A stretch of 37,355 nt of DNA from positions 1-37,355 of the IMG/VR virus record IMGVR_UViG_3300021438_000038; one strand, written 5' to 3'. Below are positions 1-37,355 of this stretch, piece by piece. Under the pieces are notes generated by a model. The model had not been told where the DNA came from. It made no database searches and saw only the letters and a list, made by a program, of their open reading frames with translations. This DNA comes from a virus. Position numbers and translations under genes: made by a program. How positions within the stretch are numbered: the first letter of the stretch is position 1; each line of letters opens with the position of its first letter.

Positions 1-160
1 TGGTGCAGACGGCGGTGACCTGTCGCGCTGTCTCGGTACCGAAGGGTAGCTGTCGCTCGAAGAGGATGGCCGATAGGTCGAAGACGGCGGCTTCTGCGCC
101 GCGCACCTTCTCGAGCGCCTCAATGCGCCGGAGGATTTGCGTTTCGGTCGGGTTCCGCAC
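1..160 (-). CDS. terL: Terminase large subunit, N-terminal part (continues at 37353)
   Basis: This is the 5' end of the packaging ATPase-nuclease gene, whose remainder lies at 35997-37355. Reading leftward from the GTG at 158-160 gives an open frame that enters the 61-bp terminal repeat (2-62) in the same frame as the copy at 37293-37353. Bases 160-63 plus 37353-35997 make 1455 nt, exactly 485 codons. The Walker A motif RRAGKS falls at about residues 54-59, just past the join. The GTG is preceded by GAGGG about 5 nt upstream and lies inside the 3' end of the upstream gene (stop at 120). Another start further upstream in frame is not excluded. Base 1 (T) disagrees with its counterpart 37292 (G), which would alter the codon after the repeat, so it is probably an edge error. 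Confidence 0.88.
   Translation of the reverse strand, partial: MRNPTETQILRRIEALEKVRGAEAAVFDLSAILFERQLPFGTETARQVTAVCT
2..62. repeat. 61-bp terminal direct repeat, left copy
   Basis: Bases 2-62 are identical to 37293-37353, and the flanking bases on both sides (1/37292 and 63/37354) differ. Because the repeat lies within terL and restores its frame, it most likely marks the overlap of a circular or circularly permuted assembly rather than a biological terminal repeat. Confidence 0.95.
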
Positions 161-386
161 TGACGCCCTCGAGCTTTTCGAGTCGCTCCAGCAAGCCTCT
201 GCCTTGCGTCACCTCGGTCATCTTCCCGAGACACCAGAGCGACCGCACCAGCTGGTACCCCGTATCCGGGTCGAGCCTCGACGATCTCATGTCTCGGTAG
301 ACGCGCGCCATCTCGCTCCTGACGTCCATGAGTGACTTCAGACGGAGTCGCTTGCCTTTTTTTGGAATGGAATCGTCAGTTGTCAA
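120..386 (-). CDS. Small protein before TerL; small-terminase candidate by position
   Basis: An 88-residue protein that is basic at its N-terminus (KKGKRLRLK) and then mostly helical, with an amphipathic stretch containing VRSEMARVYRDMRS and a second helix ending LLERLEKLE. It lies directly upstream of terL and overlaps its start by about 40 bp. Small DNA-binding helical proteins often sit in this place as the terminase small subunit, but I see no decisive motif, so the role is inferred from position only. The longest frame starts at a TTG (386) with GGAG about 11 nt upstream. The A-run encoding Pro-Lys-Lys (near 357-363) is potentially slippery, but no frameshift is needed to explain the gene. 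Confidence 0.75.
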   Translation of the reverse strand: MTTDDSIPKKGKRLRLKSLMDVRSEMARVYRDMRSSRLDPDTGYQLVRSLWCLGKMTEVTQGRGLLERLEKLEGVSAEPDRNANPPAH

Positions 387-392
387 GATGGT

Positions 393-680
393 TTACTCTC
401 CGTAAACGATGCCGCGAACGAGGGCCATCGGAACGAAAACGCGTTCCATACGCTGTCGATTCGAGACGCGGTCATGGTACCTCCGAGTCAGGAGCAAACC
501 GACGGGAAGCTGGCCCTTCTCGATGGGCACCGCGCGCCCGTCAGGCTCGAGTCGGGCCGGAACGATGGCGACGTCTGGAGCTGCCACTGACTGCGCCTCT
601 CCGTTGAACGGGACCGACTCCGAGAACCTCACGGAAGCGATGCGGTTGGCTTCGGGCGCTGGCTTCGGGGGGTCACTCAT
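393..680 (-). CDS. Hypothetical protein
   Basis: A 95-residue protein beginning MSDPPKPAPEAN. It has a Pro/Ala-rich N-terminal 15 residues, a central part rich in Val, Ala and Pro, and a basic C-terminal third (TRRYHDRVSNRQRMERVF). The start is fixed by an ATGA overlap with the upstream gene, whose stop is at 677-679. No family is recognised. It belongs to the leftward pre-terminase operon and is presumably expressed with the replication genes. Confidence 0.75.
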   Translation of the reverse strand: MSDPPKPAPEANRIASVRFSESVPFNGEAQSVAAPDVAIVPARLEPDGRAVPIEKGQLPVGLLLTRRYHDRVSNRQRMERVFVPMALVRGIVYGE

Positions 681-865
681 GCAGGCTCCGGGGTGTAGAG
701 TCCGGCCTCTTGAGCTCTCAGGAGCAGCGCGCGCACCCACTCCCGATGCTGGTGGCTGAAGTGCGGCTTGCGCGTCTCCTCAGCGAGCGCAGCGAAAAAC
801 AGCTGCGTCCTCAGCCACGGCGAAGACGAGGTGTCAACGTGCTGCTGTAGCTCGGTCCGGCTCAT
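677..865 (-). CDS. Hypothetical small protein
   Basis: A 62-residue protein, MSRTELQQHVDTS..., with a hydrophobic-aromatic core (SPWLRTQLFFAALAEE) and a His-rich centre (HFSHQHREW). No family is recognised. The ATG at 865 was chosen; an in-frame TTG lies three codons upstream. There is no good ribosome-binding site. Instead the start is preceded by a short hairpin (TGCGAC ... GTCGCA, 7-nt loop) that ends at the start codon. It overlaps the next gene by ATGA. Confidence 0.65.
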   Translation of the reverse strand: MSRTELQQHVDTSSSPWLRTQLFFAALAEETRKPHFSHQHREWVRALLLRAQEAGLYTPEPA

Positions 866-899
866 GCGACACAAAGAGTCGCATGGACCGAATCAGGAG

Positions 900-1304
900 T
901 CAACCCAAGTAGATCTCCACGCGAGCCCCGTACTCGCGCACCCCACCACGTTCCTGGTCTGGCACCCAAACAACGCGCGGATCTCGGTCGTCGACCCCGA
1001 GCGCATCGGCCACCCCGTCGCGAAGGCTCTTCACCGCACTGGCGATGCCGTCGTCATCGAGTTGGCGCGGGCCGACGTACACGAGACGGACGACGAGCGG
1101 GAAGACTCGCCCGCTTGTGGCGTTTCGCACCAGCATCCTTGTCGTCTCTCGGACAGTCTTGGCTCGCTTCGCAGTGGATCTCCACCCGGACCTCGAGTTG
1201 CTGGTGTTGACGAGCCGAACAGGCACTTCGACGCTGACGATCGGTGTCTTTGCGAGCATGAGCCGCAAAGCTGCAGCCAGGTGCTCGAGGCGCTCGGAGA
1301 TCAT
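900..1304 (-). CDS. RusA-like Holliday junction resolvase
   Basis: A 134-residue protein with the signature of the RusA family of phage crossover-junction endonucleases, which cut four-way junctions and resolve replication or recombination branches before packaging. The active-site region reads QLDDDGIASAVKSLRDGVADALGVDDRDP at residues 81-109. The acidic cluster D83-D85, Lys92 and the D105/D106 pair match the family pattern of paired Asp, Lys and a downstream Asp. The N-terminal half is divergent. The start is the ATG at 1304, which overlaps the preceding stop (ATGA) and has GAGG upstream; a longer frame from 1328 exists but fits the operon pattern less well. It pairs logically with the RecT and YqaJ genes on the other strand. 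Confidence 0.72.
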   Translation of the reverse strand: MISERLEHLAAALRLMLAKTPIVSVEVPVRLVNTSNSRSGWRSTAKRAKTVRETTRMLVRNATSGRVFPLVVRLVYVGPRQLDDDGIASAVKSLRDGVADALGVDDRDPRVVWVPDQERGGVREYGARVEIYLG

Positions 1305-1642
1305 CGCTGCGCCTCGGGCGACGTCCATCCATGTGGAGCGAACACGGAGAGCGATAGGCGCATCCGATGCCGCAGATGCTCCGTAGGTTCGTTGGTGAAG
1401 AATGCGAGTCCTTTTGAGGTAAGACGATACCCTAGATCGCGCGCCATTCGTTCTTGAGTTGTGCCCACAATGTTTCTGTCCAATTCAAGAGCTTGGTCTT
1501 CGATTATCGAGTCGATACAGAACTTTTGAACTCGATCCCTGAGACCTCTGAGGTCGATGAACTCGTCGGCGATCTGTTGCGGCACACCGGCCGCAAGCAG
1601 CGCGTCCATACACATAGCGACTTGAGTTGGCGTCAGGCTCAC
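1301..1642 (-). CDS. Hypothetical protein
   Basis: A 113-residue protein starting at a GTG (1642) that forms a GTGA overlap with the upstream stop, with GAGG eight bases before the start. It is predicted helical in its first half (LTPTQVAMCMDALLAAGVPQQIADEFIDL) with a mixed second half. No family is recognised. Part of the gene (about 1390-1560) is visibly less GC-rich than its neighbours, which may indicate a different origin. Confidence 0.75.
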   Translation of the reverse strand: MSLTPTQVAMCMDALLAAGVPQQIADEFIDLRGLRDRVQKFCIDSIIEDQALELDRNIVGTTQERMARDLGYRLTSKGLAFFTNEPTEHLRHRMRLSLSVFAPHGWTSPEAQR

Positions 1643-1974
1643 TTTCGCCACCTCGGCATCCCGCGCTCGTCCAGGTCCTCGGTGCCGAACGGCCGCAGCT
1701 CGAGCCCCTCGGGAGCGAGCGCGACCACTGGCGATCCGTCTGCCGTGCGAGCCATGGCCACCGGTTCGAAAGCCTGACCCACCGTCCGCAGGGCCGGAAT
1801 CACCTTCACGCCCGCGGCCTGCTCGTGGGCCAGGATCCAATTCGTCAGGCGCTCGACGGCCGCGGCGGTTGCGATGGCCCGGTTGTACTCCTCCTCCTCA
1901 ACGGGACAGAGGGCCAACATCTCGGTCATCTCTTCGACGGAGAGGGGCACGGCTTCGGTGATTGGCTCGATCAT
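1639..1974 (-). CDS. Hypothetical acidic protein
   Basis: A 111-residue protein, MIEPITEAVPLSVEEM..., with an acidic N-terminal half (CPVEEEEYNRA) followed by a helical segment and a Gly/Leu-rich end. The start ATG overlaps the stop of the 55-residue gene upstream (ATGA), and the end overlaps the next gene by GTGA. No family is recognised. Its place between the helicase loader and RusA suggests an accessory role in DNA metabolism, which is inference only. Confidence 0.75.
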   Translation of the reverse strand: MIEPITEAVPLSVEEMTEMLALCPVEEEEYNRAIATAAAVERLTNWILAHEQAAGVKVIPALRTVGQAFEPVAMARTADGSPVVALAPEGLELRPFGTEDLDERGMPRWRK

Positions 1975-2138
1975 GGCTTCTCCTCGGCCTTCTCGTCGAC
2001 CTCAATCCAGCGAGTGACGTTCTCGATCGCTTTGGCGATCGGAATAGATCTGGACTCCTCGTTCGATGCGTACACCGCGACCAGAAGCTGGCGCAATGCC
2101 TCGATGGAGAGGCTGGAGTCTTTGGTTGTTTTGATCAT
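1971..2138 (-). CDS. Small hypothetical protein (55 aa)
   Basis: A 55-residue reading frame beginning MIKTTKDSSLSIEALRQLL and ending in an acidic tail (DEKAEEKP). It fills the only gap between the helicase-loader gene and the next gene. It overlaps both by ATGA and has a strong GAAGGAG upstream of its start. The sequence is consistent with a single amphipathic helix followed by a charged tail. The function is unknown. Confidence 0.8.
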   Translation of the reverse strand: MIKTTKDSSLSIEALRQLLVAVYASNEESRSIPIAKAIENVTRWIEVDEKAEEKP

Positions 2139-2851
2139 GGTTTCTCCTTCGGTGCTGCGGTTGGTTTTCGCATCGATGCGCCCGACGTCTCAACACGCAC
2201 GTAGCTGGAAAGGATTCGGTCCGTGATGCGAGCCCCCAGCCATCGAGACAAGTTTCCGCCGAGAAGGTTCGAGGTCATGAGGGTCCTTCGCCCCCGGTCG
2301 TGTCTCGTGTCGAGGAGCGAACGCAGCGTTACGCGCGCATGGTCGTTCTCGGCTTCTGCGCCAACATCATCGATGACCAAGAGGTCTGCGCGCTCGAGTC
2401 GGTCGAGCTCCCCCGCGTCGTCCCAGGTGGAGAGCTGGCCGATTCGGGCTGCGGACGTCATGAACGCCCATCGACCCGTGTCGAGCACCTGCGAGACTGC
2501 CCAGCGGGCCGCCACGGACTTTCCGGTGCCGACGGGGCCGAGGACGAGACACCAGCGCTCGGAGCCCTGGAGCCAGCCGCGAACGCCCCGAAGCGCGTCG
2601 GTCTCGATGGCCGCAGCTGCGGCGCTTTCAGTGACGGTGGGCAACTGGGGGCGCAGTCTTTGCGCCTTGTACGCGGCGAGGGCAACCATGTCGGCTTCGG
2701 CTCGTTCGGCCGCGAGCTCGGAATACCTGGCCGCGAGATCCGGGCGTGCGTCCTCCCAGGCCTTGATGGCCGCCTTGGTGCGAGGCGACCAGTCGAAGTC
2801 GGGGCGCCCCAGGGCTCGAATGTCGACCTCGATGTCGGTCAGCGATCGCAT
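2135..2851 (-). CDS. DnaC-like AAA+ helicase loader
   Basis: A 238-residue AAA+ ATPase of the DnaC/IstB type. Phages of this kind use such a protein to load the host replicative helicase (DnaB) at their origin. Walker A GPVGTGKS is at residues 105-112, Walker B LLVIDDVGAE at 157-166, a sensor-like TLMTSN at 190-195, and the probable arginine-finger segment RITDRI at 208-213. The N-terminal 90 residues are helical and would carry the partner-binding surface. It lies immediately downstream of the initiator gene (TGATG overlap), the usual initiator-loader order. No helicase or polymerase gene was found in the window, which fits recruitment of host proteins. Confidence 0.9.
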   Translation of the reverse strand: MRSLTDIEVDIRALGRPDFDWSPRTKAAIKAWEDARPDLAARYSELAAERAEADMVALAAYKAQRLRPQLPTVTESAAAAAIETDALRGVRGWLQGSERWCLVLGPVGTGKSVAARWAVSQVLDTGRWAFMTSAARIGQLSTWDDAGELDRLERADLLVIDDVGAEAENDHARVTLRSLLDTRHDRGRRTLMTSNLLGGNLSRWLGARITDRILSSYVRVETSGASMRKPTAAPKEKP

Positions 2852-3777
2852 CAGAAGGCTCCCTCGTTGACCGTCACGACGGCTCGGACTGGGCCGGTGC
2901 CGCGAAGGCCAGACTCACCTGCGGACGAGCCTACGAAGTGCGCCAGGTGCTGCACGAGCTGGGACAGCGTGGCGACGGTTGGCCAGCCCTGGTGCGCAAG
3001 AGCTCGGGCCCAAGCATCCGTGACAGCCTCGGTGGATCCGAGCGACGCGAGCAGGGACGTCACGGCGGCGGCGTCACGGGGGGCAAACGGGTAGGCCGCG
3101 CCTCGGGCCCGCTCGAAGGCCTCGACGACGGCTTTGACGGTGGGCGCGTGCCGCGGGTCGGTAGGCTTCGGGGGCTTTGGCGGCTTGCTCTTGAGCGGCT
3201 GGGCGGGTGTCGGTTTTGGTGGGACAGATTCGAAAAGTTCCCCCGGGCCGGGCGGCGTCGCGTCAGCGACCCGCAACGCTTCTCCTGTTCCGTCACGTAT
3301 CGTTCCGTCCCGTCCCGTCCCGTCCCGTAGGGGCGTGACATGCCCGTTTGTCACAACGTGACCGTCACGCATGTCACGCGTGACAGATTCGGACTTCATG
3401 GCCTTCACCTTGGCCCGGTGGGCACGCTGCCTTTCCCTGTTTTTCTCGGCTCTTGACGCCACCTTCTGCTGTTTCTCCGCCCAATCGTGAACGTCGAGCG
3501 AGCCGTCTTCGTTGCGGTCGATCCATCCGCTGTCACAGAGCCCGGAGATGAGCTCTGACGGGTCGCCAGTCCACCCGAGCCAACTGATCGAGCTCGCCAG
3601 CGCCTCGGAGAACGAGGTCACGCGAGCTGTCACAACGTGACCGGTGGGACAAAAGCGTGACACCAACGCCCATGTCCGCGTGACAAGCCCCACCGGGTCG
3701 ACTCCTGGGAGGCGGCGGGCGAGGTCTCTGACCTTCAGGTGATCCGTCATGTCGGCGTCGACGCGGAACCAGCTCAC
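2851..3777 (-). CDS. Phage replication initiator (replisome organizer)
   Basis: A 308-residue protein with the layout of phage replisome organizers. An N-terminal domain (about 1-110) begins MSWFRVDADMTDHLKV, as in the winged-helix initiator domains of many phages. A basic linker follows (about 115-140, with REKNRERQRAHRAKVKA-like composition), then a low-complexity segment (about 140-215) rich in Arg, Asp, Gly, Thr and Pro, and a C-terminal helical domain (about 215-300), probably the helicase-loader contact. The start is a GTG (3777) in a GTGA overlap with the upstream gene. The low-complexity part is encoded by DNA dense in GTCAC/GTGAC sites and a CGTCC tandem array, so the gene may contain its own origin, as lambda O does. 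The upstream gene is a short paralogue of the N-terminal domain. Confidence 0.85.
   Translation of the reverse strand: MSWFRVDADMTDHLKVRDLARRLPGVDPVGLVTRTWALVSRFCPTGHVVTARVTSFSEALASSISWLGWTGDPSELISGLCDSGWIDRNEDGSLDVHDWAEKQQKVASRAEKNRERQRAHRAKVKAMKSESVTRDMRDGHVVTNGHVTPLRDGTGRDGTIRDGTGEALRVADATPPGPGELFESVPPKPTPAQPLKSKPPKPPKPTDPRHAPTVKAVVEAFERARGAAYPFAPRDAAAVTSLLASLGSTEAVTDAWARALAHQGWPTVATLSQLVQHLAHFVGSSAGESGLRGTGPVRAVVTVNEGAF
2873..3684. other. Candidate replication origin: cluster of GTCAC/GTGAC sites
   Basis: Seventeen GTCAC or GTGAC pentamers lie inside the initiator gene. Their starts are at 2873, 3020, 3059, 3073, 3292, 3335, 3350, 3358, 3364, 3373, 3380, 3532, 3617, 3629, 3637, 3657 and 3680. 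Two tight clusters hold seven sites in 3292-3384 and five in 3617-3684. A 16-bp sequence, TGTCACAACGTGACCG, occurs in full at 3349-3364 and 3628-3643 and is itself an inverted repeat (GTCAC-AAC-GTGAC). About two sites would be expected in this length by base composition. Origins inside the initiator gene are known in lambdoid phages; use as an origin here is inference. Confidence 0.5.
3301..3328. repeat. CGTCC pentanucleotide tandem repeat
   Basis: Four perfect CGTCC units (3306-3325) with degenerate copies on each side (CGTTC before, CGTAG after). It lies within the GTCAC-rich part of the initiator gene and encodes the repeated Arg-Asp-Gly-Thr-Gly segment of the protein linker. Confidence 0.85.
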
Positions 3778-4040
3778 GGGGCCACCTTCAGGTCGAGCTC
3801 ATCAATAATCCCAGCCTCAGAGATCGCCTTGAAGAGCTCGCCTGGGTCACCGCGCCAAGAACACGCATGCTCAATGGCTGAGCGAGATACTGGACACGAC
3901 CGGCCCGCCGAAGGGTAGCGCGCCATCCACGCGAGCAGGCGCACATAGTACCAACCGGCCAGCGGCTCGTTGAGGAGCCTGGCCAGTCTGAATACATCTG
4001 GGTGATCCATTAGGTCAGTGTCGAAGCGAAACCAGGCCAT
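3774..4040 (-). CDS. Stand-alone paralogue of the initiator N-terminal domain
   Basis: An 88-residue protein, MAWFRFDTDLMDHPDVFRLA..., that aligns by eye over its whole length with the first ~95 residues of the adjacent initiator. Shared features are M-WFR-D-D--DH--V--LAR-L, an Arg-Pro-Gly region, and SW-GDP-EL followed by G-IID. It lacks the linker and helicase-loader-contact domain. If it keeps DNA-binding ability it could compete with or modulate the full initiator. That is inference; an alternative is a cooperating partner. The ATG is placed by homology to the initiator start. No normal ribosome-binding site precedes it, because the upstream bases are the T-run and 3' arm of a hairpin. 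It ends in a GTGA overlap with the initiator gene. Confidence 0.8.
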   Translation of the reverse strand: MAWFRFDTDLMDHPDVFRLARLLNEPLAGWYYVRLLAWMARYPSAGRSCPVSRSAIEHACSWRGDPGELFKAISEAGIIDELDLKVAP

Positions 4041-4140
4041 GAAAAATACCCCGGCCGCAGCGCGATGTTGCAGCACCGCGCGGGCCGGGGCTCCCTACCA
4101 TCGGGATGGAGTCAGGTGATGTCGGGCTGCAACCGGACAT
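4015..4140 (-). CDS. Possible leader peptide spanning the attenuator hairpin (41 aa)
   Basis: An open frame starting ATG-TCC-GGT (4140) runs through the whole hairpin and T-run and ends 23 bases inside the next gene, in another frame. It is Ser/Pro/Gly-rich with no recognised family and only a weak ribosome-binding site. Its only support is position: ribosomes on it would prevent the hairpin from folding. It may be chance. Confidence 0.2.
   Translation of the reverse strand: MSGCSPTSPDSIPMVGSPGPRGAATSRCGRGIFHGLVSLRH
4041..4090 (-). terminator. Intrinsic-terminator-like hairpin abutting the ATG at 4040 (attenuator candidate)
   Basis: On the leftward strand a perfect 8-bp stem, CCCCGGCC (4090-4083) with GGCCGGGG (4056-4049), encloses an inner GCGCG/CGCGC stem. 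It is followed at once by TATTTTTC (4048-4041) and then the ATG of the truncated initiator paralogue. A GC stem plus T-run is the form of a Rho-independent terminator. Since no new promoter is apparent downstream, it may attenuate rather than fully stop transcription into the replication genes, and its 3' arm holds the only G-rich bases near the start codon. Confidence 0.7.
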
Positions 4141-4172
4141 GAGACGAACTCTGCAAGACTGGTCCGAGGTCG

Positions 4173-4559
4173 TCAAGGGTCATTCGGATCACCTGGGATG
4201 AAACCGACTTCGCGGCAGGGCAGGGCCTTCTGGAACTTCTGGTCGATCATCTTCGCCACCCTCTCGGCGAAGCGCCAGCCGATCGTTTCGCGTGGCTCGA
4301 ATCCCTGAGCTGACGATGTCAGAGCCATCAGCATCCCACGGAGCCACAGGACCGGGATGACGCGAGATCCAGCCACAGCCATCGGGTTCGACTGCACCTC
4401 GTCGGCGCGCACTCGAAGCCCCGGGGCGCAGTCAGGGCAGTAGTCGAGGGCGAAGTGGTGCCGGCCGCGCGGCATGGCTATCCACCAGCCTTCATTCGGG
4501 TCGCGCGTGCCCTTCTCCTTACCACACGCGCAGCACTGACAGACGAGGTGGCCTTTCAT
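4173..4559 (-). CDS. Hypothetical protein with paired CxxC motifs
   Basis: A 128-residue protein. The N-terminal 45 residues contain CQCCACGKE and, about 30 residues later, YCPDCA, which can form a four-cysteine zinc site. The rest is mixed, with a Trp/Arg-rich segment (ETIGWRFAERVAKM) and a C-terminal tail. The zinc ribbon suggests a nucleic-acid or protein contact, but no family is recognised. The start is the ATG at 4559, overlapping the upstream stop as ATGA. It is the last gene before the terminator-like hairpin. Confidence 0.75.
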   Translation of the reverse strand: MKGHLVCQCCACGKEKGTRDPNEGWWIAMPRGRHHFALDYCPDCAPGLRVRADEVQSNPMAVAGSRVIPVLWLRGMLMALTSSAQGFEPRETIGWRFAERVAKMIDQKFQKALPCREVGFIPGDPNDP

Positions 4560-4822
4560 CGCTTCGCCTCGACCCGAATCCCGGCGTACGCCGCGAGCCA
4601 GGCGAGGAGATCGACCGCGTCGACCCAAACGACAGTGTGGCCGTCCGCGTTTTCGCAGCAGATCTCGCCCCACAGCACCTTGACGCCTTTGTCGCCGCCC
4701 AAGACGCGCATCCGTCGTCGCCCTGTGCACGAACGAGGGACGACGAGTTGCACGCGATCGAGACCCTGAGAGAGTCTGTTTGCGGCGAACCGGGCGAGCT
4801 CGTCGGCGATCGCTGGCGTCAT
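4556..4822 (-). CDS. Hypothetical protein
   Basis: An 88-residue protein beginning MTPAIADELARFAANRL, with a helical N-terminus, a central basic beta-like region (RSCTGRRRMRVLGGDKGVKV) and a hydrophobic C-terminal helix (VDLLAWLAAYAGI). Overlaps with both neighbours are ATGA. No family is recognised. Confidence 0.75.
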   Translation of the reverse strand: MTPAIADELARFAANRLSQGLDRVQLVVPRSCTGRRRMRVLGGDKGVKVLWGEICCENADGHTVVWVDAVDLLAWLAAYAGIRVEAKR

Positions 4823-5394
4823 GACCGGCCCTCACCGATCAGTGCCCGCGCGGCCTCGATGTCGCGGATCGTGTTGCTGGGATTGGAGTCCTCGACGGAA
4901 TCGATCAGGGCGCGAAGTGCGGCCGTGGGGTTGTCGATGAGTTCGCTGTCCGCGCGGCGTTGCTCGTCGAGGATGTCGATCTTCTCGAGGGACCCGTCGC
5001 GAGCGGTGCGCACCTCATCGAGCTCAGTCAGGGTCGCGTGGTGTGATCCCACCTCGCTGTGGTGCACGCGGGTTCGAGCCGCGAGCGCCTCGACCATGCG
5101 CGCCGCGGCGTCCTCGAGAGTCACGAACCCGCTAGATCCGATGGCGTCGGTCAGAGTCCGGGCGACGGTGTGGCACCGAGTCAGTGCCTCATCGCGCATC
5201 GCAAGCGCGTCACCCAGGTCGCGGCAGAGCTTGGAGGTCTCGGCACGCGCCTCGTCGCGCTCACGGCGGAGCTTGACGATCTCGAGCATCTCAGCCGTCT
5301 CGCCTTGCTCACCGCCGCTGTGTCGAACCAGGACGCGACACGTGTGGCAACTGGCGCCGACGCACGCGGCCTTGAGGATTGAGCACGTGCTCAT
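4819..5394 (-). CDS. Coiled-coil hypothetical protein
   Basis: A 191-residue protein. Its N-terminus has a cysteine-rich patch (CSILKAACVGASCHTC) followed by a long, heavily charged heptad-like segment (about 36-70, EIVKLRRERDEARAETSKL) and further helices to the end. Such helical proteins of unknown role are common in phage early operons. The start at 5394 is set by an ATGA overlap. The four N-terminal cysteines might bind metal; this is not established. Confidence 0.75.
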   Translation of the reverse strand: MSTCSILKAACVGASCHTCRVLVRHSGGEQGETAEMLEIVKLRRERDEARAETSKLCRDLGDALAMRDEALTRCHTVARTLTDAIGSSGFVTLEDAAARMVEALAARTRVHHSEVGSHHATLTELDEVRTARDGSLEKIDILDEQRRADSELIDNPTAALRALIDSVEDSNPSNTIRDIEAARALIGEGRS

Positions 5395-5579
5395 GGCGTC
5401 ACCAGCCCTTCGTCGACGGCGACGCGAAGGTCGCGCTCCAGCACGTCGAGATCACACGCGCGCTGCTCGAGTCCGATCGCTTTTGGGGTGAGCTTGAGCT
5501 GGCGACGCAGGTTCATGGCCGCCCGCCGCACCAGCCGAGCGGCGACTTCCATGTGATAGGTGGGAGTGGCGTGTTTCAC
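5391..5579 (-). CDS. Small hypothetical protein
   Basis: A 62-residue basic helical protein (contains VAARLVRRAAMNLRRQLKL). It starts at a GTG (5579) that forms a GTGA overlap with the preceding stop and ends in an ATGA overlap. No family is recognised. Confidence 0.7.
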   Translation of the reverse strand: MKHATPTYHMEVAARLVRRAAMNLRRQLKLTPKAIGLEQRACDLDVLERDLRVAVDEGLVTP

Positions 5580-5824
5580 GGTCGCACCTCCCGCAGGCAG
5601 CAATCGACGCGTCGCCCGTCGAGCCACCTCGGCGCGTGGGGGCCATCGCTGGCGTAGCGGAGGGCACCGCAGTTGGGGCATGGGACGATCTTGTTGAGCT
5701 GGTAGGCGACGGTGTTCTCGTTCTTTTGGCCAGGAGTCCGGCTCGAGGTGGTGGATCGGAACGAGTGGCCCACGGTCCGCACGGCGTCCCAATCGGAGGC
5801 CCAGGTGATGACGGAGCGGCTCAT
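5576..5824 (-). CDS. Hypothetical protein with CPNCG zinc-knuckle motif
   Basis: An 82-residue protein with a CPNCG motif near residue 49 and a CC pair near the C-terminus, so a small zinc ribbon is possible. The N-terminal half is Ser/Thr/Arg-rich and probably flexible. ATGA overlap upstream and GTGA downstream. The function is unknown. Confidence 0.72.
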   Translation of the reverse strand: MSRSVITWASDWDAVRTVGHSFRSTTSSRTPGQKNENTVAYQLNKIVPCPNCGALRYASDGPHAPRWLDGRRVDCCLREVRP

Positions 5825-6165
5825 GGTCTCGCCTCCAGGTCCTCTGCGCGTTCAGCGCGCGCGGCTCGAATGGCTTCTCGGCGTTGCCTCCGAGCCTTTC
5901 GTTCGAACTTCAGTCGGAGCAAGGCACCAGGCACGGCAGCCAAGAGCGTAGCGGCGTCTCGGCCGGTGATTTTGACCCCACACCCGAGCTGCACGACGAG
6001 CACGCCGCGCTCGTCGACAGTGACGAGAGGGATTCGAAGTCCAGTCTTGCCTCGGATCCGCTGCTTCACGCCGGCTTCGACGAGCCGGGCGTCGAGAGCT
6101 CGACGCTCGATGTCCCAGCGCTGCTTCGCCGCGTCGATGGAGGCCCATGGGTTGGCGGTCTTCAT
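5821..6165 (-). CDS. Hypothetical basic protein
   Basis: A 114-residue protein, MKTANPWASIDAAKQRW..., with a compact central beta-rich part (residues ~45-80, RIPLVTVDERGVLVVQLGCGVKITG) and a very basic Arg/Ala-rich C-terminal helix (KFERKARRQRREAIRAARAERAE), which suggests nucleic-acid contact. The start at 6165 is set by an ATGA overlap; a longer frame to 6195 is less likely. No family is recognised. Confidence 0.73.
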   Translation of the reverse strand: MKTANPWASIDAAKQRWDIERRALDARLVEAGVKQRIRGKTGLRIPLVTVDERGVLVVQLGCGVKITGRDAATLLAAVPGALLRLKFERKARRQRREAIRAARAERAEDLEARP

Positions 6166-6350
6166 CGGCCTCTCCTCTCGACGACTGCGCGCCACTCGCC
6201 CGTGACCGGCTGGATTCGGCAGGCGAGCCTGGCAATGGCCTCAGCGTCGCGACCGACAGCGAGCGGTTTGCGGTCGGTGGAGCGGAGGACAACGAAGGAC
6301 ATCTTCGCAGCGAGAAGCCGATCATCGCGGGTGTTGCTGTCGAAAATCAT
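6162..6350 (-). CDS. Small hypothetical protein
   Basis: A 62-residue protein, MIFDSNTRDDRLLAAKM..., with one alpha-beta-like domain and a basic end (VVERRGR). The upstream GGGAGGAG and an ATGA overlap support the start at 6350. It is the second gene of the leftward early operon. The function is unknown. Confidence 0.72.
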   Translation of the reverse strand: MIFDSNTRDDRLLAAKMSFVVLRSTDRKPLAVGRDAEAIARLACRIQPVTGEWRAVVERRGR

Positions 6351-6556
6351 GACCTCACTCCTCCCGGAGGCGGGCCACCAAGTCCCCTCGCCCGCCGCAG
6401 CGTGAAGGCAAGTATTTCGGAGAGAGTGTCGTGAGTCAGACCGTTCTCATCGCGCCGCTCGAGAGCACCAGAAGAGACGATTGCCTCAGCCACCAGCTTC
6501 CAGGCCCTCCGCCTCCATTGACCGCGCAAGACCCTGCCATCTGTCGTTCTTTTCAT
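6347..6556 (-). CDS. First gene of the leftward operon; small basic protein
   Basis: A 69-residue protein starting MKRTTDGRVLRGQWRRRAW. It is strongly basic at the N-terminus, then helical, with a Gly/Pro-rich C-terminus. The start codon lies only 6 bases downstream of the predicted -10 box of the leftward divergent promoter, so the mRNA would be leaderless or nearly so. The purine-rich GAGGGC between box and ATG is too close to act as a usual ribosome-binding site. Other possible starts within the frame are not obvious. No family is recognised; a first-gene regulator is possible. Confidence 0.68.
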   Translation of the reverse strand: MKRTTDGRVLRGQWRRRAWKLVAEAIVSSGALERRDENGLTHDTLSEILAFTLRRARGLGGPPPGGVRS

Positions 6557-6561
6557 GCCCT

Positions 6562-6624
6562 CAGAGTACGCCTTTATTTTTCGAGCGCAAGGCCTTGCGT
6601 TTCTGAATCTATCGGGGTACTCTG
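6562..6624. promoter_or_regulatory. Symmetric divergent promoter pair with shared palindrome
   Basis: The palindrome CGCAAGGCCTTGCG (6586-6599) carries a TTGCG(T/C) -35-like box on each strand. Rightward: TTGCGT (6595-6600), 17 bp, TACTCT (6618-6623). Leftward: TTGCGC (6590-6585), 16 bp, TACTCT (6568-6563). The outer arms CAGAGTAC (6562-6569) and GTACTCTG (6617-6624) form an inverted repeat nearly concentric with the palindrome (centres 6593 and 6592.5). It separates the two divergent operons and is AT-rich compared with its surroundings. One bound dimer, or RNA polymerase at one promoter, would block both -35 boxes. Confidence 0.75.
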
Positions 6625-6629
6625 TTTTC

Positions 6630-6649
6630 ACGGTCGCAGCACGGACCGT
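6630..6649 (+). promoter_or_regulatory. Hairpin at the predicted 5' end of the rightward transcript
   Basis: ACGGTC (6630-6635) can pair with GACCGT (6644-6649) around an 8-nt loop. It begins about 7 bases after the rightward -10 box, near the expected transcription start, in a ~99-nt untranslated leader. The octamer GTCGCAGC is repeated at 6633 and 6648. It may be a 5' stabilising stem or an operator. Confidence 0.45.
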
Positions 6650-6728
6650 CGCAGCGGGCGATGGGTGGCGCTGGTGACGAGTCGTCTCTCGGAGGCGAAG
6701 CCGCGAAACACGTTGGAGGGGGCTCCAC

Positions 6729-7289
6729 ATGCACTACTCATTGGAAGATGCAGCGAAGAAGCTTGGTATTTCTAGGGTTGATATTTGGAGAGCATTCGTT
6801 GAAGGAGCAATCTCACTCAGGGCTGTAGGCGTGGGTCCGGATGGATGGGCCGTAACGTCGTCTGAGATTGAGCGAATACAGTCTCTTCGAGAGTCGGCTT
6901 CTACAGTGAAGACAACTGACGACACGGCGACATGGCTCCAATCTCACTACCCCCGAGCGGAACGTTGGTGGGCGTTGTGGCTTTCGTCGTGCGAATCGCT
7001 GCGGATCGCGTCCGAGCTTGCGCCGCAACTTCCGGGTTCGCGTGGCGCATCGCTCTTGAGGGAGCACCAGGACGCCGAGCGCTCAGCATCGCTCGGCTAC
7101 CTGTCCGAACTGATCATCGCGTACCAACGCGCCGAGAAGCTGATCGAGGCAAGTGAAGCTCAGGCGTCGAATCCGGACCGGTCCGATTCTGCCCACCGTC
7201 TAGACAAGGCGCGAATCGATAGGCTAAATGTCGATCAGGAGCGCCTCGCAGATCTGATCGCCGAAGTCCGATCGGAGGCGAGGCCATGA
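6729..7289 (+). CDS. HTH protein opening the rightward operon (regulator candidate)
   Basis: A 186-residue protein. Residues ~3-50 (YSLEDAAKKLGISRVDIWRA..., then a short wing and SSEIERIQ) look like the winged helix-turn-helix of excisionase/MerR-type DNA-binding domains. The rest is helical, with a Trp-rich centre and an acidic-basic heptad end. It has a strong ribosome-binding site (GGAGGGG, about 8 nt from ATG). As the first gene after the divergent promoter it is the best candidate for a regulator of that promoter; this is inference. The first ~200 bp are noticeably less GC-rich than the rest of the operon. ATGA overlap with the next gene. Confidence 0.8.
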   Translation: MHYSLEDAAKKLGISRVDIWRAFVEGAISLRAVGVGPDGWAVTSSEIERIQSLRESASTVKTTDDTATWLQSHYPRAERWWALWLSSCESLRIASELAPQLPGSRGASLLREHQDAERSASLGYLSELIIAYQRAEKLIEASEAQASNPDRSDSAHRLDKARIDRLNVDQERLADLIAEVRSEARP

Positions 7290-7444
7290 AAGTGCGCGTC
7301 GTGCGCAGCACCCGAGGTCCCTCAACTGCCGAGCTGGCCCGTCGGAGGGAAGTCCTGAACTGCCTGTGGGAGCGGTACCTGGCCGGAAGGAACCAAGCGC
7401 TCGTGAGTCTCAATTTGCCCTGGAAAAAGGAGGCTCGGTCATGA
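7286..7444 (+). CDS. Small basic protein (52 aa)
   Basis: A 52-residue frame beginning MKVRVVRSTRGPSTAELARRREVL. It fills the gap between two genes and overlaps each by ATGA. It is Arg-rich and predicted helical from residue 14 on. No family is recognised. Confidence 0.72.
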   Translation: MKVRVVRSTRGPSTAELARRREVLNCLWERYLAGRNQALVSLNLPWKKEARS

Positions 7445-7854
7445 GGTGCACGTATCAGCAGATCGAGGCGATCCGGGATCGGGCTGCGGAGATGGGGTTC
7501 GTCGCAAATTGGCACGGCGAGCGCTCTGAGGATGAGGCTTGGCTGAGGGTGAGTCGCGGGGTGGCAGAGATAGCGATGTGCTTTTTCCCGTCCCGCCTGC
7601 CGTTGCTCTCGGTCGAGGCGAGCGACCCGCTAGAGCTCGCACACAGGGCCATTGAAGTGGTGGCGATCTATTCAACTCTCACGGCCGGCCTGCACGACGT
7701 GCGCCCGGTGCTGATGGAGGTCATCGACGCGCAGCGGGAGTCGCACGACCCGTGTAGTGGATGCCTCTTTGATGAAGGTGGGTGCGCCTGGGGTCTCCGC
7801 GGTCTCGACGCTACCATGTGCTCCAAGGCCCTGAGCCCCGAGGCCGCGCCATGA
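7441..7854 (+). CDS. Hypothetical protein with C-terminal cysteine cluster
   Basis: A 137-residue protein. The first ~85 residues look like a compact alpha-beta domain (MRCTYQQIEAIRDRAAEMGF...). The C-terminus holds PCSGCLFDEGGCAW and, after about 12 residues, MCSKAL, a C-x2-C-x7-C-x11-C arrangement suited to zinc or an iron-sulfur centre. AAGGAGG lies before the start and the ends are ATGA overlaps. No family is recognised with confidence. Confidence 0.77.
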   Translation: MRCTYQQIEAIRDRAAEMGFVANWHGERSEDEAWLRVSRGVAEIAMCFFPSRLPLLSVEASDPLELAHRAIEVVAIYSTLTAGLHDVRPVLMEVIDAQRESHDPCSGCLFDEGGCAWGLRGLDATMCSKALSPEAAP

Positions 7855-8156
7855 ATCGCTTCGAGGTCTGCGTGACCGGCCACACCACCCTCGAGGTCGC
7901 GCGTCCGCTACCTCTGGTCACATCCGAGCCTGACCTCGCATGGAAGGTGCTCGCGGTCGAAGTGGAGGTCTCGGTCGGCGAGGTGGCCGGAGCGACGTTG
8001 GTGGGCTCGATGACGCCAGTGGTGCTCACGGACGAGGAGGAGATTCGGGCTCTCTACCGGGTCGAGGACAACTATGACCCGGACGATCACTACGTTGACG
8101 ACGTGTACGAAGAGGAGAGGTGCGAACGCAGGAGGGAGCTTCTGGAGGAACGATGA
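7851..8156 (+). CDS. Hypothetical acidic protein
   Basis: A 101-residue protein beginning MNRFEVCVTGHTTLEV. It has a beta-rich first half with alternating Val and charged residues, and a very acidic Asp/Glu/Tyr segment (YRVEDNYDPDDHYVDDVYEEER) before a basic end. The acidic region could mimic DNA or bind a basic partner, but there is no direct support. ATGA overlaps on both sides. Confidence 0.73.
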   Translation: MNRFEVCVTGHTTLEVARPLPLVTSEPDLAWKVLAVEVEVSVGEVAGATLVGSMTPVVLTDEEEIRALYRVEDNYDPDDHYVDDVYEEERCERRRELLEER

Positions 8157-8299
8157 ACACATGGCGACGCATGTTGTGTTGGCTGTTCGGTCATTCACAC
8201 CACCCATGGATCAATCCAGCTCTTTCGGTGTACTTTCATTGCAGCCGGTGCGGAGAGTTGGCGCCCGGAGATCGATTTCACAGGAGGGATCGACGATGA
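8153..8299 (+). CDS. Small His/Cys zinc-ribbon-like protein (48 aa)
   Basis: A 48-residue frame beginning MNTWRRMLCWLFGHSHHPW and containing FHCSRCGE. The HxHH and CxxC groups about 14 residues apart could bind one zinc ion. The start and end overlap their neighbours by ATGA. No family is recognised. Confidence 0.7.
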   Translation: MNTWRRMLCWLFGHSHHPWINPALSVYFHCSRCGELAPGDRFHRRDRR

Positions 8300-8490
8300 C
8301 TATTCATGAGGCAGCGATGCTTTTCCGAGCGGTGCGAAACCCACCGAGCGACCTGGCCAGAGACCTTGCTTTGAGTCGAATCGTTCTCGTGGTGGCCAAG
8401 GAGCTCGCGCACGAGCACGGAATCAGCGCCAAGGAAGCGGTGAAGGGACTTCAAGACGTCATCAGATCCCCGGTGGTGCAATGGCCCTGA
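8296..8490 (+). CDS. Small helical protein upstream of the exonuclease
   Basis: A 64-residue helical protein, MTIHEAAMLFRAVRNPPSD..., with an upstream AGGAGG. It overlaps the exonuclease gene by 10 bp, so the two are translationally coupled. A role as accessory of the YqaJ/RecT pair is only positional. Confidence 0.72.
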   Translation: MTIHEAAMLFRAVRNPPSDLARDLALSRIVLVVAKELAHEHGISAKEAVKGLQDVIRSPVVQWP

Positions 8491-9341
8491 CGGAAGAGCA
8501 GCTCAAGCAGCGTCGTTCGGGCATCGGAGGGAGCGAGATTGCGGCAATCTTCGGCGAGGACGCGTTCGCGAGCCCATTCGACGTCTGGCTATCGAAGACG
8601 CAAGGGTGGGTAAGGCCATCGACTCCCGACATGGAGAGAGGTACGTATCTCGAGGCCGGAATCGCGGAGTGGTACGCCCACCGCACCGGTCATTCACTGA
8701 TCGAATCCTCCACCCAACATCACGCCAAGGTCGCGATCGCGTTCTGTACGCCAGACCGATTCGAGTGCGTTGGCAATGGACAGGAGCGGATCCTCAGCAT
8801 CAAGTCGCCGCGCCGAGGCGATGCGTGGGGAAAGGCAGGAACAGACGACGTCCCGTCCGGATACCTGCTTCAGCTCCAGTGGGAACACGCCGTTTGCTCC
8901 AGCCTGAAACCTCTCGATCCAGAAATGCGCCTCGTCGCGCTCGTCGACTGCGATCTGCGCGTCTACGAGACGAAGGCAGACCTCGAGATCCAGTCGTGGT
9001 TGCTCGAGTACGCACAGGAGTGGTGGTCTCGACACGTGGTTGGCGGTGAGCAGCCGTCGCTCGATGGGAGCAGCGAGGCGAATCGATGGTTGCGGACGAA
9101 GTTCCCTCGCGACACGGCCCCGATTCGTCCGGCGAGTATGGCCGAGGACCTCGGCATGCTCGATCTGAGAGCCGTAGAATCCGACCTCAAGCGACTGGAG
9201 AGCGAAGCCATGACACTGAAGCTCGCACTGATGCAGGCGATCGGCGATGCCGGGGGGATCGAGAGTCCGGCCGGCAGGATCACCTACAAGGCCGACAGGA
9301 ATGGGAAGCGGTCATTCAAGACACGTTGGACGGAGGAGTGA
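8481..9341 (+). CDS. YqaJ-family viral recombinase exonuclease
   Basis: A 286-residue protein of the YqaJ/lambda-exonuclease group (PD-(D/E)XK nucleases). These digest one strand of double-stranded DNA ends to give single strands for the annealing protein. Seen: the N-terminal RRSGIGGSEIAAIFG signature at 11-25, E58 in ERGTYLEAGIAEWY, PD at 91-92, LSIKSP with the catalytic-type Lys108, and the Gln-rich YLLQLQWE helix at 129-135. A heptad-like helix follows near residues 215-245. The next gene is RecT, the usual partner. The start is the ATG at 8481. Confidence 0.9.
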   Translation: MALTEEQLKQRRSGIGGSEIAAIFGEDAFASPFDVWLSKTQGWVRPSTPDMERGTYLEAGIAEWYAHRTGHSLIESSTQHHAKVAIAFCTPDRFECVGNGQERILSIKSPRRGDAWGKAGTDDVPSGYLLQLQWEHAVCSSLKPLDPEMRLVALVDCDLRVYETKADLEIQSWLLEYAQEWWSRHVVGGEQPSLDGSSEANRWLRTKFPRDTAPIRPASMAEDLGMLDLRAVESDLKRLESEAMTLKLALMQAIGDAGGIESPAGRITYKADRNGKRSFKTRWTEE

Positions 9342-9343
9342 CA

Positions 9344-10177
9344 ATGGCAAACGAAATCGTGAAGGACACTGGTACGGTCGCGACGCTCGCGACGATGATG
9401 CGGGAGCGCAAGGCTGTCATAGAGCAGGCGCTCCCGAAGCACATCACGGCAGAGCGGCTCATGCGCGTAGCGGTCAACTGTGTTTCGAAATCTCCTCAGC
9501 TCCAGCAGTGCTCGCCGCTGTCTCTCTACCGGTCTGTGCTGGTGGCGGCCGAGCTGGGACTAGAGCCGGGTGGCGCGCTCGGACACCTCTATTTAGTGCC
9601 CTACAAGGCCGAGTGCACGGCCCAAATCGGGTACCGTGGGCTCGTGCATCTGGCTCGGCAGAGCGGCGATGTGTCGACCGTGCGCACCGTGGTGGTGAGA
9701 GAGAGAGACACTTTCGGGTGGACCGAGGGGTTCTCGACTCGCATCGAGCACGAGGTGTACCTAGCAGGAGACCCCGGCCCGCTCAAACACGTCTACTGCG
9801 TTGTCGGGCTCAAGGACGGGACGTTCCAGGCCGAGTTGATGAGTCGCGCCCAGGTCGACGCCGTCAAAGCTAAAAGCAAGACGGCTGGCCGCGACGACTC
9901 GCCTTGGGCTCTGCACTTCGACGAGATGGCGCGGAAGACCGTGGCCAAGCGCGGCCTGAAGTGGGCTCCGCTGTCGAGCGAGCGCTACATCCGAGCCTTG
10001 GAGGTGGACGCCGAGGATTACGTCGAAGGTGAGGTATCGACGCCCGACGTGGTCAGCGCCAGCCTCAAGGAGAGGTTGGCGAAGAAGACCGGCCGCCTGT
10101 TTCCGACCACAGAAGAGCTCGATGCGGCGACGCCGGAGTCTGCGCCAGATCCTAAGCCGACACCGCCGAAGGAGTAA
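9344..10177 (+). CDS. recT: RecT single-strand annealing protein
   Basis: A 277-residue RecT-family protein, which binds single-stranded DNA and anneals complementary strands during phage recombination, independently of RecA. The core family pattern is visible: SLYRSVLVAAELGLEP (60-75), GHLYLVPYK (80-88), AQIGYRGLVHLARQSGDV (93-110), and the later AxDDSPW-x-LHFDEMARKTVAKRGLK region. The C-terminus is a Pro-rich flexible tail, as is common. The ribosome-binding site GGAGGAG precedes the ATG at 9344; a longer frame in phase begins inside the exonuclease gene and is not credible. Coupled with the YqaJ exonuclease. Confidence 0.93.
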   Translation: MANEIVKDTGTVATLATMMRERKAVIEQALPKHITAERLMRVAVNCVSKSPQLQQCSPLSLYRSVLVAAELGLEPGGALGHLYLVPYKAECTAQIGYRGLVHLARQSGDVSTVRTVVVRERDTFGWTEGFSTRIEHEVYLAGDPGPLKHVYCVVGLKDGTFQAELMSRAQVDAVKAKSKTAGRDDSPWALHFDEMARKTVAKRGLKWAPLSSERYIRALEVDAEDYVEGEVSTPDVVSASLKERLAKKTGRLFPTTEELDAATPESAPDPKPTPPKE

Positions 10178-10180
10178 GTA

Positions 10181-10333
10181 GTGCGAGATGGATGCCTGGT
10201 GAATCATGGCGCCAGGTGGATCTCAAGGCAGTTCGAGCCTGCATGTCTCGCTTGCAGCACCGTCGTTCGCGCTCGGGGCTACCCCCGGTCCTGCGCGCGG
10301 GCGGCATTTTTCAATGGGAGGAACACGCAATGA
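10181..10333 (+). CDS. Small CxxC protein (50 aa)
   Basis: A 50-residue frame starting at a GTG three bases after the RecT stop, with an ideal AAGGAG upstream. It contains PACLAC and a further Cys and is Arg-rich. It ends in an ATGA overlap with the next gene. No family is recognised. Confidence 0.68.
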   Translation: MRDGCLVNHGARWISRQFEPACLACSTVVRARGYPRSCARAAFFNGRNTQ

Positions 10334-10725
10334 CGGACGGGACGAAACCAAAGCAGCCGTGGACGCCAGGGCCGTTGAAGCTGGCAGTGTGGGACGAGAT
10401 GGCAAAAGATCCGGTGGAGATGTTTCGTAATCATATCTCGCACGGATCTGGACTGATCTGGTCGGTGTGGGCTCCAAATCATCCCAAGACGGTCGGTTGC
10501 CATCCGCGACCTGTGCACGCCGTTACGACATGCATCACCGGAAACGGCCCTACATCGGAGGCAAACGCGACGCTATATGCCGCTGCTCCCGCGCTCGCCG
10601 AGGCGCTGGCTGCGCTGGTAGATGCCGCCGATCATTCCGAAGTGACCTATCAGCCCATGCGCGATGCCGTAGAGGGCGCCCGTGCCGCACTCGATGCATG
10701 TGGATGGAAGTGGGGTGGGCGATGA
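10330..10725 (+). CDS. Hypothetical phage protein with alanine-rich helix
   Basis: A 131-residue protein. The N-terminal half (PWTPGPLKLAVWDEM, HGSGLIWSVWAP) is beta-like. It is followed by NATLYAAAPALAEALAALVDAA, a motif seen in many small phage proteins of unknown function. GGGAGG precedes the ATG at 10330. It overlaps the next gene by ATGA. Confidence 0.78.
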   Translation: MTDGTKPKQPWTPGPLKLAVWDEMAKDPVEMFRNHISHGSGLIWSVWAPNHPKTVGCHPRPVHAVTTCITGNGPTSEANATLYAAAPALAEALAALVDAADHSEVTYQPMRDAVEGARAALDACGWKWGGR

Positions 10726-11207
10726 GCGAGAACAAGCTCAGGCTGGTCATGAGCGACGCGAAGCCGATGACGACGGCAGACGTTGAGAGCATGCCGAAGC
10801 ACACGGATGCCCCACACACCTACGTCGCCGAGTACCCGAACCACGTGCTCGTTCGTCGCAATGAACTCCTCGCCACCACCCGGGCGCTCGAAGCAGCGCA
10901 GACGGCGCTGGCGATGCGCTCCCATCGCACTGTCGAGGAGATCACTCACGCCGAGAAGGCCGAGGACGAACGAGACGAAGCCGAGAACGAGCTCGACGCC
11001 GCGGTTGCCCGCCGTGACGAGGTGATCGCCAATCTCGACCGGATCCATGGACAAGTGGGGCCGGAGCTGGCGAGGCCTCGGGCACTCGTCGCCGAGCTGG
11101 TAGCAGTGCTGACTAGACTAGAGCGCCTTGCGAGCAAGGTGGGTTTCGAATATACGTGCGACGCCGCCAGAGATGTCTTGAGAAAGGCAAAGGAGGCTGG
11201 TCTATGA
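10722..11207 (+). CDS. Coiled-coil hypothetical protein
   Basis: A 161-residue protein, MSENKLRLVMSDAKPM.... Residues ~50-110 form a long Glu/Arg/Ala heptad segment (LEAAQTALAM, EKAEDERDEAENELDAAVARRDE), followed by a helical C-terminal part (ALVAELVAVLTRLERLASK). The C-terminal helix resembles that of the next gene (TLVSELVTALDAI), which suggests the two are distant relatives. Function unknown. Confidence 0.75.
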   Translation: MSENKLRLVMSDAKPMTTADVESMPKHTDAPHTYVAEYPNHVLVRRNELLATTRALEAAQTALAMRSHRTVEEITHAEKAEDERDEAENELDAAVARRDEVIANLDRIHGQVGPELARPRALVAELVAVLTRLERLASKVGFEYTCDAARDVLRKAKEAGL

Positions 11208-11443
11208 GGCCCGAAGAATCCGAAGAGATGGATGCGATGGACGAGAAGATCGGATCGCTGCAGTGCAGACTGGACCGAGCACAGAAGGATCGTGATTCCG
11301 CTCGGACCCTTGTATCCGAGCTGGTGACGGCGCTTGATGCGATCGTCTGCAATTGGGACGCTGACGACGAGGGCAAGGTGCATCCAGACCTGATCGATAC
11401 CACTCGAGCCGCCCTGGCCAAAGCGAATGGAAGCACGCCATGA
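11204..11443 (+). CDS. Hypothetical helical protein
   Basis: A 79-residue acidic helical protein, MRPEESEEMDAMDEK..., with a C-terminal half similar in pattern to the preceding gene product (VSELVTALDAI ... TTRAALAKA). ATGA overlaps on both sides. Function unknown. Confidence 0.73.
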   Translation: MRPEESEEMDAMDEKIGSLQCRLDRAQKDRDSARTLVSELVTALDAIVCNWDADDEGKVHPDLIDTTRAALAKANGSTP

Positions 11444-11703
11444 CTCCCGCCGCATGGCAAGAGGGGCGCATCCATCGGCGCACGCTCACGCTCGGAGACG
11501 ATGCCGAGATCGTGCAGACGCTCGAGGTCTTCGCCGCCACCGGCACGGAGGCATGGAGCGTCGTCTCTCAGATCGTCGAAGAGGAGGATACCGCCCACGT
11601 GCTCACTGGGCGCGCAATGGGGCTCCGCGAGGCGAAGAAGCTCGCCGATCGGCACGTCGACGAGCTGCGTCATGTGTGGGACGAAGACGGGCGGGCGGCA
11701 TGA
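11440..11703 (+). CDS. Hypothetical protein
   Basis: An 87-residue protein beginning MTPAAWQEGRIHRRTL, with an N-terminal beta hairpin, a central VVSQIVEEEDTAHVLTG strand-turn and a C-terminal charged helix (LREAKKLADRHVDELRHVW). The last helix could be a dimer contact. ATGA overlaps on both sides. No family is recognised. Confidence 0.72.
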   Translation: MTPAAWQEGRIHRRTLTLGDDAEIVQTLEVFAATGTEAWSVVSQIVEEEDTAHVLTGRAMGLREAKKLADRHVDELRHVWDEDGRAA

Positions 11704-11909
11704 GACACCTGACCAAGCGGGCGCTGGCGAGGCTGGCAAATCGAGACTGGCACGATCTGCCAGTTGGCCACATTGCCTGTGGAGGCGAGTACACCGAGAG
11801 TGATGTAGGAGGTGTATGGGATGTTCGCCGAGGACTCACCCCGGAGAATCGTCCCACGTGCCCCAGCCGCGCCGTGCTCCTCGATCAGGCGCTCGAGGTC
11901 GCGCCATGA
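11700..11909 (+). CDS. Small hypothetical protein
   Basis: A 69-residue protein, MRHLTKRALARLANRDW..., with a basic helical start and a Gly-rich middle. It is the last secure gene of the rightward operon. Its end overlaps by 25 bp the 3' end of the convergent ribbon-helix-helix gene (stop at 11885). Confidence 0.7.
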   Translation: MRHLTKRALARLANRDWHDLPVGHIACGGEYTESDVGGVWDVRRGLTPENRPTCPSRAVLLDQALEVAP

Positions 11910-12223
11910 GCGAGACGCTGAAGGCGGCGCTCGGAGTCCGAGTGAAGGCTCCACCTGTGCCGCCTCCACCTCGCGAGCGCCCCACCACGCCCCTTCCGCT
12001 GGTGCGACTCGACTGGCTCACGGGGTGTGTCGCTGAGCGGTGCCGCGTGTGCCGACCGGAGCGCCCGCATCACCTCGGCGTGATAGTCGAGCCGCTGCCG
12101 TGCCGCTCTCGTCCACCACTCGGCGAGGGTGCAGTGCTCGGCCTTGGCGGCTGCCTCGACCGCCTGAGCGAGCTTGGGGTCGAGACGGAAGTTGATTGCG
12201 CGTCCGGTGCGTTTGGCTGTCAT
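11885..12223 (-). CDS. Ribbon-helix-helix DNA-binding protein
   Basis: A 112-residue protein. Residues 8-14 (RAINFRL) form a beta strand, followed by DPKLAQAVEAAAKAE and TLAEWWTRAARQRL, the strand-helix-helix order of the MetJ/Arc superfamily that binds operators as a dimer. The C-terminal ~60 residues are Arg/Ser-rich and of irregular composition. They lie opposite the start of a rightward frame at 11906 and may be poorly constrained. GAGG lies about 11 bases before the ATG at 12223. As the last gene of the 13185-11885 cassette it is a candidate repressor of that cassette's control region; this is inferred. Confidence 0.72.
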   Translation of the reverse strand: MTAKRTGRAINFRLDPKLAQAVEAAAKAEHCTLAEWWTRAARQRLDYHAEVMRALRSAHAAPLSDTPREPVESHQRKGRGGALARWRRHRWSLHSDSERRLQRLAHGATSSA

Positions 12224-12367
12224 GTTCAGTCCCGCCTCAGATCGCGTCGCTCGGCCGCACGGCGCTTGCGGTACTCGCGCCGCACCAGCTCGGACAGCGG
12301 GCCAGAGGCCGGCGACCACATGAGCGTATTGCCCGTCGACGACAGCCGCTCGCAGATCTGTGGGTAG
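11906..12367 (+). CDS. Possible last gene of the rightward operon, antisense to the RHH gene
   Basis: A rightward frame that starts in an ATGA overlap with the preceding gene. Its first ~45 residues (MSETLKAALGVRVKAPPVPPPP..., then TGCVAERCRVC) have the GC-rich third positions of real genes here. Beyond that it lies opposite the well-supported RHH helices and the next leftward gene and reads like a shadow. Either a short gene ends differently here (sequence error or frameshift) or the two genes truly overlap head-on. Confidence 0.35.
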   Translation: MSETLKAALGVRVKAPPVPPPPRERPTTPLPLVRLDWLTGCVAERCRVCRPERPHHLGVIVEPLPCRSRPPLGEGAVLGLGGCLDRLSELGVETEVDCASGAFGCHVQSRLRSRRSAARRLRYSRRTSSDSGPEAGDHMSVLPVDDSRSQICG

Positions 12368-12501
12368 CCGCGAGCCTCGATCTTGACGTACCCACCCGCC
12401 GCTGGAGCGAAGAGCTCGAGATTGTGGGGCTGATCAAATTCATCCGTGAATTGAATCGTGCAGCGGCTCTCAGACAGACTCTCGATCTTCATCCTCGCCA
12501 T
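12226..12501 (-). CDS. Hypothetical protein
   Basis: A 91-residue protein beginning MARMKIESLSESRCTIQF, with a beta-rich first half (TIQFTDEF, LELFAPAAGGYVKIEARG) and a strongly basic helical C-terminus (LSELVRREYRKRRAAERRDLRRD) that could contact nucleic acid. The ribosome-binding region GGGAGACGACC is identical to that of the gene at 12815. No family is recognised. Confidence 0.72.
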   Translation of the reverse strand: MARMKIESLSESRCTIQFTDEFDQPHNLELFAPAAGGYVKIEARGYPQICERLSSTGNTLMWSPASGPLSELVRREYRKRRAAERRDLRRD

Positions 12502-12533
12502 GGTCGTCTCCCGTGCTCGCTAGTTGTCTCCAC

Positions 12534-12582
12534 CTCTGCCGGCGAGCGTCGGCAGAGGGTGGCGCCCGACCGGAGTCGGGCG
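12534..12582. terminator. Two adjacent strong hairpins between small genes
   Basis: CCTCTGCCG/CGGCAGAGG (9 bp, 8-nt loop; outer base pair 12533/12558) is followed by CGCCCGAC/GTCGGGCG (8 bp, 4-nt loop; 12563-12570 with 12575-12582). They occupy most of the 86-bp gap between the genes ending at 12588 and starting at 12501. No T-run follows on either strand, so they may act as a weak terminator, an mRNA processing or stability element, or a small structured RNA. Confidence 0.6.
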
Positions 12583-12587
12583 GGTGG

Positions 12588-12815
12588 TCAGCGGCGAATC
12601 GGCACCAGCTTGCCGGTGGTGGCGCGCCCTCCGACGAGCACGATCCATTCCTCGCTGCCCTCCTCGTCGTAGTCTGCGACCTCGTAGGTCGCCTTCGGCG
12701 CCGTGCTCGGGTCGGCCTGGTCGTCGGTGGGGAGATAGACGTTGCCGCCGTTGCAGGCGACATCGACCCTGATCCCGTCGGTGACCCACGTGTGCGTTGC
12801 GGTCGCGGTCGTCAT
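12588..12815 (-). CDS. Small hypothetical acidic protein
   Basis: A 75-residue beta-rich acidic protein, MTTATATHTWVTDGIRVDVACNG..., with alternating hydrophobic residues (KATYEVADYDEEGSEEWIVLVGG). GGGAGACGACC precedes the ATG at 12815. A longer frame to 12878 would overlap the upstream gene and is not favoured. No family is recognised. Confidence 0.73.
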   Translation of the reverse strand: MTTATATHTWVTDGIRVDVACNGGNVYLPTDDQADPSTAPKATYEVADYDEEGSEEWIVLVGGRATTGKLVPIRR

Positions 12816-12828
12816 GGTCGTCTCCCTG

Positions 12829-13185
12829 TCAGCTGCGGAAGTAGTAGGTGTCGGAGCCGGACAGGAGCTGAGCCGCAAGACGTCCGTCGACCTGGTGGCG
12901 CTCCACCTGCACCAGCCCGAGGTCGGAGAGCTCGCGAAGAGCCTGCGCCACCGAGCGACCAGAAAGCGGGCGCACGCAGGGGGCGGCGACGTGGTATCGG
13001 ACCTCGTATCCGTCCTCGTCGTCGGAGCTGTACGGCACGCAGTCGATCTCGCTGCCCGAGCACAGCTTGATCGTCTTCAGCGCCCCGAGTCGCTCCCGTG
13101 CGCCCTGGGTGACCTCTCCAGCCCACGCGGCGCGCTCCTCAGGGGTGGACGTCTTCGGAGCCAGGCGAGTCGTTGTGGTGTCCAT
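12829..13185 (-). CDS. Hypothetical protein, first gene of the small leftward cassette
   Basis: A 118-residue protein, MDTTTTRLAPKTSTPEERAAW.... The C-terminal half (PLSGRSVAQALRELSDLGLVQVERHQVDGRLAAQLLSG) has the helix-helix-hairpin pattern of a winged-helix domain, so a DNA-binding regulator is possible. AAGGAG lies about 10 bases before the ATG. It follows directly on the inverted-repeat control region. Confidence 0.68.
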   Translation of the reverse strand: MDTTTTRLAPKTSTPEERAAWAGEVTQGARERLGALKTIKLCSGSEIDCVPYSSDDEDGYEVRYHVAAPCVRPLSGRSVAQALRELSDLGLVQVERHQVDGRLAAQLLSGSDTYYFRS

Positions 13186-13228
13186 CTTGGTCCGTCTCCT
13201 TGGTTGGTGACAAATACTATGATTGCAC

Positions 13229-13262
13229 GCGTAATGCCGGCGTCTTTACATCGACATTACGC
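13229..13262. promoter_or_regulatory. Inverted repeat GCGTAATG-N18-CATTACGC (operator candidate)
   Basis: Two perfect 8-bp arms (13229-13236 and 13255-13262) lie 44-77 bp upstream of the first start of the small leftward cassette, each next to a TTGCAC (13223 and 13267). The intergenic region 13186-13415 (230 bp) contains no supported gene, and a leftward promoter is expected here. I could not identify convincing -35/-10 boxes. Confidence 0.5.
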
Positions 13263-13408
13263 ACGGTTGCACATCGAATCCGCATCGCGTGCTGTCGTCT
13301 TTTCGGACACGTCGCGCAACCGCTCTAATTCTCGCGCACGATTCCAGGACACCGTCCGAAGTATGGACACGAAAGGACCCGGGGCGATCGAGCGGCACCG
13401 GGCCTGAA

Positions 13409-13435
13409 GGCCTACCTACTGCGCGGCGGTAGGCC
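13409..13435 (-). terminator. Hairpin at the 3' end of the late operon
   Basis: GGCCTACC (13409-13416) pairs with GGTAGGCC (13428-13435) over an 11-nt loop and includes the stop codon of the last late gene (13416-13418). No T-run follows, so it could be a weak or factor-assisted terminator or a 3'-end stabiliser. Confidence 0.45.
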
Positions 13436-13754
13436 GCACCGCCCAGCCCAGCGCGAACCCGCCGCCGGCGCCGAGCACGAGCGCGCCGACGAGGATCCAG
13501 ACGGCGGGGCTCGACACGGCGGCGTACGAGGCGCTCTTGGCCGCCTCGTACGCCGCCACCTTCGACGCCACGGTGACCGCCAGGGGCTCCGGCATGCAGA
13601 CGCCCCGGCCGAGCTCGATCGTCTCCGTGGGGGCGTCGAGCGGGCGCAGGGTGGCGCTCTCGACGGCGATTGCCTCGAGGGTGCCTCCGTCCACCGGCTC
13701 AGCTCCCATGGCGAGCCGCGATACGAGCGCCAGTGCGAGCAGGGCGCGGGTCAT
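13416..13754 (-). CDS. Exported protein with C-terminal membrane anchor, lysis region
   Basis: A 112-residue protein. The N-terminal MTRALLALALVSRLAMGA is a signal-peptide-like segment with a basic start and a probable cleavage after AMGA. The middle has one Cys (GRGVCMPEP) and an alanine-rich helix. Residues ~80-105 (SSPAVWILVGALVLGAGGGFALGWAV) form a transmembrane helix. Signal peptide plus C-terminal anchor resembles a unimolecular spanin, but no lipobox cysteine follows the signal, so that assignment is weak. It is the last gene of the late operon, after endolysin and holin candidates. Start by ATGA overlap. Confidence 0.72.
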   Translation of the reverse strand: MTRALLALALVSRLAMGAEPVDGGTLEAIAVESATLRPLDAPTETIELGRGVCMPEPLAVTVASKVAAYEAAKSASYAAVSSPAVWILVGALVLGAGGGFALGWAVRPTAAQ

Positions 13755-14023
13755 GACTCGGCCACCAGCGACCTGGCCGCCGAGTCCTTGACGGCTCCGT
13801 GCACCCAGCCGGCCGCACGCTTGTCGGAGCACCACGCATCGTGCTGGTCTTTTGGCGTTGCGTTCGGGTTCGCCAAGGCGTACTCGACGCCCCTGATCGA
13901 GCTCGAACGCATCTCCTCTGGCGACTCGTCCCATGAGGGTTGCACGGGAACGTCGCCAACAAGCTGCGTCAGGACCCTGTTCGCCTCGTGGCAGGTGCGG
14001 GCAATCGTCTCGGAGCGCATCAT
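13751..14023 (-). CDS. RyR-domain protein (short form)
   Basis: A 90-residue protein matching the N-terminal two thirds of the RyR domain found in many phages. It reads ARTCHEANRVL, then SWDESPEEMRSSSIRGVEYALANPNATPKDQHDAWCSDKRAAGWVHGAVKD across residues 9-78. Phage relatives usually continue with a conserved PYDELP-type C-terminal segment, absent here, where the protein ends SAARSLVAES. The cellular role of phage RyR proteins is not known. Start by ATGA overlap; an adjacent second ATG is also possible. Confidence 0.8.
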   Translation of the reverse strand: MMRSETIARTCHEANRVLTQLVGDVPVQPSWDESPEEMRSSSIRGVEYALANPNATPKDQHDAWCSDKRAAGWVHGAVKDSAARSLVAES

Positions 14024-14463
14024 CGTCCCGCCCGGGTGAGGACGTCGGCCGCGCCCCGAGCTCCGCCATAGATCGGGGTGTTCGTGGCGTCGACGAAGGC
14101 GGGGACGTCAGGGGTCGATCCGAGCATCGGCAGCGCGTGCCCGGTGAGCCAGGAGATCAGCGCGGCTCCGGCGAGGGCGAACGACTGCGGCCAACCAGCT
14201 GGCACGAGGGCCCAGAACTGAACGAGGAGCCCGCCGAGCGTGGTGACGATCGCGAGCGCGGCGCCCTGGAGCACCGGCTTGCCCTCGACCGCAGCGGGCG
14301 GGCGGGCGCTGAGTCCGGCGAGAGTGGCGCAGAGGAATCCGGCGAGACCGGAGATGAAGCCCCATGGGGTGGGGAGGGCGACCGATGCAGCTGCGAGGGA
14401 AAGACCGATCGTTCCGACGATCGTTGCGGCGAGGCCTGAGAGAAGCGGTTTGGTGAGGTCCAT
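14020..14463 (-). CDS. Multi-spanning membrane protein, holin candidate
   Basis: A 147-residue protein with about four hydrophobic segments (near 8-30, 33-53, 65-86 and 90-112), a short periplasm- or cytoplasm-facing loop with Arg-Pro-Pro, and a polar C-terminal tail. It starts one base after the endolysin stop (TAG-ATG). Size, topology and position suggest a holin, which would let the endolysin reach the cell wall. No family-specific motif is visible. Confidence 0.68.
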   Translation of the reverse strand: MDLTKPLLSGLAATIVGTIGLSLAAASVALPTPWGFISGLAGFLCATLAGLSARPPAAVEGKPVLQGAALAIVTTLGGLLVQFWALVPAGWPQSFALAGAALISWLTGHALPMLGSTPDVPAFVDATNTPIYGGARGAADVLTRAGR

Positions 14464-14976
14464 CTACGGTTCCTTTGGTGCTGCGAGTGGAGCTGCTGAC
14501 AGAATCTTCGTGACGGTGCCGAGCACCAAGAGGAGTCGGCGCGAGTACTCGTCGGGGTCGAGCTCGTAGTATCGGGCCTTGCCGAGGAGACGGGCGAACG
14601 GCTCGGCGTGCCCGCGCTCGAGCTCGTTGCGCGCCTCGAGGTAGCGGCCACCGTTCGCCACCGGGCCGAGGAAGCGCCAGTAGTCGGCCAAGAACTCGGT
14701 CACCGAGTCGTAGATTCGCCACGTCTGAGTGATTCGCCCGCCGTCCTTGTCCGTGTCGCCGCCGACGTCGGTCCACTTCGGGCCGAGCCAGTAGGGTCCG
14801 GAGGTGATGTTGCCGAGATTGCTCCCGCGGCGAGCCGCCTTCGCCGTGCCGTAGCCACTCTCAAGCGCCAGGTGCGCGAGAACGAGATTCGTCGCGGAGT
14901 ACGACAGAAACGGAAGCGTCTCGAAGATCTCGCCGTGGATCTTGTGGCACCAACTCGCGCGTTCTTCATCAGTCAT
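14464..14976 (-). CDS. Endolysin of the glucosaminidase (FlgJ-like) type
   Basis: A 170-residue protein with the fold signature of peptidoglycan N-acetylglucosaminidases related to FlgJ. It has LVLAHLALESGYGTAKAARRGSNLGN at residues 31-55, where E39 is the likely catalytic acid, then TQTWRIYDSVTEFLADYWRFL, the conserved Y-S-x-x-x-x-x-D-x-x-x-x-L region. It cleaves host peptidoglycan at lysis. There is no signal peptide, so it should depend on the adjacent holin. The ATG at 14976 has GGAG upstream; a longer frame from 14997 is less likely. Confidence 0.85.
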   Translation of the reverse strand: MTDEERASWCHKIHGEIFETLPFLSYSATNLVLAHLALESGYGTAKAARRGSNLGNITSGPYWLGPKWTDVGGDTDKDGGRITQTWRIYDSVTEFLADYWRFLGPVANGGRYLEARNELERGHAEPFARLLGKARYYELDPDEYSRRLLLVLGTVTKILSAAPLAAPKEP

Positions 14977-15313
14977 TGGCAGCTCCGAGGTACTCAATCC
15001 TAGCGCGCAGCTCCGCCTGAATCACCTCGAGTGCGCTGATTCTCTCGCCATGCTCGTCAACTCGCGCCTTGGTTTCGCCCGTTGAGGCTTGGTGATTTGC
15101 CATTCTCTCGCCCATGACCTCGATTGCACTGCGCACGCCAGCGACGTGATCCAGGAGCTGCTTGATCAAGGCTTCGTGCCGATTGTCCCATTCTGTATCG
15201 ATCCGCTCGTTGCGGCGGAGGAAGCGCCCGACGATCTCTTTGATTACGAGAGTGCCTAGAATGCCACTGAGCGCACCAACGCCGTGGGCATCGGCGATGC
15301 TGGAGAGGTCCAT
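14969..15313 (-). CDS. Small membrane protein with coiled coil, lysis region
   Basis: A 114-residue protein. A hydrophobic segment at residues ~8-27 (GVGALSGILGTLVIKEIVG) is followed by a basic stop-transfer-like stretch (RFLRRNERID). A long heptad region then runs to the end (HEALIKQLLDHVAGVRSAIEVMGERM, ERISALEVIQAELRARIEYL). N-terminal membrane helix plus coiled coil is the design of inner-membrane spanins, but also of other phage membrane proteins, and no clear outer-membrane lipoprotein partner is seen. Start in a TGATG overlap. Confidence 0.72.
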   Translation of the reverse strand: MDLSSIADAHGVGALSGILGTLVIKEIVGRFLRRNERIDTEWDNRHEALIKQLLDHVAGVRSAIEVMGERMANHQASTGETKARVDEHGERISALEVIQAELRARIEYLGAAND

Positions 15314-16113
15314 CACAGCCCCCCAAGCACGTCGGGTGGAGAGTCTCCCGCCAATACTGAACATTCAGTTGGTACGCACTGGGTACCCACGGCGACGTCG
15401 GCCGGGAGGACGTTACATCCCCACCAGCGCGGTCCGCCGTCGGCTGTCCCTCGAGCCCCGGTGGCTCTGCAGTCTGGCGCCGCGGGGTGACCGGAGCGAC
15501 CGGCCTTGCTGTCCCACCCTCCGTCTGGAGCTACCCAGCACGCTGGAAGTACGCAGGGGGGCGTCTCAGCCCACAGGCGATTGAGGACAGCGCACGGGGT
15601 GTCTGGCCACGGGATGCCAGGTGCCGCCCCCGCGTCGTAGGTGGCGCAACGGTCGGCGCGACAGGACGTCGACTGGTACTGGTTCGAGTCGTCGACCCCG
15701 CCCGGGTCACCTCCGTCATCGGCGACCGATGCATCGAGATCAACACCGTCGAGATTGTGCCGCAACGAAGGTACGACGATTTCGCCCTCGAGGTCGGCGA
15801 CGCGCACAGACCAGTCGAGCGGCTTGAAGCAGTTGCCACCGTCGGCGGTGAAGCACTTCGCCACGCGCGCGACCCTCGCATAGAGTTGGCGCGGGCGTAG
15901 GAAGCCGGGCTGCGCCGAGTTGATGCGCCGTCGCGTCTGCGGCGTGAGTCGCTCTGGGCACACGAAGATGAGCGACTGTCCGTCTGCGATGCCCGCGTCG
16001 CGAAGCTCGGCCATCGTGCGCGTCGCTGGCTGAGGAGTGAGGAGATAGAATCCGGTTCCGCCAAGAACTACGACACCGACACCTACAAGCATCGCTCGAA
16101 GCTTCTCGTTCAT
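15313..16113 (-). CDS. Membrane-anchored or secreted Cys-rich protein
   Basis: A 266-residue protein. Residues ~6-27 (RAMLVGVGVVVLGGTGFYLLT) are a signal anchor or uncleaved signal. The remainder is hydrophilic, with twelve cysteines (for example CFTADGGNC, CRADRC, CVLPAC, CVPTEC) in Gly/Asp/Pro-rich loops, consistent with a disulfide-bonded domain outside the cytoplasm. No family is recognised. The start at 16113 overlaps the upstream stop (ATGA). It and the preceding gene form a pair with export signals, unusual between virion and lysis genes. Confidence 0.75.
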   Translation of the reverse strand: MNEKLRAMLVGVGVVVLGGTGFYLLTPQPATRTMAELRDAGIADGQSLIFVCPERLTPQTRRRINSAQPGFLRPRQLYARVARVAKCFTADGGNCFKPLDWSVRVADLEGEIVVPSLRHNLDGVDLDASVADDGGDPGGVDDSNQYQSTSCRADRCATYDAGAAPGIPWPDTPCAVLNRLWAETPPCVLPACWVAPDGGWDSKAGRSGHPAAPDCRATGARGTADGGPRWWGCNVLPADVAVGTQCVPTECSVLAGDSPPDVLGGL

Positions 16114-17432
16114 GGGCAACACCTGTTCTCGTTTGAGTCCATACAAATGGAACTAATCAAGCCGCTTGGGTAGCTTCCTACTCCTCCGGACAGACTCAGA
16201 GATGCAGTGCCTCCATACGTAGCGGCCGTGAATGCAGATGTCGAAATCGTAGAGTCTGAAATGTTGCGCACCCTCTGTCCGCGCGCTTCGCTCCAGCTGG
16301 TACAGTACGACTTTTTTGTTCCGCGCACCCATGCGGCTGCCACGAACGCCCCATGCACGTTGTCGAAGATTGCCGCATTCGTGAGCCCGTCTGCGTATAG
16401 CGGCCGGAAGGACCCGGAAAACATCCATGGCCCTCCTGGTTCTGCGCCTCCATTCAGCGTCGCTGCTCCGCCGTGGTTCGGCGTGTAACTGGTTGCGAGC
16501 GACCCGATTTTCGGCATGGCCGCCGATAGCGTTATGGACACAGCTTCTGCGGACCTGGCCACAGGAGCGCCAGCGGTCGGAATGTATGACGTCTCGTGCT
16601 TTCCGATTTGAGCGTCGAGCCCCCAGACGTAGACGCGGTTGACAGGGCGCACGGTACCGCCATTCAGAAGCGTCATGTTCCCGAGGTAGATTTGACCTCC
16701 GGCGATGGACAGGATCGTCTCCGCCCTGCATTGGGTCCAAGCCGTCGCCACGAACGAGCATGAAGAGCATGTGGCCGTTGGGGCTGCAGCTGTCTGAAGA
16801 CAAAGGTCGATGGCGCCGCTGCCTGCCTGCCCTCTCACCCAGAGCTGTGACGAGTAGGTAGTTGCCGTGAGAATCGCCAGAGCCCGAGCGCTGGCCTGCG
16901 GAGCAGCGGTCGCGTCGAACGTATAGTCCTCGGCCGTGAGTGTGCCGTCTGGAGCGAGAGCAGCGTCTGCGCCATTGAGCACCGGGGCGGCTGCGGCTCC
17001 CGCCGTGAAGTCGCCATACGACGCGTCATCGACCTCCTGACTCCTGGGAACTGCATTGGTTCGAGCTGGCTCGATCAACAGGGCTGGCACGCCATCAGGG
17101 TCGGGCATCACGCGCGGTGTGCCGTTCGGGCAAATCACCATGTCGCCATTGGCCACGGCCGTCGTGGGGCTTTTGACGCAAGAGCCGCGGCTAGCTCGAG
17201 TGAAACTCATCGCCTCGCCCTTGGCTCCGGTGATGGTCGAGCAGCTGCACAGCCCATCCATCCCAACTCCGTCCGCAGGGGCGAACTCGAAGTAAGCCCG
17301 CTTCGAGCACGGAACCAGTCCGCCTCCAGCGTAGCCCTTGGGGCACGTGAGCCCGCCTCCTCGCCCGAACCCAAACGAATCAGCCGAGCCCGCGAGGAGC
17401 AGAACGACGAGAACGAGAAGGCGGGCGATCAC
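16110..17432 (-). CDS. Exported Cys-rich protein with phage carbohydrate-binding-like domains
   Basis: A 440-residue protein starting at a GTG (17432) in a GTGA overlap. MIARLLVLVVLLLAGSADS is a clear signal peptide. The mature part begins with a Cys-rich region (about 28-90). It continues with a segment typical of phage tail and lectin-like proteins (PALLIEPARTNAVPRSQE, a beta-sandwich with YSSQLWVRGQAGSG, then RVYVWGLDAQIGKHETSYIPT and ARSAEAVSI, about 115-310) and ends in a concanavalin/LamG-like part (SGSFRPLYADG...). Fourteen cysteines lie throughout. The pattern of the middle is that of carbohydrate-binding virion domains, yet the signal peptide implies export from the host cell. Confidence 0.78.
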   Translation of the reverse strand: MIARLLVLVVLLLAGSADSFGFGRGGGLTCPKGYAGGGLVPCSKRAYFEFAPADGVGMDGLCSCSTITGAKGEAMSFTRASRGSCVKSPTTAVANGDMVICPNGTPRVMPDPDGVPALLIEPARTNAVPRSQEVDDASYGDFTAGAAAAPVLNGADAALAPDGTLTAEDYTFDATAAPQASARALAILTATTYSSQLWVRGQAGSGAIDLCLQTAAAPTATCSSCSFVATAWTQCRAETILSIAGGQIYLGNMTLLNGGTVRPVNRVYVWGLDAQIGKHETSYIPTAGAPVARSAEAVSITLSAAMPKIGSLATSYTPNHGGAATLNGGAEPGGPWMFSGSFRPLYADGLTNAAIFDNVHGAFVAAAWVRGTKKSYCTSWSEARGQRVRNISDSTISTSAFTAATYGGTASLSLSGGVGSYPSGLISSICMDSNENRCCP

Positions 17433-17845
17433 GTCAGCTCCCACACGAAGAGGTTGCCGGCGCCGCCGCTCGGGATCCACTGGATCCACCCGACGTCAGG
17501 GCGCATGAGGATGATCACCTTTTCTGTAGCCGCGAGCGAGACCCCGTGGACGGTCCCTGGCGCCGCTGGCACGGTGGTCTGATTCGCGATCGTGAGCGCC
17601 GGCGTCATCCCGACCGCGACGAAACCCGCGCTCGACGGCTGGAGCAGGAGCGTCTTGCCCGCCAGCGTTCCCTGCATCGTCCCCGGGCACGTGACGGCGG
17701 AATTGAACGGGTTCGCTGTCGTGGCATTGTTCACCGCGACAAGCACGCCGCTCGAGACGAGCACGCCCAGCTCGGTCGGCACCCCGTTGAGATAGTGCAG
17801 CGTATCGCGCTCGGTCGGCGGGCGCGAAGTTCCGTAGGTTCCCAT
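17429..17845 (-). CDS. Hypothetical structural protein
   Basis: A 138-residue, Gly/Ala/Thr/Val-rich beta protein (MGTYGTSRPPTERDTLHYLNG..., LVAVNNATTANPFNSAVTC, KTLLLQPSSAGFVAVG, VIILMRPDVGWIQWIP). The composition matches virion proteins. GAGGAG lies before the ATG. No family is recognised. Confidence 0.72.
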   Translation of the reverse strand: MGTYGTSRPPTERDTLHYLNGVPTELGVLVSSGVLVAVNNATTANPFNSAVTCPGTMQGTLAGKTLLLQPSSAGFVAVGMTPALTIANQTTVPAAPGTVHGVSLAATEKVIILMRPDVGWIQWIPSGGAGNLFVWELT

Positions 17846-17848
17846 GAA

Positions 17849-18079
17849 TCATCTCCTCGAGCGGCGAACCGCGTCGGTGAATGCGAGGGCGCGCTTCTTC
17901 TCGACGTCCTCGTGTTGCTCTGTTTCGTCCGCCTCGACGTCGCCCACCGGCTCGAACTCGCCCGTGTCGTCCGTGACGAGGCCTCCGGTGGAGAAGCCTT
18001 CCTTGTCGACGGACCCGCCGCAATGCCGGCAGATTGGCCCGCCCGCCGTCTCGTCTACGTGCTCCGGCATGTCGCTCAT
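17849..18079 (-). CDS. Small acidic CxxC protein
   Basis: A 76-residue acidic protein, MSDMPEHVDETAGGP, with ICRHCGG near residue 16 and a Glu/Asp-rich middle, ending in a basic tail. It overlaps the ejection-protein gene by ATGA. A single CxxC could pair with that of another subunit. Function unknown. Confidence 0.72.
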   Translation of the reverse strand: MSDMPEHVDETAGGPICRHCGGSVDKEGFSTGGLVTDDTGEFEPVGDVEADETEQHEDVEKKRALAFTDAVRRSRR

Positions 18080-20256
18080 GTCTCGTCCCTCTCTCGTTGG
18101 TGTGGCTGGGCCATGCGCTGGCCAAGGGTCAGCTTCTCGGCGCCCGCTGTTCCCGGAGCCCCAGCATTCGAAGGCTTCGTTGATGGCGCCTGAATCGTGC
18201 GCTGATTCGACGCCGTGGCTGCTCTCGAGCCGTCGACGTCGATGCCGGTGAGGAGCGTGAGCATATGTCGTTGCTGGTGGCTCGGGCGCTTGGTGGAGCC
18301 GATCGCCGCGTCGAGCGCCCGGTCTCCGATGGCGCGGGTGAGCGTCGGGTAGACGGCCTGTGCCGCGGCGAGGTGCGCCCGGGTCAAGGTGCCAGCCCTG
18401 GCGTGCTCGAGCAGAACCAGCGGGTCGTCGATGACGGCGCACGCCTGTTCGACGATGCGCGTCTCGCTTCGCGTGGGCTTCCACTCTGGCGCCAGGGGCC
18501 CGCGGGCGACCGGGGCTGATGCGAGGGTCGAGAGGTGCTGCACCGCGCGCTGGGCCACCGAGGTCAGCCCCCCGGCGATTCCCGGGGCCACCGTGTGGAG
18601 TGCGCCGAGGTTGTTCGCGACGCGGTCGACGAGCGCCTGAGGGTTGGACGCGAGCTCGTGCACTCCGTCGGGTAGGGGCTTCGACTTCGGGGTCTCCCGG
18701 GGCTTGCCGCCGAGAAAGCCCGAGACGGCCTTGTCGATCTCCGTGTGGTGGGCGTCGAGCACACCAGCCAGCTGGGTGACGCCCACGGTCTGATGGATCG
18801 CCTGGTCGAGCGGGGTCTGCGGCGTGGTGGTGCCGGTGAGGTAGCCGACGTCAGGCGGGTGGGCGCCGAGGATTGAGCCGAGCCCCCCGCGGGCCGCGAG
18901 CTGCTCCGCGGCGAGGTCGGGGTTGCCTAGCGAGCTCTCATTGAGCGTCACCCGCCCGAGGATTGCCGCGGTCGGAACGATTCCATGCCGAATCGTCTGC
19001 GAGGCGGTGATCAGCACGGGGATCAGCTTCTCGGCGACGGCGACACGCACCCGGTTCGACCGCGCCAGGTTCTTGGTCATCTGCCTGACGCCCGGGCTGT
19101 TCAGCCCGCCCATGCCGAAACCGAGGAACCCGCCCTCATGGTGCTCGAAGCCGGCCACCCCGCCCATCAGTTCTCCCGTGACGGCGCCGAACGCGGCGAG
19201 GCCGAAGCGCGGTGCGAGGACCTTGGAGATCTTGTCCTTGATGTCGCCCTGCCAGACCGTCGTCCTGAAATAGTCGGCCGTCTTCTGTGCGGCCTCTTCG
19301 GTGGCCCCAGCGCGCTTGGCGATCAGCTCGGCTTCGATTCGATCGATCGTGGCCTTCTGGCCTGGGAACTTCTCGAGCGCACTACCGGCGACCTTCTCGG
19401 CCAGCTCTTGGGCTCCGGGCTCGCGAAGAGCGGCGATCAGCTTCCCTTGAAGATCGTCGCCTACTGCGCCGGTACCGCCGAGATCCGTCACGCCGGCTGC
19501 GCCACGCTGGATGTTCTCCAACATGCGCGAGCCCTTCTGCGTCTCGCCTCCGAGCTGACCACTGAGCGACGCGATCTCCTTCTCGACCGTCTTGATGTCC
19601 TTGTCCGCCTGGCGCGCGAACGCCTCGTCAGCACCCTTCCACAGCGTCGCCCCGAGCCTCCGAACGCCTGCTCCGAGGGCCTCGCCAACTCCTCCCGCCA
19701 CGAGTCCGAGGCCGGCCCCCTTGGCTGCCTCGCCGAGGTCACCGCCCGACTCGGCCGCAGCACCGACGGCACCGAGCCCCGCCGACACGCCCAGTCGCTC
19801 TGCCATCGACTCGGGCGCAGCAAGACCGCTCGAGAGTACCGATCCCGCCACTTGGTAGCCGAGCCCCGCCTCTTCAGTGGCCGTGTCCACCACCTTGCGA
19901 GCTTCGTCGCGCGCCTTCTTGTAGTCCTTGCCCTCGGCCAGCGCTCGAAGCCCGGCCATCTGCGGAACGAACCCTTGAGCACCACCTTGCGCCGTGGACA
20001 GGATTCGGTTGAGGACGCCCTCTTTCGACGCGGCCTCGACGTCTTGGCTTCCGCCTGGGGTGTGGATTGCCTCGAGCGGCTCGCCGTACTCGTCGAGATG
20101 GACGGGGCCCTGTGGTGTGGGGACGATCCAGGTGCCATCAGGCTGGCGTACGCCGCGACTCTTGAAGGAGCCACCAGGGGCGTCGAGAACATAGCCTTCT
20201 GGTGGCGGCGGGGGGCCGTCGAGCTTGAACCCGGGTGGCGGCGGAGGAATGCTCAC
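18076..20256 (-). CDS. Internal virion (ejection) protein
   Basis: A 726-residue protein. The N-terminus is a Pro-rich tandem (SIPPPPPGFKLDGPPPPPEGYVLD), a motif known at the start of phage internal virion proteins. It is followed by long Ala/Gly/Glu-rich helices (about 75-300), a weakly hydrophobic Gly/Ala stretch (FGLAAFGAVTGELMGGVAGF, near 350) and helical repeats to the end. Proteins of this kind travel with the DNA and help form a channel through the cell envelope. The start is a GTG (20256) in a GTGA overlap with the upstream gene. Confidence 0.78.
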   Translation of the reverse strand: MSIPPPPPGFKLDGPPPPPEGYVLDAPGGSFKSRGVRQPDGTWIVPTPQGPVHLDEYGEPLEAIHTPGGSQDVEAASKEGVLNRILSTAQGGAQGFVPQMAGLRALAEGKDYKKARDEARKVVDTATEEAGLGYQVAGSVLSSGLAAPESMAERLGVSAGLGAVGAAAESGGDLGEAAKGAGLGLVAGGVGEALGAGVRRLGATLWKGADEAFARQADKDIKTVEKEIASLSGQLGGETQKGSRMLENIQRGAAGVTDLGGTGAVGDDLQGKLIAALREPGAQELAEKVAGSALEKFPGQKATIDRIEAELIAKRAGATEEAAQKTADYFRTTVWQGDIKDKISKVLAPRFGLAAFGAVTGELMGGVAGFEHHEGGFLGFGMGGLNSPGVRQMTKNLARSNRVRVAVAEKLIPVLITASQTIRHGIVPTAAILGRVTLNESSLGNPDLAAEQLAARGGLGSILGAHPPDVGYLTGTTTPQTPLDQAIHQTVGVTQLAGVLDAHHTEIDKAVSGFLGGKPRETPKSKPLPDGVHELASNPQALVDRVANNLGALHTVAPGIAGGLTSVAQRAVQHLSTLASAPVARGPLAPEWKPTRSETRIVEQACAVIDDPLVLLEHARAGTLTRAHLAAAQAVYPTLTRAIGDRALDAAIGSTKRPSHQQRHMLTLLTGIDVDGSRAATASNQRTIQAPSTKPSNAGAPGTAGAEKLTLGQRMAQPHQRERDET

Positions 20257-23200
20257 ATGGCCACCCACTCAGATCCGTTCCACCGAACCTTTTTTCCATC
20301 AGGGCCGGTGGCGGTTGGGGCCCCAGCCGTCGACGGTGCCGCCTCTTCGTCGGCAGGCACGATTCCGAGCACCGAAGACCGGCTGTGAAACTTCCGGTTG
20401 GCGGTCTTTCCGAGCTGATCGAGTTGAGCCTTCAGTGTCGTGTTCGAAGTGACATGACCAACCAATGAAGTTGGATCTGGGATCGCATCATCAATCAACC
20501 TGTAGTCAGACCCGGATAGAGCTCCGAGCGTCGCCATGTTTTTGTATCCGACCTTGAGGTCGCTGATCAGGCTGTTGACTCGCTTGGTGTTCTGCTGCCC
20601 TGGCAACAAGCCTCCCTTGTCGATCAACGCCCCGAGCTCCCTGATTGCCTGGTCCGTGTTCCTCTTCTCGGCAAGACCGTCGCGCCACTTCGCGAGCTCT
20701 TCGACCTTCGGCGCCGCACCGGGCTGGAGCTTGTACCCAGGAGCCACGAAGTCTCGGCCGATCTGCGAAGCCGACTCCTTCAGCGCCGCGATGCGCCGGG
20801 TCTCGACGTCCTCTCGCTTGAGCCAATTGTCGAACGAGTGCTGCTTCGTCGCCTCGTCGTGCTCGTCGCGCTTCTGCCCGAGTTGCGCCGAGAGCATCTG
20901 GCCCTGGGCCTTGGCGAGCGGGCTCGAAGCGCGGGCGGTGGCCAAGTCGACCTGGTTCTTGGCGATCTCGAGCGCAGTCGCCTTCGAGGCATCGGCAGAG
21001 GCAATGTCATCTTGTGCCAGCTGGCGATGGAGCGTGTAGATCGAGGTCGCCGAGTCGACCGTCATCTGGCCCTTGCGAAGCCTGATTTCGTGCTCGGCCT
21101 TCTGGGCCTCCAAGTCGCGCCCGATAGCGTTTTCGATGATGCCAGCCGCCCGATTGACACCGTCGTTGCCTGCGCCGATGGCCCCCAGGGCAAGCCCGAT
21201 GGCAGCGGCAATTTTGCCCGGCGTAGACCTCGAGGCCCACCAACGCCCGGGGTCGACCGAGGTGTCCATCGATGCGACGGCCTGGCGAGCCTCGAGGATT
21301 CGGGACATGTCCGCGTCGGCCGCGATCTTCGCCCGGGCTCGAGATTCATTCTGGTCGATGGCGGCCCGCTCGAGCGCCTTCTGTGCGCCCACCAGAGCTT
21401 CGGCTTGGGCTCGTCCGGCCTCCTCGTGCGCCGCCGCCGTGTCGGTGGCCGCCTGTTGCTCAAGGGCGAGGTTGTCGGGAGGCAAGGGCGCCGATCGGGC
21501 GCCGACCGGGCGCCGACCGGGCATTGGTGCGGCAGGTCGAGCGGTTCCGGGAACCACCTCGGAACCACTCGGAACCGGCGAGGTGGCCGCTGGGGCCATC
21601 TGGGCGACCATGCCCGAGGGAGAGCTCGAAGGCCCGGGGATGGTTGGCACCTCGGGCGGCGGGCCCATGTACTGCCCCACGAGCTGATTCCCGAGCTGTC
21701 GGTCTACGGCTGCAGCTCGGGCGGTGTCGCCGGGCCGGGATTCGGGGAGCGGTCTCCCGCGCTCCATCGCGTTGACCGCGGCGTAGGACTCCGGGTCGGG
21801 GTTCCAAAGCTGGCTCCAGAAGCTTCGTTCCTCGGGCACGGTGCCACCGTCGGCGAAGCCACAGGCGCGGGTGAAAGCCCGGTCGCGCTCGCGGATCTCC
21901 CCGCCGTGCGCCGCGTAGGCCGTGCCCGAGTCGCTCGCCCAGCTCGGAGAGTCCCCGCTCGAGTCCGAGCCCGAGCCACTGCCCCAGTCCCCTGCGGCCG
22001 AAGGAGAAGAGTCCGCAGACCACGAATCTGACCCGGAAGTGCCGAGGTTCGCGTTGGCCTCAGCGTCCAAGGCCTTCAGCCGCTTCTCGAGGGCCCCGGC
22101 GCCGGCCGCAAACGCCTGCCCCGCGCCCCCGATGATCCCCCGGATCGCAGCCTGGTTTTGGAGCCCGATGCCAGCGTTCATCATCGAGTTCCGCCACGCA
22201 GCCTGCTGCCGAGCGAGCGCGAACGCGAGGTCCATTTGGCGCTGGCGCTGGATCGCCGCGGCGTACGACTGCCCCCATCGAGCCGCCTCGTTGGCCGCGG
22301 TCGAAGCGGCCTTGCCGCCAGCGCTCGAGAGCTCCTCCGCCGCCTGGCCGCCAATCAGACCCGACGCCGCGCCCCGCCCCGCCCCGCGGGCACCCGTCTG
22401 CGCCGACAAGGCCCCTGCAATGTTTGCGTCAGTCGCGGCCTGCATCGCCTGGGGGGCCACCGACGGGCCGCGGCCGGCGTACGCGTCGAGGAATGCTTGA
22501 GTCGACCCGAGGTTCGCAGCTCGGCTCGCGTCGTAGGCCGTGGTGTCGAGGAGTCCGCCGTTTCGAACACTCGCTGCTTCCTGCGGGGTGCCGATCCCGA
22601 AAACGTACCCCTGCCCGGTCGAGCTTCCGCCCGCCGCGGTCGGATCATTGGCGAGCACCGGCAGTGCATCTTTTGCGTTGGTATCGGGCTTCGTGGCCCA
22701 TGGGTCCGTTGGCACCTTCCCGCCGTCGTCGAAGCGGTGCCCGTGGTGCTCCTTCACCGCCTGGACAAATGAGGCAGCGGCTGCTTCGGGGTTGCCCGAC
22801 TGGGTGACGGAGCGGGGGAGGACGATTTCGCCGGGCGACAGCATCGCCGGAACGGTGTCGTTGGCCTCGTCGTCGCCGAAGACGTGCGCCTTGCCTGGCA
22901 CGGGGCCGCCATCTGACATCTTTCCGCCACCCATGCTTGCGAGCGTGCCTAGGGCCTGGCCATAGCCGGAGTAGATGACGGCGTTGATTTGGTTCGCCGT
23001 GTCGGTGATGCCTTTGTTCGCCTCCCGACGTCCCTGCCGGGCCGCCGCCTGCTCCGCTGCCTGCTGCGCGTCGAGGCTGGCTTGGGCCGCGTTGATGTCC
23101 GAGAGCTGTTGCTGGGCCTGCTGTTTCATTTGCTCTCGGAGCGTCTCGGCCTGGCCGGCCGCACGCTGTTCCACGCCGGCCTGGGCGTTGCCGATGTTCC

Positions 23201-23762
23201 GCCGCATCGCCATCGGGTCGAGCCCGGCTGCCGACTGCCCAAGCGCCGACGCTGCGGCAGAGCCCTGCTGGGTCGCCCGAGCAAGCTGCCCCTCCCATGC
23301 GCCCGAGCCGGTTGCCGCCTGGTCTTGCAGCTGGGCCAGGTAGTCGGCCATCCGCTTCCGGTCCTCGTCCGCCTGAGTCGTCGGGAGCTCGGCCCCGGGG
23401 GCGGTGGCGGGAAGGAGGTTGTTTGTTGCTCCGCTCCAATCAGAGAACCCGGTCACGCCGTAGTTGGGTGCCCCGGGCGATGGCGCCGCTCCACCGGCTT
23501 GGGCGTTGAGCTCGGCGAGCTCTTGCGGCGTGACGGGTGTGCCGTCAGGCCAGACCGACGACCCAGGCGTTCCACCCTTTGTGCCGGGCACGCGCTGGGG
23601 AAGATCGTTTTTGTTCGGGATCTTCTGCCCGGTGGCGTTGTCGATCCAGAATCCGTCCCTGAACGTCGCCTTCGAGCGGTCGACACCCGTGTCATTCGGG
23701 TCGGACCTGTAGACGACGTTGCCGTCTTTGTCCTCCCACGTGCCGTCTGCTCGTCTGGGCAT
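20253..23762 (-). CDS. Large internal virion protein with DGG/SPGE motif
   Basis: An 1169-residue Ala/Gln/Gly-rich, mostly helical protein. Near residues 280-320 it carries KMSDGGPVPGKAHVFG, then DTVPAMLSPGEIVLPRSV, a short conserved block found in many phage internal virion and tape-measure-like proteins. A second DDGGKVP and a YAAHGGEI repeat the theme. The C-terminal 450 residues are long heptad helices ending in a basic domain. There is no sheath or tube gene, so ejection rather than tape measure is the likelier role. It starts just after the nozzle gene. Confidence 0.8.
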   Translation of the reverse strand: MPRRADGTWEDKDGNVVYRSDPNDTGVDRSKATFRDGFWIDNATGQKIPNKNDLPQRVPGTKGGTPGSSVWPDGTPVTPQELAELNAQAGGAAPSPGAPNYGVTGFSDWSGATNNLLPATAPGAELPTTQADEDRKRMADYLAQLQDQAATGSGAWEGQLARATQQGSAAASALGQSAAGLDPMAMRRNIGNAQAGVEQRAAGQAETLREQMKQQAQQQLSDINAAQASLDAQQAAEQAAARQGRREANKGITDTANQINAVIYSGYGQALGTLASMGGGKMSDGGPVPGKAHVFGDDEANDTVPAMLSPGEIVLPRSVTQSGNPEAAAASFVQAVKEHHGHRFDDGGKVPTDPWATKPDTNAKDALPVLANDPTAAGGSSTGQGYVFGIGTPQEAASVRNGGLLDTTAYDASRAANLGSTQAFLDAYAGRGPSVAPQAMQAATDANIAGALSAQTGARGAGRGAASGLIGGQAAEELSSAGGKAASTAANEAARWGQSYAAAIQRQRQMDLAFALARQQAAWRNSMMNAGIGLQNQAAIRGIIGGAGQAFAAGAGALEKRLKALDAEANANLGTSGSDSWSADSSPSAAGDWGSGSGSDSSGDSPSWASDSGTAYAAHGGEIRERDRAFTRACGFADGGTVPEERSFWSQLWNPDPESYAAVNAMERGRPLPESRPGDTARAAAVDRQLGNQLVGQYMGPPPEVPTIPGPSSSPSGMVAQMAPAATSPVPSGSEVVPGTARPAAPMPGRRPVGARSAPLPPDNLALEQQAATDTAAAHEEAGRAQAEALVGAQKALERAAIDQNESRARAKIAADADMSRILEARQAVASMDTSVDPGRWWASRSTPGKIAAAIGLALGAIGAGNDGVNRAAGIIENAIGRDLEAQKAEHEIRLRKGQMTVDSATSIYTLHRQLAQDDIASADASKATALEIAKNQVDLATARASSPLAKAQGQMLSAQLGQKRDEHDEATKQHSFDNWLKREDVETRRIAALKESASQIGRDFVAPGYKLQPGAAPKVEELAKWRDGLAEKRNTDQAIRELGALIDKGGLLPGQQNTKRVNSLISDLKVGYKNMATLGALSGSDYRLIDDAIPDPTSLVGHVTSNTTLKAQLDQLGKTANRKFHSRSSVLGIVPADEEAAPSTAGAPTATGPDGKKVRWNGSEWVAM

Positions 23763-23764
23763 AG

Positions 23765-26700
23765 CTACGGCACCGCCTGGGCCGCGGGTAGTTTGTTGGT
23801 GCCTCGACGCCCGCCGATTTGGAGCGCCAGAGCCTGGAAGCCAGTGAGCCCAGCTGCACCAGCCGACACGGGGTTCTCATTCACCGTGATCGCCACGCTC
23901 TTGCATTTCTGGCGCCTCAGTTTGTGCCGCAGGTCGACCGCGGCCGGGTTGGCGAACGGAATCGCGGTGAGCGTGAGCGGCGAGGTGAGGTAGCAGCCAG
24001 GCGCTCCGGGCGGGTTCTGCGTCTGGTACAGGTCGTCGAAGTCGATTCGGAACGACACGTTCGTCGCCGGAGCAGTCGGGCCCGATGCGGTGAGGTACAG
24101 CCAACGCACCCGCTGGAACCCCTCGAGCGCCGCGAGGTGCAGGAACGACGATCGAGCGGACATGCCGATCGCGAAACCTCCGACGTTGGTGCCCGGGATG
24201 TCGAGGTAGGTCCCCGGCGTGTCTTGGTTGATGCCATCATAGTAGCTAATCGATACGTAGCGTCCGAGCGTTGGCCACCACACGGCGTCCCAGACCTGAA
24301 GCGTGTTGGCGGTCGGAACTTTCGTCAGAGAAGTCACAGTGAACACGCTCCAAACGCCGGACTGGTACGAGTAGCAGAACTGGATCGCGCCTGAGTAGTT
24401 CGTGTCGTACGTGCGCCGCGAGCTGATCCTGATCTCCTGCCTGTCCTCCATCAGAACTGCGCTCGTGATGATGTCCGAGTCCCATCTCTTCACCGGGGCG
24501 CCGATGTACTTGACGGACAGGTCGCGCGTAAGGAGGTACCACCCCTTGGCCGATCGGAACATCACGCCATCTGGAATTCTCAACACGCTCGATGGGGTCG
24601 GGCATCCGACGTCTGAAGGAATCTCCACCGGGTCCGAGTAGCCGTTGTAGCCACCGCTCGGGCTCGGCCCCGTCCCGGTGAGGCGGAACAACTTCCTCTC
24701 GGAGACGATGATCATCATCTCATCCATCGAGGCGAAGCCGGTGACATCTCCAGCCTCGACCGGAAGTTGTCCGCCGAGAAGCTCATTGAACTGGAGCCCG
24801 ACCCCCGTCACCAGCTGTTGCGAGTAGCGGAACCCGCCCGGGCGGTCCATTTGGTTGATCCACAGGCGTTGCTGATGAACTCCGACAATCGAGCACGGGC
24901 CCGGGGCGTCGTTCGGGAGCGTGGTGCCTGCGACGAAGGGCTGGCTGTAGAGGAGCTCGTTGGCTGCGGGCGGACTCACGACTACGGCGGTGACCGACTG
25001 CGCGAGCGCCTTGTTGTTGACGATCTCGATTGGAGCCAGGATCGTCCCGAAGCGCGTGAACGTCGTGCCATTCGGCTGCGTCCCATAGAGCACGTGCTTG
25101 ACGTTCGCGCGTTGGGTCAGCTGCAGCGTCGGTACCCTGAACGTCACGGTGTCGTTGAGGGCCACCACCACCTGCACTGTCGGGCTTGGCGCGGATTGGT
25201 GGCGCTGGCCTTGTCCGTCCACCCATTCGTAGATCGCCACGAATTCGTATGTCCCGGCCGCCCATACTCCTCCGCCCGCCGCAGTCGTGACTCCGAGTCC
25301 TTCCGGGAAAAGGTTGAAGTCTCCTTCGCTGATGTCCGCCCCGTCGTAGAGCGCCAACATCCCGTTGGCGATCATGGTCGAGCGGCCGATCTGTGTTCGT
25401 CGCGGTGCCCAAGCGTCGGCTGGGTTGGTTCCCACCGGAAGGTTCGGTGTCACCAGCAACGTCGCGACTCCGCTCGTCGTGTAGTTCGAGCCGTCGAGCA
25501 GTGTGAATCTCCCGAGCTCGAGAAACGGCAACACGAACGTGTCGATTCCAGTCCGCTCGACGAGTGGCGTCGAGGTTCGCCGCGGAGTCGATGGAGGCAA
25601 CGCACCGTATCCGAACGCGGCGTGCTGGCCGTACATCGCCTTGCCAAGCACGTTTCCTGTGGTTCCATCGAGAAAGTAGATGCCCGACTGAATGACACCG
25701 CCAGAGCCCGCAGCGGCCATGTAGACCGGGAGTGCGATCGTCTCAGGGTAACTGAAGAGACCGCCAACAGGCGGCGTGATCACCATCGGGAACCCGGCGA
25801 TGAACGGACCCTGCAGCGCCGCGAAGTTGGTGTTGGTGACGGAGTTCACCAGCGTTGCCGAGCTCAAGACGAGCATGGACCCGAGCCCCGGAGCAACGAC
25901 TTCGACCGAATACGTTCGGAGCGGTCGAACGCCTATGCCTCCTACTCCTCCGATGTCCGCGAATCCGTCGACGTACACCTGACAGACATAGCCACTGCGC
26001 GGGACATGTCTGGTAGCCACGATATGCGTTGGCTGCGTGGCTCCGAAGATGGCGGTCACTCCATCGATCAGGGTGGCGGTTGTCGGAGCCCATGCCTCGG
26101 TGACAGCCGCTCCGGCCACGCCATTGAGTGCAGCCCCCAGGAGCGGGCTCGCGATGAACGTGGCTGCGTATGAGTCGCCCGGAAGAACTCCGCCCACGCG
26201 CGACAGGCAGATTCCGCAAATGGTCGCATGCGGTGCCTGGATTTGGGTGATCAGGTTCGCCGTCGCCATGATGACTGGTACGAGCGTGATTTCGTTGTAC
26301 GTGACCTGCGAGCACCGAACCGAAGTCACTCCGTCGGTGAAGACGTACGACACCGCCGCCGTGTTGACGAAGTTAGTCACTCCGTCGAAGCCGAATGCGA
26401 TCGCATCGAAACCAATCGCACCGAGGATTCCGACCACGACCCCGAGATTTGTCGAAGGCCCGACGCTGCCAGAAACGGTGGAGTACACGGCAGCGTAGAG
26501 ATTGGGGCCTGCCCCCTGGGTCCACAGGAACATGAACGCGTCGGAGAGGAAGACGACCCGTGGGCTTTGGCCGGTGGCCGAGAGCAACGTTGGTCGGATC
26601 ACCAACGTGCGAGTCGTCGAATCGATCACGCAGAAGTACACCCCGAGCACTGCAGCGCCGACGATCGATCGCTCGCGCCAGACGTAGACCTCGAGGCCGT

Positions 26701-27070
26701 TGCCGTACGCGCAGTCAACCTGGTCGAGCGTGTTGGTTGGCCGCGAGACCTCTCTCTTTTCGAGATGGATGCACGGAAGCTGGCCTGCCGTGTACACGGC
26801 TCCAACAGAGGGCTGAATATTGGTGCTGTAGACGCTCGTGCCGTTGATGGCCAAAAGCTCGTCATCGAACGTCGCGAGACCGTTCCCGTTGGCGGCTGCC
26901 ACCAGCGCCCGCACGCCCTCACGCTTCGAGATCGCTCCGTCCTTCGAGTGGACGCAATTCGTCAGCAAGTCCCATTGGCCCGGAACCCTCAACTTCGGGT
27001 TCGTGCGCGTGTCGAGGCCACCGGTGAAGTCCACCGAGACCAACTGGAAATCTAAGCCCTCAGCACCCAA
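23765..27070 (-). CDS. Tail nozzle-type protein
   Basis: An 1101-residue beta-rich protein. The N-terminus VDFTGGLDTRTNPKLRVPGQWDLLTNCVHSKDGAISKREGVRALV is the pattern of large podovirus nozzle (tail tubular B-like) proteins, in which a beta-propeller closes the short tail. Repeated Gly/Val/Thr strands run through the rest, with WINQMDRPGGFRYSQQ and LTGTGPSPSGGYNGYS late in the protein. The start is a TTG (27070) with GGAG six bases upstream, two bases after the upstream stop. It follows adaptor and fibre-knob genes, as expected for a short-tail assembly line. Confidence 0.78.
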   Translation of the reverse strand: MGAEGLDFQLVSVDFTGGLDTRTNPKLRVPGQWDLLTNCVHSKDGAISKREGVRALVAAANGNGLATFDDELLAINGTSVYSTNIQPSVGAVYTAGQLPCIHLEKREVSRPTNTLDQVDCAYGNGLEVYVWRERSIVGAAVLGVYFCVIDSTTRTLVIRPTLLSATGQSPRVVFLSDAFMFLWTQGAGPNLYAAVYSTVSGSVGPSTNLGVVVGILGAIGFDAIAFGFDGVTNFVNTAAVSYVFTDGVTSVRCSQVTYNEITLVPVIMATANLITQIQAPHATICGICLSRVGGVLPGDSYAATFIASPLLGAALNGVAGAAVTEAWAPTTATLIDGVTAIFGATQPTHIVATRHVPRSGYVCQVYVDGFADIGGVGGIGVRPLRTYSVEVVAPGLGSMLVLSSATLVNSVTNTNFAALQGPFIAGFPMVITPPVGGLFSYPETIALPVYMAAAGSGGVIQSGIYFLDGTTGNVLGKAMYGQHAAFGYGALPPSTPRRTSTPLVERTGIDTFVLPFLELGRFTLLDGSNYTTSGVATLLVTPNLPVGTNPADAWAPRRTQIGRSTMIANGMLALYDGADISEGDFNLFPEGLGVTTAAGGGVWAAGTYEFVAIYEWVDGQGQRHQSAPSPTVQVVVALNDTVTFRVPTLQLTQRANVKHVLYGTQPNGTTFTRFGTILAPIEIVNNKALAQSVTAVVVSPPAANELLYSQPFVAGTTLPNDAPGPCSIVGVHQQRLWINQMDRPGGFRYSQQLVTGVGLQFNELLGGQLPVEAGDVTGFASMDEMMIIVSERKLFRLTGTGPSPSGGYNGYSDPVEIPSDVGCPTPSSVLRIPDGVMFRSAKGWYLLTRDLSVKYIGAPVKRWDSDIITSAVLMEDRQEIRISSRRTYDTNYSGAIQFCYSYQSGVWSVFTVTSLTKVPTANTLQVWDAVWWPTLGRYVSISYYDGINQDTPGTYLDIPGTNVGGFAIGMSARSSFLHLAALEGFQRVRWLYLTASGPTAPATNVSFRIDFDDLYQTQNPPGAPGCYLTSPLTLTAIPFANPAAVDLRHKLRRQKCKSVAITVNENPVSAGAAGLTGFQALALQIGGRRGTNKLPAAQAVP

Positions 27071-27529
27071 TCATTGCTCCGCTAGGAAAGAGAAGTTGAA
27101 GGCAAGCGACCAACCGGCACCTACGGCTTGCGCGTTGACGAGTCGCCCATCTGAGTACAGAAGCACGGACGCGAATCCAGCAGTAGAGTCACAAACAAAG
27201 TCAAGATTCAGAGCAGGGCGATATCCGATCGCAAATCTGGCAATTGTGGACGCTCCAGGAATCAAGACACCGATTGAATTCGCCACGAAACCTTGAGCAT
27301 GGACGTAGCCGAGTGCGTCTCTGTGGTAGCGCATCGGAGCCCACCCGGCGCCGAAGTCGAGGAACCCGCTCTGGAGTGGAGGACGAATCCACGCCGGAGG
27401 ATTGGCGCCCATGATCGGCGTTGCCATCACCGCCTTGGCCACCGGCTCCACGAGGCGAGAGATCGCGTCCGTCTGCCGGTTGGCATTCGGGTCCGGCCCG
27501 CGCAGGTTGGTGAGCATGTTCGATGCCAT
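27071..27529 (-). CDS. Fibre-knob-like virion protein
   Basis: A 152-residue protein. After a ~45-residue N-terminal arm it shows WAPMRYHRDALGYVHAQGFVANS, IPGASTIARFAIGYRP and VLLYSDGRLVNAQAVGAGWSLAFN. This is the pattern of the small beta-barrel knob (Y-x-D-x-x-G-x-V-H-x-x-G-x-V, then GYRP) seen at the ends of many phage fibres and decoration proteins. Host-surface binding is therefore plausible. TGATG overlap with the adaptor gene sets the start at 27529. Confidence 0.75.
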   Translation of the reverse strand: MASNMLTNLRGPDPNANRQTDAISRLVEPVAKAVMATPIMGANPPAWIRPPLQSGFLDFGAGWAPMRYHRDALGYVHAQGFVANSIGVLIPGASTIARFAIGYRPALNLDFVCDSTAGFASVLLYSDGRLVNAQAVGAGWSLAFNFSFLAEQ

Positions 27530-28251
27530 CACCAATACCCTCCGTCACCCCAGTCGTTGCCCGCGCCGTCGGGACCCCATGCCGGGAGGCCGTTGCCGCG
27601 AAGCCAAATCTGATTCCCGTTGAGCCGGTACCGCATCGAGCGCCCGCGGCGCCTCTGAACGTCGGCGACGCACGCTGGGGATCCGGCGTCGCGGTTGGTG
27701 ATCTCGCCCTGCAGGCGCTCGAGCAGGGCCGCCTTGCGCGCCATGAACGAGGTGACGTCGGCCTCCTCCTTCGTCAGGGCTTTGATGCATGCGTCGACGA
27801 CGATGTACTCTTCCCAGCCGTTCACGCCGTCGATCGTGTCTCCGTCGGCTGTGAGGACGAGCGACCGAGGCACGTAGAGAAGTCGAATCGTCTGCCCGGC
27901 CGACGGGATCATCGAGCCCAAGAAGCCGAACGTGTTGCGCTCGGCCAGCTGGAACGGCTTCAGTGCCACCCAGTAGTTCGGCGCCGTGACTTGGATGTCG
28001 ACCGCCAACAACTTGAACATATCCGTGGGCAACGCGAACATCTCGTTGAGCCCGTCGGTCGTGATGAGGAAGCCAGAAGCCGGCGTCTGGGTGAAATAGT
28101 CGTTCCCGAAGGCGGTGACGATCAGGCCGTAGAGCTCTTGGTACGAAGCGGCTATGTAGCCGTTCCACTCGGTGTCAGTGATGAACGTCTGGCCGACGTT
28201 GTCACTCTCCTGCTTTGAACGATCTCGAAGCTGAAGCAGCGTCGTGGCCAA
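27529..28251 (-). CDS. Head-tail adaptor protein
   Basis: A 240-residue protein. The N-terminal LLQLRDRSKQESDNVGQTFITDTEWNGYIAASYQELYGLIV is characteristic of small adaptor proteins that bind under the portal in podoviruses, followed by a beta-rich middle (RLLYVPRSLVLTADGDTIDGVNGWEEYIVVDACIKALTKEE) and a basic end. It starts at a TTG with an ideal AGGAG seven bases upstream. It is the first gene after the 106-bp intergenic region. Confidence 0.78.
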   Translation of the reverse strand: MATTLLQLRDRSKQESDNVGQTFITDTEWNGYIAASYQELYGLIVTAFGNDYFTQTPASGFLITTDGLNEMFALPTDMFKLLAVDIQVTAPNYWVALKPFQLAERNTFGFLGSMIPSAGQTIRLLYVPRSLVLTADGDTIDGVNGWEEYIVVDACIKALTKEEADVTSFMARKAALLERLQGEITNRDAGSPACVADVQRRRGRSMRYRLNGNQIWLRGNGLPAWGPDGAGNDWGDGGYW

Positions 28252-28357
28252 GGTGTCACTCCTGAAGCTCGGGGGACCCTACGGCTGCTGCTGTACTTCG
28301 GCACCGAGCGACTACGGGAGGTGAGCCGCCCGGTGCCATTCTGCCCCGCGGAAGAGG
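28252..28357 (-). other. Intergenic region with inverted repeat
   Basis: A 106-bp gap between virion genes. GGCACCG (28300-28306) and CGGTGCC (28331-28337) can form a 7-bp stem over a 24-nt loop that includes CACCTCCC. No T-run follows. It may be a weak RNA structure; there is no gene on either strand that I can support. Confidence 0.4.
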
Positions 28358-28987
28358 TTACGAGGCGTCCTCTTCCCATTCAATGAAGTAGCACAACACA
28401 GTGCCGGCCGCCAGGTTGGCCGCAGCCACGTTCTGCACCTCGAGGTACTGGGCTGCTCCGCGGAGGACGATCGCCTGTCCGATGGGGGCGCCGAACTCAG
28501 GGAAGAGCTGAGTCTGAGCCGGAGGTGAAGTGATCGGCACCGCGGTCACGCAGAGCTGCACGTTTGCCATCGAGAGAGGGCCGCCGATCGCGGTGCCGGT
28601 GGCCTTCAGCGACGTCGTGTAATGCTGCACGACGGCGGTGGCAGCAGCACTCGCCGAGTCGAGCGGGGTGGGCGTGGGCGTGACGGTCGTCCCGCCTGCG
28701 CCGAGGGCCGACGTCTTCAGGAGCTGAACGATCGCCTGCCCTGAGCCCGTGGCCACGCCGCCGACGCCGATGCGCTTGATGCGCACGGTCCTGGTTGCGC
28801 TGCCCTGGATCGAGATGAGCGTCACGGCGCCGGTCGCCTGGGGCGTGAAGTTGGCGGCAGCCCGGTAGGTGGCCTTGCCCGAGTCCACCGAGATGACACT
28901 CGCGTGGAATCCCGAGGTGTCCTGAGTTGCGGCGATCGACTGAGCTGCGTTGTTTCCGTCTCGAACGACAAGAGGGGTCCAAGCCAT
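28358..28987 (-). CDS. Virion structural protein
   Basis: A 209-residue beta-rich protein starting MAWTPLVVRDGNNAAQSIAATQD, with KATYRAAANFTPQATGAVTLISIQGSATRTVRIKRIGVGG. This N-terminal pattern is shared by many phage structural proteins of unknown precise role, often encoded near capsid or tail genes. AAGGAG precedes the ATG at 28987. It may be a decoration or tail-associated protein. Confidence 0.77.
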   Translation of the reverse strand: MAWTPLVVRDGNNAAQSIAATQDTSGFHASVISVDSGKATYRAAANFTPQATGAVTLISIQGSATRTVRIKRIGVGGVATGSGQAIVQLLKTSALGAGGTTVTPTPTPLDSASAAATAVVQHYTTSLKATGTAIGGPLSMANVQLCVTAVPITSPPAQTQLFPEFGAPIGQAIVLRGAAQYLEVQNVAAANLAAGTVLCYFIEWEEDAS

Positions 28988-29000
28988 TTTGAGTATCTCC

Positions 29001-29498
29001 TTACAGCGTGACCAGATTGATGAGGTTGAAGCCCGATGCAAGCTGCAGAGCTCCACCCTGGGCCACGGGGAAAGGAGCGACGGTGGACAACACGGGGAAC
29101 GGCTGGGCGACGGTCGACACGACGCCGTCTGAAGACTGGCACTGGGCGCGAAGCGTGACGGTGGTGTCTCGAGGCGGGCCGAAGACGCCTTGCGCACCGC
29201 CCGGGGCCTGAGGGCTGGGGCCCGAGTAGCCCGGCACCGTGAAGGCCACCTCGAACGGGTACGTCTCCGACAAGCCGGGGCCGATGACGGGGTTGCCCAG
29301 CCCCGCGGGCAGGTTCGGCCGCAGGTAGCTGGGCTGGTCGACGCGGGAGCCGGACTTCGACTCCTCGTAGACCGAGAGCGAGGTGACGGTGAGCGCCACT
29401 GCGCCCGGGTTCGTCACCGTGAGGAGCACCGCGTTCGGCCGCCCGTTGGCCGAATCGGACCAGGCGAAGCCTCGGGACATCGCGAGAACGAAAGGCAT
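29001..29498 (-). CDS. Virion protein, second of a tandem paralogous pair
   Basis: A 165-residue protein similar by eye to the product of the next gene upstream (29498-30025). The first has PNAVLLTVTNPGAVALTVTSLSV, the other PVAVFITATNPGAVAIAITGGDL, and both end in a Gly-Gly-Phe/Ala-Leu ... NL(V/I) pattern. The beta-sandwich-like layout with NPGA suggests an immunoglobulin-like fold, perhaps a capsid decoration protein. The start overlaps the preceding stop (TGATG). Confidence 0.75.
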   Translation of the reverse strand: MPFVLAMSRGFAWSDSANGRPNAVLLTVTNPGAVALTVTSLSVYEESKSGSRVDQPSYLRPNLPAGLGNPVIGPGLSETYPFEVAFTVPGYSGPSPQAPGGAQGVFGPPRDTTVTLRAQCQSSDGVVSTVAQPFPVLSTVAPFPVAQGGALQLASGFNLINLVTL

Positions 29499-30025
29499 CA
29501 GAGCACCCCTGCCAGGAAGGTGACGAGGTTGTTGGGAGCCGACAGGCTGAGGAACCCGCCCTGATAGCCCAGCGGAGGCGGAGACACGACGTCGACGAAG
29601 ATCGGGGCGGTGCCCGCGGCGTTGATGGAGTGGTCGCTGCCGTAGAGCGTGGCCCCGACAAGCACGGTGAACTGAGGATACCGGTTCCCGTCGACCACGC
29701 CCCGGGTCTCGCTGGGCTGAGGCGCGACCGGGGCATTCGGGCTCTGGTACGAGTTGGCCCCGGCGTTCGAGTGCACGGCGAGCGTCACCGGTCCGATCAG
29801 CACCGTGGCCCCAGCGGCAACCACGGTGGGCATGCCCGGCCCCAGCGGCAATGCCGGCCTGGCGCACGAGACGGTGGTCCCGTCCCCGAGCTGGGTCATC
29901 TCGAGATCACCGCCGGTGATCGCGATGGCGACGGCGCCCGGATTGGTCGCAGTGATGAAGACCGCGACCGGCTGGTCGCCGCTGCATGCCGAGGGGTAGA
30001 CGTACACCTGGCAGTTGAGCGGCAT
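29498..30025 (-). CDS. Virion protein, first of a tandem paralogous pair
   Basis: A 175-residue protein, MPLNCQVYVYPSACSGDQP, containing the shared ITATNPGAVAIAITG block, a central LPLGPGMPTVVAAGATVLIGPVTLAV and a C-terminal GGFLSLSAPNNLVTFLAGVL, which the downstream gene repeats with changes. GGAG lies 7 bases before the ATG. Its exact role is unknown; capsid or tail decoration is plausible from composition and position after the capsid gene. Confidence 0.75.
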   Translation of the reverse strand: MPLNCQVYVYPSACSGDQPVAVFITATNPGAVAIAITGGDLEMTQLGDGTTVSCARPALPLGPGMPTVVAAGATVLIGPVTLAVHSNAGANSYQSPNAPVAPQPSETRGVVDGNRYPQFTVLVGATLYGSDHSINAAGTAPIFVDVVSPPPLGYQGGFLSLSAPNNLVTFLAGVL

Positions 30026-30026
30026 G

Positions 30027-30524
30027 TCAGGGCTCCGTCGCGTCGGCGAGAAATACGCGCAGGTAGACGATGGTGCCCTGAGGCAGGTCCGCCGCAGCTC
30101 CGCCGACGATCGTCGTGAGCCCGAGGATGGACCCGCCGTTCGCGTTCATGTTCGTGGTGGTGGTGTTCACCACCAGCTGTCCGTTCGCGACACCGCCGGC
30201 AACCTCCAACGTCATCCCGATGCCTAGCTGGCGTTGGTAGTTGTCCTGAAGCTGGAGCAGCCATTGACCGACGCCCGTGCGCGTGATGCTTCTCACGCCC
30301 TCGGCACCGCATGCGTACTGGAGCGGGTAGGCCGCCCCAGTCGGGAGCGCGTTCGCGGGCGGCGCCGCGGTGTAGGTGCGGGCATTCGGTCCGGCCCCGA
30401 AGGTCGGGTAGTTCCATTTCAGGAGCGTCACCGCCCCGCCTGCGCCCATCGAAATGGCGCAGTAGAGATCCACGCGCCGCTTCACCAGCTGGTACGCGTG
30501 ATCGATGAAAGTTCGATTGGCCAT
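30027..30524 (-). CDS. Hypothetical head protein
   Basis: A 165-residue protein, MANRTFIDHAYQLVKRRVDLY, with an N-terminal helix and then Gly/Ala/Thr-rich beta regions (VVNTTTTNMNANGG, IVYLRVFLA). It is directly downstream of the major capsid gene with GAGG before its ATG. This position often holds a minor head or decoration protein. No family is recognised. Confidence 0.73.
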   Translation of the reverse strand: MANRTFIDHAYQLVKRRVDLYCAISMGAGGAVTLLKWNYPTFGAGPNARTYTAAPPANALPTGAAYPLQYACGAEGVRSITRTGVGQWLLQLQDNYQRQLGIGMTLEVAGGVANGQLVVNTTTTNMNANGGSILGLTTIVGGAAADLPQGTIVYLRVFLADATEP

Positions 30525-30536
30525 CGCGTGCCTCGA

Positions 30537-31760
30537 TCAGACGCCGAATGCGATTTGGGAGTTCCAGCCGGGGGCGTTGCAGCTGAGGTTGGCGTAGTCG
30601 CCCACGCGCACCTCGCTCGCATCGGCGTTGGCGAGCCGCAACATCTCGAGCCCATCGCCGTACTTGAAGATCTTCGGCACGGGGCCGAGCGAGAGGCACT
30701 TCCAGGTAGGCATCTGGAGCAGGTAGCCGGTGGCCGCCGGGCAGTTCCTGTCGGCGAAGCACTCGATGGGGCCCGCCGGGCCCTGGAGCTTCACGCCCCG
30801 GAACGAGATCTCCATGTCGTCCGAGCCCCAGTCGACGAACTCGCGGCGAGCCCCGAGCGCCTTCAGGAGCGCGGCCTCGGTGCCGTAGTTGTAGATCAGG
30901 TGCTTCGGGCGCCCCTTCTCGCGCCGAACGAGCAACGCGGCGTCGATGATGGCCTCTTCCACCGGCTGCGGGACGCCGTTGTAGGCGAGCCCGTAGAGAC
31001 GGCTGTCGACGCTGCGGTTGACGCCGTAGAAGTTGTCGAACGCACCTGGGGCCGTCGCGGGCAACCACGCCGAGAAGCCGCTGATGCTCGCGTTGCTGTC
31101 CCCCTGCATGAGCAGGAAGTCGTTCGCGGCCCAGAGCGCGGGGGAGCCAGCGGGGCCTTGCTGCGCGATGTTCGAGACGGTGATGGTTCCGGCCATGACG
31201 TTGCGGGCCACCACGTATCCCAGCGCAGCCCGAGGGGCCCCGCCGTCCGTCGAAGAGGCCTGGAGCACCATGTTGATGCCGAACTGCGTGGTATCGGCCG
31301 CGTTCGTCAGCGTGATGACGCCGGCGTTGATGGCGGAAATCCCGCCACGAGACCCAGTGCCCCCGCGGAACATCGCCGTCGAGAAGCGCAGCGCCGCCGA
31401 TTGGATCGCGAGGTCGACGAAGAGCGTCGAGAAGTCGATGAAGGCACCCGCGTTGTCGGCCGAAGCCTCCATCGCCTGGTTGTCCAACGTGGCGATCGCG
31501 TAGTCCTTCTTCAGCGTCACCATGAACTCGGCGAGAAGCCCCGGGCTCTGGTTGGCCTGGGCGATCGCGAAGTTGTTCGAGGAGCCCTGACTCACCTCGT
31601 AGACGACAGGAACGGGCCAGTACTTGCCGGTCGCGTCGGGCTTCTTGGGAATCATCGCGAGCGACGGATTGTCATCGTACGCGAGATTTTCGACCTTCTG
31701 ATCGTCGTAGTGCTCTTTGAGGGCCGCGTTGCCAGCCGCCAGATCGAGATATGCACCCAT
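30537..31760 (-). CDS. Major capsid protein
   Basis: A 407-residue protein at the place and of the size of the HK97-fold major capsid protein, directly downstream of the scaffold gene. It has a helical N-terminal arm (residues 1-30), a beta-rich centre with Gly/Ala/Thr alternation (GISAINAGVITLTNAADTTQFG), a long helix (PVEEAIIDAALLVRREKGRPK) followed by HLIYNYGTEAALLKAL, and a C-terminal GDYANLSCNAPGWNSQIAF. The ribosome-binding site GAGG and a small hairpin precede the ATG. Confidence 0.85.
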   Translation of the reverse strand: MGAYLDLAAGNAALKEHYDDQKVENLAYDDNPSLAMIPKKPDATGKYWPVPVVYEVSQGSSNNFAIAQANQSPGLLAEFMVTLKKDYAIATLDNQAMEASADNAGAFIDFSTLFVDLAIQSAALRFSTAMFRGGTGSRGGISAINAGVITLTNAADTTQFGINMVLQASSTDGGAPRAALGYVVARNVMAGTITVSNIAQQGPAGSPALWAANDFLLMQGDSNASISGFSAWLPATAPGAFDNFYGVNRSVDSRLYGLAYNGVPQPVEEAIIDAALLVRREKGRPKHLIYNYGTEAALLKALGARREFVDWGSDDMEISFRGVKLQGPAGPIECFADRNCPAATGYLLQMPTWKCLSLGPVPKIFKYGDGLEMLRLANADASEVRVGDYANLSCNAPGWNSQIAFGV

Positions 31761-31772
31761 CGAAAAGCCTCA

Positions 31773-31786
31773 GCGCCCGTTGGCGC
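31773..31786 (-). promoter_or_regulatory. Short GCGCC-AACG-GGCGC hairpin before the capsid gene
   Basis: On the leftward strand a 5-bp stem with a four-base AACG loop lies between scaffold and capsid genes, followed by TGAGGCTTTTCG and the capsid ATG (31760). The GAGG is the ribosome-binding site. The stem could stabilise the highly used capsid mRNA or separate it from scaffold expression. Confidence 0.4.
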
Positions 31787-31801
31787 GGTGTGGGGCCCTC
31801 C

Positions 31802-32803
31802 TCAGTGGTGTGCCGCGGCCTTCCTCTCCTTCACCGCTGCGAATGCGGCGAGCGCTCGTTGTCGGCGCTCTTCAGGAGTCAGGCGGGTCGGGGCGTCATC
31901 CTTGGTGGAGCCCGTGATGTCGTTTGAAAGTGATTTGCGCGGCTGCTGCCCATTGCTCTGAGGCTGCTGCTCGACATTCGGCTTCTGCTTGAGTTTGAGG
32001 CTTTCAGACTTTTTCTCGGATGTCAAGTCTGGGGGATTCGGAGCGAAGCGCGCCTTGTATTTCTCGGCCTTCAGTGCGTGCTCTGCGACGGCCAGCATTT
32101 CGCCCTCGATGAGCTCCGCCGCCTCCTTCGTCGTGAGCACCCGGCCCTGCCTGAGGACCGCGCCGGACTCGTCGCGCCTCGAGGTGGCGTGGAACTCGGA
32201 CTCGATGCGCTGGGCGATGGCGCGGGCAACGGCTTCCTTGCCGCCCAGCCGCTCGAGGATTGGGTAGTCAGCGCCCGAGGCTGCGTAGAACTCCTCGGCC
32301 TCCATCCTGATGTTGGCGCGCGCGTGATCGAGCGCCTGCTGTTGCTGGGCTTGGAGGCTTCTCGAGTTCTCCTCGTCGCGAGATTTCAGCTTCTGCTCGA
32401 ACTCCTCACGCATGCGCGCCATCTCTGACTGGATCAGGTCAGCGGGCGGGACGCCGTTCAGCTTCGACTCGTTCACCACCTCGTGCCAGTTGTCGCCGTA
32501 GATCGACTTGAGGAAGGCGGGCGGGTTGAGCCTGGCCTGACTCTCTCGCTTCTCGAGCTCCGAGAGCCTCGAGAGACGCTCGCCGGTGGTCTTCCGGTCA
32601 GCATCCCACTTCCGACGCTCGATGATCTGTTCCTTTAGCTTCCGTTGGTGCTCGGCCTCGAGGCGCCGGTACTTCTGCGCGATGTCGGCATCGGAGGGAG
32701 CTGCCGGCTTGGCTTCGGCGACCGGGGATGTGGGGGTCGTCGGAGCAGTGGGCGTGACGGCGGTGGGGACTGGTGTTGATGCGGGCGTGGTGGGATCGGG
32801 CAT
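31802..32803 (-). CDS. Scaffolding protein
   Basis: A 333-residue protein with a Pro/Thr/Ala-rich N-terminal tail (residues 1-35), long charged helices (about 40-75, AEHQRKLKEQIIERRKWDADRK; 115-165, EMARMREEFEQKLKSRDEE) and a basic helical C-terminus (TPEERRQRALAAFAAVKERKAAAHH). The high helix and charge content, position between portal and capsid genes, and basic C-terminal end all fit a capsid scaffold. No protease motif is apparent. Confidence 0.83.
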   Translation of the reverse strand: MPDPTTPASTPVPTAVTPTAPTTPTSPVAEAKPAAPSDADIAQKYRRLEAEHQRKLKEQIIERRKWDADRKTTGERLSRLSELEKRESQARLNPPAFLKSIYGDNWHEVVNESKLNGVPPADLIQSEMARMREEFEQKLKSRDEENSRSLQAQQQQALDHARANIRMEAEEFYAASGADYPILERLGGKEAVARAIAQRIESEFHATSRRDESGAVLRQGRVLTTKEAAELIEGEMLAVAEHALKAEKYKARFAPNPPDLTSEKKSESLKLKQKPNVEQQPQSNGQQPRKSLSNDITGSTKDDAPTRLTPEERRQRALAAFAAVKERKAAAHH

Positions 32804-32812
32804 GGCGTGTCC

Positions 32813-34735
32813 TCAGGCTGCGGCTTGGGGGATGTTCGGGATGAGCTCGCTCACTGGGCTCGGCATCGGGTTCGCCTGGGGCTGGCCACCGGGCATGGTC
32901 CCTGGAGTCGCAACGGGCGTTTCCGTAGGAGTTGCGGCAGCGATCAGGTCTTCGAGCTGGGCGTTGTAGTCGCGAAGGAGGTCGAGCTTCTCGTCTTCGA
33001 GTCCCAAGAGCCGGTAGCGCTGGATGTACTCGAGGACGAGCTCCTTGCTGAGCTGCAAGTCGTCGGTGGGCTCTGGCGGATGGTACTCGCCGTCGTCGAC
33101 GATGGCGTCGAGGTTCCGCATGACGAGGTCTTCCTGTGCGCTGGCCAGGGACTCGATGCTGTCGAGGTCGGCGAAGTCGAGCGCCTTGCGGCCCTGGCGG
33201 GGGGTGATCATGCCAGCTTGGATGTACTCCTGAATCGTCTGCAGGCGCCCCGCTGGGTCGCGCGGCAACCTCGAGACGGGGAAGCACTGCAAGACGAACT
33301 CGTCCGTCTTCACCGCCTTGATGTCTTTCCGCCAGTCGATGGCTGTGAACGACGTCTTCGACGGGGAGCGCACGGGGCGAAGGGCGCCAGCGTCGGCGAG
33401 CTCTCCCGCGAGCGCCACGGCCATGTTGGCCACCTCGAGGTAGAGGTTGTCGTTCGCTCGCTGCGTGGTGCGGTGCCGGTCGCTCTCCACGTCTTCCATC
33501 TCGCGAATCGCCACGCCGCTGCTGAGCCCAGCTGGCTTCGTTCCGTGCGCCGACATCTGTGAGACGCCGGACTTGTTGCGCGCCCGCTCGATGATCTCCC
33601 GCGTGTTCTGGAACCAGATCGGGTCGATCGGCTGAACCGTGATGTACTGAGGGGGCGTTCCCACGTAGTCGATGATCGTGCCGACGTCGTTGTTCAGGTG
33701 CTCCTTGACGGTTTTGCTCCCCGCCTGGCGAAGGATCTTGAAGCTGCCCGCGAGCCGCATGCTCTTCTGAATCAGCTGGAGCTCGTAATTCAGCTCGATC
33801 TGGTCGCCCTGGAGCTGCTCGCACAGGCCCTGCGACCAGTAGCCCATGGGGCGCCGGCACCACGTCATTCGAGCGAAAGGGAACCATGGGAACGGCCAGT
33901 CTTCGATTACCGTCAGGAGCGTCTCGTCGCTGACCAGGCTGATGACATGCTTCCCGCCCTTGATCTCGCCCCTCTCGTTCTCGTTTCCCAGGTGCCACGA
34001 CTCGGCGACCTGAACCATGTCCGCGACCGACTCGGTCAGCGTGCCGCGCGTGTCCTTCGAGACGCGCATGATCGCGTCCTTCTGCTCGGGGAAGTGGCCG
34101 GCCAACTCGTCCCTGTCAACGAGCTTCAACCAGTGCATGTTCCTCGGCGCCCCGTATTGCCCCTCGACCTCGTCGATCCAGAGCTCGGTCGCAAGGGCGC
34201 GCTCGACACGCACACGGCCGTTCTGTCCGAAGACGTGAAGGAAGCCATCTCCACCGACGAGCGCGTCACGGAAGGCGTCGAGGCCCTTGTCGTAGACGCG
34301 CTCCTCGTAGAACACGCCCTCGACCCATTGGTTCAGCTTCTTCGCCTTCCTCTGTTGCTTGTAGTTGCCACCCGACGTGAGGAAGTACGGGCGGGGCTTC
34401 GTCTCGCCCACGCGCGCGGTGAGCGTGTCGACGACTTCTTGGCACACGTTGTAGGTGACCCGGTCCCGTTGCGCCGTGGCCGCTTGCTGCACCCGAGCGT
34501 AGGCCCCGCTCGTCGGCAGCGACAGCGAGCCGTAGAGGCGCTGACTGATGACCTGCTGGCGCATTCGAACCGTCTGCGCCTTCTGCAGCTTCTCGATCGT
34601 CGACCCGATGGAGCGTGCGCACTCACGCCCCTCGAGGCGCCACCAGTCGCGGCGGACGCCCCGCTCGATGTCGTTGCGGTCGTCTCGGTGGGGCTTCTGC
34701 CCGCTCCTCGGCTTCAGGTCTCGATAGTCGCTCAT
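32813..34735 (-). CDS. Portal protein
   Basis: A 640-residue portal of the podovirus type, forming the dodecameric ring through which DNA is packed and ejected. Seen: a basic N-terminus, RVTYNVCQEVVDTLTARVGETKPRPYFLTSGG (about 85-115), KGLDAFRDALVGGDGFLHVF (about 150-170), the stem-type region EMEDVESDRHRTTQRANDNLYLEVANMAVAL and a Pro/Gln-rich C-terminal tail. The ATG at 34735 has AAGG upstream; a longer frame to 34756 is less likely. Between five small genes and the scaffold. Confidence 0.88.
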   Translation of the reverse strand: MSDYRDLKPRSGQKPHRDDRNDIERGVRRDWWRLEGRECARSIGSTIEKLQKAQTVRMRQQVISQRLYGSLSLPTSGAYARVQQAATAQRDRVTYNVCQEVVDTLTARVGETKPRPYFLTSGGNYKQQRKAKKLNQWVEGVFYEERVYDKGLDAFRDALVGGDGFLHVFGQNGRVRVERALATELWIDEVEGQYGAPRNMHWLKLVDRDELAGHFPEQKDAIMRVSKDTRGTLTESVADMVQVAESWHLGNENERGEIKGGKHVISLVSDETLLTVIEDWPFPWFPFARMTWCRRPMGYWSQGLCEQLQGDQIELNYELQLIQKSMRLAGSFKILRQAGSKTVKEHLNNDVGTIIDYVGTPPQYITVQPIDPIWFQNTREIIERARNKSGVSQMSAHGTKPAGLSSGVAIREMEDVESDRHRTTQRANDNLYLEVANMAVALAGELADAGALRPVRSPSKTSFTAIDWRKDIKAVKTDEFVLQCFPVSRLPRDPAGRLQTIQEYIQAGMITPRQGRKALDFADLDSIESLASAQEDLVMRNLDAIVDDGEYHPPEPTDDLQLSKELVLEYIQRYRLLGLEDEKLDLLRDYNAQLEDLIAAATPTETPVATPGTMPGGQPQANPMPSPVSELIPNIPQAAA

Positions 34736-34739
34736 TTGC

Positions 34740-34973
34740 TCACCCTTCGACTTCAAAGAGTTGATCTATCTCGGCGATTGAATCAGCGAACGTGGACAGG
34801 CCATAGGAATCGCATTCGCCGTCACCGTAGCGACTGGCCAGGAGCTTCCTGACCGCAGCTCTATAGGCGCGAAGAGCGCTCACCACCTTCAGGGCCTCGT
34901 CCCGATGACCCAGCATTGCGTACTTCTCGGCCTCGAACCACTTCGCGTCGATCGCGTCTGACTCGTCGCTCAC
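34740..34973 (-). CDS. Small helical protein
   Basis: A 77-residue helical protein, MSDESDAIDAKWFEAEKYAMLG..., rich in Ala and Glu with a Cys-containing loop (GDGECDSYG). It starts at a GTG in a GTGA overlap with the previous gene. No family is recognised; part of the small-gene run between terminase and portal. Confidence 0.72.
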   Translation of the reverse strand: MSDESDAIDAKWFEAEKYAMLGHRDEALKVVSALRAYRAAVRKLLASRYGDGECDSYGLSTFADSIAEIDQLFEVEG

Positions 34974-35230
34974 TTGGGTGCCTCCTCATGCGGTGAACAG
35001 GAGCTGGGCTCGCAGCCGTGCAAACAGAGCCCTCCGGGACCGTGCTCGTGCGCCATGTGGCCGCAGGAGCATCGGTCGGGGTCGGGCGCTGGCTTCGCGT
35101 CTGGGTGCTCGACCGTGGGCGGATCGAACTCGACGTCGATGCCGTGTTCCGTCTCTCGGTAGATGCGCACTCCCTTCGAGCGGAGCAGGTCGAGGATGTC
35201 TGCGAGTCGGGAGAGCTCGGAGTCGGCCAT
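34970..35230 (-). CDS. Small protein with Cys/His cluster
   Basis: An 86-residue protein. The N-terminal half is helical (SELSRLADILDLLRSKGVRI). The second half contains CSCGHMAHEHGPGGLCLHGC, whose Cys and His spacing could form a zinc site. The ATG at 35230 overlaps the previous stop (TGATG); a GTG one codon earlier is also possible. Function unknown. Confidence 0.72.
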   Translation of the reverse strand: MADSELSRLADILDLLRSKGVRIYRETEHGIDVEFDPPTVEHPDAKPAPDPDRCSCGHMAHEHGPGGLCLHGCEPSSCSPHEEAPK

Positions 35231-35436
35231 CACTTGCTCCAGTCGATGAGGTCGTAGTTGGCGCGGTACTCGGCGGAGTTGCCGCCCGGTCCTTCACCGC
35301 CGAGCTTCATGAACTGTTTCATGAGCTGGTTCTTGAGGCGCTGCTCTGACGGCGTGAATCCGCCGTCGTAGCGGCCCATGCGCTTCTCGAGCGACTTCCC
35401 GCGCGGCGCTTCGCTGCCGATTGGATCGCCGTTCAT
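35230..35436 (-). CDS. Small hypothetical protein
   Basis: A 68-residue protein, MNGDPIGSEAPRGKSLEKRM, with a basic helical middle (TPSEQRLKNQLMKQFMKLGG) and a C-terminal Tyr/Asp-rich end. ATGA overlap with the upstream gene. No family is recognised. Confidence 0.72.
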   Translation of the reverse strand: MNGDPIGSEAPRGKSLEKRMGRYDGGFTPSEQRLKNQLMKQFMKLGGEGPGGNSAEYRANYDLIDWSK

Positions 35437-35642
35437 GGAGTCCTCACGCTGAAGTCGCCCCGGCATCCGCAGTCGCACCCCGTGAGCAGCTTGCGCTTCA
35501 GCATCGAGCGCAGCTTCGCGAGCACCACCTGGTGCGGAATCGGCGCGAAGGCATCTTGAATGGCGAACAGCGACCCGCCGACTCGGGCGATCACTTTGAT
35601 GACATCGGCGTCGGTCAGCGTCTTGGCTTGGAGCTTCTTCAT
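35433..35642 (-). CDS. Small HTH-like protein
   Basis: A 69-residue protein. TDADVIKVIARVGGSLFAIQDAFAPIPHQVVLAKLRSMLKRKLLTGC has the helix spacing of a small winged helix-turn-helix, followed by a CDCGC group. The ATG at 35642 has GGAG six bases before it; an in-frame ATG at 35657 would also be possible. A DNA-binding role near terminase is plausible but unproven. Confidence 0.7.
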   Translation of the reverse strand: MKKLQAKTLTDADVIKVIARVGGSLFAIQDAFAPIPHQVVLAKLRSMLKRKLLTGCDCGCRGDFSVRTP

Positions 35643-35643
35643 G

Positions 35644-36000
35644 TCACTCTCCAGCATGGCGCCGTTCGGCTGGCCGCAGCGCCGGGCGAGGTGGTTCGCC
35701 ATCGACCGCCTCAATCTCGGGCGGGTACTCGGGGCGATTCGCCTTCAACAGCCGCTCGCGCTGGGTCAGCTCCTCGGGCGACCACCGAATCGCGGGTGCG
35801 GGCGGGCGCTGCGGGGCCGGGGGCTGAGTGGGCGCGCCGTCGGGCCCCGTCTCGTAAGTCACAGGGACAGGAATGTGCTTGCCGGTTGAGGCCGGCTTCC
35901 ACGCCCCAGCCTCCCTCAGCACCGCCAACGCTGCGGCGACGCGCGATGCGGCTGCCTCGAGCTCCGCGACCGTCATGTTGCCGATGTCTTCGGGGCTCAC
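35644..36000 (-). CDS. Hypothetical protein after terminase
   Basis: A 118-residue protein starting at a GTG (36000) in a GTGA overlap with the terL stop. It has an Ala-rich helix (MTVAELEAAASRVAAALAVLREAGAW) and a long Pro-rich segment (QPPAPQRPPAPAIRWSPEELTQRERL). Pro-rich linkers suggest a flexible tether between partners. No family is recognised. Confidence 0.7.
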   Translation of the reverse strand: MSPEDIGNMTVAELEAAASRVAAALAVLREAGAWKPASTGKHIPVPVTYETGPDGAPTQPPAPQRPPAPAIRWSPEELTQRERLLKANRPEYPPEIEAVDGEPPRPALRPAERRHAGE

Positions 36001-37355
36001 AGCCACCCCTCGAGCTCCGCTGCTTCCGCCTTCGCTCGTCGATTCGCCTCGAACTCCCGTTCCATTTCGGCCTCCTCGTTCTGCTGTTGAAGTGCGGCTT
36101 GTGCTTCGAACCACTCCGGCGTGTTGATGCGTGGCGGGTCTGCTTTCGGATCAACGAACGTCCACGCCAGCGCGCGTCGCCAGGCGTAGAGCGTGGCGTC
36201 TGCGATGTCCGAGTGGAAGCGCTCGCTGATCTTTGGCTTCTCGGGATTCGACCGATCCCATTCGACGCGCATGCAATCGTCTGCGAACCGCGAATCGGGC
36301 GGGGCGAAGAAGCGCGACGTGCGCATTGCGTCGTTCAAGAGCTCGATGTGCTCGAGCTTGCGCCCCTTCTCTGCGGCCTCGATGGGCACCTGGGTGCGCT
36401 GCGTGATCTCCTCGGCGATCTTCTTGCCCAGCCCGCCCGTGTCGGCGACGACTGCCATCGGCTGGTAGCGGTCGTACGCGCTCCTCACCTTCTCCATGAG
36501 CCCGGTGATCGACTGCTTGGCGCCCACCCACTCTTCGACGAGGTCAATCTCGGGCGAGTTGTCGCGCCACCCCAGCACGGCGATCGCGTCTGCATCGTCG
36601 AAGCCGAGGTCGACGCCGATGACGTAGTGCTGCCACGCCCGGCGCTCGCTGCGACCGTTGCGAGCGGGGTCGAAGCGGAAGACGAGCGCGTTGGCGTCGA
36701 GCACCCAGCGCCCGAACCACTCGCGCTGAATCGACGCATCGTCGACCGTCACACCGCGCCTCTCGAGTTCTTGTGCGAGCAACGCCTGAGGTGTGAACCC
36801 GCTCTTCTTCGCGATCCATGGGTTGTCGACGACGGACCATGAGTGGTGTGCCCAGGTCGGCGAGACGGAGCAGTCGTGGAAGTACCCCACAGGCACGGGT
36901 CCCGGGGTGCCGACCAGGAAGAGCTGTCCGGCGAAATCCATCAGCGCGGGGGCTATGACCTCGTCGACGAGCTTCGCGAGGTACGCCGGGAATGACTGCG
37001 CTTCGTCGACGATGCAGAGCCCGAGGGCCAGGCCGCGGAACTTCTCGACCTCGGACTCGTCCGCGGCCCCGCTGAGGTAGATGCGCGAGCCGTTGGTGAG
37101 CTCGAGACAGAGCTCGGCCTCGCTCACCTTCGCGCCCAGCTTGTGCTTCTCGGCGAGCTCTTTGACGATGCTCCAGACGAGGCGCTTGGCGTTGATGCGG
37201 CTCAGTGTGATGTAGAGCGCCACGCACCCGGGCTTCTTGCGTGCGACGTCGATGAGCTTCGCTGCGCAGGCGTACGACTTTCCAGCGCGGCGGGTGCAGA
37301 CGGCGGTGACCTGTCGCGCTGTCTCGGTACCGAAGGGTAGCTGTCGCTCGAAGCG
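35997..37355 (-). CDS. terL: Terminase large subunit, main part
   Basis: The packaging motor ATPase and nuclease. Together with 63-160 it makes 484 residues. Seen: Walker A RRAGKS with CAAKLIDVA after it (encoded at about 37265-37290), Walker B LGLCIVDEAQS, the coupling motif LFLVGTPGP, and the C-terminal RNase H-like nuclease with GVDLGFDDADA, VADTGGLGKK and HSDIADATLYAW supplying the three acidic positions. The protein docks on the portal and translocates DNA into the prohead. Residues near the window edge are affected by one discordant base (37354). The stop overlaps the next gene (GTGA). Confidence 0.93.
   Translation of the reverse strand, partial: RFERQLPFGTETARQVTAVCTRRAGKSYACAAKLIDVARKKPGCVALYITLSRINAKRLVWSIVKELAEKHKLGAKVSEAELCLELTNGSRIYLSGAADESEVEKFRGLALGLCIVDEAQSFPAYLAKLVDEVIAPALMDFAGQLFLVGTPGPVPVGYFHDCSVSPTWAHHSWSVVDNPWIAKKSGFTPQALLAQELERRGVTVDDASIQREWFGRWVLDANALVFRFDPARNGRSERRAWQHYVIGVDLGFDDADAIAVLGWRDNSPEIDLVEEWVGAKQSITGLMEKVRSAYDRYQPMAVVADTGGLGKKIAEEITQRTQVPIEAAEKGRKLEHIELLNDAMRTSRFFAPPDSRFADDCMRVEWDRSNPEKPKISERFHSDIADATLYAWRRALAWTFVDPKADPPRINTPEWFEAQAALQQQNEEAEMEREFEANRRAKAEAAELEGWL
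37293..37353. repeat. 61-bp terminal direct repeat, right copy
   Basis: Identical to bases 2-62. Joining the ends here gives a circular map of 37,291 bp and an intact terL. Bases 37354 and 1 conflict with the corresponding positions and probably reflect read-edge errors. Confidence 0.95.

Follow-up and report, generated by a model that had tools for sequence, protein, structure and literature searches.

The best overall explanation of the region between the two gene blocks of this phage, and one that we hold to be probable, is a pair of back-to-back early promoters of the sigma70 type, the rightward of which would give an RNA with a 5' hairpin. The window, i.e., the whole stretch of 37,355 bp that was analysed, is the entire viral record IMGVR_UViG_3300021438_000038, with a 61-bp repeat at both ends. 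Positions 6556-6630 would form an early promoter region with two similar promoters recognised by the host sigma70 (TTGCn-16/17-TACTCT), whose -35 boxes lie 4 bp apart and which would together serve the whole genome. A leftward RNA from ~6556, beginning with the start codon of a gene for a 69-aa protein, would be a leaderless mRNA opening the replication-virion block, and a rightward RNA from ~6630 would open the recombination block (the 6729 gene, RecE and RecT). Two polymerases would probably not occupy the site together but could alternate, so that both directions would be expressible early; directional control, if any, would require a separate factor. The pair appears to be real and conserved, while its symmetry, judged from sequence comparison, looks more like an incidental outcome of the likeness between its promoters than like a built-in switch. 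On this explanation, early transcription throughout an uncultured phage group is accounted for by the pair, which is also an example of conspicuous symmetry produced by the similarity of two promoters and needing no switch.

Nearly all genes of the window point leftward on a codon-usage gene map, the exception being a block from 6729 to ~11,700, and 6556-6729 is the sole divergent gap separating leftward from rightward genes. The leftward block encodes replication initiators, a helicase-loader-like ATPase, a RusA-like resolvase, terminase, portal, a tail protein and an endolysin, and the rightward block encodes RecE and RecT (Table 1). An earlier note on this DNA had placed a divergent promoter pair between these replication/virion and recombination blocks, a reading that is supported here, the pair being kept in relatives. 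No integrase or repressor was recognised among the part of the window's genes that was tested. A phage database searched with DNA and large-protein queries returned no relatives of the window, RecE and terminase being matched only distantly, and the exact full promoter architecture gave no match in IMG/VR. Since RecE matches in a prophage search reached only ~30-34% (in Paracoccus and a Methylothermaceae MAG), no host was assigned. Elsewhere in the window, at 3287-3385 inside a replication-initiator gene, tandem GTTCCGTCCCGTACC units together with the palindrome TGTCACGCGTGACA form a candidate replication origin.

Table 1. Features of the promoter region and of genes on either side; positions are those of the window
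Feature	Position	Strand	Remarks
First leftward-block gene, 69 aa	6347-6556	-	ATG at 6556; usable Shine-Dalgarno absent
Predicted leftward transcription start	6556	-	A of ATG; 7 nt past -10
Inverted-repeat left arm CAGAGTAC	6562-6569	+	8 bp
Leftward -10 box TACTCT	6563-6568 (read 6568 to 6563)	-	spacer 16 bp; TACAGT in L004
Leftward -35-like box TTGCGC	6585-6590 (read 6590 to 6585)	-	
14-bp palindrome CGCAAGGCCTTGCG	6586-6599		core GCAAGNCCTTGC kept in three phages; perfect symmetry in window only
Rightward -35-like box TTGCGT	6595-6600	+	TTGACG in L005, TTGACT in L013
Inverted-repeat right arm (GTACTCTG on +)	6617-6624	-	8 bp
Rightward -10 box TACTCT	6618-6623	+	spacer 17 bp from TTGCGT
5' leader element CACGGTCG...GACCGT	6629-6649	+	stem 6630-6635/6644-6649, loop 8 nt
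Predicted rightward transcription start	~6630	+	7 nt past -10; first base of conserved ACGGTCG
G-rich stretch GGGCGATGGGT	6656-6666	+	kept in window, L003 and L004; close variant in L005
Shine-Dalgarno GGAGG of 6729 gene	6715-6719	+	
First rightward-block gene, 186 aa	6729-7289	+	weak N-terminal HTH_17-like domain
RecE/YqaJ-type exonuclease	8481-9341	+	PF09588 1.6e-16, phrog_434 3.8e-46
RecT annealing protein	9344-10177	+	PF03837 6.7e-40

Direct reading shows that the earlier description of the palindrome, the two TACTCT boxes, the 16/17-bp spacers and the 8-bp inverted repeat was exact to the base. The centre of the inverted repeat lies half a base off that of the palindrome, its arms can be extended to 10/11 matching positions, and the predicted starts are ~74 bp apart. 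Both strands carry outward-pointing -35 and -10 boxes at 16-18 bp spacing, i.e., the arrangement of a divergent sigma70-type pair, and the identical -10 boxes and nearly identical -35 boxes suggest promoters of similar strength. The boxes match the E. coli consensus at 6/12 positions and are weak by that standard; a stock promoter scanner consequently misses the pair. Perfect palindromes of at least 14 bp are at chance level in the window (5 versus 4.35 expected), and four sites of the form TTGnnn-16..18-TAnnnT occur in the 37 kb, where 4.6 are expected; the promoter pair makes up two of the four. By contrast with these chance-level counts, a shuffled genome is expected to contain 0.005 back-to-back TTG/TAnnnT pairs within 60 bp, and 0/200 shuffles had one within 10 bp; for a palindrome combined with a concentric 8-bp inverted repeat the expectation is 0.025 per shuffled window. 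Once the -10 is shared and the spacers are similar, however, back-to-back placement of two promoters by itself produces most of the palindrome and of the inverted repeat. The inverted-repeat arm GGnGTACTCTG occurs in the genome at chance frequency. A sequence with one mismatch to the palindrome core, GCAAGACCCTGC, lies at 6526-6537, 61 bp leftward within the 69-aa gene, and is poorly kept in relatives.

Conservation was followed across five phages, namely the window, L003 (sharing its terminase with the window, 95%), and L004, L005 and L013, which share the early module and show no terminase match. The window, L003 and L004 align across the promoters without gaps and with the same geometry; 11/12 positions of the -35/-35 core are invariant among them, compared with 11/16 and 6/17 in the spacers, and the half-sites GCAAG/CTTGC are retained. 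L003 has the -10 boxes of the window, and L004 has TACAGT on the left and a degraded TACACC on the right, lacking the final T at position 6, so that the pair is kept in three phages. The rightward promoter can be traced further, to L005 (TTGACG-17-TACAGT) and, less securely, to L013 (TTGACT-17-AACTAT, where the distance to the leader helped to locate the -10); the near-consensus -35 boxes are thus found in the two most distant phages. All five share a 17-bp spacer followed by 5 nt between the -10 and CACGGTCG. The gap between -35 boxes is 4 bp in the window, L003 and L004, versus 32 bp in L005 and 22 bp in L013, as measured between the best candidates. The close spacing is confined to the window, L003 and L004, and the -10 symmetry is broken in L004. 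Against L003 the promoter region as a whole is conserved to an unexceptional degree (top 8% of 76-nt windows). L013, which has an ORF judged integrase-like from a reading of its sequence, shows at 8700-8800 two divergent promoter halves that mirror each other; each contains ACACAAC(G)TTGTGT repeats of the kind that repressor operators would have, and the early region of this phage is likely to be under repressor control.

The leftward transcript is predicted to be leaderless. The 69-aa protein retains 52-91% amino acid identity in L004/L003, substitutions at codon positions 1/2/3 number 3/3/18 inside its gene (window versus L003), and in the 75 nt upstream of the ATG they number 9/10/9 (window versus L004), i.e., without periodicity. 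This contrast places the beginning of coding at the ATG at 6556 and excludes both a longer leftward ORF from 6730 and a GTG start at 6631. The arrangement TACTCT-GAGGGC-ATG puts 6 nt between -10 and ATG, too few to accommodate a Shine-Dalgarno sequence, with identical spacing in the window, L003 and L004, and corresponds to the TAnnnT placed 6-7 nt before a start codon, without a Shine-Dalgarno sequence, that characterises leaderless genes. Leaderless TANNNT promoters with a fixed -10-to-ATG distance are known (PMC12340547, PMC3898074). The 69-aa protein is predicted to form two helices; a fold search gave no match and no DNA-binding fold was recognised.

The rightward RNA would begin with the hairpin CACGGTCG...GACCG, which would make it one case of a leader common to the early operons of unrelated phages. 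CACGGTCG stands at the same distance from the -10 in 5/5 related phages and is followed in each by an arm that pairs with CGGTC, across a loop of 4-8 nt, with the G-rich stretch usually next. As a pairing arm is expected by chance in ~0.17 of cases per sequence, its presence in five phages is by itself only suggestive. The hairpin of the window is absent from the minimum-energy fold of its leader; no covariance model in Rfam matched 6500-6800, and eight other leader loci gave no relevant match. The likeliest role of the hairpin, as yet unproven, would be to hide the mRNA 5' end from host RNA decay. We prefer protection because RppH and RNase E favour 5' ends that are single-stranded and mRNA is stabilised by 5' hairpins (PMC3997798), and because the RppH of B. 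subtilis requires at least two unpaired bases (PMC4227774).

Viral contigs outside this group provide a broader view of the leader, with the 5' arm held constant in the searches. Promoter, leader and arm together were found in 18 contigs (rough chance estimate ~2), and the arm-free pattern TTGAC-N18-TAnnnT-N5-CACGGTCG in 90 (chance estimate ~20-30). The test set comprised 68 distinct leaders in 40 clusters, a few loci having entered through the arm-requiring search and all fitting the arm-free pattern. A 5-bp pairing arm is present in 21 of the 40 clusters, whereas 1,000 shuffles gave 3.5 +/- 1.8 and at most 9; the exact GACCG arm is present in 14/40, versus 0.8 expected. Loop length varies from 4 to 13 among leaders, which favours RNA pairing over a DNA operator and disfavours one of fixed spacing. 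Within the next 20-60 nt there is usually a ribosome-binding site with a start codon, and the genes downstream encode RecE-like and phrog_69 exonucleases, a Mu Gam-like protein, DNA polymerase, DNA methyltransferases, a phage RNA polymerase and, in one case, terminase.

Early promoters of many unrelated contigs among L024-L117 (e.g., L038:5064-5137, L035, L041 and L052) have CACGGTCG...GACCG at the base where transcription is predicted to begin, usually once per genome and twice in L052, L062 and L105. Among 398 Pseudomonadota genomes there were two leader-promoter matches, none with a GACCG arm, versus three in a reversed control, i.e., no enrichment; the matches in L103 (Klebsiella phage K5-2) and L008 are probably due to chance. 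A palindrome such as GGCGAAATGATTTCGCC, probably a repressor operator, fills the -35/-10 spacer in L041, L045, L054, L061, L076, L077, L089 and similar contigs, and in L067 and L110 the leader precedes GCTCTTTAAAAA, a sequence similar to a boxA antitermination signal. We regard as evenly balanced the proposal that CACGGTCG-loop-GACCG is a cis-acting RNA element, undescribed in the open-licence literature, of early operons for recombination, DNA methylation, DNA polymerase and phage RNA polymerase in unrelated phages, that it either protects or marks early mRNA or acts on RNA polymerase like a put-type antiterminator, and that the rightward promoter studied here is one instance. If true, the leader would represent a widespread means by which phages withstand RNA turnover in the host, or else a signal in the RNA that acts on RNA polymerase; it would then matter more than the promoter pair, and it can be tested in laboratory reporters.

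The earlier note interpreted the symmetry as a built-in two-way switch, on the ground that the two polymerases cannot bind together. Spelled out, this reading makes the pair bistable through exclusion, with a phage regulator bound to the palindrome or to the inverted repeat deciding between the two blocks. Simultaneous binding is indeed unlikely in the window, L003 and L004, given -35 boxes 4 bp and starts ~74 bp apart; the -35 half-sites are kept in these three phages, and the repeats in the mirror-image halves of L013, a phage with an integrase-like gene, make operator control of the homologous region plausible there. However, the 32- and 22-bp gaps of L005 and L013 imply that mutual exclusion is not a common feature, the -10 symmetry is lost in L004, and no integrase or repressor was recognised among the window genes tested. 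Published cases of exclusion are not switches by exclusion alone: E. coli promoters with mutually exclusive polymerases do not compete at basal strength (PMC12825309), and the documented overlapping-promoter switch requires unequal promoters and a differential regulator (PMC4207663), as opposed to the same -10 and near-equal -35 boxes found here. Nor does the product of the 6729 gene, named by the earlier note as the obvious candidate regulator, fit well: its HTH domain scores below the Pfam cut-off (17.5 versus 27 bits), the HTH part is missing from the L004 orthologue although most boxes are kept, and the recognition helix differs in L003 although the DNA sites are almost identical. Foldseek matches that might have made the protein MerR-like by fold were not significant. 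A bistable switch is on balance improbable.

The main rival, less remote and still unlikely, holds that the palindrome serves primarily as the binding site of a dimeric repressor, either the 69-aa protein or the HTH protein encoded at 6729, which would shut both promoters in an autoregulated co-repression; it could coexist with the preferred explanation. The near-invariance of the core relative to the spacers agrees with such an operator, and the product of a gene adjoining the site could bind it. Against this, the -35 boxes on both strands already account for most of the palindrome, which has one exact copy in the window and four matches at no more than one mismatch (1.6 expected), so that its repetition as an operator is not significant; of the two candidate proteins, the 69-aa one has no recognisable DNA-binding fold and the other lacks its HTH part in L004. 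That a GC-rich genome has merely yielded palindrome-like boxes, with the true promoters elsewhere, accords with the expected frequency of 14-bp palindromes and with the silence of the stock scanner; the pair statistics, the retention in relatives, the fixed distance to a conserved leader and the position in the only divergent gap make it very improbable. Because exclusion is not shared, switch precedents differ and the HTH regulator is weak or missing, two independent early promoters, with a symmetry stemming largely from their similarity, appear to be the better reading.

The pair can be placed among several known systems. Back-to-back phage promoters ~80 bp apart between divergent units are represented by PR/PRM of lambda, which the present arrangement resembles; in contrast to lambda, no CI/Cro-like gene or repeated operators were found here, and neither side is a dedicated repressor promoter. 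The divergent promoters Pc/Pr of pLS20 are likewise too close for two polymerases and lie between two gene blocks, yet they coincide, one is several hundred fold stronger than the other, and their regulator Rco, with its repeated operators, has been mapped, whereas here the boxes are nearly equal and come with no known regulator or operator array (PMC4207663). Sequence symmetry also gives divergent transcription, without two polymerases being bound at once, at the bidirectional promoters of E. coli described by Warman et al. (PMC12825309). Those promoters share a -10 and start ~10-23 bp apart, while here the -35 boxes adjoin and two separate -10 boxes would direct starts ~74 bp apart, so that the pair is not a bidirectional promoter in their sense. 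The leftward promoter is similar to the leaderless promoters of Deinococcus-Thermus and Mycobacterium in having TAnnnT directly before a start codon without a ribosome-binding site (PMC12340547, PMC3898074), the difference being that here one such start was examined. Finally, the rightward leader is comparable to the 5'-terminal stem-loops that stabilise mRNA (PMC3997798), as its hairpin would start about one or two nucleotides into the predicted mRNA, at nucleotide 1-2; it differs from them in that its first eight bases recur across unrelated phages, beyond what stabilisation requires.
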